The notes beneath the pieces are model-generated. The model ran no database searches, was not told where the DNA came from, and was given only the letters and a program-made list of their open reading frames with translations. Of a stretch of 64,000 bases of DNA, positions 1 through 64,000 are shown piece by piece. The DNA lies in assembly GCF_900184265.1 (NCBI RefSeq), contig NZ_FXXA01000002.1, forward strand, positions 3,455,983-3,519,982, written 5' to 3'. Numbering within the stretch: position 1 is the first letter of the stretch; every line of letters starts with the position of its first letter. Source of the DNA: Eggerthella timonensis (lineage in GTDB: Bacteria; Actinomycetota; Coriobacteriia; Coriobacteriales; Eggerthellaceae). The translations under genes were made by a program, and so were the position numbers.

Positions 1-41
1 TCAAGAATAGTTGATATTGGAAATAGAACACGTTTTCTCGC

Positions 42-68
42 ATAACCGGACATGCCCTGTCCGGTTAT
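42..68. terminator. Perfect 11-bp hairpin before the first gene
   Basis: Arms 42-52 and 58-68 (ATAACCGGACA and its complement) are perfect around a 5-base loop. There is no T-run after either arm, so this may be a terminator of a gene left of the window or an operator for the gene starting at 121. No gene is supported in positions 1-120. Confidence 0.5.
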
Positions 69-120
69 GTTCGGTATCGTGACCCTTGTCAACATTCACC
101 GCTTCGAAAGGATCCGAACC

Positions 121-588
121 ATGAACTACGAAATCGTCGAGCTTCCCGCGCGCACGGTCGTCGGCCCCACCATCCGCACGTCCAACAACTCTCCCGAGGA
201 GATCGGCGCCATCGGCCAGCTTTGGGGGCGCTTCATGGGCGAGGGCATGGACCGCACCATCCCCGAGACGCGCGTCGAGCCCTACGGCTGCTTCGGGCTG
301 TACTACGACTACGACATGGGTGACATGAGCTACACGATGCTCGTGGGCTGCGAGACGCCCGCCGCCACGCCCGAGGGCATGGAAGCCCGGACCATCGCCG
401 CCGGACGCTACGCGAAGATCGCCATCCGCGGCGGCGACTGCGTGGCGAGCGTCGGCAAGGCTTGGGAGGAGATCTGGGCCGACGAGGAGCTGAGCGCCCA
501 GCGCGCGTTCACCGTGGACTTCGAGGCGTACCTGCCCGGCGACGACATGGCCTGCGCCGACATCGACGTGTACGTGGCCCTGCGCTAA
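121..588 (+). CDS. GyrI-like / effector-binding domain protein
   Basis: A 155-residue protein resembling the stand-alone effector-binding (GyrI-like, AraC C-terminal) fold, which binds small molecules and has no DNA-binding part here. It opens with the typical 'YEIVELPARTVVG' strand and ends in an aspartate-rich strand ('YLPGDDMACADIDVYVAL'). The start at 121 is chosen because GAAAGGATCC lies just upstream; an earlier in-frame ATG at 52 would run through the hairpin at 42-68. A second, longer GyrI-like gene lies at 1191. The ligand is unknown. Confidence 0.8.
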   Translation: MNYEIVELPARTVVGPTIRTSNNSPEEIGAIGQLWGRFMGEGMDRTIPETRVEPYGCFGLYYDYDMGDMSYTMLVGCETPAATPEGMEARTIAAGRYAKIAIRGGDCVASVGKAWEEIWADEELSAQRAFTVDFEAYLPGDDMACADIDVYVALR

Positions 589-604
589 CGCCTGCAATGG
601 CCGC

Positions 605-645
605 GCGGCCCCGTCGGGCAACCGGCTGTTGCTTGACGGGGCCGC
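605..645. terminator. GC-rich hairpin after the first gene
   Basis: GCGGCCCCGTC at 605-615 pairs perfectly with 635-645, and the loop contains a further GCAAC/GTTGC stem. It lies between the stop at 588 and the next start at 700, so it is probably a terminator or attenuator, although no clear T-run follows. Confidence 0.5.
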
Positions 646-699
646 ATGCGCCGTGGTTCCATGAAACCCGAGTATCGACACCGGAAGAAGGAGCCTTTC

Positions 700-1164
700 A
701 TGGCGATCAAGGACACGCTCATCGAGCTCAGGGAGTACCACGGCCTCACGCAAACCGAGATGGCCGAGCGCCTGTTCGTCACGAGGCAAGCCGTGTCGCG
801 CTGGGAATGCGGCGACACGCAACCGAGCATCGACGTGCTCAAGCTGATCGCCACCACGTTCAACGTGCCCGTCGAGAAGCTGCTCGACATGCCCCTGCAA
901 GCCGTATGCCAAAGCTGCGGCATGCCTCTCTCGGACGCGAGCCTGCTGGGCACGGAAGCGGACGGCTCCCCCAGCGAGCATCATTGCAAGTGGTGCTACA
1001 AGGACGGCTCTTACCTGGGCGAATGCACCATGGAAGACATGGTGGACATCTGCGTGTCCAACATGACCGGACCGGAGGCGCCCTTCACCGAGGACGAGGC
1101 GCGCGCCTACATGGAATCGCTGCTGCCAACGCTCGAACGCTGGAAGGGCGCCGCGAACAACTGA
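700..1164 (+). CDS. XRE-family regulator with C-terminal zinc ribbon
   Basis: A 154-residue protein. Residues about 5-60 form a Cro/CI-type helix-turn-helix ('LTQTEMAERLFVTRQAVSRWE'). Residues about 70-105 form a zinc-ribbon with CxxC pairs ('CQSCGMPL' and 'CKWCYKDG') like the putative zinc ribbon domain family 2. The start at 700 has AAGAAGGAG at the right distance; the upstream in-frame ATGs at 646 and 661 do not. The HTH-plus-ribbon fusion suggests a DNA-binding protein that senses metal or redox state, but the signal is not visible. It may control the GyrI-like gene 26 bases downstream. Confidence 0.85.
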   Translation: MAIKDTLIELREYHGLTQTEMAERLFVTRQAVSRWECGDTQPSIDVLKLIATTFNVPVEKLLDMPLQAVCQSCGMPLSDASLLGTEADGSPSEHHCKWCYKDGSYLGECTMEDMVDICVSNMTGPEAPFTEDEARAYMESLLPTLERWKGAANN

Positions 1165-1190
1165 CATCCCTACGACCGACGGAGGATCTC

Positions 1191-1901
1191 ATGGCTGCCG
1201 CGTTCAATTTCACAAAAGAGTACAAAGACCTCTACCTGCCGCGGGCGGTGCCCGCGCTCGTGGATGTGCCGCCCATGAATTTCATAGCGGTGGCCGGCAC
1301 GGGCAACCCGAACGAAGAGAACGGCTCGTACGCCGACGCGCTGGGGCTGCTGTACGCATTCTCCTACACCATCAAAATGTCGAAGATGGGCGCGTGGCAA
1401 CCGCAAGGCTACTTCGACTACACGGTTCCTCCCCTCGAAGGGCTGTGGTGGACGAGCGATGAAGCCTTCGACGGGCAGCGCATCCTCGACAAGGACGCGT
1501 TCTCATGGATCTCGCTCATTCGCCAGCCCGACTTCGTCACGCCCGAAGTGTATCGCTGGGCGGCCGACCAGGTTGCCGCCAAGAAGCCCGAGCTCGACCT
1601 GCAGCGCGCCCGCTTCGTGCGGTTCGCCGAGGGGCCGTGCGCGCAGATCATGCACAAGGGGCCCTACGACGACGAACCGGCCACCATCGCGTGCATGGAG
1701 GAGTTCATCTCCTCGTCCGGCTTGGTCGACGACATCGAGAACCCGCCGAGCGCCGAAGCCATGATGGACATGCTCGATGCGTGCGGAGGCGTTCCCTCGG
1801 TGCGCCTGCACCACGAGATCTACCTGGGCGACCCGCGCCGCACGAAGCCGGAGAACCTCAAGACGGTGATCCGCCATCCCGTGAAGCCCGCGTCCGCATG
1901 A
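1191..1901 (+). CDS. GyrI-like small-molecule-binding protein
   Basis: A 236-residue protein of the GyrI-like small-molecule-binding family. It has the family N-terminus 'YKDLYLPRAVPALVDVPPMNFIAVAGTGNP' (shown in part) and a C-terminal 'VPSVRLHHEIYLGDPRRTKPENLKTVIRHPV' region. GGAGGATCTC precedes the ATG at 1191. Its last codons overlap the next gene by four bases (ATGA), so both are probably co-translated. Members of this family bind or hydrolyse small hydrophobic ligands; the substrate here is unknown. Confidence 0.85.
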   Translation: MAAAFNFTKEYKDLYLPRAVPALVDVPPMNFIAVAGTGNPNEENGSYADALGLLYAFSYTIKMSKMGAWQPQGYFDYTVPPLEGLWWTSDEAFDGQRILDKDAFSWISLIRQPDFVTPEVYRWAADQVAAKKPELDLQRARFVRFAEGPCAQIMHKGPYDDEPATIACMEEFISSSGLVDDIENPPSAEAMMDMLDACGGVPSVRLHHEIYLGDPRRTKPENLKTVIRHPVKPASA

Positions 1902-2812
1902 GCGATGCCACGCCAAGCCCCTGCCCCGTCGTGCGCGCGCGGACGATCCTTCAGAAGGTGCGCACGCACGGAAACGAATGGTTCGGCATCGACTACAACA
2001 TGAACCTGTACCGGGGCTGCTGCCACGGCTGCATCTACTGCGACAGTCGAAGCGAGTGCTACCGCATCGACGACTTCGACCAGGTGAGCGTCAAGTTCGA
2101 CGCGCTGGCCATCCTGCGACGCGAGCTGCGCAGCCGCCGCACGCGCGGCATCGTGGGCATCGGCGCCATGTCCGACACGTACAATCCGTTCGAGCGGACG
2201 CTGTGCGTGACGCGCGGGGCGCTCGAACTGGTCGAGGAGTTCGGCTTCGGCGTGTCGGTGGACACGAAAGGCACCCTCGTCACGCGCGATATCGACCTGC
2301 TGAGCGCCATCGGGCGCGCGGGCGGCGCCATCGCGAAGATCACCGTCACCACGGCCGACGACGAGCTGGCGCGCATCATCGAGCCGCACGCGCCGTCGCC
2401 GAGCAAACGGTTTGCGGCGCTGGCCGAGCTGGCCGACGCCGGCGTGTTCTGCGGCGTGCTGTTCACGCCGACGCTGCCGTGGGTGACGGACGACGATGAC
2501 ACGATCCGCGGCGTCGTGGAGGGCGCGGCGGCGGCCGGCGCGCGGTTCGTCTTCCACATGACGGGCGTCACGATGCGCGACCGCCAGCGGGAGCACTTCC
2601 TCGAACACCTGGCCGTCGTCGACCCCGCGCTGCCCGAGCGCTACCGCGCCGCGTATCGCGACCGCTATTTCTGCAACAGCCCCCGCGCAAACGAGAACCG
2701 CGCCCTGTTCCGCTCGTTGTGCAAGCAGCACGGCCTGCTGTGGCGCATGTCCGACATCATCGCCGCCTACAAGCCTGACCAGCCCCTCGGCGCGCAGGCC
2801 AGCCTGTTCTAA
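1898..2812 (+). CDS. Radical SAM protein, spore photoproduct lyase-like
   Basis: A 304-residue radical SAM enzyme. The cluster motif lies in 'RGCCHGCIYCDS' (CX3CX2C) around residue 47, followed by the 'MSDTYNPFE' and 'VDTKGTLVTRDIDLL' segments typical of the SPL-like family often annotated Rv2578c-like. It is likely a cytoplasmic S-adenosylmethionine-cleaving enzyme with unknown substrate. The start overlaps the stop of the preceding gene (ATGA at 1898). It converges with the phosphatidyltransferase gene with a 4-base overlap at the 3' ends. Confidence 0.9.
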   Translation: MSDATPSPCPVVRARTILQKVRTHGNEWFGIDYNMNLYRGCCHGCIYCDSRSECYRIDDFDQVSVKFDALAILRRELRSRRTRGIVGIGAMSDTYNPFERTLCVTRGALELVEEFGFGVSVDTKGTLVTRDIDLLSAIGRAGGAIAKITVTTADDELARIIEPHAPSPSKRFAALAELADAGVFCGVLFTPTLPWVTDDDDTIRGVVEGAAAAGARFVFHMTGVTMRDRQREHFLEHLAVVDPALPERYRAAYRDRYFCNSPRANENRALFRSLCKQHGLLWRMSDIIAAYKPDQPLGAQASLF

Positions 2813-3378
2813 CGCTTCCGACGGAAGACGAGAACGCCCTTGACGTTGGGGTCGAGGACAGGGGCCTTGACGGTGAGGACCAGTTCCTCGAGCGCAGCGA
2901 ACGTGGCGAGGGCGCACACGGCGACCGCGGCGGGCACGGAGCCCGCGAACGCGAAGAGCACCGGGAGGGCGAACAACGCGAGACCGGCCAGCTTGTTCGC
3001 GTAGGTGTGCAGCGCCGCGTACGCGCGGAAACGCGCGTAGCCGACGGCGAGCGCCGCGAGCTTCACGAGCACGATAGCCGCGATCCACAGCCACACGAGC
3101 AGGGGAAGCTCGGCCGCCGGCACCAGCGACACGACGAGCGCAAGTGCGAACACCGTGTCGGCCACGCTGTCGAACGAGGCGCCGAACGCGCTCGTCACGC
3201 CAGCACGCCGCGCGATCCACCCGTCGAGCGCGTCGCTCGCCCCGCACGCCGCGTACGCGACGAAGTACGGCGCCGACAGGGGCGCGAGCGCGAGCAGCGC
3301 CAACGAGCCGACGAGGCGCATCGCGGTGATGGCGTTCACAAGCACGAGCGCGTATGTGCGGGAGCGGGCGGAGGGCAT
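2809..3378 (-). CDS. CDP-alcohol phosphatidyltransferase
   Basis: A 189-residue integral membrane enzyme with about five to six hydrophobic segments. The CDP-alcohol phosphotransferase signature D-x2-D-G-x2-A-R-x8-G-x3-D-x3-D is visible as 'DALDGWIARRAGVTSAFGAS' continuing to 'FDSVAD' around residues 47-74. It transfers a phosphatidyl group from CDP-diacylglycerol to an alcohol such as glycerol phosphate or inositol phosphate; the acceptor cannot be told from sequence. It stands alone on the minus strand. Confidence 0.85.
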   Translation of the reverse strand: MPSARSRTYALVLVNAITAMRLVGSLALLALAPLSAPYFVAYAACGASDALDGWIARRAGVTSAFGASFDSVADTVFALALVVSLVPAAELPLLVWLWIAAIVLVKLAALAVGYARFRAYAALHTYANKLAGLALFALPVLFAFAGSVPAAVAVCALATFAALEELVLTVKAPVLDPNVKGVLVFRRKR

Positions 3379-3445
3379 GCCGACAGCTTACCACGTCGTC
3401 GGCGCGAGGGGGCTCGCGCCACGTGCCAGCGGAGGGGGCCGCAGC

Positions 3446-3880
3446 CTATTTCCCGCGGTGCTTGGCCTTGCGCTTTTGCTGTTTGAGGGCGAACCGGTGC
3501 TCGGCTTCCGCCTCGCGGGCTTCGCGCGCCGCGGCCTTGCGCTCGGTTTTGCGCGCCTCGTAGCTGGCGCTCATGGCCTGCTGGGCCTTCGTCCCGACGC
3601 CCGCGCGCTCAACGAGCTTCCGCGCCTCGCGCTGGCGGCGCTTCGGGTTCGCATGGGCGAGCGCGGCGTCCGCCCCCTGGGACGGATCGGCCGCGAGGTC
3701 GAACGGCAGCGCGGCCCAACGTCGCGCGACGAACGCCAGAAGCTTGGCGTCGGTGGGCTCGGTGGTGCCGAACACGACGCGGCACGCGCCGTAGCGGCCT
3801 TCGTCGGCGTGCTCGAAGATGCCGACCCAGAATTGGCCGTCATGGAGCACGGTCAGCGTGGACGAGGTGATGACCTGCAT
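3446..3880 (-). CDS. yjdF: YjdF (DUF2992) family protein
   Basis: A 144-residue protein of the YjdF/DUF2992 family: N-terminal 'STLTVLHDGQFWVGIFEH', a middle 'CRVVFGTTEPTDAKLLAFV', and a long basic helical C-terminus ending 'HRFALKQQKRKAKHRGK'. Function in the family is not established; in Firmicutes members often sit behind the yjdF riboswitch, which binds azaaromatic compounds. Here the start at 3880 is fixed by CAAGGAGG (minus strand, 3894-3887). That ribosome-binding site can be masked by the upstream leader (see 3887-4005). An in-frame ATG at 3925 would lie inside the leader structure. Confidence 0.85.
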   Translation of the reverse strand: MQVITSSTLTVLHDGQFWVGIFEHADEGRYGACRVVFGTTEPTDAKLLAFVARRWAALPFDLAADPSQGADAALAHANPKRRQREARKLVERAGVGTKAQQAMSASYEARKTERKAAAREAREAEAEHRFALKQQKRKAKHRGK

Positions 3881-3886
3881 GATGTT

Positions 3887-4005
3887 CCTCCTTGTATGTC
3901 GTGGTGCCGCGCGAAGGATGGACAACCAAGGAGGCAGGTTACTGACGAGGCGGGCTGCGCGTTTGCGCCCCGGCTTCGCGCCCGGACTACCAACCGGACC
4001 GTGTT
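3887..4005 (-). promoter_or_regulatory. Cobalamin-riboswitch-like leader with anti-Shine-Dalgarno helix
   Basis: On the minus strand, 4005 to 3927 holds blocks in the order found in cobalamin riboswitch cores: GGTCCGG, GCGAAGCCGGGGCGCAAA, GCGCAGCCCGCC, then GTCAG and ACCTGCC. These match the GGGAAGCCGGUG..AA, GCAGCCCGC and ACCUGCC consensus blocks, in an abbreviated form. Right after it CCTCCTTG (3934-3927) is an exact 8-base complement of the ribosome-binding site CAAGGAGG (3894-3887) of the yjdF homologue, across a 32-base loop. This suggests translational control. The alternative is the yjdF motif RNA, whose consensus I cannot check from memory. Confidence 0.55.
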
Positions 4006-4165
4006 TTCGCCTTCGCAGAAGCCATCATAGCAAGAGAAGGCGCTGCGGTGCAACTGGGATGCGCGCAGATGCAACTGAGGGAGACGAGCCTTGTGCGCGC
4101 ATGGCGCTTTCGGCATACTGACGGCGTTGGCCAACCACCCGTCCCCTCTTGCGGAAGGCGCGCTC

Positions 4166-4603
4166 ATGAACGTCATCATCACCGAGAACCCGCGGCTCGC
4201 CGATATCGAAGTCACGCTGGCCTGCCCGCGCATCGACGAGCGCGTGCAACGCATCGTCGCCAGCCTGAGCGCCTTCGACCGCAAGCTCGCCGGCGAGCGC
4301 GACGGAGCCACCTACCGACTCGACGTCGACGACGTCTGCTATGCCGAGACGGTGGACGGTCGCACGTTCCTGTACACCGGCGACGCCGTATACCAGACGC
4401 CGCTCAAGCTCTACGAGCTGGAAGAGCGGCTGGCAGGCACCGAGTTCGTACGCGCCTCGAAGCAGATGCTCGTGAACTTCGACCACGTCGCGTCCATCCG
4501 GCCCGCCCTGAACGCGCGCCTGCAGCTCATGCTGGACAACGGCGAAGCCGCCATCGTGTCGCGCCAATACGCGCCCGCCATCAAGCGGAAGCTCGGCCTG
4601 TAA
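4166..4603 (+). CDS. LytTR DNA-binding domain regulator
   Basis: A 145-residue protein whose second half (about residues 50-140) is a LytTR DNA-binding domain ('DDVCYAETVDGRTFLYTGDA' and 'EFVRASKQMLVNFDHVASIRP'). There is no receiver domain, as in the LytTR proteins that pair with DUF3021 membrane proteins. GCGGAAGG precedes the ATG at 4166. It is the first gene of a likely three-gene operon with the membrane proteins at 4658 and 5151. In this family pair the membrane protein is often an antagonist or sensor for the regulator, which is an inference here. Confidence 0.85.
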   Translation: MNVIITENPRLADIEVTLACPRIDERVQRIVASLSAFDRKLAGERDGATYRLDVDDVCYAETVDGRTFLYTGDAVYQTPLKLYELEERLAGTEFVRASKQMLVNFDHVASIRPALNARLQLMLDNGEAAIVSRQYAPAIKRKLGL

Positions 4604-4611
4604 TCGCCGCG

Positions 4612-4640
4612 TGAGACATTCACCCCGTCCCTTTGTCTCA
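4612..4640. repeat. Copy 1 of a dispersed 29-bp repeat
   Basis: A 29-bp unit beginning TGAGACATT, with central CCCCGTCCCT and ending TGTCTCA, so its ends are inverted (TGAGACA/TGTCTCA). Further copies are at 23421-23449, 28763-28791 and, inverted, 28724-28752. Here it lies just after the LytTR gene and just before the DUF3021 gene. Confidence 0.75.
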
Positions 4641-4657
4641 TTTCGAAGGAGTTCGCC

Positions 4658-5089
4658 ATGAAGAAGATCATCGCCCAAGCCGCCTCTGCCGCGTGCATCA
4701 TGTTCACCATCGTCATGCTGTGGTTCACGGGCATGGGATACCTGTTCGCCGGACCGAGCTATGGGCTCAACCTCACCATGAGCGTGTTCGGTGCCGCCTT
4801 CGGGATGGCCGCACTCCAGGCGCTCTGGTTCACGGGAGCGGTGTTCAAGAGGCTCGCCTACCCGGCGCGCATCGCGGGCTTCGGCGCCTGCGGCCTGCCC
4901 GTCCTGGCACTCTGCGCCTGGGCGGGCCCATGGTTCCCGCTCGACGCACCCGGCGTATGGGCAACCTTCGCCGTCATCTACCTGTTTATCCTCGCAGGCG
5001 TCACGATCGGCTATTCCGTCTACTTCAGGAAAACCGCCGGCGGCTACGACGAGGCCCTCGCGCGCTACCGGGAGCAGCACCGCCGCTGA
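4658..5089 (+). CDS. DUF3021-type membrane protein
   Basis: A 143-residue protein with four predicted membrane segments (about residues 5-30, 35-60, 72-92 and 100-122) and a short charged tail. Its size, topology and position directly after a stand-alone LytTR regulator fit the DUF3021 family. GAAGGAG precedes the ATG. It probably modulates the LytTR protein from the membrane, inferred from family context only. Confidence 0.75.
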   Translation: MKKIIAQAASAACIMFTIVMLWFTGMGYLFAGPSYGLNLTMSVFGAAFGMAALQALWFTGAVFKRLAYPARIAGFGACGLPVLALCAWAGPWFPLDAPGVWATFAVIYLFILAGVTIGYSVYFRKTAGGYDEALARYREQHRR

Positions 5090-5150
5090 GCGGCCGGGCG
5101 CCCACGCCCGTCGCATCCACCCGCCTCGCATCAAACAGAAAGGCATGCCC

Positions 5151-5642
5151 ATGAAAGAGAAGCTCGCTTTCGGCGCGAAGGTCACGGTCGCGCACGTCGT
5201 AACCTACACGCTGTGCGGTTTTGCGGCCATGGCCCTGTTCGACTACCAAAGCTCGGTGGAGGCCATCGGGATGCGTCCTTTGGACGACCCCATCGTCGCG
5301 CTGGCCCCCGTGTTCCAGATCGCGCGCGGCGCGCTGTTCGCCCTCGTGCTCTGGCTCATCCGCCCTGCGTTCATGGAGCGCAAGCACGGCTGGCTCGTCG
5401 TGTGGGCGGTCGTAGCCATCGTCGGCATCTTCAACACGCCGGCCCCCTCGCCAGACTCCATCGAAGGGTTTATCTACCTCGCCCCCACAGACTCGCCTTT
5501 GGGCATAAGCATCGGAGGAACCCTCGAGATCCTCCTTCAGACGCTCCTGTTCAGCGTGGCGTCCACCTGGTGGGTCAAGCGCCCGGCACGTCGAAATCCT
5601 CGGATCCGAAATTCTGGTAGAAGCGACCTCTCTCAGCCGTGA
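5151..5642 (+). CDS. Small membrane protein, unknown
   Basis: A 163-residue protein with four hydrophobic segments (about 9-30, 48-72, 78-98 and 124-145). I do not recognise the family. The ATG at 5151 is preferred to that at 5145 because AGAAAGG sits 8 bases upstream of 5151. The last 68 bases overlap the 3' end of the convergent gene at 5575, so the C-terminal 'RNPRIRNSGRSDLSQP' tail is encoded in shared DNA and may be a recent extension. Probably the third gene of the LytTR operon. Confidence 0.65.
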   Translation: MKEKLAFGAKVTVAHVVTYTLCGFAAMALFDYQSSVEAIGMRPLDDPIVALAPVFQIARGALFALVLWLIRPAFMERKHGWLVVWAVVAIVGIFNTPAPSPDSIEGFIYLAPTDSPLGISIGGTLEILLQTLLFSVASTWWVKRPARRNPRIRNSGRSDLSQP

Positions 5643-6003
5643 AGCGCAGCACGCAGTAGTCGGGATCGGTGACGCCGAGAGGATAGTACATCGTGTCGCC
5701 GTCCTGCCATATGAGCTCTTTCGCCCATGCGTCCTCCAGCACCTCCATCGTGCCTTTGAGCATGACGCCGCGGAAGAACCGTCGATCCATAAAGTAGATG
5801 CACGCCTGCGGGTGCGCACGGTAATGCCGCACGCGCATGGACGAGGTGTTCGTGGTGAAGTAGAACACGCGGATGCCCTCGCGCTTGCGCGGCGGCAGCA
5901 TCGCCTTGATCTCAGGAAAGCCGTCCTCGTCCATCGACCCGACGAACGACGCGTTCTGGTGGTCGATGAGGTTGCCGACGGTCTGCTCGGGGTCGCGCAT
6001 CAT
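5575..6003 (-). CDS. Pyridoxamine 5'-phosphate oxidase-fold protein
   Basis: A 142-residue protein with the split-barrel flavin-binding pattern: 'QNASFVGSMDEDGFPEIKAM' near residue 15, 'FYFTTNTSSMRVRHYRAHPQ' near 50 and 'CIYFMDRRFFRGVMLKGTM' near 70. Members bind FMN, F420 or haem and reduce or bind small substrates; which one is not clear here. AAAGGAG lies 7 bases before the ATG at 6003. The start overlaps the stop of the upstream DUF3788 gene (ATGA), indicating coupled translation. Confidence 0.85.
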   Translation of the reverse strand: MMRDPEQTVGNLIDHQNASFVGSMDEDGFPEIKAMLPPRKREGIRVFYFTTNTSSMRVRHYRAHPQACIYFMDRRFFRGVMLKGTMEVLEDAWAKELIWQDGDTMYYPLGVTDPDYCVLRFTAERGRFYQNFGSEDFDVPGA

Positions 6004-6440
6004 GAGCGTGCTCCTTTCGGCGCGGCGCGCAGAAGCATGAGCGCCTCGGCGTCGCGCAGGATGGGCTCGCTGGTCACCTCGATCATGAGCCAACGGCCCA
6101 TGCTGCTGTCGGCCGAGCGCTCGTACAGCGCGCGCACGTACGGATCGGCCCGGTGCATGAGCGCCTCGGCTTCGTCCTTCTCCTTCGAGCCCACCGACAC
6201 CATGCAGATGAAGAAGCCGTCGTGCGGGTACACCGTGCACAGCGCGCGACTGCGCGCCTTGTACTTCACGTTCCAGCCGGGAGCGCCGCCGCATCGGCTG
6301 TACTCGATGCGCGGCTGCGCGCCGTACGTCTCCTCGATGAACGCGGTGAACGCGTCCCACAAGGGGTTGGCGATGTAGTCGGCGATGTAGTCCATCGTGG
6401 GCTCGCGGTCCACGGGAAACAGCTCGGGCCAAGCGGTCAT
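6000..6440 (-). CDS. DUF3788 family protein
   Basis: A 146-residue soluble protein resembling DUF3788: 'YIANPLWDAFTAFIEETYG', then 'PGWNVKYKARSRALCTVYPHD', then a C-terminal 'MGRWLMIEVTSEPILRDAEAL' segment. Function is unknown. The ATG at 6440 has CTGGAGG 7 bases upstream; the earlier ATG six bases before it is too close to the ribosome-binding site. First gene of a two-gene operon with the flavin-fold protein. Confidence 0.75.
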   Translation of the reverse strand: MTAWPELFPVDREPTMDYIADYIANPLWDAFTAFIEETYGAQPRIEYSRCGGAPGWNVKYKARSRALCTVYPHDGFFICMVSVGSKEKDEAEALMHRADPYVRALYERSADSSMGRWLMIEVTSEPILRDAEALMLLRAAPKGARS

Positions 6441-6475
6441 GGGCATCCTCCAGAGGTCGGGGGTGGATACAGGGA

Positions 6476-6481
6476 AGTATA
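6476..6481 (-). promoter_or_regulatory. Extended -10 promoter of the DUF3788 operon
   Basis: The minus strand reads CGTGCTATACTTCC, an extended -10 (TGn plus TATACT). It would start RNA about 30 bases before the ATG at 6440. The same GCTATACT box occurs before the YbaK gene (49859-49864) and the amino-acid-binding protein (52873-52878). Confidence 0.5.
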
Positions 6482-6930
6482 GCACGATAGTATGGTATCT
6501 GATCGGGAATTTAAGAACGGATGTTTTTATCTGTCGTTTGACGCATTCGACGCATGCTGCCTCGGGGTTGCGCCTGCCCCCTCATCCGAGCCTCCGCCGG
6601 AGGCGTGCTGGCCATCGGGGCGAACGACGGTACCGGCCCTGGCAGTTGAACAGCGGGCGGGAGCGCCGATGGCTGTGCGGAAAAAGGCGGCGCCGTCCAC
6701 CGGGGAAATGCGCACAGCCGGGTTTCGCCTGCGCCTTTGGCGCGCGACGTGGTTTCCCTTCACCGACGGTTCCTGGCATCCGATGACCCGCTCACGTAGG
6801 ATGACCAACATCTCAAATGCAACAAGTTGGGCGCTTCACCTCACCCCGCAGCGGCCGGGTGACGCTCAGTCCTATCCGCACATCGACCAGCCACGTCAGC
6901 CAACGCACTTCGGGGGGAGTGAAATTGCCG
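6482..6930. other. 450-base leader region upstream of rnfC
   Basis: No gene is supported here. It holds a GGCTGTGCG/CGCACAGCC hairpin (6671-6679 with 6711-6719) and other GC-rich foldable stretches. I looked for FMN and cobalamin riboswitch cores on both strands and saw none. It probably contains the rnf promoter and a long 5' leader. Confidence 0.4.
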
Positions 6931-8259
6931 ATGAACGCCACAGCCTTATTCTCGCGGTTCCGCCGCATGCGGGGCGCCGCCGTTCCCCACCACAAGGAGA
7001 CGGCGGATTTCGAGACGACCATCATGCCGTTGCCGCGCGAGATCGTGCTGCCCATGCAGCAGCACATCGGAGCGCTGTGCGAGCCGGTGGTGAAGAAGGG
7101 TGACCACGTGGACGTGGGCTCCCTCGTCGGACATGCGCCGCGCGGTCTGTCCGCCGATATCTTCTCCGGCGTCTCGGGCACCGTCAAAGCCATCCAGCCG
7201 GTGTTCTACTCCACCGGCAAAACCGACACCACCGTGGTCATCGAGGCCGACGGCGAGCAGACCGTCTCGCCCGACGTCGCGCCGCCAAACGTCATCGATC
7301 GCGACACGCTGCTCGAAGCCATGAAGAAGAGCGGCATCGTGGGTTTGGGCGGCGCGGGCTTCCCCACCGACGTGAAGCTGGCGCCGCCCAACCTGGACGA
7401 GATCGACACGTGGCTCGTGAACGCCACCGAGTGTGAGCCGTACCTGTCCACCGACTTCCGCGAGATGATGGAGCATGCCGACTCGCTGCTGCACGGCATC
7501 CGCACCTGCCTCAGGATGCTGGGCGTGCCGAAGGCCATCATCTGCATCGAAGACGATAAGCCCCAGGCCATCGACTACATGCGCGCCCGCACGTCCGCCG
7601 ACGCGAACATCGAGGTGCGCGCGCTTCCCGGCATGTACCCCCAAGGCGCCGAGAACGTGCTTGTGTACAACGTCACCGGCCGCGTGGTGCCGCGCGGCAA
7701 GCGCCAAACCGACGTGGGCGTCATGCTGTTCAACGTCACCACCATGTCGATGATCGGGCATTTCCTGCGCACGGGCATGCCGCTCATCAAGCGCCGCGTC
7801 ACCGTGACGGGCGACGCCGTGGCCCGTCCGCAGAACGTGGAGGTGGTCATCGGCACGCGCATCCGCGACATCATGGACTACTGCGGGCTGGCAAAGGAGC
7901 CGCACAAGATCATCGTGGGCGGCCCTATGATGGGCAACGCGCAGATCGACCTCGACTACCCGCTCGTCCGCCAGAACGGCGGCCTGCTCGTGTTCAGCGA
8001 AGAGGCCATGGAGCAGCCCGTCACCACCGCCTGCATCCGCTGCGGGCGCTGCACGAACTCGTGCCCCATGCAGCTTTCGCCCATCGCCATCAAGAAGGCG
8101 TACACCACGCAGGACGCGGACAAGCTGGACAAGCTCATGGCGGACCTCTGCATGGGCTGCGGCACGTGCTCGTACGTATGCCCGGCCAAGCAGCCGCTCG
8201 CCCAGACAAGCAAGCTGGCGCGCGACTTCATGCGCGCGGAGATGGCGAGGAGGGGCTAG
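6931..8259 (+). CDS. rnfC: Rnf complex subunit RnfC
   Basis: A 442-residue peripheral subunit of the ion-pumping ferredoxin:NAD oxidoreductase, the likely NADH-side module with FMN and two [4Fe-4S] clusters. The glycine-rich nucleotide motif 'GLGGAGFPTDVK' is near residue 138. The cluster motifs 'CIRCGRCTNSCP' and 'CMGCGTCSYVCP' are near residues 367 and 407. The start at 6931 has GGGGGGAG ten bases upstream; the earlier in-frame ATG has no such site. It is the first of nine closely packed genes. Confidence 0.97.
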   Translation: MNATALFSRFRRMRGAAVPHHKETADFETTIMPLPREIVLPMQQHIGALCEPVVKKGDHVDVGSLVGHAPRGLSADIFSGVSGTVKAIQPVFYSTGKTDTTVVIEADGEQTVSPDVAPPNVIDRDTLLEAMKKSGIVGLGGAGFPTDVKLAPPNLDEIDTWLVNATECEPYLSTDFREMMEHADSLLHGIRTCLRMLGVPKAIICIEDDKPQAIDYMRARTSADANIEVRALPGMYPQGAENVLVYNVTGRVVPRGKRQTDVGVMLFNVTTMSMIGHFLRTGMPLIKRRVTVTGDAVARPQNVEVVIGTRIRDIMDYCGLAKEPHKIIVGGPMMGNAQIDLDYPLVRQNGGLLVFSEEAMEQPVTTACIRCGRCTNSCPMQLSPIAIKKAYTTQDADKLDKLMADLCMGCGTCSYVCPAKQPLAQTSKLARDFMRAEMARRG

Positions 8260-9243
8260 ATGGAACCTATGGAGAAACGACCGCTCATCCTCTCGACGGC
8301 GCCGCACGTGTTCGACGGCATCACCACGCAGAAGGTCATGCTGAACGTGTTGATCGCGCTCGCGCCCACGCTGATCGCCTCCATCGTCATATTCGGCGTG
8401 GACGCCCTGTTGGTCACCGCCGTCACGACGCTCGCTTGCGTGCTGTTCGAGTACCTGTGGTGCCGGCTGCGCAAGACGCCTCAAACGGTGGGCGATCTGT
8501 CCGCCGTGGTCACCGGGCTGCTGTTGGCGTTCAACCTGCCCTCCACCATCCCGCTGTACATGGCGGTGATCGGCTCGTTCGTGGCCATCATCGTGGTGAA
8601 GGAGCTGTTCGGCGGCATCGGGCGCAACTTCGCGAACCCGGCCATCGTGGCCCGCATCGTGCTGTCGGTGTCGTTCACCGCGGCCATGACGAACTACGCG
8701 GCGCCCAACCCGCTTCTGCCCGGCGCGGCCGCCGTCGACGCCGTGAGCTCGGCCACTCCGCTCGCCCCGGGCGCCGCACAGCTGCCGTTCATGGATCTTC
8801 TGTTCGGCGTCCATCCCGGCGTGCTGGGCGAGACGTGCGGCGCGGCCATCCTGCTGGGCCTCATCTGGCTTTTGGCCACGCGCACCATCACGTTCACCAT
8901 CCCGGGCGTCTACGTGGGCACGGTGATCGTGCTCAGCTTGCTGACCGGGCACGACGTGTCGACGCAGGTGTTCGGCGGCGGGCTGCTCCTCGGCGCCGTG
9001 TTCATGGCCACCGACTACGTGGGATCGCCCACGTCGTTCAAGGGGCAGATCATCTTCGGCGTCGGGCTGGGGCTCATCACGTGCCTCATCCGCTTCTGGG
9101 GCAACATGAACGAGGGCGTGGCGTACTCCATCCTGCTCATGAACCTCGTGGTGCCCTACATCGACTCTCTCACGGCCACCACGCCGCTCGGCGGCGCGAA
9201 GAAGCGTCGCTTTGCCCGCGCGAGGAAAGAAGGAGGCGAATAA
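8260..9243 (+). CDS. rnfD: Rnf complex subunit RnfD
   Basis: A 327-residue polytopic membrane protein of the NqrB/RnfD family, which carries covalent FMN and helps translocate ions. The segment 'DAVSSATPLAPGA' (about residues 160-172) holds the S-[GA]-A-T-P-like flavinylation site. Family blocks 'NFANPAIVARIVL' and 'GSPTSFKGQIIFGVGLG' are present. It starts immediately after the rnfC stop, and its TAA overlaps the rnfG ATG. Confidence 0.96.
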   Translation: MEPMEKRPLILSTAPHVFDGITTQKVMLNVLIALAPTLIASIVIFGVDALLVTAVTTLACVLFEYLWCRLRKTPQTVGDLSAVVTGLLLAFNLPSTIPLYMAVIGSFVAIIVVKELFGGIGRNFANPAIVARIVLSVSFTAAMTNYAAPNPLLPGAAAVDAVSSATPLAPGAAQLPFMDLLFGVHPGVLGETCGAAILLGLIWLLATRTITFTIPGVYVGTVIVLSLLTGHDVSTQVFGGGLLLGAVFMATDYVGSPTSFKGQIIFGVGLGLITCLIRFWGNMNEGVAYSILLMNLVVPYIDSLTATTPLGGAKKRRFARARKEGGE

Positions 9244-9836
9244 TGACCGCTACCGCATCCGCCGCGAAGCCCTCCACGTGGAGCAGCATCGTCAAACCTG
9301 CCGTCGTCCTCGTGGTGATCTGCGCCATCGTGGGATTTCTGCTGGGAACCGTCAACAACCTCACGCTGCCCACCATCATGGCGAACCGCGAGGCGCGCGC
9401 CTGGGCGACGTACTCGTCGCTCATACCCGAGGCGTCCGACTTCGCCGCGCTGCCGTGCGACGTGCCCGGCGTGACGGCCTGCATGGAGGCGGCCGACGGC
9501 AAGGGCTACGCCATCACCGCGCAGGCGAAGGGGTACTCGAGCCAGGTTCCCATGGCCGTCGCCTTCGATGACGAAGGCGTCATCACGAACGTCATCGGCA
9601 TGGACAACACCGAGACGCCCGGCTTGGGCACCAAGGTGAAGGACCCTGCGTTCACCGACCAGTTCATCGGGCGCGCGGCCGAGCCTTTGACGATCGACGA
9701 CATCGACGCCATCACCGGCGCCACCATCTCGTCGAAGGCCGCGCTCGCCGCGCTCAACGAGGCCATCGAGGCCTACCAGACCACCGCCGGCGAGGCCCCC
9801 GCGCCCGCCGCCTCGACGGAGAAGGGAGCCGCATGA
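9243..9836 (+). CDS. rnfG: Rnf complex subunit RnfG
   Basis: A 197-residue subunit with one N-terminal membrane anchor (residues 18-40) and an extracytoplasmic FMN-binding domain. The covalent FMN acceptor is threonine 161 in 'ITGATISSKA', the motif recognised by ApbE, whose gene is in the same operon. The C-terminal 25 residues are Ala/Pro-rich. The start overlaps the rnfD stop by one base, and the stop overlaps the rnfE start. Confidence 0.96.
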   Translation: MTATASAAKPSTWSSIVKPAVVLVVICAIVGFLLGTVNNLTLPTIMANREARAWATYSSLIPEASDFAALPCDVPGVTACMEAADGKGYAITAQAKGYSSQVPMAVAFDDEGVITNVIGMDNTETPGLGTKVKDPAFTDQFIGRAAEPLTIDDIDAITGATISSKAALAALNEAIEAYQTTAGEAPAPAASTEKGAA

Positions 9837-10543
9837 TGGCAGCCGTCAACGAAAAGCCCTCGGCGCTCTCCGTGTTCAGCAAGGGGCTGCTCATCGAGAA
9901 CCCCACGCTGCGCCAGATGCTGGGCCTCTGCCCCACCCTCGCCGTCACCACCGCGGTGACGAACGGCATCGGCATGGGCGTGGCCACCACGTTCGTGCTC
10001 GTGTGCTCCGGCATCGTCGTGTCGCTGCTGCGCAACATCATCCCCACCACCATGCGCCTGCCCGCCTTCATCACCGTCATCGCCGGGTTCGTGACGCTCA
10101 CGATGATGACCATCGAAGCGTACCTCCCCGACCTCAACCAGGCGCTCGGCATCTACCTGCCGCTCATCGTGGTGAACTGCATCGTGCTGGGACGCGCCGA
10201 GGTGTTCGCGTCGAAGCACCCGGTGAAGGACGCGGCGCTCGACGGCTTGGGCATGGGCGTGGGCTTCACCATCACGCTCATCCTCATGTCGGCCATCCGC
10301 GAGCTGCTGGGCGCGGGCACGCTGCTGGGCTTCCCCGTCCTTTTGGGCATCATGGAGCCCATGAGCGTGTTCATCATGCCCCCGGGCGGCTTCGCCGTGC
10401 TGGGCGTGCTCATCGCCATCTCGGTGACCATCGAGATGCGCCGCAAGCGCCGCGCGGGCGAACCCGAGGAAGACGCCATCGCCTCGCAGGAAGACGCGTG
10501 CGCGTCGTGCCAGATGTGCGACTTGAAGGAGCGTGAGGCATAA
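9833..10543 (+). CDS. rnfE: Rnf complex subunit RnfE
   Basis: A 236-residue membrane protein of the RnfE/NqrD family with six helices ('LLIENPTLRQMLGLCPTLAV' near residue 18; 'GLGMGVGFTITLILMSAIRE' near 137). The last 25 residues are unusual: an acidic, cysteine-rich cytoplasmic tail ('ASQEDACASCQMCD'), with three cysteines that could bind metal. GAAGGGAG precedes the ATG. The stop overlaps the rnfA start. Confidence 0.95.
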   Translation: MMAAVNEKPSALSVFSKGLLIENPTLRQMLGLCPTLAVTTAVTNGIGMGVATTFVLVCSGIVVSLLRNIIPTTMRLPAFITVIAGFVTLTMMTIEAYLPDLNQALGIYLPLIVVNCIVLGRAEVFASKHPVKDAALDGLGMGVGFTITLILMSAIRELLGAGTLLGFPVLLGIMEPMSVFIMPPGGFAVLGVLIAISVTIEMRRKRRAGEPEEDAIASQEDACASCQMCDLKEREA

Positions 10544-11136
10544 TGGCCGAGTTCGCCGCGATCCTGTTCAGCATGATCCTCGTCAACAACTACGTACTGG
10601 TGAAGTTCCTCGGCATCTGCCCGTTCCTCGGGGTGTCGAAGAAGCTCGACTCGGCCGTGGGCATGGGCTGCGCCGTGACCGTGGTCATGGTGCTGGCCAC
10701 CGCCGTCACCTGGCCCCTGCAGCAGCTGCTCAACGCGCTGGGGCTGGGATACCTCCAGACCATCGCGTTCATCCTCGTCATCGCCGTGCTCGTGCAGATG
10801 CTCGAGATCGTCATCAAGCGCTTCTTCCCCGCGCTGCACGAGGCGCTGGGCGTGTACCTGCCGCTCATCACCACGAACTGCGCCGTGTTGGGCGTGACCA
10901 TCCTCGCCATCGACGAGGGCTACAACTATCCGCAGGCGCTCGTGTGCGCGCTCGGCGCCGGCCTGGGCTTCCTGCTGGCGATGGTGCTGTTCAGCGGCGT
11001 GCGCCGCCGCGTGGACGAGGCCGAGCCGCCCAAGGCGTTCAAGGGCATGCCCATCACGTTGATCTCCGCCGCGTTCGTGAGCTTGAGCTTCATGTGCTTC
11101 GCCGGCGTGGTGGACAACCTGTTCGGCGTGCTGTAG
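10543..11136 (+). CDS. rnfA: Rnf complex subunit RnfA
   Basis: A 197-residue, six-helix membrane subunit of the RnfA/NqrE family ('LVNNYVLVKFLGICPFLGVS' at residues 11-30; 'TTNCAVLGVTIL' near 105). The two conserved membrane cysteines that hold an intramembrane [2Fe-2S] cluster in this family are consistent with Cys25 and Cys108. It is translationally coupled to rnfE (TAATG). Confidence 0.96.
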   Translation: MAEFAAILFSMILVNNYVLVKFLGICPFLGVSKKLDSAVGMGCAVTVVMVLATAVTWPLQQLLNALGLGYLQTIAFILVIAVLVQMLEIVIKRFFPALHEALGVYLPLITTNCAVLGVTILAIDEGYNYPQALVCALGAGLGFLLAMVLFSGVRRRVDEAEPPKAFKGMPITLISAAFVSLSFMCFAGVVDNLFGVL

Positions 11137-11151
11137 GAAGGAGGGGGACGA

Positions 11152-11955
11152 ATGGACACCATCGTTTGGACCGTCGTGCTCATGGCCGCCGTCGGCCTCG
11201 TCGGCTCGGTGCTGCTGCTGATCGTTTCGAAGAAGCTGGCCATCGGCGAGGACGAGCGCCTCACCTACCTCACGAGCATCCTGCCGGGCGTCAACTGCGG
11301 CGCATGCGGATATCCTGGCTGCGAGCAATACGCCAAGGCGATGCTCGCCGGCGCGCCGCCCAACGCCTGCACGTCCGGCGGCAACCGCGTCGCCGACGAG
11401 CTGGCCGCGTTTCTGGGCGTCGAGTCCACGGGCGTGGTGCAGCGCGAGGCGTTCATCGCATGCCAAGGATCGCTCGACCACATCGACCCGCACCTCGTGT
11501 TCAAGGGCGTGCCCAGCTGCCGCGTGTTCAGCACGCTGTCGTACAGCAGCCTGTCGTGCCCGTTCGGCTGCCTCGGGTTCGGCGACTGCGCGCAGGCGTG
11601 CCCGTTCGACGCCATCATCGTGGAGAACGGCGTGGCGCGCATCGACACGGCCGCCTGCACCGGTTGCGGCACGTGCACGAACATCTGCCCGCGCGGCATC
11701 ATCTCGCTGGTGGATCAGGCTTCCTCCCCCGTCGCGTCCGTGGTGACGTGCAAGAACACCATGCCGGGCGCGAAGACGCGCAAGGTGTGCAGCGTGGGCT
11801 GCATCGGCTGCCAAAAGTGCGCGAGAGCGTGCCCCACCCAGTCCATCACCGTGGAGAACAACCTCGCGCGCATCGACGCGGCCACGTGCATCGGCTGCGG
11901 AACCTGCGTCGAGACGTGCCCGACCCATGCCATCGCCAAGCTCGTGTTCCGGTGA
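11152..11955 (+). CDS. rnfB: Rnf complex subunit RnfB
   Basis: A 267-residue ferredoxin-accepting subunit. It has an N-terminal membrane helix (about residues 4-25), then the [4Fe-4S] motif 'CGACGYPGCEQY' near residue 44. Several ferredoxin motifs follow, including 'CPFGCLGFGDCAQACP', 'CTGCGTCTNICP', 'CIGCQKCARACP' and 'CIGCGTCVETCP'. It takes electrons from reduced ferredoxin and passes them into the membrane chain. It is preceded by GAAGGAGGG 8 bases before the ATG. Confidence 0.96.
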   Translation: MDTIVWTVVLMAAVGLVGSVLLLIVSKKLAIGEDERLTYLTSILPGVNCGACGYPGCEQYAKAMLAGAPPNACTSGGNRVADELAAFLGVESTGVVQREAFIACQGSLDHIDPHLVFKGVPSCRVFSTLSYSSLSCPFGCLGFGDCAQACPFDAIIVENGVARIDTAACTGCGTCTNICPRGIISLVDQASSPVASVVTCKNTMPGAKTRKVCSVGCIGCQKCARACPTQSITVENNLARIDAATCIGCGTCVETCPTHAIAKLVFR

Positions 11956-11967
11956 TACGATGACGCG

Positions 11968-13116
11968 ATGCCCATGACGTCCCTCCTGCGACAGAGCCGC
12001 ACCGTCCGCTCGTCCCGCCCCCTCGGGGCCGGACGAGCGTTTCGCGTGGTGATTGCGTGCGCACTCGTCGGCGCGGTGGGCGCGGGGCTGGCCGGCTGCG
12101 CGGCGGGCGGCGGCGAAGCCGACGGGGCGGGCGCGCATGCAGCGACGGCCACGCGCGCGTTCACGGCCATGGACACCGGCATGACCCTCACCGTGCACGC
12201 CGCCGACCAGGCCGCGGCCGACGAGGCGGCGGACGCTTGCCAGCAGCGCGTGCGCGAACTGGATACGCTGTTGGCGCCCGACGGGGATGGCAGCGAGCTT
12301 GCGCGCGCGAACGCCGCGGGCGGCGCGGCGGTGGCCGTGTCCGCATCGGTCGGCGCGCTCGTCGAAGCGGCGCTCGACGCGGCGCGCGAGACGGGCGGCG
12401 CGTTCGACCCCACGGTGTACCCGCTGACGGACGCCTGGGGATTCACCGACGGCGCGCATCGCGTGCCCTCCCCCGAGGAGATCGCGACGCTGCGTGCGCG
12501 CGTGGGCTACGCCGCCGTGCAGGTGGACGGGGCGGCGGGCACGCTCACGCTGGACGGCGGCGCGCAGATCGACGTCGGCGGCGTGGCCAAGGGCTTCGCT
12601 GCCGACGAGCTGTCCGCGCTGCTGCGCGAACGCGGCGTGGCATCGGCGCTGTTCGACCTCGGCGGCAACGTGACCGCCTTCGGCGCGAAGCCCGACGGCA
12701 GCCCCTGGAAGGTGGGCATCGCCGACCCGAGCGCCCCCGACCAGCTGGCGGGCACGCTCGCGGTGCAGGACGTCACCGTGTCCACGTCGGGCGCCTACCA
12801 GCGCTTCTTCGACGAGGGCGGCACGCGCTACCATCACCTGCTCGACCCCGCCACCGGCTACCCCGCCGCCTCCGACCTCGCATCCGTGAGTGTGATCGGC
12901 CCGAACGGGACGCGCTGCGACGCGCTTTCCACCGCGTGCTACGTGCTGGGGGCGGACGGCGCGCTCGACCTGTGGCGCGCGGCGAGCGGCGAGGACGCGT
13001 TCGAGCTCGTGCTGATCGCGAACGACGGAAGCGTGCGCGTCACCGAGGGCATCGCCGCGTCGTTCTCCCCTGCCGCGGAATACGCCGACCGCGTGAGCGT
13101 CGAGGAGCGGCCATGA
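11968..13116 (+). CDS. apbE: FAD:protein FMN transferase (ApbE), lipoprotein
   Basis: A 382-residue enzyme that attaches FMN to threonine in flavoproteins such as RnfG and RnfD outside the membrane. It shows a lipobox 'GLAGC' with Cys44 after a long n-region. ApbE motifs are visible: 'TAMDTGMTLTVHA', 'FDPTVYPLTDAWGF', 'DVGGVAKGFAADEL', 'DLGGNVTAFG' and 'YHHLLDPATGYPA'. Its place directly after rnfB fits Rnf maturation. The ribosome-binding site is weak, so the start could also be the ATG at 11974. The stop overlaps the next start. Confidence 0.95.
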   Translation: MPMTSLLRQSRTVRSSRPLGAGRAFRVVIACALVGAVGAGLAGCAAGGGEADGAGAHAATATRAFTAMDTGMTLTVHAADQAAADEAADACQQRVRELDTLLAPDGDGSELARANAAGGAAVAVSASVGALVEAALDAARETGGAFDPTVYPLTDAWGFTDGAHRVPSPEEIATLRARVGYAAVQVDGAAGTLTLDGGAQIDVGGVAKGFAADELSALLRERGVASALFDLGGNVTAFGAKPDGSPWKVGIADPSAPDQLAGTLAVQDVTVSTSGAYQRFFDEGGTRYHHLLDPATGYPAASDLASVSVIGPNGTRCDALSTACYVLGADGALDLWRAASGEDAFELVLIANDGSVRVTEGIAASFSPAAEYADRVSVEERP

Positions 13117-13514
13117 AGCGCCGAGCGAGAAAAGCCGAGCTGCTGTTCATCGCCGCCGTGCTGGCCGTGGCCCTCGGCGGGTTCGCGCTGGCGCATGCCG
13201 TCGGCGATGGCGACCCCGAAGGCCATGCCGTGGCCACCATCGCGCGCGACGGCGCGCTGATCGACACCATCGACCTCGACGCCGTGGACGAGCCCTACAC
13301 GTTGCGGCTCGACGACGAGCGCGGCGTGAACGTGGTGGCGGTGGAGCCGGGACGCATCCGCGTCGTCGAAGCCGACTGCCCCGACGAGGTGTGCGTGCAC
13401 ACGGGCTGGATCGACAGCGCCGCCACGCCCATCGCATGCGTGCCGCACGGGCTGACCATCACCGTCGCGCGCGAAGGGGGTGCCTCCGATGGCCTCGACG
13501 CCGTGGCGCGCTAG
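13113..13514 (+). CDS. NusG domain II-containing membrane-anchored protein
   Basis: A 133-residue protein with an N-terminal membrane helix (about residues 9-28) and an extracytoplasmic beta domain of the 'NusG domain II' type. It carries 'ADCPDEVCVHTGWIDS' and 'CVPHGLTITV'. Such proteins accompany Rnf, ApbE and Gx-transporter genes in many anaerobes; the three cysteines may bind a cofactor, but the function is unproven. It overlaps apbE at its start and the next gene at its end. Confidence 0.85.
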   Translation: MKRRARKAELLFIAAVLAVALGGFALAHAVGDGDPEGHAVATIARDGALIDTIDLDAVDEPYTLRLDDERGVNVVAVEPGRIRVVEADCPDEVCVHTGWIDSAATPIACVPHGLTITVAREGGASDGLDAVAR

Positions 13515-14103
13515 CACCGCGTCCTCCACGAGCCTGCGCGTCTGCCGCTGCGCGCTGCTGGCGGCGCTCGCCCTGGCGCTGACCGCGCTCGAATCGCTCA
13601 TTCCCGTGCCGGTTCCCGTTCCGGGCATGAAGCTGGGCATCGCGAACATCGTGACGGTGGCGGCCGCGTTCTGGTTGGGGCCCGTCGACGCGGCGGTGGT
13701 GCTGGGCGTGCGCATCGTGCTGGCGGCGTTCCTCACCGGGCAGCTGGCCACGCTGCCGTTCAGCCTGGCGGGCGGCGCCTGCGCACTGGCGGTGACGCTC
13801 GCCTTCGTCCGTTTCTCCTCGATGGAGCGCGTGCGGCTCTGCGCCATGGCGGCCGCCGTGGCGCACAACATCGGGCAGATCGCCGTTGCCATCGTGGTTA
13901 CCGGCACGCCCGAAATCGCATTCTACCTGCCTGTTCTTCTGATGGTGGGCGTGGGTGCGGGCTTTCTCACGGGCACGGTCGCACAGGCGGTGCTCGAGCG
14001 GCTCCCGCACTCGAGCGCGGTGCCCGTCCGCGCCCGGCCGGGTGCGGGCCCAACCGTATCCGCAGCATGCGAGCCGCCTACCGAGCGGCCGCGCCGAGCA
14101 TGA
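13489..14103 (+). CDS. Gx transporter family membrane protein
   Basis: A 204-residue protein with about five membrane segments, a family often annotated 'Gx transporter' or 'heptaprenyl diphosphate synthase component I'. The N-terminal blocks 'LESLIPVPVPVPGMKLGIAN' and 'VLGVRIVLAAFLTGQ' are typical. GAAGGGGG lies 9 bases before the ATG at 13489. Last gene of the Rnf operon; it may import a cofactor precursor, which is an inference from neighbours. The C-terminal 25 residues are Pro/Ala-rich and not conserved-looking. Confidence 0.75.
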   Translation: MASTPWRASTASSTSLRVCRCALLAALALALTALESLIPVPVPVPGMKLGIANIVTVAAAFWLGPVDAAVVLGVRIVLAAFLTGQLATLPFSLAGGACALAVTLAFVRFSSMERVRLCAMAAAVAHNIGQIAVAIVVTGTPEIAFYLPVLLMVGVGAGFLTGTVAQAVLERLPHSSAVPVRARPGAGPTVSAACEPPTERPRRA

Positions 14104-14226
14104 CGGTTCGCCTACCGCTGACCTTGAACCCGTCGATCGGGCGGTGCGGGATGCTATGATTTGCGCAGTAATAGTATTGCATATCAATAAGTTTCGATCG
14201 GTTCAAACGGCATGAAAGGACGGCTC

Positions 14227-15006
14227 ATGGGCATCTACGTCATCACCGGCGCCTCGAGCGGCATCGGCGCGAAGACGGCCGAAATCCTGCGCGAGCACGG
14301 CCACGAAGTGGTGAACATCGACCTCAACGGCGGCGACATCAACGCCAACCTTGCCACGAAGGAAGGACGAGCGGGCGCCATCGCCGAGCTGCACGAGCGG
14401 TTCCCCGACGGCATCGACGCCATGATCTGCAACGCGGGCGTGTCGGGCGGCAAAGTGCCCATATCGCTCATCATCTCGCTCAACTACTTCGGCGCCACCG
14501 AGATGGCGCGCGGCGTGTTCGACCTGCTGGAGAAGAAGGGCGGCAGCTGCGTGGTCACCTCGTCGAACTCCATCGCCCAGGGCGCGGCGCGCATGGACGT
14601 GGCCGGCATGCTGAACAACCATGCCGACGAGGACCGCATCCTCGAGCTGGTGAAGAACGTCGATCCCGCCATCGGCCACGTGTATTACGCGTCGACGAAG
14701 TATGCGCTGGCCCGCTGGGTGCGGCGCATGAGCCCCGACTGGGGTTCGCGCGGCGTGCGCCTGAACGCGATCGCGCCGGGCAACGTGCGCACCGCCATGA
14801 CGTCCAACATGCTGCCCGAGCAGCGCGCCGCCATGGAGGCCATCCCCGTTCCCACCCACTACGGCGAAGAGCCGCTCATGGACCCCATCGAGATCGCGAA
14901 CGCCATGGCGTTCATCGCCAGTCCCGAGGCCAGCGGCATCAACGGCGTGGTCCTGTTCGTGGACGGCGGCACCGACGCCCTGCTCAATTCCGAGAAAGTC
15001 TACTAG
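14227..15006 (+). CDS. 3alpha-hydroxysteroid dehydrogenase-like SDR
   Basis: A 259-residue short-chain dehydrogenase. '[11 protein letters not shown]' near residue 6 binds NAD(P), 'NAGVSG' is at about 80, and the catalytic set is Ser ('VTSSNS'), Tyr and Lys in 'YASTK' near 155. The overall layout, with a short N-terminal half and 'SLNYFGATE' and '[10 protein letters not shown]' near the end, matches the Comamonas-type 3alpha-HSDH. It also matches the 259-residue Eggerthella lenta bile-acid 3alpha-HSDH as I remember it. The start is 14227, with AAAGGA six bases upstream; the ATG at 14212 contains that site. Steroid specificity is inferred. Confidence 0.85.
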
Positions 15007-15015
15007 GAGGCGACC

Positions 15016-15363
15016 ATGGTCATCAATGATTTCGTTTCTGCCATGCAGGGCAAGGACCACGAAGCGCTGGCCGCCTGCTTCGCCGAGGAGTGTCGGTTGT
15101 TCGACTACTGCCCCTCCATCGTGAAGCGCCAGAACTCGTTTCTGTACGGCCGCAACGCCATCGAGATGTTCTACCACAACAAGTTCACGTTCGGCGGCTT
15201 CGGCATGCTCGATCCGCGCGTGGTGAACGAGCGCACGGTGAACTTCTACGCCGACTACAACGGCACCATCATCCACGCCCTCGCCCAGATCGAGAACTGC
15301 ACCGACGGTTCGTGCAGCCTCGACGACAGCCTGATCCAGGAACTGGTGATTCGGCCCGCGTAG
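15016..15363 (+). CDS. SnoaL/NTF2-like protein
   Basis: A 115-residue protein with an NTF2-like cone fold pattern: N-terminal helix 'INDFVSAMQGKDHEALAACF', 'YGRNAIEMFYHNKFTFGGFG', then paired strands. NTF2-like proteins include steroid isomerases, polyketide cyclases and non-catalytic binders. It starts 9 bases after the dehydrogenase stop with AGGAGG, so the two are one operon and may act on the same steroid-like substrate (inference). Confidence 0.7.
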   Translation: MVINDFVSAMQGKDHEALAACFAEECRLFDYCPSIVKRQNSFLYGRNAIEMFYHNKFTFGGFGMLDPRVVNERTVNFYADYNGTIIHALAQIENCTDGSCSLDDSLIQELVIRPA

Positions 15364-15427
15364 GCAAACAACGCGCTGGGAAACGGTGATTGAACGCTCG
15401 CGTTTTCCGGAATAGCACTGCATTTGG

Positions 15428-15467
15428 TCAGGTCCCGCACGCCATCCGTGCGGGACCTGATTCCTTT
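15428..15467. terminator. Strong bidirectional terminator
   Basis: TCAGGTCCCGCACG at 15428-15441 pairs perfectly (14 bp) with 15447-15460 around a 5-base loop, followed by TTCCTTT. It closes the dehydrogenase operon. Confidence 0.85.
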
Positions 15468-15514
15468 GCGGGCATCAGAGCGAGGGCGTTGGGTTCGCAA
15501 GCGCGTTGGGCCGC

Positions 15515-15668
15515 GTGCGCGTTTCGCGGCAGAAATTTTCGGTTTAGGCACAAATTTTCCCGGAAGCGAACAATCCGACCAGGCATTATGCGGAAAATCC
15601 TCAGCCGCCAAGCGAAAAACGAGCCGCAACTGCGCCCAAACCGTAAATTTCTGCCGCGAAACGCGCAC
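15515..15668. mobile_element. MITE-like element with 35-bp terminal inverted repeats
   Basis: Arms 15515-15549 and 15634-15668 match at 33 of 35 positions as inverted repeats. They contain TTTCGCGGCAGAAATTT. The 84-base interior has no gene. A second element with related ends (TTCGTGGCAGAAAA) is at 45948-46118. No transposase is nearby, so a non-autonomous element or a structured RNA is possible. Confidence 0.6.
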
Positions 15669-15779
15669 GAAGAGATCGAGGAACTGCGGGTGCAGGCTCA
15701 CGAGCACGTCGTCCACCATGAGGCCCCTCCAAACGATAACGCCCGAAGCGCGGCCCTAAAGCTCAGGGCAGGGTCCCGC

Positions 15780-16050
15780 GTTCGCAACGCGAGCCCCTGC
15801 CCGCCTGCCGTGTTAGCGCGGCGATTGCTGCTTGCCGAACGCCATCCTCGACGATTGGCGGATCGGCGGCTTCACCGACACGGAGGCGTCGGAGACGCCC
15901 GGTTCGAGCTCTTCTGGGACGCTAGGACCCTGACGTTCAACCCCAAGACCATTGCCTACCGCCAACGGTTCTTCGATACGCATATGAACGCGACAAGATG
16001 GACGAGGAGAAGCTCCGACTCGTCGCAGCGTGCGAGGTTTCCGGGTAGGC
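15780..16050 (+). pseudogene. Degraded gene fragment
   Basis: Short protein-like stretches occur in different frames: 'NAILDDWRIGGFTDTEA', then 'FELFWDARTLTFNPKTIA' with 'YRQRFFDT', then 'AYERDKMDEEKLRLVAACEVSG' before a stop near 16047. This reads like one gene broken by frameshifts. I do not recognise the family. It lies in the otherwise non-coding stretch 15468-16075, beside the inverted-repeat element, which suggests an old insertion or decay site. Confidence 0.35.
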
Positions 16051-16075
16051 GGAATGCCGCGCCACTCGGAATTCC

Positions 16076-17467
16076 TTATGGGTTGCACACGGAGCAGGCG
16101 CCGTAACCCTGGGCAAGGGCGTCGGAGCGCGATATCGGGATCTTGCTCTTCTTCAGGTACCGGCATCCTCCGCTGTGGTACTTCTCGCCCGTGTTGGTGA
16201 TGTACACGGTGTCTCCCCCGCCGCCTGCGCTCGCTGCTGCTGCGGCGGCAGCTGCGGCTTCCTGCTCGGCAGCGGCTGCTGCGGCGGCTTCTTCTTCAGC
16301 GGCTGCGGCTGCGGCGGCCTCGGCAGCGGCAGCCTCTTCTGCAGCCCGCTGCTCCGCTTCCTCTTGCGCCGCCTTCTCCGCCTTCGCTTTCTCCATCGCC
16401 TCGACGTCTTGCGCCACTTTGATGCGTACCGTATGGTCCTTGGAGCCGTCGAAGGAGCAGGTGGCGCGCTCAGCTTTGAACAGCACGTCCCCCGCCGCCA
16501 ACGACGTCGCATCCACCTCGAAGGCGTACGACCCCGCCGGATACGCGAGCACGTACGTCTTGCCGACGGCAGCCTCGCGCGCATCGCTCACCTTCGTGCC
16601 GTCTTCCTGCGTTCCGGTCACGCGCACCTTCACGGACGCGGGCACCTCGCCTTCGCCGCCCGCCTCCACCACGAAGCTCAGCTCGTGCTCCTCAGGTTCC
16701 GCGGCCGCCTTCGGCTCCTGCTGTTCAGGTGCGGGGTCGGGAGGCTGCTGCACGTCCGCATGGTTGCCCCCGGACGCCGCGCCGCCGGCCATGATCACGA
16801 TGCCGAGCAAGACCGAGCACGCACCCATCGCAAGCGTCGCCCTCGGCGCAGCGAGCTTGAGCGAGCCCGCGTCTGACGAGCTCTTGCGATCGTGCAGGAA
16901 CAACCCGAACGACCCGATGCCGCATGCCACGCCCAGCAGCGCAAACGAACCCGTGAAACACAGCAGCAAGCCGACGACGGCCAACGCCAGCGGCAGCCAC
17001 GGCCGCAGCTGCGCGGCAGGCTTCTTCTCGGACGGGAAAGCGACGATGCCGCCCTCGAACGAGCCGGGTTGGTACGGCTCGCTTGAGGCGGCAATCGGAA
17101 CGGTCGATGCCGGCTCGTCGGCGATCGCAGGCGCATCGCCGACCGACGCCGCCGGCTTCTCGCCTTCGGCGGAGCGGCCCGCCTCGGTCAGGCGAACCTT
17201 TCCGTTCGTCGGATACTCGATCAGCCCTTCGTGATGAAGCTCCGATCGAGCCTTCTCGAAGCGGTTGGAAAAGAGCGCCGTGGCGCTGCCGCCAATGCGG
17301 TACGTTCGCTGTTTGGGCGAAAGGCCCAGTCGCTTCGCCGTCTCGCGCTCGAACGATTCGAGCGACCGCGCACGCCCGCTTGCAAGCGCCTCGAGCGCCG
17401 CCGGCTTGATAGCCTCGACATCGGGAATGCTCGCACGCGACAATTCTTCCGAATCCCCCATATTCAT
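16076..17467 (-). CDS. Membrane protein with Mrr-type N-terminus, coiled coil and zinc-knuckle-like C-terminus
   Basis: A 463-residue protein of mixed architecture. Residues about 10-100 resemble the Mrr N-terminal winged-helix domain ('LFSNRFEKARSELHHEGLIEYPTNGKVRLTEAG'). About 155-260 hold two or three membrane helices. About 280-370 form a beta domain. About 370-415 are a Glu/Ala coiled coil with long alanine runs. The last 40 residues hold 'GEKYHSGGCRYLKKSK' and 'GYGACSVCNP', a His/Cys metal-binding tail like that of Ada-type zinc domains. The start could be 17470, 17467 or 17461 (GAGAGGG nearby). Function is unknown. Confidence 0.8.
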   Translation of the reverse strand: MNMGDSEELSRASIPDVEAIKPAALEALASGRARSLESFERETAKRLGLSPKQRTYRIGGSATALFSNRFEKARSELHHEGLIEYPTNGKVRLTEAGRSAEGEKPAASVGDAPAIADEPASTVPIAASSEPYQPGSFEGGIVAFPSEKKPAAQLRPWLPLALAVVGLLLCFTGSFALLGVACGIGSFGLFLHDRKSSSDAGSLKLAAPRATLAMGACSVLLGIVIMAGGAASGGNHADVQQPPDPAPEQQEPKAAAEPEEHELSFVVEAGGEGEVPASVKVRVTGTQEDGTKVSDAREAAVGKTYVLAYPAGSYAFEVDATSLAAGDVLFKAERATCSFDGSKDHTVRIKVAQDVEAMEKAKAEKAAQEEAEQRAAEEAAAAEAAAAAAAEEEAAAAAAAEQEAAAAAAAAASAGGGGDTVYITNTGEKYHSGGCRYLKKSKIPISRSDALAQGYGACSVCNP

Positions 17468-17521
17468 CATCCCTCTCGCCGCACCGAGCGTCGGCCCCTT
17501 CGCGTCTGAGCGCGCCCGTCC

Positions 17522-17557
17522 GATTCAACTGATTCAACTGATTCAACTGATTCAACT
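17522..17557. repeat. Four tandem copies of a 9-bp repeat
   Basis: GATTCAACT is repeated exactly four times without spacing, 55-90 bases upstream of the minus-strand gene starting at 17467. It may be an operator array or a slippage-prone tract affecting that gene's promoter. Confidence 0.9.
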
Positions 17558-17625
17558 AGCAGTTCATTCTAGCAAACTCACGGCTCGATGATGATCTTTT
17601 TGGTGAGGTATTGAGAGATCGGGGC

Positions 17626-18513
17626 TCATGCTTCGCGCAGCGCTACCTCGATGCGGAGGCGGTCGCCTTCGAGAACGGCCGCCACGGCAGCGCCCATGGC
17701 GGCAGCCAGCTGGGCGACGATGGCCAGCCCTAAGCCGGCGCCGCCGCTCGACCGAGAGGCCTCCCCCTGGTAGAAGCGCTCGAATAGGCGATCGACATCG
17801 AGCGCGTCCTGATTCGCCACGCGGTTCTCAACCGAGATGCGCGCGCCGCGCTGCACGATGGACGGCGCCGCCGTGCCGTGGCGCAACGCGTTCGCCACCA
17901 GGTTGCGTACGATCCGCGCGAGCGCCTCGGCATCGGCCAGCGCAAGCGCCTCCTCGTCGAGGACCACGCTCGGCGCCCAGCCGCGTTCGCGGAACTGCGG
18001 ATACAGGCTTGCGAGCACGTCGCCCACCACGTCGGCGGGCCGCAGCGGCTCGCACGCCGCTTCGAACGACGGGTCGTGCACCTGCGCGAACGAGAACAGA
18101 TCGTCCAGCATCACCCGCACGTCGTCCAATCGGTGGGCGGCGGCGCTCAGAAAGCGCGCCTTTTCGGCCGGATCCCCCTCGCCGTCCACCAGCTGCAGGT
18201 AGCCCTGAGCTCCGGCGAGCGGCGTGCGGATGTCGTGCGACAGGCAGGTGAGCCCCGCCTGGAACGCCTGGTTCGCCTGCTGCGCGGCGATGCGCTCATC
18301 CTGCAGCTCGTCGAGCTCGGCGTTCACCCCACGCGCCAGCGACAGCATGCCGCGCGTGCGCACGCCGGTCGTCATCCGGGCGCTTCCGGCGGGTTCGCGC
18401 TGGTCGAGGAAGCGCGCCATGCGGCGCAGCTCCCGCTCGTAGCGGAAGGCGACGACAAACGCCCCCGCCGCTGCCGCCGCAACGGCCACGATGGCCAGCA
18501 CGAACCCGTCCAT
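17626..18513 (-). CDS. Sensor histidine kinase
   Basis: A 295-residue kinase with one N-terminal membrane helix (residues 3-24) and almost no extracellular part. The phospho-acceptor box is 'LSHDIRTPLAGAQGYLQL' near residue 92, the N box 'IVRNLVANALRHG' near 200, and the G box 'GGAGLGLAIV' near 258. Such short 'intramembrane-sensing' kinases typically watch a partner ABC transporter, and the permease gene ends 4 bases before this start. The likely partner regulator is at 20509. Confidence 0.9.
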   Translation of the reverse strand: MDGFVLAIVAVAAAAAGAFVVAFRYERELRRMARFLDQREPAGSARMTTGVRTRGMLSLARGVNAELDELQDERIAAQQANQAFQAGLTCLSHDIRTPLAGAQGYLQLVDGEGDPAEKARFLSAAAHRLDDVRVMLDDLFSFAQVHDPSFEAACEPLRPADVVGDVLASLYPQFRERGWAPSVVLDEEALALADAEALARIVRNLVANALRHGTAAPSIVQRGARISVENRVANQDALDVDRLFERFYQGEASRSSGGAGLGLAIVAQLAAAMGAAVAAVLEGDRLRIEVALREA

Positions 18514-18516
18514 GAC

Positions 18517-19290
18517 CTACACGTCCTTTCGAGCGCACACGCGCAACGCCACCGCCACGCACGCCGCGAGCACGACACCGGACGAGACGAGGATGTGCCC
18601 CACGTCGCCCGGCGACGCCAGCAGCGCCCGGCCGCCCTGCGCGAGCAGCACGCAGCTGCCGTACGGAAGCCACTCCGCTGCGCGAGCGAGGGGCTCCCAT
18701 GCCACGGAGGTGCTCGCGAGCAGTGTGACGACGATGCCCACACCCCTGCTCCGCGTCAGCCAGGTTGCCGTCGCGGCCAGCATCCCGTACGTCCAGAGGA
18801 TCAGCAGCAGCAACCCGTACCAGACGGCAAATTCCACGACCGAGTCCGCATGGGCGTACGTGAACCCTGCCGCCATGAGAGCGATCCCGAACGTCACGAT
18901 GCCGAACATCGAGAGCGCCGCCGAGAGCAGGATGACGAACGCGATTTTCCCACGGTAGTAGTCTAAGCGATCCCGGCGCGACAGGGGCAGGCTCCTGACA
19001 AAGCCACTTGAGAAATCGAGCGCGAAGAACTGGGCGACCACCACGGAGACGAGGATGACCATCGTCCATATCCACAGACCGGACTGAGTCTGCGTGAAGC
19101 TTTCGAACTCCTTGCCGTTTTGGATCGCCATCGGCGAGGGGCCGCTCCCGCCCACGCCAAGGCCGGGCGTGGCCGCCGTGCTCATCATATACACCGAAAA
19201 CGCCACCACGGCGAGGACGATGCCGAGCGTTACGTACAGCGTCTTGCTCTTGATCAGGCGGTACACGTCCATGTGCAGGTACTTAAGCAT
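18517..19290 (-). CDS. ABC-2 type transporter permease
   Basis: A 257-residue protein with six membrane segments. The segment after the first helix ('GSGPSPMAIQNGKEFESFTQ') is extracytoplasmic, as in lantibiotic/bacitracin-type exporter permeases. 'ALDFSSGFVRSLPLSRRDRLDYYRGK' (in part) is the usual cytoplasmic loop. GAGGGGG precedes the ATG at 19290, which lies inside the end of the ATPase gene (8-base overlap). Probably exports or detoxifies an antimicrobial peptide; the substrate is unknown. Confidence 0.88.
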   Translation of the reverse strand: MLKYLHMDVYRLIKSKTLYVTLGIVLAVVAFSVYMMSTAATPGLGVGGSGPSPMAIQNGKEFESFTQTQSGLWIWTMVILVSVVVAQFFALDFSSGFVRSLPLSRRDRLDYYRGKIAFVILLSAALSMFGIVTFGIALMAAGFTYAHADSVVEFAVWYGLLLLILWTYGMLAATATWLTRSRGVGIVVTLLASTSVAWEPLARAAEWLPYGSCVLLAQGGRALLASPGDVGHILVSSGVVLAACVAVALRVCARKDV

Positions 19291-20233
19291 GGGTATCGCC
19301 CCCTCCCATGAGTTCGAGGAAGTAGTCCTCCAAATCACGCTCGTGGACGCGCAGCTCGTACACCGGGATGTTGTTCGCAGCCAAGAACGCGCCAATCATG
19401 GCCGCGTCGAGCACCGCGCGCTCCCTCGCCGCGTCCTGCAAGCGCAACGTCCCTTCCGGAAGCATCGTGCAGACGACGTTCGGGTACGTCTCGGCCAGCA
19501 ACGCCAGCGTACGCTCCGGCTCGGCCGTGCGCACGACGAGGTAGTCGCCGCATGCCTGAGCCACCTCGTCCGCCGTCATCTCGCATACCATCCGGCCCGC
19601 GTTGATCACGCCGTAGCGCGTGGCGATGCGCCCCAGCTGGTCCAGCACGTGCGAGCTCACCACCACGGTGACGCCACGTTGCTCGTTCAAGCGGATGATA
19701 AGGTTGCGCACCTCGCGCACGCCATCAGGGTCGAGCCCGTTCATCGGCTCGTCCAGCAGCAGTACGTCGGGCGAGCCCAGCATCGCCAGCGCCAATCCGA
19801 GGCGCTGCTTCATGCCCATCGAGTAGTCCTCCATGCGCTTCCTACCCGCGTCGCTCAATCCGACGATGCTCAGCAGCTGCTCGATCTCCGCCTTGCCATC
19901 GACGAGCCCCAGCGCGATGGCCTTGCAGCGCATGTTCTCGAACGCGGACATGTTGGGGTACAGCCCCGGGCTTTCCACCAGCGCGCCGATGCGGACGGCC
20001 TCGCCGTGCTCGACGTTGCCCGTCGGGTCGACGGCCAGACGGTCGAACAGCCGCACCTCGCCCGCCGTCGGGCGGATCATGCCGCAGATCATCTTCATCG
20101 TCGTGGATTTGCCCTCGCCGTTTCGCCCGACGAAGCCGTAGATGTCGCCTTGCTCGACGTGCATGTTCAGCCCGCCGACGACCTTGCGCCTGAGATAGAC
20201 TTTGCTCAGACCCCGTGTTTCAATAGCCAGCAT
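19283..20233 (-). CDS. ABC transporter ATP-binding protein
   Basis: A 316-residue ATPase. Walker A is 'GRNGEGKSTT' near residue 36, the signature is 'YSMGMKQRLGLA' near 137, Walker B is 'DVLLLDEP' near 155, and the H-loop is 'VVSSHVL' near 188. A C-terminal extension of about 90 residues matches the bacitracin/lantibiotic immunity type. GGAAGGAG precedes the ATG. First gene of the ATPase-permease-kinase operon. Confidence 0.93.
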   Translation of the reverse strand: MLAIETRGLSKVYLRRKVVGGLNMHVEQGDIYGFVGRNGEGKSTTMKMICGMIRPTAGEVRLFDRLAVDPTGNVEHGEAVRIGALVESPGLYPNMSAFENMRCKAIALGLVDGKAEIEQLLSIVGLSDAGRKRMEDYSMGMKQRLGLALAMLGSPDVLLLDEPMNGLDPDGVREVRNLIIRLNEQRGVTVVVSSHVLDQLGRIATRYGVINAGRMVCEMTADEVAQACGDYLVVRTAEPERTLALLAETYPNVVCTMLPEGTLRLQDAARERAVLDAAMIGAFLAANNIPVYELRVHERDLEDYFLELMGGGDTHA

Positions 20234-20248
20234 GCGAATCTCCTTCCT

Positions 20249-20373
20249 GCAGGCTTTCCGTGATGGCCGCCTAGCCCTTCAGAACCTGAGGGCTTTCGCA
20301 CACGGCCCACAAGGCCGCTTAGCTCAAACCCTCAGAACCTTCAGGCCTATGCGACTCACCACGGAAAGCCTGC
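20249..20373. repeat. Inverted repeat in the leader of the ABC operon
   Basis: GCAGGCTTTCCGTG (20249-20262) is perfectly inverted at 20360-20373, with an inner AGCCCT/AGGGCT hairpin (20273-20294). In the minus-strand transcript one arm ends just before the ATPase ribosome-binding site, so this is a candidate regulatory leader. The 275 bases between 20233 and 20509 hold no gene. Confidence 0.6.
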
Positions 20374-20508
20374 GTGGTGAACCTTCTGCCGTCCACGATA
20401 CGGAGAAGAGGTTTGGGAACCTTCCCGAAAACGTTAAGAAAGTTGTAAGAATAGGCGCGGCGGGCACCCAGACGGCGGATGCGAAATCCTCCGACTCGAA
20501 GAGCGCGC

Positions 20509-21243
20509 TCATTCGGCCAGCTTGAAGCCGATGCCCCACACCGTCTCGATCTCGCCTGCGGAGCCGACGGCGCGCAGCTTGCCGCGGATGTTGCTGACAT
20601 GCACGTTGATGGCCTTCTCCTCGACGGCGCTCTCCTCGTTCCAGGCGATCTCGAACAGCTCGCGCTTCGCGAACACCTTGCGCGGGCGGCGCACGAGCGC
20701 CTCGACGATGTTGAACTCGAGGCGCGTGAGGCGCACCTGCTCGCCGCGCACCGTCAGCGTGCGAGCGTCGACGTCGACCTTCCAGTCTTTGTAGAGCAGA
20801 GGAGCCGTGGCATTCGGTTCGACCGCACGGGCGGCAGTCGAAGACGCCGTGGGCGCGGGCGCGCGACGGGCCTGGGCGTGGCGCAGCTGCACCTGCACGC
20901 GAGCCAGCAGCTCGTCGAGATCGAACGGCTTGGCAAGGTAGTCGTCGGCGCCCAGATCGAGCAAGGCCACCTTGTCGGCAGCAGTCGTGCGCGCCGACAT
21001 CACGATGACGGGCACGTCGATGCTCGCGCGCACGAGCCGCACGACGTCCTCGCCCGCCAAACCGGGCAGCATGAGATCGGTGATAACGAGGTCGAACGGC
21101 TGGCCGCTGTCCAGCAGCAGCCGCCCCTCGCTGCCCGAGAACGCCTGCGTGCACGCGAAGCCGTTGCGGCGCAGATTCACCGCCACCACCTCGTTGATGG
21201 CGGCGTCGTCCTCGATGACCAAAATGGATGCAGGTTCGCTCAT
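20509..21243 (-). CDS. OmpR/PhoB-family response regulator
   Basis: A 244-residue regulator. Receiver domain residues about 5-118 have acidic 'EDD' at 10-12, phospho-acceptor Asp in 'LVITDLMLPG' near 54, Thr/Ser 'VMSAR' near 82 and Lys 'AKPFDLDEL' near 104. A C-terminal winged helix (about 150-244) holds 'VRLTRLEFNIVEALVR' and 'VEEKAINVHVSNIRGKL'. The start at 21243 was chosen at 'MSEPASILVIEDD'. A TACAAT box lies only five bases before this ATG, so a leaderless transcript is possible. It probably pairs with the kinase at 17626. Confidence 0.92.
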   Translation of the reverse strand: MSEPASILVIEDDAAINEVVAVNLRRNGFACTQAFSGSEGRLLLDSGQPFDLVITDLMLPGLAGEDVVRLVRASIDVPVIVMSARTTAADKVALLDLGADDYLAKPFDLDELLARVQVQLRHAQARRAPAPTASSTAARAVEPNATAPLLYKDWKVDVDARTLTVRGEQVRLTRLEFNIVEALVRRPRKVFAKRELFEIAWNEESAVEEKAINVHVSNIRGKLRAVGSAGEIETVWGIGFKLAE

Positions 21244-21279
21244 GGGGGTATTGTACCGCATATTCCCCGAATATCTCCC

Positions 21280-21308
21280 TTTAAATACGAACATTCGTTT
21301 GATATACT
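21280..21308 (+). promoter_or_regulatory. Promoter with SOS-box-like site before the BRO gene
   Basis: TTTAAA (21280-21285) and TATACT (21303-21308, with an extended TGA) are 17 bases apart. The spacer holds GAACATTCGTTT, seven of eight fixed positions of the Gram-positive LexA box GAAC-N4-GTTC. The promoter reads toward the gene at 21451 with a leader of about 136 bases. Confidence 0.45.
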
Positions 21309-21450
21309 GATTGCAGCACAAGCGAGATGCCGCGGGCTCACACCAGAGACGAGCGGCGTCCCGCTTCTTTCGTTTTCACCGCATGCTTCTCTTCCGTTCG
21401 CCTCTCCGTCGGCGTTTTTGAAACCTTTACGAGAAAGGAAGGGCGGAGCT

Positions 21451-22440
21451 ATGTCCGAAACCGCAAAGCAGGAGGAAAGCCGGCTCGATAAGCTGTAATT
21501 CTTCGAGGGGCGCGAAATCAGATCGGTACGGGTCGAAGACGGGGAGGAGTGGTACTTCTCGATCGTCGACGTGGTGTCGGTGCTGACGGAGAGCAAGAAT
21601 CCGCGCAACTACTGGAACAAGCTCAAGGCGCGTCTGCGTGAAGAGGGAAGTCAGATGTACACGGAGTGTGTACAACTGAAAATGCAGTCGGCGAAAGACG
21701 GCAAGCACTACCGAACCGACGCCGGCACCGCCGAGCAGATCCTGCGCTTCGTCCAGTCCATCCCCTCGCCCAAGGCGGAGCCGTTCAAGCTCTGGCTCGC
21801 GCAGGTCGGCAAAGAGCGCGTCGACGAGGTGTTCGACCCCGAGCTCGCCATCGAACGCGCCATCGAGTACTACCGCCGCAAAGGCTACACCGAGGATTGG
21901 ATCAGCCAACGCCTGTTCTCCATCCGCGTGAGGAAAAGCCTCACGTTCGAGTGGCGCGAGCGCGGGGTGAAGGCGAACTCCGAGTACGCCATCCTGACGA
22001 ACGACATCTATCGCGCCTGGTCGGACATGACCGCCCGCCAGTACAAAACCCATAAGGGGCTGACGAACGAGAGCCTGCGCGACAACATGAGCGATCTGGA
22101 ACTGGCGCTCAGCACGCTTGCGGAAGCGACGACCGCCGAAATCGAGCGCGCCGTCGACCCCGCCAGCCTGCCCGAGCACCGCGAGGTCGCGCGCTCGGGC
22201 GGCGAGGTCGCGGGCGTCGCCCGCAAGGCCGCCGAGAAGAAGATCGGCGGCCCCGTGATCACGTCCGCCACCGCGCCTGACTTCGGCCGCCTCATCAGGA
22301 AGGTGATCGAAGTCCAGGCAATCGACAGCACGGCCGACGAAGCCGAGCGGACGCGAGAGCGCCCCGCCGGGACCGAGGTCCGGGCGGGGCGCCTGGTGAA
22401 GCTTGCTGCGACGATGCGAGGTCGCGGCCTTACGCCGTGA
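21451..22440 (+). pseudogene. BRO-family (phage antirepressor-like) gene interrupted by TAA
   Basis: From ATG 21451 (preceded by GAAAGGAAGGGCGGAG) the frame reads 'MSETAKQEESRLDKL', then TAA at 21496-21498. It continues in the same frame as 'FFEGREIRSVRVEDGEEWYF' and onward without a break to 22440. The downstream part matches the BRO-N antirepressor/DNA-damage-inducible family ('SIPSPKAEPFKLWLAQVG', 'NDIYRAWSDMTARQYKTHKG', 'LRDNMSDLEL'). Only the single stop codon prevents a 329-residue product, so this is a recent nonsense mutation, a sequencing error or a restart downstream. Its 3' end overlaps the carbamate kinase gene by 11 bases. Confidence 0.75.
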
Positions 22441-23383
22441 TGACCGTGCCCGTCTTGCCCTCGAGGCCCGCGGCGGCGCACTCGAGGCTCGTGATGAGCG
22501 CCTTGCCCTCGGGGAACGCGCGCACGTACTCGATGCACGCCTCCACCTTCGGGAGCATGGAGCCGGGGGCGAACTGGCCCTGGGCGATGTACTCCTCGGC
22601 CTCGGCGACCGTCATGGTGCTGATCTCGGCCTGGTCGGGCTTGCCGAAGTTGACGCACACCTTCTCGACGGCCGTGAGGATGACGAGCATGTCGGCGCCG
22701 AAGTCGGCCGCGAGCTTGGCCGAGGAGCGGTCCTTGTCGATGACGGCGGGGACGCCGACGTAGCCGTCCTCCGTCTCGAACACCGGCACGCCGCCGCCGC
22801 CCGTGGACACCACGATGTAGCCGTCGTCCATGAGGTCCTTCACGGCGTCGAACTCGACGATGCGCACGGGCTTGGGCGAGGCCACCACCTGGCGCCAGCC
22901 GCGGCCGGCGTCCTCCTTGAACGTCCAGCCGGTCTCCTCGGCCTTGGCCTTGGCCTCCTCCTCGGTGAGGAAGGCGCCGACGGGCTTGGTGGGGTTCTGG
23001 AACGCCGGGTCGTCCGGGTCCACGACCGTCTGGGTCACGACGCAGGCCGTGGAGCGCATGATGCCGCGCTCCTTCATGTCGTTGAGGATGGCCTGGGACA
23101 GCTGGTAGCCGATGTAGCCCTGGCTCATGGCGCCGGCCTCGGGGAACGGCATCTCCGGGGTCTTGCCGTCGTGCTGGGACGCGTAGGCGAACGCGTTGTT
23201 GATCATGCCGACCTGCGGGCCGTTGCCGTGGGAGACCACGACGTTGGTGCCCTCGCCCACCATGTCCACGATGTGCTTGGCCGTGTTCTTCACGAGCGCC
23301 AGCTGCTCCTGGGGCGTGTTGCCCAGGGCGTTGCCGCCGAGCGCGATGACGACGCTGGGGCCTTCTCCTTTTTGATAGGGCAT
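22430..23383 (-). CDS. arcC: Carbamate kinase, operon 1
   Basis: A 317-residue enzyme that converts carbamoyl phosphate plus ADP to ATP, CO2 and ammonia: the ATP-yielding last step of agmatine catabolism. It shows 'VVIALGGNALG' at residue 11, 'VVSHGNGPQVG' near 48, 'GGGGVPV' near 195 and 'DKDRSSAKLA' near 215. Last gene of operon 1, following agmatine deiminase across a hairpin (23453-23486). A paralogue of roughly 80 percent identity (by eye) is at 39297. Confidence 0.96.
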   Translation of the reverse strand: MPYQKGEGPSVVIALGGNALGNTPQEQLALVKNTAKHIVDMVGEGTNVVVSHGNGPQVGMINNAFAYASQHDGKTPEMPFPEAGAMSQGYIGYQLSQAILNDMKERGIMRSTACVVTQTVVDPDDPAFQNPTKPVGAFLTEEEAKAKAEETGWTFKEDAGRGWRQVVASPKPVRIVEFDAVKDLMDDGYIVVSTGGGGVPVFETEDGYVGVPAVIDKDRSSAKLAADFGADMLVILTAVEKVCVNFGKPDQAEISTMTVAEAEEYIAQGQFAPGSMLPKVEACIEYVRAFPEGKALITSLECAAAGLEGKTGTVITA

Positions 23384-23420
23384 AAAATCCTCCTTCAGTG
23401 GAAAACGGAGGGGACGGGAA

Positions 23421-23449
23421 TGAGACGATTACCCCGTCCCTTTGTCTCA
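23421..23449. repeat. Copy 2 of the dispersed 29-bp repeat
   Basis: TGAGACGATTACCCCGTCCC followed by TTTGTCTCA, the same unit as at 4612-4640, in the junction between the carbamate kinase and agmatine deiminase genes. Confidence 0.75.
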
Positions 23450-23452
23450 AAA

Positions 23453-23486
23453 ACGGAGCGGCCCCTGGCGAAAAGGACCGCTCCGT
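23453..23486 (-). terminator. Hairpin between agmatine deiminase and carbamate kinase
   Basis: ACGGAGCGG (23453-23461) pairs with 23478-23486. Operon 2 has an unrelated hairpin at the same junction (40271-40304), which suggests an RNA processing or partial termination signal. Confidence 0.5.
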
Positions 23487-23569
23487 GGCCCGCCGTCCCC
23501 CGCCTGTGCGCACCGGTTGCTCAGGGGACGGCCGGGCCGTCTGGAAAATGCAGGGTTGCTTGGCTGGCG

Positions 23570-24730
23570 CTACTTGCCGGCGGGCTCCTGCTGGGTGATG
23601 CAGTGGATGTTGCCGCCGCCGAAGACCACCTGGTCGGTCTTCACGCCCACGGCCTTGTACGCGCCCTCGCCCCACGCCTCGTCGAACGCGGCCTGGATCT
23701 GCTGCACGGCCAGCGCGTCGTTCTCGTCGCCGTACTGCGGCACGATGACGCCGCCGTTGACGATGAGGAAGTTCATGTAGGAGGCGATCAGCGGCTCGTC
23801 GGCGACGCGTGGCTCGGCGTACTCCTCCGTGTCGATGGAATCGCAAGACGCCTGGTCCATGTACAGCGGATTCACCGGCATGCAGAGCTTCGTCACCTCG
23901 AGCTTGCGGCCCTTGGCGTCCGTCGCGTTCGACAGCGTCTCGTAGGCGGCATGGCATTCGTTGTAGAACGGGTAGTCCGGGTCGTCCGACCAGATGCACA
24001 GCACCTTGCCGGGCGCGACGATCTGGGCGACGTCGTCGATGTGGCCGTTCGTCTCCTCGGGATCGATGCCGTCCTTGACCCAGATGACCTTCTCGACGCC
24101 CAGGTAGCTCTTGAGCTGCTCGTCGCAGTACGCGCGCAGCTCTTCGGACCAAGGCTCGTAGTCCGTCACCGACGCGTTGCGGCCGGGATCGAGCAGGCAC
24201 ATGTCGGTGGTGATGACCGTGCCCTCGCCGTCGACGTGGATGGAGCCGCCCTCGAGGATGAAGCTCTCGGGACGATAGCGGCGGCAGCCGCTCATCTCAG
24301 CCATCTTGAGCGCGATCTGCTCGTCCTTGTCCCACGGGAAGTACAGGCCGTTCTCGAAGCCGCCGTAGGCGTTGAAGTGCCAATGCACGGCGCGCTTGTC
24401 GCCCTCGTCGTTGACGACCCAGGTGGCGCCGGTATCGCGCACCCACGCGTCGTCGGTGGTCATCTCGATGACGGTGACGTTCTCGTCGTCCTCGAACACG
24501 GCCTTGGCGTTGGCGTAGTCGGCCTGGTTCACGCACATCGTGACGGGCTCGAACTCGGCGATGGCGCGGGCGACGTCGGCGTACTGCTTCTGGGCCGGCT
24601 TCGCGCCCCAGGCCCACGTGTCGGTGCGGTGCGGCCACGCCATCCAGATGCGGGTCTGCGGCTCGAACTCGCCGGGCATGCGGTAGCCGTCTGCCTTCGG
24701 GGTGGACACGTTCTCGTGAATCGTCTTCAT
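23570..24730 (-). CDS. aguA: Agmatine deiminase, operon 1
   Basis: A 386-residue enzyme that hydrolyses agmatine to N-carbamoylputrescine and ammonia. It has the N-terminal 'PGEFEPQTRIWMAWPHRTD', the 'DDAWVRDTGATWVVND' substrate loop, 'LEGGSIHVDGEG', 'EETNGHIDDVAQIV', and the catalytic cysteine in 'GGGNIHCITQQ' near the C-terminus. The start at 24730 has AGAAAGGTG; the longer reading has no ribosome-binding site. Third gene in operon 1. Confidence 0.96.
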   Translation of the reverse strand: MKTIHENVSTPKADGYRMPGEFEPQTRIWMAWPHRTDTWAWGAKPAQKQYADVARAIAEFEPVTMCVNQADYANAKAVFEDDENVTVIEMTTDDAWVRDTGATWVVNDEGDKRAVHWHFNAYGGFENGLYFPWDKDEQIALKMAEMSGCRRYRPESFILEGGSIHVDGEGTVITTDMCLLDPGRNASVTDYEPWSEELRAYCDEQLKSYLGVEKVIWVKDGIDPEETNGHIDDVAQIVAPGKVLCIWSDDPDYPFYNECHAAYETLSNATDAKGRKLEVTKLCMPVNPLYMDQASCDSIDTEEYAEPRVADEPLIASYMNFLIVNGGVIVPQYGDENDALAVQQIQAAFDEAWGEGAYKAVGVKTDQVVFGGGNIHCITQQEPAGK

Positions 24731-24797
24731 AATGCACACCTTTCTGTTTTGGTTTGCAGTACTTGCTTTCAAGCGTTGCTTGCGGTTGCTTCGGTTG

Positions 24798-26300
24798 CTA
24801 TGCGACCGGTACGGGCTCGGCTTCCGCATCGCCCTTCGCTTCTTCGGCCTCGGCATTCTCGCCAACCTCTTCAGCGGCCTCCTCGGCCAAACGCTCGGCG
24901 GCCAGGGCGGGGGTCAGGCCCTTGTACTCTTCGGTGCGACCGCGCTTCGACCAGATGCGCACCACTTCGCCGAGCACCACGAACACGATCACGCCGATGA
25001 GCATGGGGATCTTCGAGAGCTCTTCCTCCGTGCCGTTGAGCGGCACGATGGTGGCGATGATGGCAAGCACGAGCTCGATGGCGGGGATGGCCAGCATGAC
25101 GTACATGAGCTTGCCCTTGAAGGGGAACGTGAACACGCGCTTGCGGTTCGGGTCCACCTTGCGCAGCTTCAGGAACGCCGGGAACATCGGGATGTAGCTG
25201 ATCAGCAGGAACACAACGTTCATGGAGAACAGCATCCAGAAGATGCCCTCGGAGATGGCCGGGATCGGGATCAGCTGCAGCATGAGGGCGAGCGATGCCA
25301 CCACGCCGTTGACGATGGCCGCGCCGGTGGGCATCTCCGTCTTCGCGTTCTCATGCGAGAACACCTTGGGCATGTTGCCGTGCTTGGCGGCGTAGTCGGC
25401 CACGAAGTTCACGCCGAACGACCAGGAGGCCATGTTCGCGAACAGGGTGACGAGGAAGATGATGCAGATGAGCATGAAGATCGGGGACGCCTCGCCCACC
25501 ATGGTCATCACGGCGTAGATCATGCCGAAGTCCGGGTCGATCTGGTCGGCCGGGATGGCCGCGCCGATGCCGAACGAGCAGAACAGGTAGATGGCGCCGA
25601 TGGCCAGGCCGCCCAGCACGATGGCCTTGGGGATGTCGCGCGAGGGGTTCTTCATAGCGCCGGCGAAGGTGCAGATGACCTCGAAGCCCATGAAGTTGAA
25701 CAGGATGATGGACAGGTACGTCAGCGCGTTGGTGTTGGTGAGGTCGGGCATGAACGTGGCCGGCGACATGTCGCTGGCGAAACCGTTGTTCACGGCGTAC
25801 CAGATGCCGAGGCCGCCCACGGACACCGCGATGAGCACCTTGAGGACGGCGCCGCCGTTGAGGATCCAGGCGGAGTCGGACACCTTCGAGAAGCTCATGA
25901 ACACGACGATCCACACGAAGGCCAGCTCGATGAGCAGGACGGGCGCCAGTTCGAACTCGACGCCGAACACCATTCCCAGGATGTCGGGGAACAGCGTGGC
26001 CAGAGACGCGATCCACAGCGGGAAGTTGATCCAGTAGTACCACGCCACGCGACTGCCCCAACGATCGCCGAAGGCCTCGCGGATCCAATCGTACAGGCCG
26101 CCGTCGGAATCGTAGGTGGTTCCCAGCTCGGCCACCACCATGCCGTAGGGAAGCAGGAACGTGATGATGAGGAAGATCCACCAGAAGAACTGCTGGTTGC
26201 CGATGGCGGCAGCGGGAGCGGCGGCCTCGGCCACGAACACCACGCAGATCACGGAAAGAATGACGCTGATGAATGAGAACTTCTTGACTTTATTACCCAT
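24798..26300 (-). CDS. aguD: APC-family antiporter, probable agmatine/putrescine exchanger (operon 1)
   Basis: A 500-residue transporter with about 12 membrane segments. It carries the APC start 'VFVAEAAAPAAAIGNQQFFW' and 'LGTTYDSDGGLYDWIREAFG'. The last 50 residues are Glu/Ala-rich. Substrate is inferred from its fixed position between putrescine carbamoyltransferase and agmatine deiminase in both operons: import of agmatine against export of putrescine. GGAAGGGGAG precedes the ATG at 26300. Confidence 0.85.
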   Translation of the reverse strand: MGNKVKKFSFISVILSVICVVFVAEAAAPAAAIGNQQFFWWIFLIITFLLPYGMVVAELGTTYDSDGGLYDWIREAFGDRWGSRVAWYYWINFPLWIASLATLFPDILGMVFGVEFELAPVLLIELAFVWIVVFMSFSKVSDSAWILNGGAVLKVLIAVSVGGLGIWYAVNNGFASDMSPATFMPDLTNTNALTYLSIILFNFMGFEVICTFAGAMKNPSRDIPKAIVLGGLAIGAIYLFCSFGIGAAIPADQIDPDFGMIYAVMTMVGEASPIFMLICIIFLVTLFANMASWSFGVNFVADYAAKHGNMPKVFSHENAKTEMPTGAAIVNGVVASLALMLQLIPIPAISEGIFWMLFSMNVVFLLISYIPMFPAFLKLRKVDPNRKRVFTFPFKGKLMYVMLAIPAIELVLAIIATIVPLNGTEEELSKIPMLIGVIVFVVLGEVVRIWSKRGRTEEYKGLTPALAAERLAEEAAEEVGENAEAEEAKGDAEAEPVPVA

Positions 26301-26380
26301 TGGTCTCCCCTTCCAGGGGGTCAGCCCCACCGGGTCGCGTCAGCTGACGTCGCGGGCCCGGCCCGGTGGAGCGCTCGGTC

Positions 26381-26417
26381 AATGGCATGCAAGGGGACGG
26401 TCGCCTTGCATGCCATT
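26381..26417 (-). terminator. Perfect 14-bp hairpin between carbamoyltransferase and antiporter (operon 1)
   Basis: AATGGCATGCAAGG (26381-26394) is perfectly inverted at 26404-26417. The matching junction of operon 2 holds the structured element at 43036-43144. Confidence 0.55.
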
Positions 26418-26428
26418 CGCAGTACGTG

Positions 26429-27472
26429 CTACTTGCCGATCTTCGCCAGCACCGCGTTCATGCGGGCCTCGGCGGCGTCGGCGGCGGCGTCGTCCTCCGG
26501 CAGCTTGGGGCAGAGGTAGGCGAGGATCGCGCGGATGGAGTGCTTGCGGTTCTCGGCCTCGACCCAGCACAGGCTGCGCTCGGGATGGTCCATGACCTCG
26601 TCGACGACCTCCTCGCCGCGGGTGGCCGGCAGGCAGTGCAGGAACTTGGAGTCCGGGCCGGCGAAGTCCATCATGTCCATGGTCACCTGGTACTTGGGGT
26701 AGAAGACGTCCATGTAGCTCTCGCCGCCCTCCTCCTCGTCGTAGAGGCCGTACCACACGTCGGTGTAGACGAAGTCGGCGCCCTTGATGCACTCGACGTC
26801 GTCGGAGACGGTGACCGTGCCGCCGGAGACCTTGCAGTTCTCCTCGGCGATGGCCATGATGTCGACGGTCTTGTCCACCACGAGGCCGCCGTCGGTCACC
26901 TGATGGCCCTTGGGGCCGAAGTGCACGAAGTCCATGCCCATCTTCGAGGCGATGAACATGAGCGAGACGCACACCTGCGTGGCGTCGCCGACGAAGGCGA
27001 GCTTGCAGTCTTCGATCCTCTTGCCCTCGGGCATGTTCTCGATCATGGTCAGAAGGTCGCCGAGCTCCTGGGTGGGGTGGTTGTAGTCGGACATGCCGTT
27101 GATGACCGGCGCGGCGGAGTTCGCGGCCAGGCCCACCACGTCGGGGTGGCGGTTCACGCGGGCCATGAGGATGTCGACGAGCGAGCCCATGACGCGGGCG
27201 GTGTCCTCGAGGGTCTCGTGGCCGCCGAGCTGGATGGTGCCCGGGCCGAAGAACTGCGCGTGGCCGCCCAGGTCGGTCATGGCCGTCTCGAAGGAGATGC
27301 GGGTGCGGGTGGACACCTGCTGGAAGATCATGCCGAGCGTGCGGTTCTTCAGGATCAGCGGGTAGCGGCCGCCCTCCTTGATCATCGCCTTCATGGAGCG
27401 CGCCAGCTCGATCATGTCGAGCAGCTCTTCCTTGGTGAAGTCGTTGGTGTCGATGTAGTCCTTGACTGCCAT
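26429..27472 (-). CDS. ptcA: Putrescine carbamoyltransferase, operon 1
   Basis: A 347-residue member of the ornithine/aspartate carbamoyltransferase family. It shows the carbamoyl-phosphate loop '[10 protein letters not shown]' near residue 54, '[17 protein letters not shown]' near 128 and '[11 protein letters not shown]' near 270, where ornithine enzymes usually read HCLPA-F/H. It converts N-carbamoylputrescine plus phosphate to putrescine plus carbamoyl phosphate. Assignment as putrescine rather than ornithine type rests on the operon. Promoter-proximal gene of operon 1. Confidence 0.9.
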
Positions 27473-27568
27473 GGTTCCTCCTAGTATGGAATCGGTGTCC
27501 GCGGCTTCCGGTTCGTCGGCCGCTTCTCATGGCGCCCACTATGCGGCCGGCACCTTCCGTTGTGAAGG

Positions 27569-27584
27569 AATAATGAAGATTATT
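27569..27584. promoter_or_regulatory. Palindrome in the divergent agmatine/LuxR control region
   Basis: AATAATGAAGATTATT is a perfect 6-bp inverted repeat with a 4-base spacer, in an AT-rich stretch between the divergent carbamoyltransferase and LuxR genes. It is a candidate operator. Confidence 0.4.
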
Positions 27585-27644
27585 TTCATGAAAAAGAATC
27601 TATAACCGAAATAATCCTTGGTAATCCACCTTCTGATCAGGTGT

Positions 27645-27650
27645 TATAAT
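27645..27650 (+). promoter_or_regulatory. Probable -10 box for the first LuxR gene
   Basis: TGTTATAAT (TATAAT at 27645-27650, extended by TG) lies about 110 bases before the TTG start at 27761. The -35 region is poorly defined. Confidence 0.5.
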
Positions 27651-27760
27651 CTCGGTTTACAAAAGCACTACAACCCCGTTACGACTTCCTAAACCCACGA
27701 GGTAGAATGACCGCAAGAAGAACGGCCGACCCGCAAGCGGGAAAGCGAGGGGACTAAACC

Positions 27761-28726
27761 TTGGAGATTGCCTTCTACTTCTACACGATTCTCGTCATGC
27801 TCGTCTGCATCGCGGCGGGAACGATCTCCCTTTCCGCGTACTTCGTCTGCCGCAAGCGCAGCCACTTGTATATGGTGGCGTTCTTCCTGTTCTACTTTCT
27901 GGACCTGGCGCTCATCTTCCAGAACGAATACCTCGGCCAGAACACCGAATTCCCCCTCGAGGTGTTCTACACCATCGACCAACCGGCTCTGAGAATCTTC
28001 TTCGCGCTGGGCATCATCCAATCGCTGTGGCTCGTCGCGCTCGACTTCCTCGGCGAGAAGCGCCTCTGGTTGCGCATCGTGCCGGCCGTCGGCTTCGTCG
28101 TGCTGAGCGCCACCGTCATCATCGCCCTGCCCGAGGGCCAGTACAAACAATGGCTGTTCTACAGCATGCGCCAGATATTCCTGCTGTGGTGCCTCGCGTA
28201 TGCGCTTCTGCGCTACCGCACCACGAAAAGCGAGATAGAGAAGACCAGAATGCGACGGCAGGAGCCTTTGTTCCTCATCACGCTCGTGTTGACGATGTGC
28301 ATCATCCTCGAGGACACGTTCATGATGCTCGTATGGGATCCCGACCCCGCGTCAGCCACCATGCTCCCCCTCTATATATCAGAGCGCAACTTCTCCGAGA
28401 ACTTCCTCATGCTGGCGTTCGCGTTCTTCAGCCTACGCGAAGCCGCCGCCACGCTGCGCCTGCGGTTCAAGGAGCCTCCAGTGTCCGAAAACCCGGTCGT
28501 GCGCCAGCAGATCGACGACCTGTTGCCCGCCTACAGCGAGCGTCACGGCATGACCGCCCGCGAGCGGGAGATCCTCGCCCTCGTGCTGCAGGGTAAGGAT
28601 AACCAGAACATCGCGAGCGAGCTGCAGCTGGCCCTGGGCACGGTGAAAGCGCACGTGCACAACATCCTGAAGAAGACGGATCACGCGAGCCGCCAAGAGC
28701 TCACCCGCGACTTCTGGAAGGAATGA
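27761..28726 (+). CDS. Membrane-bound LuxR-type regulator 1
   Basis: A 321-residue protein with about seven membrane segments in residues 1-230 and a C-terminal LuxR/GerE helix-turn-helix ('MTAREREILALVLQGKDNQN' then 'ELQLALGTVKAHVHNILKK'). The start is a TTG with GCGAGGGG eight bases upstream; no better ATG or GTG fits the first helix. A paralogue follows directly. It lies divergent from agmatine operon 1 and may control it, or the MATE/amidohydrolase genes. Both are inference. Membrane-bound LuxR receptors are very common in Eggerthella. Confidence 0.85.
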   Translation: MEIAFYFYTILVMLVCIAAGTISLSAYFVCRKRSHLYMVAFFLFYFLDLALIFQNEYLGQNTEFPLEVFYTIDQPALRIFFALGIIQSLWLVALDFLGEKRLWLRIVPAVGFVVLSATVIIALPEGQYKQWLFYSMRQIFLLWCLAYALLRYRTTKSEIEKTRMRRQEPLFLITLVLTMCIILEDTFMMLVWDPDPASATMLPLYISERNFSENFLMLAFAFFSLREAAATLRLRFKEPPVSENPVVRQQIDDLLPAYSERHGMTAREREILALVLQGKDNQNIASELQLALGTVKAHVHNILKKTDHASRQELTRDFWKE

Positions 28727-28794
28727 GACAGAGGGACGGGGGCAATGTCTCATCCGGCAGAATGAGACATTGCCCCCGTCCCTCTGTCTCATTC
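28721..28794. repeat. 33-bp perfect palindrome made of two inverted 29-bp repeats
   Basis: Arms 28721-28753 and 28762-28794 are exact inverted repeats around an 8-base loop. Each arm contains one copy of the 29-bp repeat seen singly at 4612 and 23421. The left arm overlaps the stop codon of LuxR gene 1, and the right arm ends 19 bases before LuxR gene 2. Confidence 0.9.
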
Positions 28795-28812
28795 CCATGA
28801 CGAGGAGGGCCC

Positions 28813-29781
28813 ATGAACGAGGTTTGGTTCTGCTACACCATGCTGTTCATCCTGATGTGCCTGTTTTCGGCCAGCATGTCGCTGTCGGCCTACTTCGTGT
28901 CGCACCGCACCACCTACCTGGGCGTCATGGCGTTCTTCATCGCTTTCTGCCTGGAAACGTCGCTCATCTTCCTGGACGAGTACTCGTATCTGAAACCCGA
29001 GACGCTCGCGGAGATCGTGACGTTCCCCTTCCTGCACCCGTGGATCAAGCTGGCGTTCTCCACGCTGTTCATCGTCAGCGTGTGGTGGGTGGTGCTGGAG
29101 TACGTCGAGCGTCGCAGCTGGGCGCGCATCGCCGTCCCCTGCTGCGCGTGCGTGCTCGTGCAAGCCGTCGTCGTGGTGACGGTGCAGGACTCTCGGCTGA
29201 GCCAGTGGATCTTCTACGGCACGCGCGATCTGTGCGTGGCGGCCGCGCTGGCCTACGGGTTCTGGTCGTATCGTCGAGGCGCCGACGAGGCGCTGCGACA
29301 GCACCTGCTGCGCATGAGGAAGCCGTTTCTCGTGTTCGCCGTGATGATAGCGCTCGTGTTCACGGAGGATTCCGTCATGATGTACTACCTTGCGCCGCAG
29401 ATCACCGACCTGTCCTTCACGTACCACCTCAGCGAGCGCAACATGTGCGAGAACGTCGCCGTCATCTTCTGCGCCGTGCTGGCCATCCGTTCGGCGGCCG
29501 ACACCCTGTCCATCCGCTTCCACGAGCCGCCTACCGCCGCCACCACGAAGGTGCAGCAGCGCGCCCACACCCAGCTGGCGCGCTTCGCCGACCGCCACGC
29601 GCTCACGCCGCGCGAACGCGACGTGCTGGCCCTGCTGCTGGAAGGCAAAGACAACCAGAACATCGCGAGCGCGCTCACGCTGTCGCTCGGCACGGTGAAG
29701 GCGCACGTGCACAACATCTACCGCAAGGCGAACGTCAGCTCGCGCCAGCAGCTGCTGCAAAGCTTCTGGAAGGAAGACTGA
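28813..29781 (+). CDS. Membrane-bound LuxR-type regulator 2
   Basis: A 322-residue paralogue of the preceding gene, with the same seven-helix N-terminus ('MSLSAYFVSHRTTYLGVMAF') and LuxR C-terminus ('LTPRERDVLALLLEGKDNQN' then 'LTLSLGTVKAHVHNIYRK'). GAGGAGGGCCC precedes the ATG. It may respond to a different ligand than regulator 1 or form a mixed dimer with it. The next genes downstream encode a MATE exporter and an amidohydrolase. Confidence 0.88.
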   Translation: MNEVWFCYTMLFILMCLFSASMSLSAYFVSHRTTYLGVMAFFIAFCLETSLIFLDEYSYLKPETLAEIVTFPFLHPWIKLAFSTLFIVSVWWVVLEYVERRSWARIAVPCCACVLVQAVVVVTVQDSRLSQWIFYGTRDLCVAAALAYGFWSYRRGADEALRQHLLRMRKPFLVFAVMIALVFTEDSVMMYYLAPQITDLSFTYHLSERNMCENVAVIFCAVLAIRSAADTLSIRFHEPPTAATTKVQQRAHTQLARFADRHALTPRERDVLALLLEGKDNQNIASALTLSLGTVKAHVHNIYRKANVSSRQQLLQSFWKED

Positions 29782-29807
29782 GAATCTCCCCTGTTCGAAA
29801 GCGTGCT

Positions 29808-29850
29808 AACCCCTTCTAATCCCGAGGACGGGAAATCCAACCCCTTCTAA
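29808..29850. promoter_or_regulatory. Two direct repeats upstream of the first MATE gene
   Basis: AACCCCTTCTAA occurs at 29808-29819 and 29839-29850, 31 bases apart, three helical turns. They are candidate binding sites of one of the LuxR regulators. A comparable pair, TATAATCCC at 33204-33212 and 33236-33244 (32 apart), precedes the second MATE gene. Confidence 0.4.
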
Positions 29851-29996
29851 ACTTTCCTCCGGCCGGACGTCGGGCGTATGGTCGTTTCCAGAGGGGCGGC
29901 TGCAAGGGAGCCGCCCGCATGCGAGGGCGGCCGCCCGGCCGCCCCGAGAAAGCGGCACCGCCGCTTCAACCGGATTGGGAAAGGAGGGCAGCGCTG

Positions 29997-31424
29997 ATGG
30001 CAGAAGATGCAACCGCCGTGGCGGTCAACGACGAGGACCGCGAGCTCGCCACGAAACCCGTGCACGGCCTGTTCGTCAAGTACTCGCTCATCACGCTCAT
30101 CGGCATGGCCGCGCAGGCCGTCATGGTTATCTTGGAGGGGGTGATCATCGGCAACGGCCTGGGATCGTTCGGCCTGGCCGTCGTGGGCATCATCATGCCG
30201 CTCGAGCTGCTGAACCTGGCGCTGGGCGGATCGCTGGGCATGGGCGTAGCCACCGTGGCGGGCAACCGCCTGGGAGCGGGCGACGCAGCGGGCGCGCGCA
30301 AGGCGTTCTCGCAGGGCTTCTGGCTGTCCACCTACCTGATCCTCGCCATCTCGGTGCTCATCTTCATCTTCGCGCCGCAGATCGCCCTCATGCTGGGCGC
30401 CACGCCCGACCTCGTCGACGGCGTGGTCACGTTCATGCGCATCTTCGTGTGCTTCTACCCGTTCTGCATCCTCGGCCAGATGATGTCGTCGGTGCTGCGC
30501 GTGGACGAGAAGCCGGCGCTGGCAACCGCCGCCATGTTCGGCTCGGCCGTGCTGGCCATCGTGTGGCTGTACTGCTCCATCTTCCTGGCGAACATGGGCG
30601 TGGCCGGCGCCGCCGTGTACTACGGCACGTCCATCGGCTTGTGGTTCGTCGTGGTGTTCTACTTCATCTTCAGCAAGCACACGAACTTCAAGATCAAGCT
30701 GTCGGACATGAAGATCGAGGGCAAGCTGTGCCGCGAGATCCTCGTCATCGGCCTGCCCACCTTCCTCGTGCAGGCGGCCAGCCTCGTGTACACCACCGTC
30801 ATCAACAACTACCTGGGCGTGCTGGGCGGCGACCTGGAGATTTCCGCGTTCGCCATCCTCAACGGATACCTCGTGTACATCCTCAACATGATGTGGCTGT
30901 GCTCCACCTACGGCGTGCAGCCCCTGGCCAGCGTCAACTTCGGCGCCAAGCGCCCCGACCGCCTGAGGACGCTCATCCGCGTGGCCGTGGTGGACACCGC
31001 CGGCGCCATCGCCGTGATCTCGGCGCTGTTCATCGTGTGCGCCGTCCCCATCTGCACCATCTTCTGCGGCAACGAGCCCGACCTCATCGCGCTGGCCGCC
31101 GCGAACGCCCTGCCGCTGTGCGCGCTGGCGTGCCTCGGAAGCGTGTCGAACGTGATGTCGGCGTACTTCCAGGCCGTGGACAAGGTGGTCGTCGCCACGG
31201 TGCTCGGCATGAGCCGCTATTTGATCTTCACCGTCCCCTGCATCATGATCATGTCCTCGTTCATGGGCATCACGGGCGTATGGTGGGCGCAGCCGGTGGC
31301 CGACGTGCTGTGCTTCGCGTTCACCATGGTGTTCGTGGTGCGCGAGCTGCGCCGCCTGAGCTCGCTGCGCGCCGAGACCGCACCCGATACGTCTGACCTC
31401 TCGCAGGAAGGAGCCGTCGCATGA
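29997..31424 (+). CDS. MATE family efflux transporter 1
   Basis: A 475-residue exporter with 12 membrane segments. Family blocks include 'LITLIGMAAQAVMVILEGVI', 'ALGGSLGMGVATVAGNRLGAGDA' (in part) and 'FLVQAASLVYTTVINNYLG'. MATE proteins expel cationic or aromatic compounds using Na+ or H+. AAAGGAGGG precedes the ATG at 29997. Its stop overlaps the amidohydrolase start by four bases. Paralogue at 33316. Confidence 0.92.
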   Translation: MAEDATAVAVNDEDRELATKPVHGLFVKYSLITLIGMAAQAVMVILEGVIIGNGLGSFGLAVVGIIMPLELLNLALGGSLGMGVATVAGNRLGAGDAAGARKAFSQGFWLSTYLILAISVLIFIFAPQIALMLGATPDLVDGVVTFMRIFVCFYPFCILGQMMSSVLRVDEKPALATAAMFGSAVLAIVWLYCSIFLANMGVAGAAVYYGTSIGLWFVVVFYFIFSKHTNFKIKLSDMKIEGKLCREILVIGLPTFLVQAASLVYTTVINNYLGVLGGDLEISAFAILNGYLVYILNMMWLCSTYGVQPLASVNFGAKRPDRLRTLIRVAVVDTAGAIAVISALFIVCAVPICTIFCGNEPDLIALAAANALPLCALACLGSVSNVMSAYFQAVDKVVVATVLGMSRYLIFTVPCIMIMSSFMGITGVWWAQPVADVLCFAFTMVFVVRELRRLSSLRAETAPDTSDLSQEGAVA

Positions 31425-33052
31425 AGCCGGCCGATCTGATTCTGAGCAGCACCCGCATCTTCACCGCCGAGCCGGGCGTCGACGCCACGATGGATGGCAG
31501 CATCGCCATCGAGAGCGGCCGCATCGTCTTCGTCGGCCCGCGCGAGGGGGCGTCCGCCTACGCAGGGCCCGCCACCCGGGAGGTCGACCTGGGCGACGCG
31601 TTCGTCTGCCCCGGCTTCCACGATTCCCACCTGCACTTCTTCCCCTCGGCGATGGACCGCTCGCCCTACGTGGTGTTCTGCGAGGGAACGTGTCCCGAGG
31701 ATTGCGTCGAGGCGCTCAAGCAGGTGGAGGACGCCCGGCCGACCGACGAATTCATGCTGTCGTACGGCTGGTACCACCCGCTGTGGGACAACCCCGTGCT
31801 GCCGAGCAAGGACATCCTCGACGCCGCCTACCCCGACCGCCCCGTGTGCCTGCAGTCTGGCGACTCTCATACGCTGTGGACGAATTCGAAGGGGCTCGAG
31901 AAGTTCGGCATCACGAAAGACTCGGTGCCGCCCGCCGGCGGCATCTACCAAAAAGACGAGCACGGCGAGCTGACCGGCATCATCCAGGAGACCGCCGCCA
32001 CGCAGCTCATCCCCACCATGCTGCAGTTCAGCGAGGAGGAGACGAACGCCGGCATCAAGCAGTTCCTGGCAGACCTCAACGCCGAGGGCATCACGAGCGT
32101 GTGCGACGTGTCGCTCTTGGCCGTGCCGGGCGGCGACTTCGTGCGCGACGACGTGTACCGCGGGCTCGCCGAGCGCGGCGAGCTGACGGTGCGCATCAAC
32201 ATGTTCCCCACCGCGCTCGAGGACCTCACCCGCGCCCGTGCGCTGCGCGACGAGTTCGCCGGCAACGACCTCTTGCGCTCGCCCGGCCTCAAGCAGTTCT
32301 TCGACGGCGTGTCGTCCACCCACACCGCCTGGCTCACCGAGCCGTATGCGAACGCGGCGTACGAGGGCGAATGCGGCGCGCCAGTCACCGACCCCGAGCG
32401 CATGCGCCGGATCGTGCTGGGCGCGGCCGAGGAGGGCTTCGCCGTACGCATCCACACCATCGGCGACCGCGCCATCCACGTGGCGCTCGACATCTTCGAG
32501 GAGGCGCGCGAGAAGTTCGGCCCCGTGACCGGCCAGAACGGGTTGGAGCACCTCGAGAACTTCCTGCCGGAGGACATCGCGCGGCTGGCCGAGCTCGACG
32601 TGTCGGCCAACTGCCAGCCGCCCCACACGGTGCTCGACCCGAACGGCATCGAGCGCGATCTGGGGCCCGAGCGAGCGCGATGGATGTGGCCGTATCGCAG
32701 CTACCTCGACGCGGGCGTGAAGTTCTCGTTCGGCACCGACTCGCCCGTGGTGGACATCAACTCGCGCGAGGTGATCTACGACGCCGTCACGCGCCAGAGC
32801 CCGGCCACCGGCGAGCCCGCGGGCGGCTGGCAGCCTCAGGAGAAGATCGACGCCGCCGACGCCGTGCGCGCCTACACGCTGGGCAGCGCCGTCGCCGCGG
32901 GGCGCGGCGACGAGGTCGGGTCGCTCGAGGTGGGCAAGCTGGCCGACCTCGCGGTGCTCGACACCGACCTCGTGACGTGCGCGCCGGAGGAGATCCTGCG
33001 AGCGAAGGTGCTGGCCACGTACCTGGGCGGCAAGAAGGTGTTCGGGGAGTAA
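31421..33052 (+). CDS. YtcJ-like amidohydrolase
   Basis: A 543-residue metal-dependent hydrolase of the YtcJ-like amidohydrolase-3 family. Metal site residues appear as 'PGFHDSHLHFF' near residue 65, and 'EEGFAVRIHTIGDRAI', 'GLEHLENFLPED' and 'FSFGTDSPVV' follow. Substrates in the family are varied amides and amidines and cannot be told here. It is translationally coupled to MATE 1 and followed by MATE 2, so it may process a compound handled by the two exporters (inference). Confidence 0.9.
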   Translation: MKPADLILSSTRIFTAEPGVDATMDGSIAIESGRIVFVGPREGASAYAGPATREVDLGDAFVCPGFHDSHLHFFPSAMDRSPYVVFCEGTCPEDCVEALKQVEDARPTDEFMLSYGWYHPLWDNPVLPSKDILDAAYPDRPVCLQSGDSHTLWTNSKGLEKFGITKDSVPPAGGIYQKDEHGELTGIIQETAATQLIPTMLQFSEEETNAGIKQFLADLNAEGITSVCDVSLLAVPGGDFVRDDVYRGLAERGELTVRINMFPTALEDLTRARALRDEFAGNDLLRSPGLKQFFDGVSSTHTAWLTEPYANAAYEGECGAPVTDPERMRRIVLGAAEEGFAVRIHTIGDRAIHVALDIFEEAREKFGPVTGQNGLEHLENFLPEDIARLAELDVSANCQPPHTVLDPNGIERDLGPERARWMWPYRSYLDAGVKFSFGTDSPVVDINSREVIYDAVTRQSPATGEPAGGWQPQEKIDAADAVRAYTLGSAVAAGRGDEVGSLEVGKLADLAVLDTDLVTCAPEEILRAKVLATYLGGKKVFGE

Positions 33053-33099
33053 GAACGCTTGGGACGCCTGGGGAGCCTGCCGAACGCGGGCACCTCAGG

Positions 33100-33161
33100 C
33101 GCACATTCGCCCCAAACACACGCCACAGGCCCCTTATGCGTGTGTTTGGGGCGAATGTGCG
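33100..33161. repeat. 24-bp perfect hairpin sharing a core with 60992-61053
   Basis: Arms 33100-33123 and 33138-33161 are exact inverted repeats containing TTCGCCCCAAACACACGC. The same 18-base core forms the hairpin after the hydantoinase operon at 60992-61053. Here it follows the amidohydrolase stop by 47 bases. Confidence 0.9.
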
Positions 33162-33315
33162 TTTGCGGGACCGAGCGGGCCCTCGAGCAACCAGCTAATC
33201 CCATATAATCCCGCGGGGCGGGGAAACGCGACCGGTATAATCCCCCGCTCGCGCCCGCTTCGCGGTATCGTCGATCCAAGGAAACACGCCACTTGAGGCT
33301 AGGAGGCCGACGGCC

Positions 33316-34740
33316 ATGGACGAGCTGCTCATCGAGCCCGAACCCACCGAACGCGAGCTGGGATGCGCTCCCATCAAGCCGCTGTTCGCACGCTACGCCG
33401 CCATCACGTTCGCCGGCATGCTGGCCCAGATGGTGATGGTGGTGCTCGAGGGGCTCATCATCGGCAACGGCCTGGGGCCGCTCGGGCTGGCGGCCGTCAC
33501 CGTCATCCTCCCGCTCGAGCTGCTGAACCTGGCGCTGGGCGGCGCGTTGGGCATGGGCACCGCTGCCGCTGCCGGCCAGCGCCTCGGCAGCGGCGACGCG
33601 AAGGGCGCGCAGAAGGTGTTCGCGCAGGGCTTCTGGCTGTCGGCGTACCTGCTCGTGGCGCTTTCCGCGGCCATTGCCTTGTTCGCGCCGCAGATCGCCA
33701 CGCTGTTGGGCGCCACGGCCGACATCCACGCCGACGTGACGGCGTTCATCCGCCTGCTCATGTGCTTCTACCCGTTCTGCACGCTGGGGCAGCTGCTGTG
33801 CTCGCTCTTGCGCACCGACGAGAAGCCGTCGCTCGCCTCGGCGCTGGCCGTCATCGCATCGGTCGTGTCGCTGTTGTGGCTGTACGTGTGCGTGTACGTG
33901 CTGCAGCTGGGCTTCGCCGCTGCGGGCGCGTACTACGGCATGAGCACGGGGCTGTGGTTCTTCGCCATCCTGTACTTCCAGTTTAACAAGAAATCCACCT
34001 TCAAGGTGACGCTCTCGGGCATGAAGCTGGAGCGCGAGGTGTGCGGCGCCATCCTGTGGCAAGGATTGCCGCTGTTCCTGGTGCAGGCCGCCAGCCTCGT
34101 GTACACGATGGTCATCAACAACTACCTGGGCGCGCTGGGAGGCGACCCCGATCTCGCCGCGTTCGCCGTGATCAACGGCTACGTCGTCTACCTCTTGGAT
34201 ATGCTGTGCCTGAGCGCCACGTACGGGTTGCAGCCCATCGCCAGCTTCAACTGCGGCGCACGGCACCACGGCCGCCTGCGCGAACTGGTGAAGGTGAGTC
34301 TGGGCGGCACGTTCGCCGTGGTGGCCGTGGTGTGCGGGCTGGTCATCGCATTCGCGGCGCCCATCTCGGCGTTCTTCATCGGCGACGACCCCGCCCTCGT
34401 CGAGCTGACAGCCTCTCACTTCCTGCCGCTGCTCGTGTGCGCGCCGTTCGGGTTCATGGCGCAGGTGGCCTCGGCGTACTTCCAGGCCGTCGGTCAGGAG
34501 CGCACGTCCATCGTGCTGGGCATCTGCCGCTACCTGCTGTTCGCCATCCCGCTGATCGTGATCCTCGCTGCCGTCGAAGGCCTCACGGGCGTGTGGTGGT
34601 CGCAGCCGCCCGCCGACCTGCTGGCCGCCGGCCTGGCCGTGGCGCTGGCCGCCCGCGAATACCGCAAGCTCAAGCGCGCGGACGCGGATGCGAGCGCGCT
34701 GGGAGCGCCGGAGGGGGAAGCGCTGGTCGAAGGGGCGTAG
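33316..34740 (+). CDS. MATE family efflux transporter 2
   Basis: A 474-residue paralogue of MATE 1 with the same blocks ('AITFAGMLAQMVMVVLEGLI', 'LVQAASLVYTMVINNYLG', 'CGARHHGRLRELVKVSLGG'). CTAGGAGG lies before the ATG at 33316. It converges with the LuxR gene at 34747. The substrate is unknown. Confidence 0.9.
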   Translation: MDELLIEPEPTERELGCAPIKPLFARYAAITFAGMLAQMVMVVLEGLIIGNGLGPLGLAAVTVILPLELLNLALGGALGMGTAAAAGQRLGSGDAKGAQKVFAQGFWLSAYLLVALSAAIALFAPQIATLLGATADIHADVTAFIRLLMCFYPFCTLGQLLCSLLRTDEKPSLASALAVIASVVSLLWLYVCVYVLQLGFAAAGAYYGMSTGLWFFAILYFQFNKKSTFKVTLSGMKLEREVCGAILWQGLPLFLVQAASLVYTMVINNYLGALGGDPDLAAFAVINGYVVYLLDMLCLSATYGLQPIASFNCGARHHGRLRELVKVSLGGTFAVVAVVCGLVIAFAAPISAFFIGDDPALVELTASHFLPLLVCAPFGFMAQVASAYFQAVGQERTSIVLGICRYLLFAIPLIVILAAVEGLTGVWWSQPPADLLAAGLAVALAAREYRKLKRADADASALGAPEGEALVEGA

Positions 34741-34746
34741 GAAGGC

Positions 34747-36270
34747 TCACGAAGACGCGGGGGCCGTCTCCCCGTCGACGCCCGCATCGTACACGATGTC
34801 GAACACCTCCTGGCGCGAGCCGACGCCCATCTTCTCGTAGATGTGGGCGACGTGGGTCTTCACGGTTCCTTCAGACAGCACGAGCTCGCGCTGAATGGCC
34901 GGGCGCGACCTGCCCTGCGCCAGAAGCGACAGCACCTGCGTCTCGCGTTGAGACAATCCATAGCGTTCGCCCAAAAGCACGCAGCGACGGTCTACGACTT
35001 CGACCACGGCAGCGCCGTTGCTCTCGAGCGGAATCTCGGGCTCCCCCTCGATCGTATACTCGTTAAGCGCTTCCGCCGACGTAAGCGTACTCTGGCGTCG
35101 TTCGTACAATAAGCGCGGATGCACGGCCACTACGATGATGAGCGCATACGACACCGCAAGCACCACGAATGCCGATGCAACCTGATTGGTCTCGAGCAGG
35201 AATATCCACGCGATCGAACATACGCTATACGGTGCCAGCGACATGCCGGCGTTGAAATACGACGGTCCCGCAAGATCCTTCTCCGCATTCATGACAAGCG
35301 TCCAGGTGAGGATATGCGAGAAGAATTCGGCTGCCAGCAGCACCACCGTAACCGGCTCGCTCCACATGCCGGGAAACACCTGCTTGAGTACCGCCAGCAT
35401 GAAGCATCCCACGATGACGAGGAACGGCACCTGGTAGCGATACCCCAGCGGCTTGTCGGCCGAAGCCACGAGCGTACCCAGCGTGAATGCGGTCAGCAGC
35501 ACGCACGCGAGGCACGTCCGCACACAGGAAACCAGCGCATCATCGGCAACGTATTCGGCTCGCGCGCTTCCCCATATGCCTACGTTGCTCACTGCGCTAA
35601 GCGTGACGATGGCAACCCCCGAGGCGATGAGCAACAAGTGCAGATGCGAGCGCGCCCTGTCGGCCACGACGCCCGCCCGATCGGCATCACGCTTCCGCCA
35701 TGCGCGCGGCAGAGCGACCAACGCGACGAGCGGGCATACGCAGCACACGACGATCTGCGCAGTCGCGCTCAACGCCGAGCTTGCCGCAACGCTCAACACC
35801 TGTTCGATCACCTGGCTCGCAAGTGCCACGACGATGGCTGGACGCAACGGAACAGCCCGAGCCAGCGCGATATAGAACGACGCCACGATCCACAGGTACC
35901 CCACACCGAGCACGAACGATACGCCCACGCCGAGCACTGCCGGAGCCACAAGCGTCTGGTGAAACGCAATAGCGAAACCTGCGGTGCAGAAGCACATGAC
36001 CAGCGGCAGGTACGTCCGCATGCCGCGTCCGAAGCGTTCGAACGCCCCCGGAACGACGAGAATCAACAGCGAAACCGTCACGCGTCCCGCATGATACGCG
36101 TACCTCGTCGTCTCGAGCGAGGAATCGGTTGACGCCGGCTCGAGAAACACTCCACCGTATCCGACCAGGTTCACCCAGATGCCCATCACCGCCAAACCCA
36201 CAAGCGCTGCGACGACGCGCTTGCGCTCGTCAAGCGCCATATCCCGTAATCCGCTTCCCGTGAATCGCAT
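34747..36270 (-). CDS. Membrane-bound LuxR-type regulator 3 (12-helix type)
   Basis: A 507-residue protein. Residues about 15-420 hold some 12 hydrophobic segments and the last 65 residues are a LuxR helix-turn-helix ('LSQRETQVLSLLAQGRSRPA' then 'LSEGTVKTHVAHIYEKMG'). This architecture is typical of Eggerthella regulators next to flavoprotein reductase genes. GGGGAGGGG precedes the ATG at 36270; the upstream GTG at 36291 lacks spacing. It is divergent from the flavoprotein gene, with three repeated sites between them, and most likely controls it in response to the reductase substrate. Confidence 0.9.
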   Translation of the reverse strand: MRFTGSGLRDMALDERKRVVAALVGLAVMGIWVNLVGYGGVFLEPASTDSSLETTRYAYHAGRVTVSLLILVVPGAFERFGRGMRTYLPLVMCFCTAGFAIAFHQTLVAPAVLGVGVSFVLGVGYLWIVASFYIALARAVPLRPAIVVALASQVIEQVLSVAASSALSATAQIVVCCVCPLVALVALPRAWRKRDADRAGVVADRARSHLHLLLIASGVAIVTLSAVSNVGIWGSARAEYVADDALVSCVRTCLACVLLTAFTLGTLVASADKPLGYRYQVPFLVIVGCFMLAVLKQVFPGMWSEPVTVVLLAAEFFSHILTWTLVMNAEKDLAGPSYFNAGMSLAPYSVCSIAWIFLLETNQVASAFVVLAVSYALIIVVAVHPRLLYERRQSTLTSAEALNEYTIEGEPEIPLESNGAAVVEVVDRRCVLLGERYGLSQRETQVLSLLAQGRSRPAIQRELVLSEGTVKTHVAHIYEKMGVGSRQEVFDIVYDAGVDGETAPASS

Positions 36271-36315
36271 TGCAACCCCTCCCCTGTGCACCTGCGTCCA
36301 GCCCCCTCAAGCCAC

Positions 36316-36403
36316 TTCGCACGATAGATGCATCCGCACCACCATACATCATCCGGTTCGGACGATAGTGCGACCCCGGGCAATATCTGCCGGTTCGCAC
36401 GAT
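36316..36403. promoter_or_regulatory. Three operator-like direct repeats between regulator and flavoprotein
   Basis: TTCGCACGAT (36316-36325), TTCGGACGAT (36357-36366) and TTCGCACGAT (36394-36403) are spaced 41 and 37 bases apart; the last two are preceded by CGG. They lie in the 212-base divergent gap and are good candidates for the binding sites of the LuxR protein at 34747. Confidence 0.6.
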
Positions 36404-36482
36404 GCCCTATTCCGTCCCGCCGCCTACTCTCAGGGCGTCGGCATCGCCGGCACCATGGAACCATCAAGGAAAGGGGACCATC

Positions 36483-38267
36483 ATGGGAGCATCATCGGTT
36501 TCACGTCGCGATTTTCTGCGCAACGCAGGCCTGGCCGCAGCGGGAGCGGCCGTGGGCGCCTCGGCGCTCGGCCTGACGGGCTGCACCGATCAGGCGGCCG
36601 ACGGCGGCACCGGCCAGGAGGCATGGAACAAGGAAGCGGACGTAGTCGTCGTGGGCTTCGGCGGCGCGGGCGCATGCGCGGCCATCGCTGCGGCCGACGC
36701 GGGCGCCAGCGTCATCCTGCTCGAGAAGAACGCGGAAGCGGAGCACCTCAGCAACACGCTCATGTCCGGCGGCATCTTCCACTCGCCCGACAAGGATGGC
36801 GACAAGGAAGCGCTCAAGGAATACCTGCGCGGCATGTTCTCGGGCGAGAATCTGCCGACGAAGAACGAGGGCGAGCAGTCACCTCTGTTCGTGGATGGCA
36901 TTGTGGAGAAGTTCGCCGAGTACGAGCCGCTCAACGTCGAATTCATGCAGAGCCTCGACCCCGATTTCAAGGTGATCGAGCGCGGCGGCGCGGCTTTCCC
37001 CGACTTCCCCGGTGCCGAAAAAGCGGGCTACAAGAGCTACAACAGCACGTACGGCAAGTCGGCCACGGGGCCCAAGTTCCCCACTATCGACATGCCGAAG
37101 GAAGACACGGCCGCCGGCCTCGCATTCTTCAACTGCTTGAAGACGGGCATCGCCGACCGCACCGACAGGATCGAAGTAGCCTACGAAACGCCCGGCCAGA
37201 AACTCATTCAAAACGATGCGGGCGAAGTGATCGGCGTCGTCGCCCAACAGGGAGGGTCCGACGTCCGCATCAAGGCGAAAAAGGGCGTCATCCTCACGAC
37301 CGGCGGTTACGAGTACAATGAGGAGATGCGCCGCGCGTTTCTCGAAGGCGAGGGCATGACCGGCTGGGCGTTCTACGGCACGCTTTCCAACGAGGGAGAC
37401 GGCATTCGCATGGGATGCGAGGTAGGCGCCCAGTTGGCGAAAGTCGGCAAGGCGGCATCACGCCTCATCTGGTCGTGCCCCGACGTGACGAAGAACGACT
37501 GCAACGTGGGCTCCATCACCGATTCGGTTGGCGGCGCCGGCACCATCGTCGTGAATTCCGAGGGCCGTCGCTTCATGAACGAGACGCTCATCACGAAAGA
37601 CCCGAGCCGCTACTTCTCGTACAAGAACGCCGTGCACATGGACATCGAGAAGCTGGAATTCCCGAACAACCCGTCGTACATGATCATCGACGAAACGAAG
37701 CGCACGTCGGCTCCGCTGGTCAACATCACGCTTTCTACCTGCGGATTCGGCATCATTCCTTGGGACGAGGACAACCAGACCGCCATCGACAAGGGATGGC
37801 TCATCAAAGCCGATACCATTGAGGAGCTGGCTGAGAAGATCCGCGACACCCACGAGCTCAACAAGGGTCGCATGGATCCCGCCGTGCTGGCCGCCACGAT
37901 GGAGCAGTACCAGCACATGGTGGACACCGGCGTCGACGAGGAGTTCGGTCGCACAAGCAAGTCGAAGGACCCGCTGACCGGCGAAGAGACGGACAAGGGA
38001 TTCCAGCCCATCAGCACGCCGCCGTTCTACGCGATGCCGCTCGTGGCGGGCGGCCCCAACACGAAGGGCGGTCTCCAGGCAGACGGCGAGCGCCGCGTCA
38101 TCGACTGGCGCAACGAGCCCATCCCGCGCCTGTACTCGGCCGGCGAGATGTCGTCGTGCTTCAAGTTCGTGTACCAAGGCGGCGGTAACGTGACCGAATG
38201 CATCGTATGCGGGCGCATTGCCGGCGAGAACGCCGCAGCCGAAACCGCCTGGGATTCCGAGAAGTAA
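36483..38267 (+). CDS. Tat-exported FAD-dependent reductase (fumarate/urocanate reductase type)
   Basis: A 594-residue exported flavoprotein. The Tat signal is 'SRRDFLRNAG' at residues 8-17, followed by 'LGLTGC', which may also be a lipobox. The FAD dinucleotide motif 'VVVGFGGAGACAAIAAADAG' is near residue 60, and family blocks 'GTLSNEGDGIRMG' and 'PLVAGGPNTKGGLQ' and a C-terminal 'YQGGGNVTECIVCGR' are present. It reduces an unsaturated or otherwise reducible acceptor; the substrate is unknown. The c-type cytochrome gene downstream is its likely electron donor, as in the cgr-type operons of Eggerthella. AAAGGGG precedes the ATG. Confidence 0.93.
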   Translation: MGASSVSRRDFLRNAGLAAAGAAVGASALGLTGCTDQAADGGTGQEAWNKEADVVVVGFGGAGACAAIAAADAGASVILLEKNAEAEHLSNTLMSGGIFHSPDKDGDKEALKEYLRGMFSGENLPTKNEGEQSPLFVDGIVEKFAEYEPLNVEFMQSLDPDFKVIERGGAAFPDFPGAEKAGYKSYNSTYGKSATGPKFPTIDMPKEDTAAGLAFFNCLKTGIADRTDRIEVAYETPGQKLIQNDAGEVIGVVAQQGGSDVRIKAKKGVILTTGGYEYNEEMRRAFLEGEGMTGWAFYGTLSNEGDGIRMGCEVGAQLAKVGKAASRLIWSCPDVTKNDCNVGSITDSVGGAGTIVVNSEGRRFMNETLITKDPSRYFSYKNAVHMDIEKLEFPNNPSYMIIDETKRTSAPLVNITLSTCGFGIIPWDEDNQTAIDKGWLIKADTIEELAEKIRDTHELNKGRMDPAVLAATMEQYQHMVDTGVDEEFGRTSKSKDPLTGEETDKGFQPISTPPFYAMPLVAGGPNTKGGLQADGERRVIDWRNEPIPRLYSAGEMSSCFKFVYQGGGNVTECIVCGRIAGENAAAETAWDSEK

Positions 38268-38278
38268 GACCATACGCT

Positions 38279-38371
38279 GCGACGGCGCGCGTTCGCTTGC
38301 GCCGTCGCTCTTCCAGCCCCGCTCGGCGCAAGGCGACACCCTCCCTCCCCTCGCACACGCCGAGCGGGGCT
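38279..38371. repeat. Two GC-rich hairpins between flavoprotein and cytochrome genes
   Basis: GCGACGGCGC (38279-38288) pairs with 38299-38308, and AGCCCCGCTCGGC (38315-38327) pairs with 38359-38371, both perfectly. They could lower or protect expression of one cistron relative to the other. Confidence 0.6.
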
Positions 38372-38404
38372 CATCCGCAACTACGTTCGACGAAGGAGTC
38401 AGCC

Positions 38405-39016
38405 GTGAACCGAATGCACCTGCGCATAACCGTCGTGTTGGCAACATGCGGCATCGCCGTCCTCGGAGGCCTTGCCGCATGCGCTCCGCAACACAACAAC
38501 CAAGCCGGCAGTGAAGGAGCAGGCACAGAATCGACGCAGGTAGCCTTCGCCTGGAGCTACGAATCCACCTGTTCGCAATGTCACCAGAAAGAAGATGGCT
38601 CGATGGACGATGCGTCATGCCTGGCCGCCACGCACGCCGCCGAGGGGGCCACGTGCGCGACCTGCCACACCGACGAGAGCGGCCTGGCGAGCGCCCACGA
38701 GAACGCAACGCCCGACGCGGCCAAGAAACGCGCCACCAAGCTGCGCAGCACCACCATCGACGAGCCCGCATGCCTCTCATGCCATGGCAGCTACGAGGAC
38801 CTCGCGACAAAGACCGCCAATCTTACCTTGCTTACCGACAGTGAGGGCACGACGGTGAACCCTCACGCTATGCCCGAGAACGAAGACCACGCATCCACCG
38901 ACTGCGCAAGCTGCCACGTTATGCACGACAGCGAACCGACCGAAGAGAGCGCGCCAGAATACTGCGAGTCTTGCCACCACGCCGGCGTGTACTCCTGCCA
39001 CACCTGCCACGACTAG
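38405..39016 (+). CDS. Multihaem c-type cytochrome lipoprotein
   Basis: A 203-residue exported cytochrome with a lipobox 'LGGLAAC' near residue 24 and six CXXCH haem sites (CSQCH, CATCH, CLSCH, CASCH, CESCH, CHTCH). It should carry electrons from the quinone pool to the flavoprotein encoded just upstream. The start is GTG at 38405, six bases after AAGGAG; the ATG at 38414 is 15 bases away and less likely. Its size and haem count fit the small NapC-independent cytochromes paired with Tat flavoproteins. Confidence 0.9.
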   Translation: MNRMHLRITVVLATCGIAVLGGLAACAPQHNNQAGSEGAGTESTQVAFAWSYESTCSQCHQKEDGSMDDASCLAATHAAEGATCATCHTDESGLASAHENATPDAAKKRATKLRSTTIDEPACLSCHGSYEDLATKTANLTLLTDSEGTTVNPHAMPENEDHASTDCASCHVMHDSEPTEESAPEYCESCHHAGVYSCHTCHD

Positions 39017-39124
39017 CGAAGCGCTCGCGCGCCTCACGCCCCCTTCCGCGCGCCTTCCTCCGCATGCCCCCTCGCCTTTTTTGGGCGCAAAACGGCACCT
39101 GTGACAATTCTCTTGGCAACGCGA

Positions 39125-39163
39125 AGCCCCAGGCGGCGAATCGAAACATCGCCACCTGGGGCT
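39125..39163. terminator. Bidirectional terminator between convergent genes
   Basis: AGCCCCAGGCGGCGA (39125-39139) pairs with 39149-39163 at 14 of 15 positions, nested within a wider TGACAATT/AATTGTCA pairing. It separates the cytochrome gene from the convergent operon 2. Positions 39017-39296 hold no gene. Confidence 0.75.
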
Positions 39164-39296
39164 TTGCTCGCTACGGCAGCATAGCACGACGCGAACCGCA
39201 CGCCGAAATTGTCATGGCCCGCGATTCGCGCCCACGTGACCGGAGCTCGCGTCCGCTGCGCAACACGGCGACCCCGGCGGCCTACCGGCGCGTTCG

Positions 39297-40250
39297 CTAC
39301 GCGACGATCAGCGTTCCCGTCTCGCCTTTGAGGCCGGCGGCGGCGCGTTCGAGCGAGGTGATGAGCGCGCGGCCCTCGGGGTAGGCGCGCACGTACTCGA
39401 TGCAGGCCTCCACCTTCGGCAGCATGCTGCCCGGTGCGAACTGGCCCTCCTCGATGTAGCGCTCGGCCTGGGCCACGTCCATGACGTCGATCTCCTCCTG
39501 CTCGGGCGTGTTGAAGTTGATAGCAACCTTCTCCACCGCCGTGAGGATGACGAGCATGTCGGCCTCGAACTCGGCGGCCAGCTTGGCGCTCGAGCGGTCC
39601 TTGTCGATGACGGCCGGCACGCCGTGGTAGCCGCTCGCGTCCTCGACGACCGGCACGCCACCGCCGCCGGCGCACACCACCACGTAGCCGTCGTCCATGA
39701 GGTCCTTGACGGCGTCGAACTCCACGACGCGCTGGGGCTGCGGAGACGCGACCACCTGGCGCCATCCGCGCCCGGCGTCCTCCTTGAACACGGCGCCCGT
39801 CTCGGCGGCGAGGCGCACGGCCTCGTCCTCGGAGAGGAACGCGCCCACGGGCTTCGTGGGATCCTCGAACGCGGGGTCGTCCGCATCCACCACGGTCTGC
39901 GTGACGAGCGCAACCGACGAGCGCATGATGCCGCGCTCCTTCAGCTCGCCCAGCAGCGCCTGGGACAGCTGATAGCCGATGTAGCCCTGGCTCATCGCGC
40001 CGCACTCGGGAAGCGGCATGGCCGGGGTTTTGCCGTCGTGCGTGTTCGCATAGTCGAACGCGCTCTCGATCATGCCGACCTGCGGCCCGTTGCCGTGCGA
40101 GACGACGACGTTGATGCCCTCGGCCACCATGTCGACGATGTTCTGCGCGGTGTGCTTCACCAGTTCGAGCTGCTCTTCGGGAGTCGAGCCCAAGGCGTTG
40201 CCGCCCAACGCGATGACCACCGACTTGCCGGGACCTTTCTGATAGGGCAT
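39297..40250 (-). CDS. arcC: Carbamate kinase, operon 2
   Basis: A 317-residue paralogue of the kinase at 22430, with the same start 'MPYQKGPGKSVVIALGGNAL' and the motifs 'VVSHGNGPQVG', 'GGGGVPV' and 'DKDRSSAKLA'. It makes ATP from carbamoyl phosphate. Last gene of operon 2. Confidence 0.96.
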   Translation of the reverse strand: MPYQKGPGKSVVIALGGNALGSTPEEQLELVKHTAQNIVDMVAEGINVVVSHGNGPQVGMIESAFDYANTHDGKTPAMPLPECGAMSQGYIGYQLSQALLGELKERGIMRSSVALVTQTVVDADDPAFEDPTKPVGAFLSEDEAVRLAAETGAVFKEDAGRGWRQVVASPQPQRVVEFDAVKDLMDDGYVVVCAGGGGVPVVEDASGYHGVPAVIDKDRSSAKLAAEFEADMLVILTAVEKVAINFNTPEQEEIDVMDVAQAERYIEEGQFAPGSMLPKVEACIEYVRAYPEGRALITSLERAAAGLKGETGTLIVA

Positions 40251-40270
40251 ACAAGCTCCTTTCGATCGCA

Positions 40271-40304
40271 GGGCAGGGCCCGCCCTAGAGGACGGGCCCT
40301 GCCC
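40271..40304 (-). terminator. 12-bp perfect hairpin between agmatine deiminase and carbamate kinase (operon 2)
   Basis: GGGCAGGGCCCG (40271-40282) pairs with 40293-40304. Same position as the hairpin in operon 1 but different sequence. Confidence 0.6.
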
Positions 40305-40313
40305 GGAATTCGC

Positions 40314-41429
40314 CTACAGCCCCGCGGGCTGCTGCTGGGTGATGCAGTGGATGTTGCCGCCGCCGTAGACCACCTCGCGGGTGGGCACTCCGACGATCTC
40401 GCGCTCGGGGAACATCTCCTGCACCTGCTGCAGGGCGCGCTCGTCGTACTCGTCGTCGTACTGGGGCACCAGCACGAAGTCGTTGCCGATGAGGAAGTTC
40501 ATGTACGAGGCGATGCACACGTCCTCGGTAGTGCGCGGGATGGTGCCCTCCACCACGTCGATGGCGTCCACTTCCTCCTGCGTCATGTAGGTGGGCTCCT
40601 TCGGCATGGTCAGCTTGTGCACCTTGAGCGTCCGCCCTTGCGCGTCGACGGCGTTCGACAGCGTCTCGTAGGCGGCATGCGCTGCTTCGTAGAACGGGTT
40701 GTCCTCGTCGTCGGTCCAGATGCAGGCCACCTCGCCGGGACGCACGAAACAGGCCACGTCGTCGATGTGCCCGTTCGTCTCCTCGGGGTCGATGCCGTCC
40801 TTGATCCAGATGACCTTGTCCACGCCCAGGTACTCCTTCAGGTAGTCCTCGATCTGCTCCTTCGAGAGCTCGGGGTTGCGCCCCTCGGACAGCAGGCACA
40901 TCTCCGTGGTCATCACGGTGCCCTCGCCGTCCACGTGGATGGAGCCGCCCTCCAACACGAAGGAATCGGGCCGATAGCGGTCCACGCCCGCCAGGTCGGC
41001 CACCTTGAGGCCCACGAGCGCGTCCTGGTCCCACGGGAAGTACAGGCCGTCCACCAGGCCGCCCCACGCGTTGAAGTGCCAGTGCACCGCGCGCACGTCG
41101 CCCGCGTCGTTCACCACGAACGTGGGACCGCAGTCGCGGATCCACGAGTCGTCGCTCGTCATCTCCACGACGAGGATGTTCTCCTCGCCCGCCAGCACGT
41201 AGTGCGCGGCGGCGTAGTCCTCGGGGTTCACGCCCACGATGACCGGCTCGTACTGCGCGATGCCGCGCGCCACGTCGGCGAACGCCTTCTGCGCGGGCTT
41301 CGCTCCGTCGCGCCAGTTGTCGGGGCGGTGCGGCCACAGCATCCAGATGCACTCCTGCGGCTCGAACTCGCCGGGCATGCGGTAGCCGTCCTTCTTCGGG
41401 GTGGATTCGTTCTCGTAAATCGTATCCAT
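40314..41429 (-). CDS. aguA: Agmatine deiminase, operon 2
   Basis: A 371-residue enzyme with all key motifs: 'PGEFEPQECIWMLWPHRPDN', 'DDSWIRDCGPTFVVND', 'LEGGSIHVDGEG', 'EETNGHIDDVACFV' and the catalytic cysteine in 'GGGNIHCITQQQ'. Converts agmatine to N-carbamoylputrescine. The paralogue at 23570 is 15 residues longer. Confidence 0.96.
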   Translation of the reverse strand: MDTIYENESTPKKDGYRMPGEFEPQECIWMLWPHRPDNWRDGAKPAQKAFADVARGIAQYEPVIVGVNPEDYAAAHYVLAGEENILVVEMTSDDSWIRDCGPTFVVNDAGDVRAVHWHFNAWGGLVDGLYFPWDQDALVGLKVADLAGVDRYRPDSFVLEGGSIHVDGEGTVMTTEMCLLSEGRNPELSKEQIEDYLKEYLGVDKVIWIKDGIDPEETNGHIDDVACFVRPGEVACIWTDDEDNPFYEAAHAAYETLSNAVDAQGRTLKVHKLTMPKEPTYMTQEEVDAIDVVEGTIPRTTEDVCIASYMNFLIGNDFVLVPQYDDEYDERALQQVQEMFPEREIVGVPTREVVYGGGNIHCITQQQPAGL

Positions 41430-41461
41430 AGGTACGTCCTTTCGTTTCGTATCGTTGCACG

Positions 41462-41492
41462 CGAAGCGGCGTCCGCCGAGGACGCCGCTTCG
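41462..41492 (-). terminator. 13-bp perfect hairpin between antiporter and agmatine deiminase (operon 2)
   Basis: CGAAGCGGCGTCC (41462-41474) pairs exactly with 41480-41492. There is no T-run, so it is more likely an RNA stability or processing element within the operon. Confidence 0.55.
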
Positions 41493-41496
41493 AGAA

Positions 41497-42999
41497 CTAC
41501 ACCAGGTCGCGCGGCTCGCGGCCGATGAGCATGTCCTCCTCCATGGCGACCTTCTCGGATTCGGGCATCTTCTCGTAGCCCTGCGCCACGTCGAAGTCGA
41601 ACGGGTCGCCGTTCGACCCCATGCCGCCGTAGTCGCTGTTGCGCCCGCGCGCCGACCAGATGCGCACGATCTCCCCCAGGATGACGAACGCGATCACGCC
41701 GATGAGCATGGGGATCTTGCCCATCTCCTCCGGCGAGCCGTTCAGCGGCACGATGGTGGCGACGATGGCCAGCACGAGCAGCACCACGGGCAGCCACGCC
41801 ACCACGAGCGCCACGCCGTGCCCGCCGGGCACCTTGAACACGCGCTTCGCCGTGGGGTCGATAGTGCGCAGCTTCAAGAACGCCGGGAACATCGGGATGT
41901 AGCTGATCAGCAGGAACACGATGTTCATGGAGAAGAAGATCCAGAAGAAGCTGTCGAAGCCGGCCAGCTCCATCACGGGCGACAGCAGCACGAGCACGCT
42001 TGCCACGATGCCGTTGACGATGGCCGCGCCCGTGGGCATCTGGTTCTTCTTGCTCTCGTGCGCGAACACCTTCGGCATGTTCTTCTTGCGCGCGGCATGC
42101 TCGGCCACGAAGTTCACGCCGAACGACCAGCTGACCATGTTGCCGAACAACGTGATGAGGAACACGATGCCCACCACGATGAACAGCACGCTGCCCACGC
42201 CCGCCATGATGCCCACGGCGTCCATGATGCCGGAGTCGAGCGAGATGTCCATCGCCGGGATGGCGGCGCCGATGCCGAACGAGCTGAACAGGTACAGCGC
42301 GGCGATGGCGATGCCGCCGGCGATGATGGCGCGGGGGATCTGCTTGTTCGGATTCTCCATAGAGCCCACGTAGGTGGTGATGACCTCGAAGCCCATGAAG
42401 TTGAACAGGATGATGGACAGGTACGTGAGGCTGTTCGAGTCGAGCGCCGGCAGGAACGTCGAAGGCTCCATGTCGTTCGCGAAGCCGAAGTTCACGGCGT
42501 ACCAGATGCCGAGGCCGCCCACGACGAGCGCGATGCCCACCTTGAGCACGGCGGCCAGGTTGAGGATCCACGCCGAGTCCGACACCTTCGAGAAGCTGAG
42601 GAACACGACGATCCAGATGAACGCCAGCTCGATGATGAGCGAGGGCACCAGCCCGATCTCCATGCCGGTGATCATCGAGATGGTCTCAGGGAACAGGAAG
42701 GCGAGCGAGGCCATCCACAGCGGGAAATTGATCCAGTAGTACCAGCTCACGCGGCTGCCCCACTTGTCGCCGAACGCGCGGCGCACCCAGTCGTACAGGC
42801 CGCCCTCGTCGTCGTAGGTGGTGCCCAGCTCGGAAACCACCAATCCATACGGCAGCAAAAACGCGATGATGAGGAAGATCCACCAGAAGAACTGCGAGTT
42901 GCCGATGGCGGCCGCAGGAGCCGCCGCCTCGGCCACGAACACGACGGTGATCACCGACAGGATCGCGTCGATCAACCGGAATTTCTTATTCTTTGCCAT
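41497..42999 (-). CDS. aguD: APC-family antiporter, probable agmatine/putrescine exchanger (operon 2)
   Basis: A 500-residue paralogue of the antiporter at 24798 with the same opening ('VVFVAEAAAPAAAIGNSQFF') and 'LGTTYDDEGGLYDWVRRAFG'. The C-terminus differs: it ends in a short tail with 'EKVAMEEDMLIGREPRDLV' instead of a Glu/Ala-rich stretch. GAAAGAAGGAAAC precedes the ATG at 42999. The substrate is inferred from operon position. Confidence 0.85.
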   Translation of the reverse strand: MAKNKKFRLIDAILSVITVVFVAEAAAPAAAIGNSQFFWWIFLIIAFLLPYGLVVSELGTTYDDEGGLYDWVRRAFGDKWGSRVSWYYWINFPLWMASLAFLFPETISMITGMEIGLVPSLIIELAFIWIVVFLSFSKVSDSAWILNLAAVLKVGIALVVGGLGIWYAVNFGFANDMEPSTFLPALDSNSLTYLSIILFNFMGFEVITTYVGSMENPNKQIPRAIIAGGIAIAALYLFSSFGIGAAIPAMDISLDSGIMDAVGIMAGVGSVLFIVVGIVFLITLFGNMVSWSFGVNFVAEHAARKKNMPKVFAHESKKNQMPTGAAIVNGIVASVLVLLSPVMELAGFDSFFWIFFSMNIVFLLISYIPMFPAFLKLRTIDPTAKRVFKVPGGHGVALVVAWLPVVLLVLAIVATIVPLNGSPEEMGKIPMLIGVIAFVILGEIVRIWSARGRNSDYGGMGSNGDPFDFDVAQGYEKMPESEKVAMEEDMLIGREPRDLV

Positions 43000-43035
43000 A
43001 AGTTTCCTTCTTTCACGCACAGGTTGGCGTAGTCG

Positions 43036-43144
43036 GTCAGCGAGGGCGGCCGTGGTGCTTGAGATTCGTGGGATGGCGCGGACTACGCGTACTTCGGTTC
43101 GCGAGCTCGCGACATCGCGCGAAGATTGAGCACCACGGCCGCCC
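43036..43144. repeat. Structured intergenic element, copy A
   Basis: It opens GTCAGCGAGGGC (43036-43047). The outer stem GGGCGGCCGTGGTGCT (43044-43059) pairs perfectly with 43129-43144. Inside are GCGTACTTCGGTTCGCGAGC and ATCGCGCGAAGATT (43114-43127). Copy B at 51788-51896 shares these blocks, but its outer stem has a different sequence and still pairs. It lies just upstream of the antiporter gene of operon 2. Confidence 0.75.
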
Positions 43145-43199
43145 GTCCCCTTCGGGGACTTGCTTCGCGACGCAGCACATCGACTCGTTCCGATGGCCG

Positions 43200-44231
43200 C
43201 TAAGCCGTCGGAACCCCCTGCTTGCCGAGGCCTTCCAGCAGGTAGTTCAGCTGGTCGTGCGCCTCGCCGGCTTCGGGCTCCTCGGTTTCGGCCTGCTTGC
43301 AGAAGTACGCCAGCAAGCCGCGGATGGAGTGCTTGCGGTTCTCGGCCTCGTCCCAGCAAATGGACTGCGCACCGTCGATGACCGCGTCGGTGACTTCCTC
43401 GCCACGCGAAGCGGGCAGGCAGTGCATGAACTTGGCGTTCGGGGCGGCCATCGCCATGAGCTCCTCGGTGACCTGGTACGTCGGGTAGAAGATGGCCATG
43501 CGCTCGTCCTTCGACAGCTCCTTGTCGTACAGGCCGTACCACACGTCGGTGTACACGAAGTCGGCATCCTTCATGGCTTGCTCGCGGTTGTCGGTGACGC
43601 TCACGCTTCCGCCCGACACCTCGCAGTTCTTGCGGCCGATCTCCAGCAGATCCTCGCGGATCTGATGGCCCTCGGGGCCGTACTGCACGAAGTCCATGCC
43701 CATCTTCGAGCAGATGAACATCTCGGACACGCACACCTGGGTGGCGTCGCCCACGAACACCATCTTGCAGTTCTCGATGCGCTTGCCCTCGGGCAGATGC
43801 TCGATCATGGTGAGAAGGTCGCCCATCTCCTGGGTGGGATGGTTGTAATCGGACATGCCGTTGATCACGGGAATCGTGGCATACTTCGCCAACTCCACGA
43901 GGTCCTCATGGCGATCGACGCGCGCTTCGAGAACGTCGAGCAGCCGGCTCATGACGCGCGCCGAGTCCTCGATGGTCTCGTGCCCGCCCAGCTGGATGGT
44001 ACCGGGCGCGTAGAACTGGCCCGTGCCGCCGAGGTCGGCCATGGCGCCCTCGAACGACAGGCGCGTGCGGGTGGAAACCTGCTGGAAGATCATGCCGAGC
44101 GTCTTGTGCTTCAGCAGCTCGGGGAAGTAGCCGGCCTTCACGCAGCGCTTGAGCACGCGCGACAGCTCGATCATGTCGAGCAGCTGGTCCTTCGTGAAAT
44201 CGTTGGTATCGAGAAAGTCCTTGACGGTCAT
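43200..44231 (-). CDS. ptcA: Putrescine carbamoyltransferase, operon 2
   Basis: A 343-residue paralogue of the gene at 26429, with '[10 protein letters not shown]', '[17 protein letters not shown]' and '[11 protein letters not shown]'. The substrate loop again reads HCLPA followed by S/T-R-G, as in copy 1. GAAGGAGG precedes the ATG at 44231. Promoter-proximal gene of operon 2; no regulator gene lies directly upstream, unlike operon 1. Confidence 0.9.
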
Positions 44232-44399
44232 CGATGAGCCTCCTTCGGGGAGTGCGGACAAGTGAGTCGGCGCGGCCGGATTGCAGTACGGCCGCGCCTT
44301 GCACTCAGTTGTAACCCGAATCGCCGCAGCGCTCGACAAGGCTCTCCGGTCGTGCGAGAATCGAAGACGAACCGAAACCGAATCGCAAAAGGACACGCT

Positions 44400-45065
44400 A
44401 TGAACCTATCCGGACTCATCACCGTTCAGCCTGATCAGACCGAAGAGCTCGATGCGCTCGCCACCATGGTGGGCACCTGCTTCCTCGAGGAGATGTGGTA
44501 CGTCACCTGGCTTGAAGCGCTCGACGAGCTGGGCATCGGAACAGAGCGCAAGCTCGAGATCACCCGCGCCGTCATCCGCTCGGACTATGCCGTCACCGCG
44601 CCGTTCCAGTGCGTGTACACGCTGCCCGACCGCGCGGGCGCCGCGAACGTCTACCTGCGCAGCGAGCTGGGCGACATCGACTGGACCGAGCTCGAGGAGG
44701 AGTCGGGCGCGCTTCTGGCCGAGATGCTCACCGACGAGGAGATCGCCGTGCTGGGGCCGCGCATCGAGGCGATGGACCCGATCTCCTCCACGAGCTGGCC
44801 GCTCGAGCGCACAGCGCCCGATGAGGACTTCGTCTACTTCATCTCGGCCGCCGTCGATCCCGAGAAGCGCGGCACGGGCGCGTTCCGCCGCCTGTTCACG
44901 CCCTTCCTCGCCTACGCCGACGAGCACGGGCTGGACTGCTACCTCGATTGCTATACCGACCGCCTCGAGCAGCTGTACGGCCACTTCGGCTTCGAGACGG
45001 TGGAGCGTCGCAGCATCGAAGCCTTCCCCATCGAGGAGCGTCTCATGATCCGTCGGCCGCAGTAG
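44400..45065 (+). CDS. GNAT-family N-acetyltransferase
   Basis: A 221-residue protein with a GNAT core in its second half: '[20 protein letters not shown]' (acetyl-CoA loop, an R-G-T-G variant of the Q/RxxGxG/A motif), '[20 protein letters not shown]' and a C-terminal strand. AAAAGGA precedes the ATG at 44400. It ends 12 bases before a MerR regulator, with which it probably forms an operon. The acceptor is unknown. Confidence 0.8.
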
Positions 45066-45077
45066 GGGACGTGCGCC

Positions 45078-45896
45078 ATGAAGTCGAACGAGATCGCGAA
45101 GCTGGCAGGCGTGTCGGTGCGCACGCTGCGGCACTACCACGCCATCGGGCTGCTGCCCGAGCCGCCGCGCGGCGAGAACGGCTATCGCGACTACGGCGCG
45201 GAGGATCTCGTGCGCCTGCTGCGCGTGAAGCGGCTGTCATCGCTGGGATTCTCGCTGTCGCGCATCGGCGAGGTGCTCGACGAGATGGACGCGAACCTGA
45301 CCGAGGCCGGCAGCTCGGGCGCCAGCGAGGCGCTCGACGAGCTGGACCGCGAGCTGGAGCTGCAGATCGAGCGCCTGCAAGAGCAGCGCCGCACCATCGC
45401 GCTGCTGAAGCGGGAACAGATCGACCTCGATCTGCCGCTGCGCATGGCGCGCATCAAGAAGCTGTTCGAGGGCCTTTCCGCAAGCTCCTCCATAACGAAA
45501 AGCGATCGGGAGGCCCTTCTGCTCGCCGGCAACCTGTTCACCGAAGAGGATACCGACGAGCTCGAACGCGTCGTCTCGGCACTGTTCGACGGCGATACGA
45601 TCGATCAGCTCCAAACGGTTCAGGCGCGCTTCGACGAGCTGCCCGCAGACGCCTCGCGCAGCCAAATCGACGCCGCCATCAACGCAGCAATGGAGCTGCT
45701 CGGCCCATTCATCGACCGCTTCGACCCAGCCAACTGGGACAAGGACTACGACAGCGTTTCCGAAGACCTCCTGCGAGAGATCACGAAGAAGGATCTGAAC
45801 GAGGCCCAGCGCGTCGCGGCGGATCGTCTCGCGGAGGCGCTCGAGGCGCGCATCCTCGAGCGGATTCCCTCCACATCTTCGCCACAGAACGCTTGA
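45078..45896 (+). CDS. MerR-family regulator
   Basis: A 272-residue regulator with an N-terminal MerR winged helix ('IAKLAGVSVRTLRHYHAIGL' and 'YGAEDLVRLLRVKRLSSLGF'). A coiled-coil linker follows ('ELDRELELQIERLQEQRRTI'), then an effector domain of about 150 residues like the TipAS or multidrug-binding type. No metal-binding cysteines are seen, so a drug-like ligand is more likely than a metal. The next gene after an inverted-repeat element is an MFS exporter. Confidence 0.88.
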   Translation: MKSNEIAKLAGVSVRTLRHYHAIGLLPEPPRGENGYRDYGAEDLVRLLRVKRLSSLGFSLSRIGEVLDEMDANLTEAGSSGASEALDELDRELELQIERLQEQRRTIALLKREQIDLDLPLRMARIKKLFEGLSASSSITKSDREALLLAGNLFTEEDTDELERVVSALFDGDTIDQLQTVQARFDELPADASRSQIDAAINAAMELLGPFIDRFDPANWDKDYDSVSEDLLREITKKDLNEAQRVAADRLAEALEARILERIPSTSSPQNA

Positions 45897-45947
45897 CCCC
45901 GACGTAACGTCGTAGTTTTTACTCCTTTCCAGCAACTAACAGACACG

Positions 45948-46118
45948 GTTCGTGGCAGAAAATCGGAGAAATTCGTCGTCTTTCGCAGGTCTTACAGGGG
46001 CGAACGCTCGATTCGATCACTCAACCTGCGAAAACAGGGAAGCTCGCGAAGAGGATTCGCTCTATAGCCCCAACATCGGCCTCAGGGCGACGAATTTCTC
46101 CGTTTTTCTGCCACGAAC
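45948..46118. mobile_element. MITE-like element with 31-bp terminal inverted repeats
   Basis: Arms 45948-45978 and 46088-46118 match at 30 of 31 positions as inverted repeats. They contain TTCGTGGCAGAAAA, related to TTCGCGGCAGAAAT of the element at 15515. The 109-base interior has no gene. It ends 44 bases before the MFS start. Confidence 0.6.
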
Positions 46119-46162
46119 AGAGTCCGGCATCGCCCGGGCAGCACCGCGGGAAAGGATCACCC

Positions 46163-47428
46163 ATGTTCGGCAGCACCACCATCAGATTCCTCGTATCGAA
46201 CGCGCTCTCCTTGCTGGGCAACTCCATCGCCGGCGTCGCCTTGCCCCTCATCCTGCTCGCGACCACCGGCGATGCGTTGGCTGCGGGCACGCTGGCGCTC
46301 ATCTGCGCCGTTCCGCAGATGATCATCGGCATTGTGGGCGGTGCGGCGCTCGACCGCTTCAACCGCCGCACCATCTCCATCGTCTCCGACATCGTATCGG
46401 CCGCCAGCGTCGCGCTCATTCCCGTGGTGGACATGATCTGGGGGCTGAACTTCTGGTGGTTCGTCGCGCTGGGCCTGCTAGGTTCCGTGGGCGACATCCC
46501 CGGCATGACGGCGCGCGACGCGCTGCTGCCCGAGGTCGTCGAGCGCGACGGCGTCGACCTGCAACGGTTCATGGGGCTGTCGCAATCGCTCGACTCGCTG
46601 GCGACCATCATCGGCCCTGCGTTGGCGGCGCTTTTCATCGGGCTGGTCGGCGGCGTGCCGTCGCTGTGGTTCACGGCCGCCCTGTCGTTCTTGGCGGCGC
46701 TCGCCACGGCCACCATTCCGCGCGCCGTGGGAGCCGTGCGCACGACGGCTTCGGCGGGCGGTGATGCCGAAATCGCGCAGGGCATCGCCTCCTCGGCGCT
46801 GGGCGCGCTGCGCACCGGCGTGCGCGTATTGTTCCGCACCGACGGCGTGCTGACGGTTTCCACGCTGCTCACGTTCGGCATCGTCATGGTCATGGGATCG
46901 TTCCAAGGGCTCGTGCTGCCGGTGCACTTCACGGACAGCGGGCACCCCGAGCTGCTGGGCTACGTGCTGTCGACCATGTCGCTGGGCCTGCTGGCAAGCT
47001 CGCTTGCGTACGCCGCGCTCGCGCCGCGCCTGTCGCGCCGCTCGTGGTACGTGCTGTCGCTGTTCGGCATGCTGATCGGCGTGGCCATCCTGGGGGCGCT
47101 GCCCGCCTACCCGCTCATGCTGCTGGGCGCGCTCGTGCTGGGCATGAGCGCCGGCCCCGCCTCGGCGCTCATGGGCTTCTTCATGCTCGACCGCATACCC
47201 GAGCAGTCGCGCGGCAGCGCGCTGGGAACGCAGAACTCGCTTTTGCTCGTGGCGGCGCCCGTGGCCGTGTTCGCCACCTCGGTGGGCGTCAGCGCGCTGG
47301 GAACGTCCGTCGCAGCCGTCGTGCTCGTGGGCTGCTGGATCGCCATCACGGCCTTCGCCCTGATCGCGCGCGGCATGCGCCACCTCGACGATGAAGCCGT
47401 GCTCGAGGGGGTTCAGGCGGATTCGTAG
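46163..47428 (+). CDS. MFS transporter
   Basis: A 421-residue major facilitator protein with 10-12 membrane segments. 'GGAALDRFNRRTISIVSD' near residue 60 is the loop 2-3 motif, and 'MGFFMLDRIPEQSRGSALGT' lies in the second half. It resembles macrolide/multidrug exporters of the MFS_3 type. GGAAAGGATC precedes the ATG. The MerR regulator upstream may control it. Confidence 0.85.
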   Translation: MFGSTTIRFLVSNALSLLGNSIAGVALPLILLATTGDALAAGTLALICAVPQMIIGIVGGAALDRFNRRTISIVSDIVSAASVALIPVVDMIWGLNFWWFVALGLLGSVGDIPGMTARDALLPEVVERDGVDLQRFMGLSQSLDSLATIIGPALAALFIGLVGGVPSLWFTAALSFLAALATATIPRAVGAVRTTASAGGDAEIAQGIASSALGALRTGVRVLFRTDGVLTVSTLLTFGIVMVMGSFQGLVLPVHFTDSGHPELLGYVLSTMSLGLLASSLAYAALAPRLSRRSWYVLSLFGMLIGVAILGALPAYPLMLLGALVLGMSAGPASALMGFFMLDRIPEQSRGSALGTQNSLLLVAAPVAVFATSVGVSALGTSVAAVVLVGCWIAITAFALIARGMRHLDDEAVLEGVQADS

Positions 47429-47620
47429 CGACGCCCCTCGCGACGCCGGATCCCCAAGCGTCGCTCTGTGCCGCGAGCAGCCCGTCCGCGAAGCGATTTC
47501 GTCGCGATTTCAGCGCGATTGCGTGCGGGTCGCACCTTCCCAACGGCCGCAGAGCCGCAGCCACGGCGTTCGTGCCGCCCTCCTATCATGGCGGGAAAAC
47601 GACACGAAAGGAGCGCCACC

Positions 47621-48622
47621 ATGGCACACACCGCATTGGTCACCGGCGCGACGAGCGGCATCGGAGAGTCCCTCTGCTTGCTGTTCGCCAGCGACGAATA
47701 CGATCTGGTCACCGTCGCCCGCGACAAAGAAGCCCTCGAGAAGCAAGCCGGCGAGCTGAGGAGGCTCGACATCGACGTGCTCCCCATCGCCTGCGACCTC
47801 TCCGACCCAGACGCCGCACGCACCATCTTCAAGCGCGTCCAAGAGGCGGGCAAGGAGATCGACGTGCTCGTCAACGACGCGGGCTACAGCCCCGCCGGGC
47901 AGTTCTCGGACCTGTCCATCGCCGACATCCGCTCGATGGTCCAGGTGAGCGTCACGAGCCTCGCCGAGCTCACGAGCGTGTTCCTCCATCCCATGCTCGA
48001 GCGGGGCCACGGGCGCATCCTCAACATGAGCTCGATGATGGCCAAGACCCCGTGCCCGTACAACGCGTTGTACGGCGGGGCGAAGGTGTTCGTGCTGTCG
48101 TTCTCCACCGCGCTCGCACGCGAGCTCAAGGGGACCGGCGTGACGGTGACCACCGCCTGCCCCGGTGCAACGCGCACGAACTTCGCGAAAAATGCCGGCA
48201 TCGAGGATGCGCCCGCGTGGAAGTACTTCTCGATGAGCGCCGACGAGACGGCCATCCGCGTGTATCGGGCGCTCATGCGCGGCGAACGGTGCGCGGTGAC
48301 CGGCTGGTACAACAAGATGGGATCGGTTTCGGTGCGGCTCATGCCGATGGGCTTTCAGCTGATGGCCGGCGAGTGGCTCATGGGCGCGCGCAAGCATCCG
48401 CTCGATCACGAGGGAACCGAAGAAGGTACGGGCGAGGATGGCTCGCAGCGCGATCGCGAGCACGGACATGGTCACGGTCACGACCATGGTCGCGGTCACG
48501 ACGGTCACGACCGCGACGGCGGACGCGATCATCGTCCGTGTCGCGGCGAGCATCGGCACGAGCACGGCCAAGCAGGCGGCGGCGCCGGCCCCACGTGCCG
48601 CATCAGCTGGGATCGCTGGTAG
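47621..48622 (+). CDS. SDR oxidoreductase with histidine-rich C-terminal tail
   Basis: A 333-residue protein. Residues 1-260 are a classical short-chain dehydrogenase: 'TGATSGIGESL' at 8, 'NDAGYSP' near 86, Ser in 'NMSSMMAKTPCP' near 137 and the Tyr-x3-Lys 'YGGAK' near 151. The family usually ends near residue 265. Here a further 60 residues follow, dense in His, Asp and Gly ('EHGHGHGHDHGRGHDGHD'), which should bind Ni, Zn or Cu. GAAAGGAG precedes the ATG. The substrate is unknown. Confidence 0.85.
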   Translation: MAHTALVTGATSGIGESLCLLFASDEYDLVTVARDKEALEKQAGELRRLDIDVLPIACDLSDPDAARTIFKRVQEAGKEIDVLVNDAGYSPAGQFSDLSIADIRSMVQVSVTSLAELTSVFLHPMLERGHGRILNMSSMMAKTPCPYNALYGGAKVFVLSFSTALARELKGTGVTVTTACPGATRTNFAKNAGIEDAPAWKYFSMSADETAIRVYRALMRGERCAVTGWYNKMGSVSVRLMPMGFQLMAGEWLMGARKHPLDHEGTEEGTGEDGSQRDREHGHGHGHDHGRGHDGHDRDGGRDHRPCRGEHRHEHGQAGGGAGPTCRISWDRW

Positions 48623-48663
48623 TTCCACAGGCGGCCGGGGCGCTTCCCCGGCCGCCCCAATGC

Positions 48664-49356
48664 TTACGGACGCTGCCAGGCGGTGGAGCCGATCTCGCCC
48701 AACCGGAAGTCGGAGCCGTCGTAAGAGATGCGCGTGACGCTCGCGTTCGGAATCTTCACGGGGTCGTTCACGCGCTCCGGGTCGATGAGGTACACGAGCG
48801 TGCGCACGACGAACGAGTGCGTCACCACCAGCACGTTGCCTCCGCCGCACGCGAGCCCCGCATCGCCGGCTTCGCGGAAGAACCCGCGCAGGCGGCGCTC
48901 GATGACGCCGAAGCGCTCCGCGCGGCCGGAGCAGTCCGCGTCGGCCAGCACGTCGGCAACCTCGGGCAGCCGTCGGTTATGCTCTTCGAACGACAACGGC
49001 GCGCCGAACCCCGCATCGAGCGTGGCGTGCAGCAGCTCTCCCGGCTCGCCCTCGAGGTCGCCGTAGCACCACTCGCGCAAACGCTGGTCGGTGCGCGGGC
49101 CGAAGGGCACCGCATCCGCCCGCGCGCGCAGCAGCTCCTCGAGCGTATGCACGGCGCGGCCGCTGTCGCTCGCGTAGGCCGCAGCGAAATCGACTTCCGC
49201 CAACCCGCGCCCGAGCGATCGGGCGGCGCGCACGCCCTCGTCCGTAAGCGGCGTATCGCACCAGCCCTGCACCTTTCCCATGACGTTGAACAGCGTCTGC
49301 CCGTGGCGCACGACGTAGAACGTCACGTCGCTGGGACGACGCTCCCCCGCTTCCAT
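48664..49356 (-). CDS. Histidine phosphatase (phosphoglycerate mutase-like)
   Basis: A 230-residue protein of the histidine phosphatase superfamily: catalytic 'VVRHGQTLFNVMGKVQGWCD' near residue 15, 'EWCYGDLEGE' near 90 and a second histidine in 'VLVVTHSFVVRTLV' near 175. The substrate is unknown. The start at 49356 overlaps the YbaK stop (TGATG), so the two are co-translated. Confidence 0.88.
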   Translation of the reverse strand: MEAGERRPSDVTFYVVRHGQTLFNVMGKVQGWCDTPLTDEGVRAARSLGRGLAEVDFAAAYASDSGRAVHTLEELLRARADAVPFGPRTDQRLREWCYGDLEGEPGELLHATLDAGFGAPLSFEEHNRRLPEVADVLADADCSGRAERFGVIERRLRGFFREAGDAGLACGGGNVLVVTHSFVVRTLVYLIDPERVNDPVKIPNASVTRISYDGSDFRLGEIGSTAWQRP

Positions 49357-49823
49357 CAGACGACCTTGCACACGTCGACCCACGTGCACGGCGCAGCGCA
49401 GCGCTCCAGCTCGTCGGGCGTCAGGCGCACGGCGCTCGCGGCGCTGCCGGCGGCGGGGTACACGATATCGAAACGACGCAGCGATTCGTCGAGGAACACG
49501 TCGACGCCCTCATTGAGCGCGAACGGGCACACGCCGCCCACGCCGTGGCCGATGAGCGGCTCGGCCTCGTCGGCAGCGAGCATCTTCGCCTTGCACCCGA
49601 ACTGCGCCTTGTACTTGGGGTTGTCGATGCGCGCGTCGCCCGCGGCCACCACGAGCGCGACGCGGTCGCCCACATGGAACGACAGGGTCTTCGCGATGCG
49701 CGCCGGCTCGCACCCCACGGCCTGCGCGGCCAGCTCGACGGTGGCGCTCGACGTCTCGAACTCGAGCACGCGCTCTTCCATGCCCCGCTCGCGCAAATAC
49801 GCTCTCACCTTGTCGATAGCCAT
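49356..49823 (-). CDS. YbaK/EbsC family aminoacyl-tRNA deacylase-like protein
   Basis: A 155-residue protein of the YbaK/ProX fold, which hydrolyses mischarged aminoacyl-tRNA. It shows 'KTLSFHVGDRVALVVAAGDA' near residue 47, 'GVGGVCPFAL' near 98 and 'DESLRRFDIVYPAAGS' near 115. The start at 49823 has GAGG seven bases upstream. A TATACT box at 49859-49864 (minus strand) gives a short leader. Confidence 0.9.
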   Translation of the reverse strand: MAIDKVRAYLRERGMEERVLEFETSSATVELAAQAVGCEPARIAKTLSFHVGDRVALVVAAGDARIDNPKYKAQFGCKAKMLAADEAEPLIGHGVGGVCPFALNEGVDVFLDESLRRFDIVYPAAGSAASAVRLTPDELERCAAPCTWVDVCKVV

Positions 49824-49858
49824 CGTCACGCCTCGCTTTCCGGATAGGGTACGGCATC

Positions 49859-49864
49859 AGTATA
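49859..49864 (-). promoter_or_regulatory. -10 box of the YbaK operon
   Basis: The minus strand reads GCGCTATACTGATG, the same GCTATACT core as at 6476 and 52873, about 36 bases before the start at 49823. Confidence 0.4.
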
Positions 49865-49961
49865 GCGCGGCATCCCGCGATGCGGCGAGGGGCGCACTCG
49901 TGAATCGGCAGCGCGCCGACCCGCGGGCGCCTAGCCGCCCCCTTGCCCTCGTTTCGCGCTG

Positions 49962-50101
49962 TGGACAAAAACGCGAGTTTTCTTTATCCTGAAGCGCAGA
50001 TAATCATCACGTCAGCTTTCTCATCAGGCGTTATGAAAACGCCAAATTCTCGCTCCCGCAATTCCCGTCCGAAATCTAGCGAAAACTCCCGTTTTTGTCC
50101 A
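49962..50101. mobile_element. MITE-like element with 20-bp terminal inverted repeats
   Basis: TGGACAAAAACGCGAGTTTT (49962-49981) is inverted at 50082-50101 with one mismatch. The 100-base interior includes a GGCGTT/AACGCC hairpin and no gene. Apart from this element and the promoter, 49824-50310 holds nothing I can name. Confidence 0.55.
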
Positions 50102-50310
50102 TGACTTTTTCAATCATGAATAAAAGCGAGGGGCCATCCCTCTACGCTCCCTTTCGCTCTCCGTGCCGCCCCCTCCCCACATGGCACGGTGAGAGACATG
50201 CGGCTCGCGGAGCGCAACCGCGCCGATTCGTGACGAGGGCAGCATGCGACCGGCGCGCCACACGACGCCCGCATCCCGAAGCCGCCGTCGCACCACGAGG
50301 CGGGAGACCC

Positions 50311-51087
<777 letters not shown>

Positions 51088-51097
51088 GACGTCGCTC

Positions 51098-51751
51098 CTA
51101 ATCATGGTAGTAGTTCAGCCGCTTCTCGACGCGGGTCAGGATGATTTCCACGATGAAGTTGAACACCCAGTAGATCACGCCCGCGATCACGTAGGGAAGC
51201 ATGCTCACCTGCGAGGCGGCGATTGCCTTCGCCTGGCTGAACATCTCCATGATGCCCAGCACGAACGCGAGCGACGTGTCCTTGACCAGCGTGATGATCT
51301 CGTTGCTCATGGCGGGCAGGATGCGCTTGATCACCTGGGGAAGCACGATCTTCATGAACGTTTGGAAGCGCGAGTAGCCCAGCACCTCGGCCGCCTCGTA
51401 CTGCCCACGCGGGATGGACTGGATGCCGCCGCGGTAGATCTCGCCGAAGTAGGCCGCGTAGTTGATGATGAAGCCGATGGAGCACGCCCAGTACTTCCAG
51501 TCGTTGCCCATTTGCAGGCCGAACAGGTAGTACGGGCCGAACATGAGCGCCATGAGCTGCAGCATGAGGGGCGTGCCGCGCATCACCGAGATGTAGAAGC
51601 GCGTGACGAGCGCGACCGGCTTGAACCGGCTCATGCGACCGAACGCCACCAGCACGCCCAACGGCAACGAGCCGACGAGCGTGGTGAGGAATATCTGCAA
51701 GGTGAACGCCAAGCCCGAGAGCAGAAGCTCCATCATGGTCGCGAATTCCAT
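51098..51751 (-). CDS. Polar amino acid ABC transporter permease
   Basis: A 217-residue permease of the HisM/GlnP type with five membrane segments. The EAA loop reads 'YEAAEVLGYSRFQTFMKIVL' near residue 118, and 'SVMRGTPLMLQL' near 55 is the other family block. It sits between the ATPase and the binding protein. The structured element copy B lies 37 bases upstream. Confidence 0.93.
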   Translation of the reverse strand: MEFATMMELLLSGLAFTLQIFLTTLVGSLPLGVLVAFGRMSRFKPVALVTRFYISVMRGTPLMLQLMALMFGPYYLFGLQMGNDWKYWACSIGFIINYAAYFGEIYRGGIQSIPRGQYEAAEVLGYSRFQTFMKIVLPQVIKRILPAMSNEIITLVKDTSLAFVLGIMEMFSQAKAIAASQVSMLPYVIAGVIYWVFNFIVEIILTRVEKRLNYYHD

Positions 51752-51787
51752 GTTCGGCCTTTCTCAAAACATCGCAGGTCCAATAAC

Positions 51788-51896
51788 GTCAGCGAGGGCC
51801 GTTCCCGTGCCGAAGATTCGGGGGGTCGCGGAGGCGAAGCGTACTGTGGTACGCGAGCTTCCGGGATCGCGCGAAGATTCGGTGCGCGAACGGCCC
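51788..51896. repeat. Structured intergenic element, copy B
   Basis: It opens GTCAGCGAGGGC (51788-51799), identical to copy A. The outer stem 51796-51814 pairs with 51878-51896 (16 Watson-Crick pairs, two G-U on the plus strand, one mismatch) though its sequence differs from copy A. GCGTAC/GTACGC forms an inner hairpin (51840-51854). ATCGCGCGAAGATT (51866-51879) is identical to copy A. Confidence 0.75.
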
Positions 51897-51938
51897 GCAG
51901 CATCGAGCAGGTCCGCCGGCCGTCGGGCCGGCGGAACC

Positions 51939-52772
51939 CTAAAGCACCCAGTTATCGTAGGTGATTCCCTGGTCGGCGTACTTGTCGCACAGCTGCTTGA
52001 CGGTGCCGTCCTCGTTGAGCGCCTTGAGCGCGTCGGTCACCTGCTGGGCCAGCTCGGTGTCGCCCTTCTTGAAGCCCACCGCGTAGTTCTCGGGAGTCAG
52101 CACGCCCAGCTTCACGTACGCGTCGGGCTTGGCCGCCATCTGGTAGCTGGCGATGGACAGGTCGCACGCCACGGCGTCCACCATGCCGGACTCAAGCTGC
52201 ATGAACGCGTTGTTGTAGTCGCCGATGGTCTGCAGCTCCTTGAACGTGTCGGCGAGGGGCTTCTGGCCGGCCTCGTCCTCCAGCACGTGCAGCGCCGCCG
52301 AATCGACCTGCGTCAGCACCGTCTTGCCGGCCAGGTCCTCGAGCTTCTTCGCGTCGCTATCCTTCTTCACGACCACCACCTGCTCGTTGTACATGTAGGG
52401 CTCGGAGAACGTGAACTTGTCCTCGCGACCCTCCATGGTGAAGCCGTTCCAGATGCAGTTGATGGTGCCGCTGCCGAGAAGCGCGTCCTTCGCGTCCCAG
52501 TCGATAGCCTCGAGCTCGAGGTTCCAGCCCATCTTCTCGCACACGGCTTTGGCGAGCTCCAGGTCGAAGCCCGTGAACTGGCCGTCGTCGCCCACGTAGC
52601 CGTACGGCGGGTAGCCCTGGTCGAAGCCCACCTTCAACGTGAACGCGCCGTCCGTCGCGCCGGAGTCGGCGCTCTGCTGCGCGTCGCCGCCGCCGGAGCA
52701 CCCTGCCAGCATCACCGCGGACAGCGCCAGCGTGGCGACGGCGGCCACGAGCGCTACGAGTTTCTTCTTCAT
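51939..52772 (-). CDS. Amino acid ABC transporter substrate-binding lipoprotein
   Basis: A 277-residue extracytoplasmic binding protein (SBP_bac_3 family). The signal ends in the lipobox 'VMLAGC' at about residue 25. The binding domain shows 'LKVGFDQGYPPYGYVGDDGQ' near 46, 'GFDLELAKAVCEKMGW', and 'TINCIWNGFTMEGRED' near 104. These are typical for polar amino acids such as glutamine or cystine. The start at 52772 has GGGAG upstream. Confidence 0.93.
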   Translation of the reverse strand: MKKKLVALVAAVATLALSAVMLAGCSGGGDAQQSADSGATDGAFTLKVGFDQGYPPYGYVGDDGQFTGFDLELAKAVCEKMGWNLELEAIDWDAKDALLGSGTINCIWNGFTMEGREDKFTFSEPYMYNEQVVVVKKDSDAKKLEDLAGKTVLTQVDSAALHVLEDEAGQKPLADTFKELQTIGDYNNAFMQLESGMVDAVACDLSIASYQMAAKPDAYVKLGVLTPENYAVGFKKGDTELAQQVTDALKALNEDGTVKQLCDKYADQGITYDNWVL

Positions 52773-52872
52773 CGCATCTCCCATCATCCCGAACCCGGCC
52801 GATGCGCGCCCTTCCCTGGTGGCGCCTCGCCTCAGCCGCTTTTCTACTTTACTGTACTAAAGCGCGGGGACA

Positions 52873-52878
52873 GTATAG
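52873..52878 (-). promoter_or_regulatory. Extended -10 promoter of the amino acid ABC operon
   Basis: The minus strand reads TGTGCTATACTGTCC (TGn plus TATACT), about 95 bases before the start at 52772. Confidence 0.5.
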
Positions 52879-52914
52879 CACAGCCGTCGGAAAGCGGAAC
52901 CCCCTGCGATCGGG

Positions 52915-52999
52915 AACCGGCGGCAGGCGGCGGAAGCGGCACGAACGAGAACCGGCGGCAGGCGGCGGAAGCGGCACGAACGCGAACCGGCGGCTGCTC
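52915..52999. repeat. 35-bp tandem repeat, 2.4 copies
   Basis: The unit starting GAACCGGCGGCAGGCGGCGG occupies 52915-52949 and 52950-52984 (one base different), with a partial third copy to 52999. It lies upstream of the ABC operon promoter and is likely a variable-number repeat. Confidence 0.85.
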
Positions 53000-53088
53000 C
53001 AAGGCGCGAACGCAATGGAGGCCCGACCCGCCATTGCGTCGCAGCGTTCTCCGTATCGCCTCCGCCTGCCCCTCCCCGCGAATCCGGT

Positions 53089-53207
53089 GGCAGAGATTGC
53101 GCGTTATGAACGATTTACCGAGCATACAGAAAAGAGCGAGCAGGGATTTCCTCGAACCATTCCCGAAAAGACGCCCCCGGAATCGTTCATACCATGCAAT
53201 CTGTGCC
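53089..53207. mobile_element. Long inverted-repeat element
   Basis: A 27-bp arm at 53089-53115 (GGCAGAGATTGC near its start) is inverted at 53181-53207 with about four mismatches. The 65-base interior has no gene. With the tandem repeat and promoter it fills the gene-free stretch 52773-53279. Confidence 0.5.
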
Positions 53208-53279
53208 AGGGCGCTTTCCGAAAACGCCCCTCCTCCACACAGAACCGGTGCGAGCGCGACGCCCCGCAACGGCCAGCGC

Positions 53280-54014
53280 TCAGCGAGCCAACAGCGCACA
53301 GAGGCTGGCCACCTGGGCAGGCGTCAAGCGCAGCGCGTCGCGGACGTACGCCGCGAATCCGCCGGCTTGTCCGTCGATCTCGTCGAAGAACGCGCGCAGG
53401 TATGCGGGGCGCGCCTCGAGAAACGACCGGAGCACCGCGCGCTCCTCGTCCGTCATCCCCCGCTCGAGCTGTGACATCTCGCGCGCCGTCGCTTCGGCGT
53501 TCGCCTCATTCGCGGCCAGGTACCCGGCCATGACCTCGTCCTCGGAAGCTCCCGCGATGCGCTGCAGCACGGCGCACAGCACGCCCGTGCGGTCCTTGCC
53601 GTGCTCGCAATGCACGAGCGCCACACGGCGCTCGGCCGCCATCGTACGCAGGACGGTGCCCATGAGGGGGAACTCGCGCGCATAGCGTCGGTAGTTGCGG
53701 ATCATGCGCTCCTCGGGACGGCCGTACTCGCCGATGACGCCGGCCACGAGGCGACGCGACGCGTCGGAACGTCCGCGGTCGGTGGAGGGCTCGAACGCGA
53801 GCGTCTTCGCACCCACGATACGCGGCTCGGGGCTCGATGCGACCTCCCACCGGTTGCGCAGGTCGTAGATCGACTGCACGCCCAGCTCGCCCACCAGGTA
53901 GGCTGCCTCGTCCTCGGTTATGCGCGCAAGCGAAGCCGAGCGGAACAGACGCGCGCCCTCGAGCGGCCCGCCGTCGATAGCGCGCAGACGAATCCCACCG
54001 AACGCGCTGTTCAC
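53280..54014 (-). CDS. Tyrosine-protein phosphatase (Y_phosphatase3 type)
   Basis: A 244-residue phosphatase with the active-site loop 'VHCEHGKDRTGVL' (CX5R) near residue 133. The N-terminal segment 'LFRSASLARITEDEAAYLVG' and the following 'IYDLRNRWEVASSPEP' match the family that dephosphorylates phosphotyrosine or phosphoinositides. The start is a GTG at 54014 that overlaps the stop of the Ig-like gene upstream, with GAGGTGGAG before it. Confidence 0.88.
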   Translation of the reverse strand: MNSAFGGIRLRAIDGGPLEGARLFRSASLARITEDEAAYLVGELGVQSIYDLRNRWEVASSPEPRIVGAKTLAFEPSTDRGRSDASRRLVAGVIGEYGRPEERMIRNYRRYAREFPLMGTVLRTMAAERRVALVHCEHGKDRTGVLCAVLQRIAGASEDEVMAGYLAANEANAEATAREMSQLERGMTDEERAVLRSFLEARPAYLRAFFDEIDGQAGGFAAYVRDALRLTPAQVASLCALLAR

Positions 54015-54286
54015 GACTCCACCTCGAACGCATATTCCGCGACGATGTCCGACGCCGCTCCCGCGCCGTCGACCGCGCGCACCTTCAGCAGATAACGTCC
54101 GGAGCGCTCGGGACGATACACGAAGTGCCAGTTGACGCCCTTGTCGATAACCGCGCCCGACGTGGGGTACGTGGTCCAGGTGGCACCGCCGTCCAGCGAG
54201 AACTGCATGGCGGACACGTTGCGCTCGAAGTCGTCGACGTAGCCGTCGAACTCGATGGGCTCCCCTGCTCGATGCGCCACCGCCAT
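54011..54286 (-). CDS. Stand-alone Ig-like (Mo-co oxidoreductase dimerisation-type) mini-protein
   Basis: A 91-residue protein that is nothing but an Ig-like domain: 'IEFDGYVDDFERNVSAMQFS' then 'LDGGATWTTYPT', 'WHFVYRPERSGRYLLKVRAV', 'FEVES'. It closely resembles the C-terminal domains of the two sulfite-oxidase-fold proteins at 56111 and 57147. It has no signal peptide, so it is probably cytoplasmic, unlike its relatives. It is coupled to the phosphatase gene. Role unknown. Confidence 0.75.
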   Translation of the reverse strand: MAVAHRAGEPIEFDGYVDDFERNVSAMQFSLDGGATWTTYPTSGAVIDKGVNWHFVYRPERSGRYLLKVRAVDGAGAASDIVAEYAFEVES

Positions 54287-54384
54287 CCCCCTTCAACCAG
54301 CTGATCCTCCTCGTCGCGCGCGCCCGAAACGCGCCCGCCCACCGTACCATAACCGCGCAGCGCGCGCAAAACCCGCCCCGAAAC

Positions 54385-54417
54385 GCGAACCGGCAGCCGC
54401 CATGGCTGCCGGTTCGC
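54385..54417 (-). terminator. Terminator of the molybdoenzyme-NrfD operon
   Basis: GCGAACCGGCAGCC (54385-54398) pairs perfectly with 54404-54417 around a 5-base loop. On the minus strand it lies 38 bases after the NrfD stop and is followed by TTTC and TTTT. Confidence 0.65.
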
Positions 54418-54454
54418 ACGCGGAGGGCGGCGAGGGAGGGTGCCGCCCTTACGC

Positions 54455-55408
54455 CTATCCGATCAGGCTCATCACCGTTTCGGCAACCACGTCGGCATGG
54501 ATTCCGGCCGCAAGGATCAAGAAGCGAAGAGTGCATCCACCAATCAAAGCCCCCGCGGCACCGATAGCCATCGGAGAGCTGTAGCCCCGCCTCACACCTT
54601 GCCCGCGCTTGCGCAGAACCAAACCGGCCACGGCCATTGCAAGCGGCAACGCAAGGCCGCAAAGCACTACGAGACCCCAGAAGTACGGGGCAAGAACGCC
54701 CATTGCGAGCATCTCCGCCGATCGGGCGCCCGCCGCAGCTGCGGCCGACCCTTCTCCGCTCATCATGGCCAAAAGGAAAGCACTGAGCACGACGCACTCC
54801 ACCACTACGAGAAATACGACGATACGCTCCATCAGCACGCGAGCACGGGAAGCCAATGGATCCTTTTTCCCCAACAGCACCGCCACCACTTCCACAAGAG
54901 CAACGCCCGTGTCAACGCCGGACACCGCGAACAGGAACGGCAACAGCGGCGTATTCCACAGAGGAACGCCCGGTGCCATCATGAGCAGCATGCCCGTGTA
55001 CACGGCCACGAATAAGCCGAGCACGATGCCGACGACGGCCAACGCCTTCCGCGCGCGGACGAAACGCTTTCCCGTCTTCTCCATAGCCAGCACAGCCGAC
55101 AGCCCAAACACGGCGATGGCAGCAAACGCGCCCCAAGCACCGTAGGTCATCCACGAGGTGAAGTGGCTGAAGCTTTGCCACATCAAAAGCCCACGCGCAG
55201 GCTGAGTCAGCTCCGAGAGCAGCAAGAGCAAGCCGACGCCTAAGCTGACCGCCGAAGCCCACATGGAAATGCAGACTATTTTGGCATGACGCTTCTGGTC
55301 GATCAGGTAAAGTACCGCAGCCATGATGAACGCACCGGCGCCCATACCGCCCAGAAACAAATACAATGCAGGCTGCCAGCCCCATATCGATTGCAGCACC
55401 GTACTCAC
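54455..55408 (-). CDS. nrfD: NrfD/PsrC-type membrane quinone-interacting subunit
   Basis: A 317-residue membrane protein with eight to nine helices. The opening 'GWQPALYLFLGGMGAGAFIM' is the typical NrfD/PsrC start; these subunits exchange electrons between the quinone pool and a periplasmic ferredoxin subunit. The start is taken as GTG at 55408, just after the ferredoxin stop, with GGGGAAG upstream; a GTG at 55399 is also possible. Last gene of the operon. Its partner ferredoxin is directly upstream. Confidence 0.9.
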   Translation of the reverse strand: MSTVLQSIWGWQPALYLFLGGMGAGAFIMAAVLYLIDQKRHAKIVCISMWASAVSLGVGLLLLLSELTQPARGLLMWQSFSHFTSWMTYGAWGAFAAIAVFGLSAVLAMEKTGKRFVRARKALAVVGIVLGLFVAVYTGMLLMMAPGVPLWNTPLLPFLFAVSGVDTGVALVEVVAVLLGKKDPLASRARVLMERIVVFLVVVECVVLSAFLLAMMSGEGSAAAAAGARSAEMLAMGVLAPYFWGLVVLCGLALPLAMAVAGLVLRKRGQGVRRGYSSPMAIGAAGALIGGCTLRFLILAAGIHADVVAETVMSLIG

Positions 55409-55409
55409 C

Positions 55410-56069
55410 TCACTTCCCCGATCCAAGCAGCAGACAAGATGGATCATTCGCTTCGGCGATGGGAACCGCAGAGCCGTTCGTTGACTCCAACAGCTCACTC
55501 AAGGGGCCGAACTTCAAGGCGCCGAATTTGCATGCCCTTACGCAATACGGCTCCTCGCCGATGGCAACCCCTGACCCGAGGCAGCAATCGCACTTATCCA
55601 TGGAAACGGCATTGTATTGCGGCACTTCGTATGGACATGCCTGATAGCAATACTTACAGCCTATGCACACGCTTGGGTTCACCCTTACGACGCCACTTGC
55701 GTCTTTCGAGATAGCGCCCGCCGGACACACGTTCATGCAACTCGGCTCCGCACAATGCATGCACGCGGTCGATACGAAGAACTTTTTCCCTCTCGTGCGC
55801 TTGAAGGACATGACCCTGCGCCTGTCAGGTGTGTCGTCGGAAAGGTTGTTCTCCTTCCTGCAAGCCTCGACGCAGCGGCCACAACCGGAACACCTCGCAA
55901 GGCCAACAAGGAAGCCATACCGTTCGCCATCGTTTGCGGTTTTCGAGTTCGTCCCTTCAGCATGCGCTTCGGCATTGGAGGTAACGACACCCCCCAGAGC
56001 AAACGCACAAGCGCTCGCTGCCGACGCCTGCAGCAACACCCGACGCGTTACGCTCGTCTTTTCTCCCAT
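55410..56069 (-). CDS. Tat-exported four-cluster ferredoxin subunit
   Basis: A 219-residue electron-transfer protein of the NrfC/DmsB/PsrB type. The Tat signal 'TRRVLLQASAASACAFALGG' is at residues 8-27. Four [4Fe-4S] cysteine groups follow: 'CSGCGRCVEAC', 'CMHCAEPSCMNVC', 'CIGCKYCYQAC', and 'CDCCLG' with 'CVRAC'. It should link the NrfD protein to the exported molybdoenzyme-like proteins. GAAAGGAGG precedes the ATG. Confidence 0.93.
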   Translation of the reverse strand: MGEKTSVTRRVLLQASAASACAFALGGVVTSNAEAHAEGTNSKTANDGERYGFLVGLARCSGCGRCVEACRKENNLSDDTPDRRRVMSFKRTRGKKFFVSTACMHCAEPSCMNVCPAGAISKDASGVVRVNPSVCIGCKYCYQACPYEVPQYNAVSMDKCDCCLGSGVAIGEEPYCVRACKFGALKFGPLSELLESTNGSAVPIAEANDPSCLLLGSGK

Positions 56070-56110
56070 GCTCTTCTACCTCCTTTCGATGTCAACGCGA
56101 TGCAGTTTGT

Positions 56111-57145
56111 CTACTCTTCGACGTTGAACACCACGCTAGAAGCAAGGGAAGAGACTGTACCGTCTTCGGTAACCGCTCGAACGTCAAGCTTGTACTCGCC
56201 CGCCTTTTCGGCTACGTAATCAAAGTTCCAATACACCCAGTCCTCGGTATTGGAGGAAGAAGTGTCGAACGTTGTCCAGGTCTCTCCACCGTCGAGCGAG
56301 AACTCCACAGCGACAACCTGCGTTCCGCAGTCGTCGGCATACCCCTCGAAGGAAACCATGTCGCCAACCTTGAACACGTCCTGAACCGTGCTGAGGATGC
56401 TCACCTTGGCCCGATAGTCCGCATCCGGGCCCTCGACCTCGGGAACCTCGTCCGATACGGACAGCTCGATATCGGTAACCGCACGCGTGAAGTATTTCGC
56501 AACCGTATCGGGAATCCACGCCTGCAAACGCTCCCCATCAGAAAGCTTCTTATCGCCTATCTGGTAGACCAACATCGCTTCCTTTTCGGTCACGTAAGAC
56601 AGCGGCAGCGGAAGCCCATACCCTTCTTTATCCTTGAACGTGATGGTGTTGACCTCGGGAGCGATATCCACCAAGGAAAGCATGTCAGACACCTTAACAC
56701 CCGTAACGCTCGCCATGGCGACAGCGGGGCTCATGCCGCACGTGCAGCGTATCTCCTTTTTCATCTGGGCATCCATTTGCTCGATCTCGTCGAGGCTCAC
56801 CGTGTAGACTTTCTCCACGTTGCCGCCGATATTGAGATAGTAGCTCTCGTGACTCACCGCATCGAAAGCGTATCCCGGCTTGGCACAGATAGTAGTCGCC
56901 GCCGTGCCGAACAAATTGAATACGTCATCAGTCGGAGTAACCCTGTCCTGGCAAAATGAGAATGTGCCGGAAACATTCGCAATCTTGTCGTAATCTACCG
57001 CATTTCGTTGTAGCACCTGGTTCGGACCAAGGTCCTGCGACGACGCCGCCATCGCCAATTGAGGGCCCACAGCTCCTATACCGCTCAATACGAGACCGGC
57101 ACCTACCGTGCAACCCAGCACCCGTGCACCCATTGCATGCTTCAT
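56111..57145 (-). CDS. Exported sulfite-oxidase-fold protein with Ig-like C-terminus
   Basis: A 344-residue protein with a Sec-type signal ending 'QLAMAA' near residue 34. A molybdopterin oxidoreductase (sulfite oxidase) fold covers about 100-235 ('VEKVYTVSLDEIEQM', 'GVKVSDMLSLVDI', 'YGLPLPLSYVTEKEAMLVYQ'). An Ig-like dimerisation domain covers 255-344. The place of the Mo-binding cysteine is probably Cys134 or Cys136 in 'EIRCTCGMSP', a poor match to the usual R-C-V-E-x-W, so the cofactor is uncertain. Second gene of the operon. Confidence 0.8.
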   Translation of the reverse strand: MKHAMGARVLGCTVGAGLVLSGIGAVGPQLAMAASSQDLGPNQVLQRNAVDYDKIANVSGTFSFCQDRVTPTDDVFNLFGTAATTICAKPGYAFDAVSHESYYLNIGGNVEKVYTVSLDEIEQMDAQMKKEIRCTCGMSPAVAMASVTGVKVSDMLSLVDIAPEVNTITFKDKEGYGLPLPLSYVTEKEAMLVYQIGDKKLSDGERLQAWIPDTVAKYFTRAVTDIELSVSDEVPEVEGPDADYRAKVSILSTVQDVFKVGDMVSFEGYADDCGTQVVAVEFSLDGGETWTTFDTSSSNTEDWVYWNFDYVAEKAGEYKLDVRAVTEDGTVSSLASSVVFNVEE

Positions 57146-57146
57146 G

Positions 57147-58766
57147 TTATCCCTCCATATTGCTCTTGGCGGTGACCATTACCTTTTGGGGAGTGGTGGT
57201 CACAAGACCGGTCTCGGTTGTAGCCCTCACCATGATCACGTAGCTGCCATCACTTTCAGGCGTCCACGTATAATGCCAGTACACCCATTGCCGGGGATCG
57301 GTTTGACCGAGATCGTACGCCGTCCACGTTTCGCCCTTGTCCATTGAGAACTCAAGCTTGACAACTGCCTGATCGTAAGCATCTGCATAGCCCTCGAACG
57401 TGAAAGGCTTGCCTGTTTCGATGATCTTTCCTTCGGGAACCTTGAGAATGGTGGCATTAGGCTTGTTCATATATTCGCCTTCACCATACGAATTGAAACC
57501 GTTCATCATCCAGTCCGACCATGGCTTTTCTTCGTCAGTGAGGGTATAACCCATGCACTGCTTCACGAACGATTGAGCATCACATCCCTCCACCCAGTTG
57601 ATGCAGGGACTTCCTGAACTGGGATCAAGCGGCTTTCCGCCAATCTCGTAGACAAGGTAAACGTCGTCGAAAGAGGCCTCAGGCACACCGCGCTTGCTAT
57701 GATCTTGAACCCCATTGGTATGGAATTCGCGACGATCGAACAAGGCACCGGTAATATCCTTGCTAGCGCCGCCGCCCTTCTCGATAAGCCAATTCAAAGG
57801 TATGCCCGTTATCTCAACGTTAGAGATGCCACCGCCACCGGGCATGTTATCCACGCAGTGAATCTTGGACAGCTTCGTAACCGTGACCCCAGCACTCTCG
57901 GCTTCCGCGATAAGGTCGGCTAACTTCGCCGTGTACGGCTCGTTCACCAGACCATCGATCGTGATTTCCCAGTTGTCGACAAAATCTCGAGGCAGCTGCT
58001 CGTCGAGAACGTTTTTACCCATGATATGAATCATGCTGTCGTACTTGGAGTGGATCCAGTCGTAGGTGAACATATCTTCAGGAGCGGTTGTTGTATCCTG
58101 ATCAAAAACGAAGTCGCCTTGAACATTCTCAACTTCGACGATACCGTCGAGATGATCGTATTTGACATCATCCCAAAGCTCGACGCCTTCTCCGTTCTCT
58201 GTCATGTTGTGGCAGCTGATGCATTCACCACCTTTTTCTTCGAACGCTTCCTTGTTGCGCTCGCCGTTGTGGATACCGTGCATCAATGTACCCATTTCGT
58301 AGCCGTCGTCGTCGCTATGACAGAGCATGCATTGATCGACGGTGATCTCGTTGCCCAAAGCCTCGTTCCAAATAGTGGTATGGCTGTACTCCATATTGGA
58401 TAGCACATCCGCGAGGTCTTCGTGGCACGCACCGCAACCACGATTGTCGGCATCGAGATAGTAGTTGTTATAGGACGTACCCCCCTCATAGGGACGATTC
58501 CAGTGATAGCACTGGTATTCGGTTGGCGTGCGCTGGACCTTGGTACCGTCCTCCAAGGTGCGTATTTCCGGAGCGTACTGCTTATTGATCTCGTCCTGTC
58601 GAGCCTGCACTTCGTCGTAATAGGCTTCAGTCTTCTCGATGCTGTTTTCGTACGTAGGTTCAGTTGAGGCGCTGTCCTCCGCCGACAAATCTTGCTGAGC
58701 GCAGCCGACAGTAAGCAATGAACCTGCCATGAGCATCGCGGTAGCCAGCACAAACTTTTTTCTCAT
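57147..58766 (-). CDS. Triheme cytochrome c / sulfite-oxidase-fold fusion lipoprotein
   Basis: A 539-residue exported lipoprotein (lipobox 'LLTVGC', Cys22). Residues about 80-200 hold three haem sites, CGACH (111-115), CMLCH (146-150) and CISCH (182-186). Residues about 245-430 are a sulfite-oxidase-type molybdopterin fold, with the candidate Mo ligand Cys304 in 'KIHCVDNMPGGGGISNVEIT' and 'DDVYLVYEIGGKPLDPSSGS'. Residues 450-539 are an Ig-like dimerisation domain. First gene of a four-gene operon with a second such protein, a ferredoxin and NrfD. The substrate is unknown. Confidence 0.85.
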   Translation of the reverse strand: MRKKFVLATAMLMAGSLLTVGCAQQDLSAEDSASTEPTYENSIEKTEAYYDEVQARQDEINKQYAPEIRTLEDGTKVQRTPTEYQCYHWNRPYEGGTSYNNYYLDADNRGCGACHEDLADVLSNMEYSHTTIWNEALGNEITVDQCMLCHSDDDGYEMGTLMHGIHNGERNKEAFEEKGGECISCHNMTENGEGVELWDDVKYDHLDGIVEVENVQGDFVFDQDTTTAPEDMFTYDWIHSKYDSMIHIMGKNVLDEQLPRDFVDNWEITIDGLVNEPYTAKLADLIAEAESAGVTVTKLSKIHCVDNMPGGGGISNVEITGIPLNWLIEKGGGASKDITGALFDRREFHTNGVQDHSKRGVPEASFDDVYLVYEIGGKPLDPSSGSPCINWVEGCDAQSFVKQCMGYTLTDEEKPWSDWMMNGFNSYGEGEYMNKPNATILKVPEGKIIETGKPFTFEGYADAYDQAVVKLEFSMDKGETWTAYDLGQTDPRQWVYWHYTWTPESDGSYVIMVRATTETGLVTTTPQKVMVTAKSNMEG

Positions 58767-59559
58767 TCCCCTTCCTTTCTCTTATTGCGTGATCAGGAGC
58801 AAAAACTCGAGCACTTGCTTCGCTCCAAGCATCCCATGGGCTTGAAACCTTCAAGCGAAACGATCGCAAACGAAAAGCATCCCTCCCCCTAGCAACTGCA
58901 AACGATCAGGAATTCGGCTTGACGCCTTTCACCTTGCCCGTATCGTATCATAAATCATACAAATTTGTGATACTTGTCTTACAGGTCTATGATTCTTTTT
59001 TGAGAATAGAGACAGGTGTTTTGGCTTCGCAGGAGGCTCGGAGGCGCCAAGTTGGATTACCTCGTCAGAATTCGCATGATTCCTCATCGGGGAGACGCGC
59101 TACGGTAAAAGATTTTGAATTTTTCCACGATATTACCGTGTCTCGGAATTTCGCGCCCAAAACCTGTCTTCGACTACCCTACTATCCGGCTTTTCCCTCT
59201 ATAGTGGACGGTTTGCCCGTCATCGGAGGGGGTTTCGAGGCCTTATGCGATCGGAACGGTAAAATATCAGAAATTTTTTTCAATTCTATTACCGTACTTC
59301 GAGAAGTAGGGCGTCCTACGACCTTCCATCAGCTTGGTCAAAGAATGACGGTCGGAAGAGCCTCAATCAGACCGTGCGGCGACCGCATGGGCGAATACTC
59401 GCAGGATTCCACCCAGCCCCGATCGGCCGAACGCAACCAGTCGCTCCACCGAGATTGGAGCCTGGCAAGCCACCCAGCAACTGGCAGCCGCATTCTGCCT
59501 CAGGCGACAAATCCGCAAGGCATGAGCCGCGGGACACGTCAATCCGCAGCGCCCGTGCC
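58767..59559. other. 790-base AT-richer control region upstream of the molybdoenzyme operon
   Basis: No gene is supported. It is visibly richer in A and T than its surroundings. It contains GTATCA/TGATAC (58945-58950 with 58968-58973) around CAAATTTG, a possible operator, and two related sites with ACGGTAA/TTACCGT ends (see next entry). The stretch 59300-59559 looks featureless. Confidence 0.5.
59102..59295. repeat. Two related ACGGTAA...TTACCGT sites
   Basis: Site 1 spans 59102-59139 and site 2 spans 59256-59295. Each has ACGGTAAAA at one end and ATTACCGT at the other around 20-odd AT-rich bases that also share AATTTTT. They are candidate paired operators or ends of a small repeat. Confidence 0.55.
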
Positions 59560-60495
59560 CTACCCCTTCTTCGCGATGCTCTCCAAACCCTCGAAGGCCT
59601 CGGACAGCGCGCTTGGGATGACCACGAGGCCGCCCTTCTCCCGCACGCTGTCGGACACGAAGCTCATCGCGCGCAGTTGAAGCGCCGCGTCCTCGCGCCC
59701 GTACGTGCGCGCGGCGTCCACGAACATCTCCGAGATCTCCTTCTCCACCTCGGCCAGGATGATGCGCGCGTTGTACTCGCGTTCGGCGCGCGCCTCGGCG
59801 GACAGCGACTCCTGCAGGTCGTCGGGGATCTCGATGTCGCGGATTTCAACCGACACCACGGTGATGCCCCATTCGTTCGTCTTGCGCTCGAGGATGTCGG
59901 CCACTTCGCGGTCGATCTGCTCGCGGCGCGTGCTCAGCTGGGCGATGTTCACCGCGCCCATCACGTCGCGCAGGGTGGTCTGCGCCGCCCAGTACACCAG
60001 GCGGACGTAGTTCTTCACCTCGGAGCACGCCTTCCCGGCATCCCACACCGTCCAGAACAGCACGGCGTCCACGTTCACGGGTACGAGGTCGGCGGTCAGC
60101 ACGTGCTCGGCTTTGAACGCCGTCGAGCGCATGCGCATGTCCACGGTGGCCGCCGAGTATTCCACGAGCGGGATCATGAAGATGAGGCCGGGGCCGGCCA
60201 CGCGGTTGAACTTGCCGAAGCGCAAAACCACCGAGCGCTCCCACTCCAGAACCACGTGCATGCAGCTGAACAGCACGGCGGCGGCCACCGCGCCGACGAC
60301 GGCCGGCACGGGCGACCGCAACAGCCACGCCGCGCCCACGAACAGGGCGAACACAACTAGCGTCAGCACCCATCGAAGCGCCGTCGCACCGGTTCGGCTC
60401 GTCGTCGTCTCGTCGAATTGAGCTTCGGTCGCGATCACGACGTCATCGGCGCTCATTTCGTCCGCTTCGTCGAAATACGACTTCTTCTCCCCCAT
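59560..60495 (-). CDS. SPFH/stomatin-like (slipin) protein
   Basis: A 311-residue protein: cytoplasmic N-terminus, two membrane segments (about residues 38-80), then a Band-7/SPFH domain ('ERSVVLRFGKFNRVAGPGLI', 'TADLVPVNVDAVLFWTVWDA', 'QTTLRDVMGAVNIAQLSTRR') and a coiled-coil tail. Slipins form membrane microdomain scaffolds and often pair with NfeD proteins, but none is next to it. It follows the GntR regulator at 60508 with 12 bases between them. Confidence 0.9.
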   Translation of the reverse strand: MGEKKSYFDEADEMSADDVVIATEAQFDETTTSRTGATALRWVLTLVVFALFVGAAWLLRSPVPAVVGAVAAAVLFSCMHVVLEWERSVVLRFGKFNRVAGPGLIFMIPLVEYSAATVDMRMRSTAFKAEHVLTADLVPVNVDAVLFWTVWDAGKACSEVKNYVRLVYWAAQTTLRDVMGAVNIAQLSTRREQIDREVADILERKTNEWGITVVSVEIRDIEIPDDLQESLSAEARAEREYNARIILAEVEKEISEMFVDAARTYGREDAALQLRAMSFVSDSVREKGGLVVIPSALSEAFEGLESIAKKG

Positions 60496-60507
60496 GGCTC
60501 TCCCCTC

Positions 60508-60891
60508 TCACTCGTCGAGCGTCGCGAACGCTTTCTCGATCCGCGCCCTCGCGTCAGCGCGGGAAATCCCCGTTTCCCGAATCACGCGCATCAGCTCCTC
60601 GATCACGACGTCCACCGGCGAATCGGGCAGGTCGAGCGCTTCCCGGTCGATTTCCGCGATGGTCGAACGCTTCCCGCGGCCCGACAGGATCAGCCCGTCG
60701 GTCTCGAGGTCCTGATACACCTTGTGGATGGTGTTGTAGTTCACGCCCAGCTGAATGGCCAGCTCGCGCACGGTGGGCAGCGTGTCTCCCGGCCGCAGCC
60801 GCCCGGATCGGATCAGGAAGATCATGTGGTTGCGGATTTGAATCCACACGGGAACGCCCGATGTATCGTTCACCCGCAACGTCTCGAACAC
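60508..60891 (-). CDS. GntR-family (YtrA-type) regulator
   Basis: A 127-residue regulator: winged helix in residues about 10-75 ('LRPGDTLPTVRELAIQLGVN' and 'TIHKVYQDLETDGLILSGRG') and a short helical C-terminus of the YtrA subfamily. The start is GTG at 60891 with GAAGG eight bases upstream. The 6-bp inverted repeat TATCAT/ATGATA at 60916-60935 just before it is a likely autoregulatory operator. It probably controls the SPFH gene in the same operon. Confidence 0.88.
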   Translation of the reverse strand: MFETLRVNDTSGVPVWIQIRNHMIFLIRSGRLRPGDTLPTVRELAIQLGVNYNTIHKVYQDLETDGLILSGRGKRSTIAEIDREALDLPDSPVDVVIEELMRVIRETGISRADARARIEKAFATLDE

Positions 60892-60991
60892 GCGCGCCCA
60901 GCCTTCCCTTCAAAGTATCATCCGGTCGTATGATAACACAAGCGAACGCCAACGGATCGCCTCAACGAAAGACGAGTGCATCGATCAGATG

Positions 60992-61053
60992 CCCGCGTTC
61001 GCCCCAAACACACGCCTCATGTATGCGAGGCGTGTGTTTGGGGCGAACGCGGG
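60992..61053. repeat. 27-bp perfect hairpin sharing a core with 33100-33161
   Basis: Arms 60992-61018 and 61027-61053 are exact inverted repeats containing TTCGCCCCAAACACACGC, the 18-base core also found at 33100-33161. It lies beyond the hydantoinase operon terminator. Confidence 0.9.
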
Positions 61054-61066
61054 GCCGAGAAAAGAA

Positions 61067-61097
61067 GAGCGCGGCCGTCGCGTTGACGGCCGCGCTC
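61067..61097 (-). terminator. Rho-independent terminator of the hydantoinase operon
   Basis: GAGCGCGGCCGTC (61067-61079) pairs perfectly with 61085-61097. On the minus strand the stem is followed by TTCTTTTCTC, the T-rich tract expected of an intrinsic terminator. Confidence 0.85.
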
Positions 61098-61132
61098 GAT
61101 CGGCGCGCTTCTGGGAGCCCGGAAGCCGCGGA

Positions 61133-62683
61133 CTACCCCAAGTCGCCTGCGGCTTTCACCTTCACGCGGTTCGTGTGGCCCGGGTAGTACGCCAGGGGCA
61201 CGTCCTCGGCGTCGATGATCTCCACGGTGTCGCGGACCGCACCGGCCTCAACCGCGGCGTCCACGGCGGCGACACGCGCGATGGCCAGCGCCTCGTCGCG
61301 CGGCGTGACGTCGTAGTCGACCAACGCCTCGTACACGCCGCTCACCTTCGAGATTGCCGAGCCGATGGCGTTCGCGCAGCCCGCGTGCTCGGGCGCGTCC
61401 ACCTCGGCGGTTCCGGCCAGCTCGTGCGGCAGCACGATGGCGCCGCCGCCCACCAGCACCACGTCGATGTCGTCGCTCGACACCTTCATCACGTCGATGG
61501 CGTCCTCCACGAGCGCGCGAATGGCGTCCATGGCGCGCTCGGCGACCTCCTGCGGGATGTCGGCCACGAGCGCCGCATCCCCCACTTCGGCCATGCCCAG
61601 ACGCACGGCGATGTCGGTGGCCGTCATCGTATCGCCGCCGAACACGAGCGCCTTGCGCGCGATCTCGTAGCCCACCGAGTCGGGGCCCACGGTGACGCTG
61701 CCGTCGTCGGCCACGCGTACGATGGAGCCGCCGCCCAGGCCGATGGATACCACGTCGGGCATGCGGAAGTTCGTGCGCACGCCGCCAATGGTCACCGCCA
61801 CGCCGCTCTCGCGCGGGAAGCCGTGCGACAGAACGCCCAGGTCGGTGGTGGTGCCGCCCACGTCGATGACGATGGCGTTGTCGCGGCGCGACAGGTAGCT
61901 GGCGCCGCGGATGGAGTTCGTCGGCCCGCACGCGATGGTGAGGATGGGATAGCGGCGCGCGTGCTCCATGGTCATGAGGGTGCCGTCGTTCTGCGACAGG
62001 TACACCTCGGCGTTCACCACGCCCTTGTCGGCCAGGCTCTGCGCGAAGCCCTCGGTGAACCGACGCGCCACATCGTACAGCGCCGCGTTCAGGATGGTGG
62101 CGTTCTCGCGCTCGATCAGGCCCATCGAGCCGATCTCGCTCGAGATGGACACGTGCACGTCCTCGCCCAGCACCTCGCGCGCGATCTCTGCGGCGCGCAG
62201 CTCGTCGTCGTTGCGCACGGTGGAGAACACGCTGGACACGGCCACGGCTTCCACGCGCCCGCGCACGCCCTCGAAGAACGCGCGGCACGCGGCCTCGTCG
62301 AACTCCGCCAGGCGCTTGCCGTCGTACTCGAAGCCGCCCTCGATGACGAGCGCGTCCACGCACACGGCCGCGATGTCGTCTGCCCAGTCCACCATCGGCG
62401 GGATGCCCACCGTGGCCGGCGCGCCGATGCGCAGGATGGCGATGGGCGCGAGGCCCTTGCGCTCCACGATGGCGTTCGTGCACTGGGTGGTGCCCAGCAT
62501 GGCCTGCCCGATGAGCGTGCGGTCGACGCCGCTCTCGTCGAGCACGGCGTCGACCGCACCCATGATGCCCGTGTAGATGTCGCCCGAGGTGGGGTTCTTT
62601 ACCGCGGCCACCACCTGCAGGTTCTCGTCGATCAGGACGGCGTCGGTGTTCGTCCCGCCCACGTCGATGCCCAATTTGTACAT
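61133..62683 (-). CDS. Hydantoinase/oxoprolinase A-type ATP-dependent protein
   Basis: A 516-residue protein of the HyuA/oxoprolinase family: the ASKHA-like ATP site 'GIDVGGTNTDAVLID' at residue 5, 'GTTQCTNAIVERKGL' near 65, 'IVIDVGGTTTDLGVL' near 270 and 'GLGGGSIVRV' near 325. It opens cyclic amides or phosphorylates small substrates; the true substrate is unknown. It starts right after the DUF917 stop. The two genes commonly occur together and may encode subunits of one enzyme. Confidence 0.9.
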   Translation of the reverse strand: MYKLGIDVGGTNTDAVLIDENLQVVAAVKNPTSGDIYTGIMGAVDAVLDESGVDRTLIGQAMLGTTQCTNAIVERKGLAPIAILRIGAPATVGIPPMVDWADDIAAVCVDALVIEGGFEYDGKRLAEFDEAACRAFFEGVRGRVEAVAVSSVFSTVRNDDELRAAEIAREVLGEDVHVSISSEIGSMGLIERENATILNAALYDVARRFTEGFAQSLADKGVVNAEVYLSQNDGTLMTMEHARRYPILTIACGPTNSIRGASYLSRRDNAIVIDVGGTTTDLGVLSHGFPRESGVAVTIGGVRTNFRMPDVVSIGLGGGSIVRVADDGSVTVGPDSVGYEIARKALVFGGDTMTATDIAVRLGMAEVGDAALVADIPQEVAERAMDAIRALVEDAIDVMKVSSDDIDVVLVGGGAIVLPHELAGTAEVDAPEHAGCANAIGSAISKVSGVYEALVDYDVTPRDEALAIARVAAVDAAVEAGAVRDTVEIIDAEDVPLAYYPGHTNRVKVKAAGDLG

Positions 62684-63787
62684 TTACGCTCCCTTCCGCG
62701 CCGAGCGCTCTTCCACGGGGATGTAGTCGGTGTCGATGCCGAAGTACCGCGGTCCCACGAGGTCGAGGCCCGCCGACGTGCGCCACATATCGAAGCACTC
62801 GAGGCCCACCACCAACACGCGCTTGCCGTACTTGAGCGCATCGGTGGGCACGGGAATGAACGTGTCGGGGTCCACGAGGCAGATGAGGTCGGGCACCGTA
62901 GCCACGATCTCGCCGTCCACCGTGCAGCTGAGATTCTCGTTCTGGAACTCGACGAACGCCTGGGATCCCTTGTCGTCGGCGATGCCCTCGAGCATCACCT
63001 TGCCGAAGTTGAACGCGCCGCGCGTCTCGCGCAGCACGTCGGAGATCTTGCCCTTGAACAGCTTGTGGCCGCCCGTGAACTTCAAGAAGAACTCTTCAGG
63101 GGAAAGACCGGCCGCAGCCGCCTCGTCCTTCGCCGTGCGGATGGCGCGACCCAGCTCTTCCGAGCGCGTCACGATGCCGTGCACACCGTAGTTCTTGCAC
63201 GTGTCAGCATCCATGCAGAACAGCGCGATGGTCAGCGTGCCGCCGCAGGTCATGGTGGCTGCGCGGGCGATGTCCTCGGTCCACTTGTTCGTGATGGTGT
63301 CAAGGATGCCCGAGTTGCCCTTCTCGTCGATGAACGCCATGGGCGTGGCCGACGCGCCGCCGATGGTGAACGTGACCATCTGCAGCTCGGGGAACGCGCG
63401 GCCCATGCCGTCGGCGTCCACCATGGGGATGCCGAGGCGCGCGGCCGCGGCGATGGGCAGCATGGAGTTCACGCCGCCGGCCTCCATGGGCATGGTGGCG
63501 TACACGGGCTTGCCGTAGTAGCGCGACACCATGTCGAACAGCTTGGCGAACTCGTTGGCGCCCACGCCCTTCTCGGCGAGGATGGTGGGGGCTCCCATGG
63601 AGGCCGCCGGCATGATGAACGCGCCCTCGGGCACCTCGTCGGCGCCGATGAGCTCCACTTCCCCGCACTCCTTCACGGCCCCGATGGCCGTGAGCTTGCC
63701 GATGTAGGGGTCGCCGCCCCCACCTGCGCCGAGAAGCGCCGCGCCCAGCGCGATGTCCTCGATTTCCTGGATGCCGATCTTCCTCAT
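62684..63787 (-). CDS. DUF917 family protein
   Basis: A 367-residue DUF917 protein: 'IEDIALGAALLGAGGGGDPY' at residue 8, 'GADEVPEGAFIMPAASMGAP' near 47, 'MEAGGVNSMLPIAAAARLGI' near 100 and 'RSEELGRAIRTAKDEA' near 215. The family is the usual partner of HyuA-type proteins, probably the second half of a hydantoinase-like enzyme. Its start overlaps the upstream permease stop by four bases. Confidence 0.9.
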   Translation of the reverse strand: MRKIGIQEIEDIALGAALLGAGGGGDPYIGKLTAIGAVKECGEVELIGADEVPEGAFIMPAASMGAPTILAEKGVGANEFAKLFDMVSRYYGKPVYATMPMEAGGVNSMLPIAAAARLGIPMVDADGMGRAFPELQMVTFTIGGASATPMAFIDEKGNSGILDTITNKWTEDIARAATMTCGGTLTIALFCMDADTCKNYGVHGIVTRSEELGRAIRTAKDEAAAAGLSPEEFFLKFTGGHKLFKGKISDVLRETRGAFNFGKVMLEGIADDKGSQAFVEFQNENLSCTVDGEIVATVPDLICLVDPDTFIPVPTDALKYGKRVLVVGLECFDMWRTSAGLDLVGPRYFGIDTDYIPVEERSARKGA

Positions 63788-64000
63788 GCTCGTCCTTCCT
63801 GTATACCGTCCGTCGCATCGGGTGCGACCTGGTTCATGATAGTCGATTCTGCGGGCCGCTTGAACGCGATGGGCCCCGTGAACCGCATCCCGCCCGCCAA
63901 ACGGTAGGCCGCCATGTATGCCGCCATCGCCACGACGATGCCGTTGACCGGCCCGACGAAGAACGGCACGTCGAGCGCCTCGAGCCCCGGCACGAGCGCG
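63784..64000 (-). CDS. Permease C-terminus, cut by window end (probably NCS1-type)
   Basis: Only the last 71 residues are present. They contain one hydrophobic helix ('GPVNGIVVAMAAYMAAYRLA') preceded by 'PGLEALDVPFFV', then a 30-residue cytoplasmic tail. The helix and the coupling to DUF917/HyuA genes suggest a cytosine/purine/hydantoin (NCS1) permease. The start lies outside the window. Confidence 0.55.
   Translation of the reverse strand, partial: ALVPGLEALDVPFFVGPVNGIVVAMAAYMAAYRLAGGMRFTGPIAFKRPAESTIMNQVAPDATDGIQEGRA

Follow-up and report, generated by a model that had tools for sequence, protein, structure and literature searches.

Gene organization of the locus

The window, which is the whole 64,000-nucleotide stretch of DNA analyzed here and belongs to an Eggerthella host, carries four consecutive genes on its minus strand at positions 54455-58766. 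All four open reading frames lie where the initial annotation placed them, with Pfam matches for the domains it named. The first gene (57147..58766, minus strand) encodes a 539-aa lipoprotein with a Sec-type signal by pattern, hereafter cytSO, a single chain that combines a triheme cytochrome domain with a sulfite-oxidase fold and an Ig domain resembling Mo-co dimer. The Oxidored_molyb family PF00174 was matched with E=2.3e-12, both the multiheme and the Mo-co_dimer matches were sub-threshold, and a lipobox and three CxxCH motifs are present. These motifs (C111-H115, C146-H150 and C182-H186) fall within 58209..58436 on the minus strand and, together with H129, H163 and H166, were invariant in 53/53 sequences. 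Cys304 (57855..57857, minus strand) aligns with the SorA cysteine and thus corresponds to the Cys that ligates Mo in sulfite oxidases.

The second gene (56111..57145, minus strand) encodes SO2, an exported 344-aa protein composed of a sulfite-oxidase fold and an Ig domain (PF00174, E=2.8e-10). Its CxC motif, C134-x-C136 (56738..56746, minus strand), contains the residue in the Mo-ligand Cys column, which is C136 in the family alignment and C134 by HMMER. A 219-aa, NrfC/DmsB-like ferredoxin of Tat type follows (55410..56069, minus strand; Fer4_11, E=1.8e-18), whose four [4Fe-4S] motifs and TRR signal were read off the sequence. The last gene (54455..55408, minus strand) encodes the quinone-interacting membrane subunit NrfD (PF03916, E=2.1e-31). 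If its start is the GTG at 55408, which we infer, the genes are separated by 1, 41 and 1 bases, in agreement with the 1 to 41 bases first reported; an alternative longer ORF beginning at 55498 would overlap the ferredoxin gene.

Compared with the Nrf nitrite reductase, the window cytSO has three CxxCH motifs, no five-heme NrfA or NrfB was found, and the matches of the window genes to the NrfC and NrfD family models were far below the cut-off. The statement that no bis-MGD gene occurs at the locus was borne out, as the genome has 49 PF00384 matches and even the closest lies ~174 kb away. Loci of other genera show this gene order as well, which is thus not due to chance. Promoter and terminator scans gave counts at chance level.

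Genes downstream of nrfD

Just downstream of the NrfD gene and on the same strand are two further genes absent from the initial annotation. The first (54011..54286, minus strand), which may share the operon's transcript, is a leaderless, stand-alone Ig/Mo-co-dimer-like ORF of 91 aa, or 89 aa if translation starts at an internal GTG, with a weak match to the SorA C-terminus (E=0.0034), and its end is overlapped by a tyrosine phosphatase family gene (53280..54014, minus strand; PF13350, E=5.4e-44). Between NrfD and the Ig ORF, a hairpin at 54360..54440 (minus strand) has a predicted energy of -48.6 kcal/mol (z -3.06, with 0/200 shuffles as stable) and is a possible attenuator or terminator, although the terminator scan, itself at chance level, did not pick it out.

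Stand-alone Ig genes recur beside other pairs: 45 cytSO genes in the best-scoring 80 fetched loci have an Ig match within 3 kb, a count that leaves out three of 48 (L159, L161 and L162) matching only the phosphatase part of the fused query. The Ig and phosphatase pair is also found 3' of NrfD at L166, L207 and L212. Frameshifting or readthrough from SO2 into the Ig ORF was rejected as a general rule, since the frame relation varies among loci and the Ig gene can be inverted relative to the pair (L084, L093) or placed ~2 kb upstream (L083, L086). Several SO2 matches in other genomes cross one in-frame stop, and individual cases of readthrough are possible. Proximity to LuxR-type regulators was also dropped, because GerE matches within ~3 kb of 4/8 loci are not clearly above chance in a genome with 110 such matches in 3.9 Mb.

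Paralogs and distribution of the cytSO-SO2 pair

The window operon belongs to a paralog set not noticed before: its genome has eight cytSO-SO2 loci, two with ferredoxin-NrfD and six with no adjacent NrfD. In other genomes, 80 regions were fetched in order of score from the cytSO matches listed, which comprise at least these and some 20 weaker ones, with the window's own genome excluded. SO2 was adjacent on the same strand for 85/86 cytSO in these best-scoring loci, and the ferredoxin and NrfD were present at 26/86. Only two CxxCH patterns were found in 11/127 cytSO, one of the 11 being an incomplete sequence, and three cytSO from clostridia include an FMN_bind domain.

Other redox genes accompany some of the pairs. 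In the window genome, the L038 pair has no NrfD and comes directly after two genes of its own strand, one for a bis-MGD protein (818 aa, PF00384, E=3.6e-47) and one for a Fer4_11 ferredoxin. The order bis-MGD, ferredoxin, pair was also found in three other genomes of the genus (L151, L152 and L155). Moreover, a FAD_binding_2 gene lies 3.7 kb from the L037 pair.

Fold and cofactor-site residues

Structure models of cytSO and SO2 are sulfite-oxidase-like, with Z scores of 21.8 and 21.7 against SorT and the plant sulfite oxidase, respectively. Site residues were counted in 127 cytSO, 119 SO2 and 14 outgroup proteins (distant relatives), L112 being counted as a cytSO and not among the 14. The Mo-ligand Cys is kept in all three sets (14/14, 127/127 and 119/119). 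The HGxP His, found in 14/14 outgroup proteins, is present in 11/127 cytSO and 0/119 SO2; the PxR Arg, likewise in 14/14, is retained in 12/127 cytSO and 0/119 SO2, with Gln in its place in 119/119 SO2. His and Arg of HGxPxR occur jointly in every outgroup protein (14/14) and in none of the cytSO (0/127) or SO2 (0/119), and the window proteins have neither. The Trp of the KW motif follows the same course (14/14, 8/127 and 0/119). The lost residues, HGxPxR His/Arg and KW Trp, are ones that we take to be Moco contacts in the sulfite oxidase family.

Other positions are still conserved, namely the Cys, the Lys/Arg at KW and, in cytSO, G and P within HGxP, and because of these a pterin-type site is still conceivable. 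In SO2, the CxC motif occurs in 119/119 proteins, so that the odd Cys context remarked on at first in the window protein proves general, and C87, Q208, W210 and R221 were invariant in 53 sequences.

Export signals and Moco biosynthesis genes

The attachment of c-hemes requires Sec export, and Tat export of the folded holoenzyme is a trait of bacterial exported members of the sulfite oxidase family. With signal type assigned by pattern, Tat-like patterns were found in 2/122 cytSO (one, L199_459, is really an FMN_bind protein that does not belong to the 86 cytSO above, and the other is marginal), in 1/119 SO2 (marginal) and in 5/6 outgroup proteins having long N-termini. The signals of cytSO and SO2 thus look like Sec rather than Tat signals.

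As judged from their genes, the Eggerthellaceae are able to make Moco, with MoeA in 29/29 and MoaC in 28/29 of the cytSO genomes counted (29 of 30). Among 13 clostridial cytSO-bearing MAGs, five (G119, G121, G124, G126 and G128) have no MoaC, MoeA or MoaA above the cut-off and no PF00384 match at all; ribosomal protein S9 is also missing from two of the five, and mis-binning is conceivable for such MAGs.

Considering the loss of His, Arg and Trp together with the Sec-like export, the cytSO-SO2 site probably does not hold ordinary Moco. The Mo centre of the initial annotation is not supported: although the fold and the Cys are kept, the residues of HGxPxR and KW have gone, export appears Sec-like, and some carriers seem to be without Moco synthesis.

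NrfD/ferredoxin module and probable quinone link

In a tree that included 18/25 of the other NrfDs of the window genome and left out the six NrfDs of this type that have no pair nearby, the 37 pair-linked NrfDs formed one clade (support 100/99) apart from 21 others. Within the window-type cytSO clade, NrfD accompanied the pair in 11/11 rows. By a quick method, NrfD linkage requires at least six changes on the cytSO tree, which implies that the module joined or was lost repeatedly. Reciprocally, 30 of the 36 best matches to the window NrfD type in 119 genomes of the family have a listed cytSO within 7 kb. The remaining six comprise four that neighbor FAD_binding_2 flavoproteins, one whose surroundings are cut off by a contig end and one for which no partner was recognized. 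A tblastn search with ten bis-MGD queries over 163 loci detected no bis-MGD gene directly beside the module in loci of this NrfD type, with one match ~5 kb away (L045) and one fragment at an edge (L210). For more distant NrfDs, a bis-MGD gene was found alongside in 4/8 loci inspected and ~4.5 kb away in a fifth (L249).

Residues E66, S85, Y137 and T138 of NrfD were invariant (12/12) and can be equated, by spacing only, with the quinone-site residues described in section 7 of a review (PMC8076601, in excerpt). Quinone coupling of cytSO-SO2 through NrfD/ferredoxin is supported at the sequence level, because the pair-linked NrfDs form one clade and accompany cytSO on several separate branches of the cytSO tree. 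Of the quinone-coupled, exported chain proposed initially, the membership of NrfD/ferredoxin with the pair has thus stood, given the conserved operon and the single NrfD clade, which make an exported chain linked to quinone the natural interpretation; the Mo centre has not.

Proposed mechanism and alternatives

These features, observed in sequences or structure models, suggest a menaquinol-linked exported redox module. We give nearly even credence to this reading, in which the module most likely acts as a terminal reductase and its site is probably non-canonical. Electrons would pass from menaquinol through NrfD, the Tat ferredoxin and three putatively bis-His-ligated hemes of cytSO to the sulfite-oxidase-fold site, which is probably located within a cytSO-SO2 heterodimer; the reductive direction is proposed by analogy. 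The fold would descend from Tat-exported, molybdenum-type relatives, having kept the Cys, lost His, Arg and Trp, and adopted Sec export as c-heme attachment demands. The site may bind another ligand or employ conserved cysteines, such as the CxC of SO2. More tentatively, the pair may represent a Moco-independent redox family that retains the sulfite-oxidase fold and its Cys, with an SO2 pocket rebuilt around the invariant CxC and Gln and a near-invariant Arg and with Sec export serving the c-hemes. Such a family would have spread to eight loci in each gut Eggerthella genome and also into clostridia seemingly without Moco synthesis.

It is rather unlikely, albeit possible, that cytSO-SO2 is non-catalytic and serves as an exported relay or docking scaffold between NrfD/ferredoxin, or other donors, and separate reductases such as flavoproteins or bis-MGD enzymes. 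The canonical site is gone from both folds, L038-type pairs directly follow bis-MGD and Fer4_11 genes, and FAD_binding_2 genes occur both near NrfDs of the same type and near the L037 pair. However, the invariant Cys, CxC and Gln, the near-invariant Arg and the four invariant SO2 residues speak for a functional site, the presence of eight diverged loci in one genome fits substrate specificity better than a generic relay, and no reductase gene of another kind stands beside the window operon. It is unlikely that cytSO, SO2 or both are canonical Moco enzymes of the sulfite oxidase family, linked to quinone via NrfD/ferredoxin: PF00174 scores above the cut-off in both proteins, the fold Z is ~21, the Cys is invariant and Moco genes are found in the Eggerthellaceae tested, but His and Arg are never jointly present, Trp is mostly gone, both signals look Sec-type with c-hemes on one protein, and cytSO occurs in Moco-negative MAGs.

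We regard as improbable the opposite flow, in which an exported donor is oxidized in the sulfite-oxidase fold and electrons run through the hemes, ferredoxin and NrfD to menaquinone; the nearest solved relatives, SorA and SorT, act as dehydrogenases, and quinone reduction is described for some NrfD complexes (PMC8076601, in excerpt), yet the FMN_bind fusions and the NrfD type shared with FAD_binding_2 flavoproteins point to acceptors, neither being decisive. That NrfD/ferredoxin serve a bis-MGD enzyme encoded elsewhere, with the pair as a bystander, can be given very little credence despite the 49 PF00384 matches in the genome and the bis-MGD genes near more distant NrfDs, since the operon is conserved across genera, its NrfDs form one clade and, among the 163 loci searched, no NrfD-type locus has a bis-MGD gene directly beside the module.

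Under the favored reading of an exported terminal reductase, cytSO-SO2 may constitute a type of respiratory system so far overlooked in gut bacteria related to Eggerthella, and censuses of gut respiratory enzymes would be missing an expanded class. A census of E. lenta counts COG1053 and COG0243 proteins, according to excerpts (PMC13060105), to be set against the 15 PF00174 ORFs of the window genome. Searches of PMC8238504 and PMC11334425 gave no matches for molybdopterin or sulfite.

Comparison with known systems

The pair resembles SorA, SorT, SoxC and the plant and chicken sulfite oxidases in its central fold, its Ig-like dimer domain and the position of the Mo-ligand Cys. In contrast to these molybdoenzymes, cytSO-SO2 has a broken HGxPxR, apparently Sec-type signals and a fused triheme domain, and ~12 residues that follow the Cys in SorA are missing. 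If the favored reading is right, the sulfite-oxidase fold would be uncoupled from molybdenum in electron transfer. A secreted sulfite-oxidase fold without Mo, as proposed for the pair, is found in PruR (Z 12.9-14.2 over 124 residues), described in excerpts of PMC13259868 as an exported, pterin-binding protein of ~170 aa with a signalling role, with Trp replacing the Cys and no heme; unlike PruR, cytSO and SO2 keep the Cys and are not single ~170-aa domains. The catechol dehydroxylases of Eggerthella share the expanded paralog sets, exported reduction, and ferredoxin and membrane subunits, but have a bis-MGD catalytic subunit of the DMSO reductase family (PMC11574389, in part), for which the window operon has no gene.

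The module itself is that of NrfD-type complexes such as NrfABCD, PsrABC and MccACD, which join NrfD and a four-cluster ferredoxin as a quinone module, some of them using c-type cytochromes (PMC8076601, in excerpt). The initial view that this module normally serves bis-MGD enzymes was overstated, as cytochrome, NiFe and Dsr partners are also given in the portions of that review consulted, where the part of its table covered holds no sulfite-oxidase-fold partner. At the present locus, by contrast, the partner is a sulfite-oxidase-fold pair, which, if the reading is right, would clearly illustrate how a single NrfD/ferredoxin unit can be redeployed with exported partners that are unrelated to each other.

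Operon architecture and adjoining Ig genes

The four consecutive genes described in the initial annotation were all found, of the stated types, as a minus-strand operon with intergenic gaps of 1, 41 and 1 bases, given a GTG start of nrfD at 55408. The first gene encodes cytSO, a triheme cytochrome/sulfite-oxidase-fold lipoprotein with a lipobox, three CxxCH motifs, PF00174 and a C-terminal Ig domain resembling the Mo-co dimerisation domain, and the second encodes SO2, an exported sulfite-oxidase-fold protein that combines PF00174 with an Ig domain behind a Sec-type signal. They are followed by a ferredoxin gene with a twin-arginine signal (TRR) and four cluster motifs, and by nrfD. A near-perfect, GC-rich hairpin (54360-54440, z -3.06) lies between nrfD and a leaderless, Mo-co-dimer-like Ig ORF on the 3' side (54011-54286, minus), which is paired with a tyrosine phosphatase gene (PF13350; both within 53280-54286, minus).

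Such leaderless Ig genes (90-95 aa) recur next to cytSO-SO2 pairs, at L036:5989-6276, L037:9982-10260 and L040:10356-10634 in the source genome and also in L067, L083, L084 and L093; in L084 and L093 the gene is reversed and sits inside the gene set. SO2 is devoid of its own Ig domain in the paralog loci L036, L037, L040 and L041, where a leaderless Ig gene adjoins. The mode of action of an Ig protein without signal peptide is puzzling, given its exported partner. L166, L207 and L212 likewise have a tyrosine phosphatase gene (PF13350) alongside the Ig gene, the two are fused in one ORF at L069:8557-9579, and the Ig and phosphatase set comes 3' of nrfD in several Eggerthella loci.

Paralogs and distribution

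The source genome (3.92 Mb) contains 15 PF00174 ORFs forming eight cytSO-SO2 loci, and the genome-wide search proposed earlier for a sulfite-oxidase-fold gene beside nrfD gave one further locus among them, L036, ferredoxin and NrfD being present in these two of the eight. At L039:13707-14857 (minus), SO2 is split between two ORFs that lie some 90 bases from each other, and a good ribosome-binding site precedes the second; L148 and L149 likewise have SO2 in two pieces. The respiratory and regulatory repertoire of the 3.9 Mb genome (G000) is very large, with 49 PF00384, 27 NrfD and 110 LuxR-type HTH matches. Bis-MGD matches at G000:C2 3334806-3336083, 2609862-2610410 and 2590365-2591708, and NrfD matches at 212562-213395 and 1965603-1966475, each carry a single in-frame TGA, denoting either selenocysteine or broken genes.

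Of the named cytSO, that of Paraeggerthella hongkongensis is closest (82%). Among the matches listed, cytSO occurs at E<=1e-20 in 30 of 119 genomes of the family. Outside the family, cytSO also turns up in MAGs titled Lachnospiraceae, Clostridia, Blautia and Oscillospiraceae. In the accessible portions of the open-licence literature, no description was found of a sulfite-oxidase-fold protein with NrfD or of the cytSO-SO2 pair; fusions of cytochrome domains to members of the sulfite oxidase family are mentioned in general terms in PMC6147048. Eggerthella reductases have 12-TM LuxR regulators (PMC9734109); such regulators lie near some cytSO-SO2 loci, but not clearly above chance.

Quinone coupling and electron partners

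The window order cytSO-SO2-ferredoxin-NrfD is kept in eight loci (L043-L049 and L051) and, with diverged cytSO, in L064, L067 and L075, while L072 follows the order of L036. Across 80 loci fetched from other genomes in score order of the listed cytSO matches, SO2 adjoins cytSO on the same strand for 85 of 86 cytSO, the exception (L193) lying near a contig end; same-strand ferredoxin and NrfD genes accompany 26/86, and a stand-alone or fused Ig gene lies within 3 kb of 45/86. One clade (100/99) unites 37 pair-linked NrfDs, against 21 others in the tree, and by a quick method the cytSO tree demands at least six changes in NrfD linkage. The conserved operon and single NrfD clade support the quinone coupling put forward in the initial annotation.

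In a reciprocal search of 119 genomes with the window NrfD type, 30 of 36 best hits lay no more than 7 kb from a listed cytSO; the remaining six comprised one off a contig end, four near FAD_binding_2 flavoproteins and one without recognised partner. Around more distant NrfDs, bis-MGD genes adjoin in four of eight loci inspected and FAD_binding_2 genes in two. This quinone module thus appears to serve exported partners of several kinds. An FMN_bind domain was found at the N-terminus of three clostridial cytSO chosen for their long N-termini (L082:81-1895, L092:536-2356 and L078:117-2009), connecting these proteins with flavin-based extracellular electron transfer. These fusions, and an NrfD type common to the pairs and flavoproteins, suggest by analogy that electrons may flow outward to an acceptor.

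The fold might instead be non-catalytic and hand electrons on to other enzymes. At L038:4941-10045 (plus), a cytSO-SO2 pair without NrfD comes directly after two same-strand genes, one encoding an 818-aa bis-MGD protein (PF00384 and PF01568) and the other a Fer4_11 protein, an order repeated in three other genomes of the genus (L151, L152 and L155). This neighbourhood fits such a relay and therefore raises its weight. Bis-MGD matches occur in 12 of 163 loci, directly beside the pair only in these four and farther away or at the locus edge in the other eight.

Export route and cofactor supply

C-type hemes are attached outside, onto unfolded Sec substrates, and a c-heme/Moco fusion would therefore mean conflicting export routes. 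By pattern, Tat-like signals were found in 5 of 6 outgroup proteins (distant relatives) having long N-termini, in 2/122 cytSO (L155, marginal, and L199_459, not a cytSO) and in 1/119 SO2 (L080, marginal); among ferredoxin hits of every kind, 27 of 43 satisfy this pattern. Redox proteins loaded with complex cofactors in the cytoplasm exit folded via Tat (PMC4228395).

Tests of 29 Eggerthellaceae genomes detected MoeA in all 29 and MoaC in 28, so members of the window's family have access to Moco. Five of 13 clostridial cytSO genomes (G119, G121, G124, G126 and G128), all MAGs of uncertain completeness and possibly wrong binning, lack MoaC, MoeA, above-cut-off MoaA and any PF00384; at least part of rpoB is present in all five and ribosomal protein S9 in three. 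Two cytSO are present in the G119 assembly, one on a 60-kb contig (L050) and the other on a 45-kb contig (L094).

Fold and site residues

Confident AlphaFold models (mean pLDDT 86.9 for cytSO and 82.7 for SO2) bear out the proposed fold of both proteins, with SorT (Z 21.8, rmsd 3.1, 283 aligned) and plant sulfite oxidase (Z 21.7, rmsd 3.1, 260 aligned) as the respective top structural matches. In sulfite oxidase family molybdoenzymes, the His and Arg of HGxPxR and the Trp of KW serve as Moco contacts. Site residues of 127 cytSO and 119 SO2 were scored against 14 distant relatives as the outgroup. The site Cys is kept in every cytSO (127/127), SO2 (119/119) and outgroup protein. The HGxP His (11/127 cytSO), PxR Arg (12/127) and KW Trp (8/127), each present in 14/14 outgroup proteins, are found in 0/119 SO2, and His and Arg jointly occur in 14/14 outgroup proteins, 0/127 cytSO and 0/119 SO2. 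The G and P of HGxP persist in 127/127 cytSO, with Lys (107) or Arg (20) in the Lys column; SO2 has Gln in the Arg column (119/119), Arg in the Lys column (117/119) and CxC throughout (119/119). Judged from these residue patterns, selection apparently still acts on some site, though not the canonical one.

Overall, the analysis confirms the observation and bears out half of its interpretation: it supports quinone coupling, and it does not support the proposed Mo centre, the canonical His, Arg and Trp being largely lost. PruR, which matches the two models with Z 12.9 to 14.2, is a Mo-free pterin binder with Trp where Cys would be (PMC13259868), whereas cytSO and SO2 keep the Cys.
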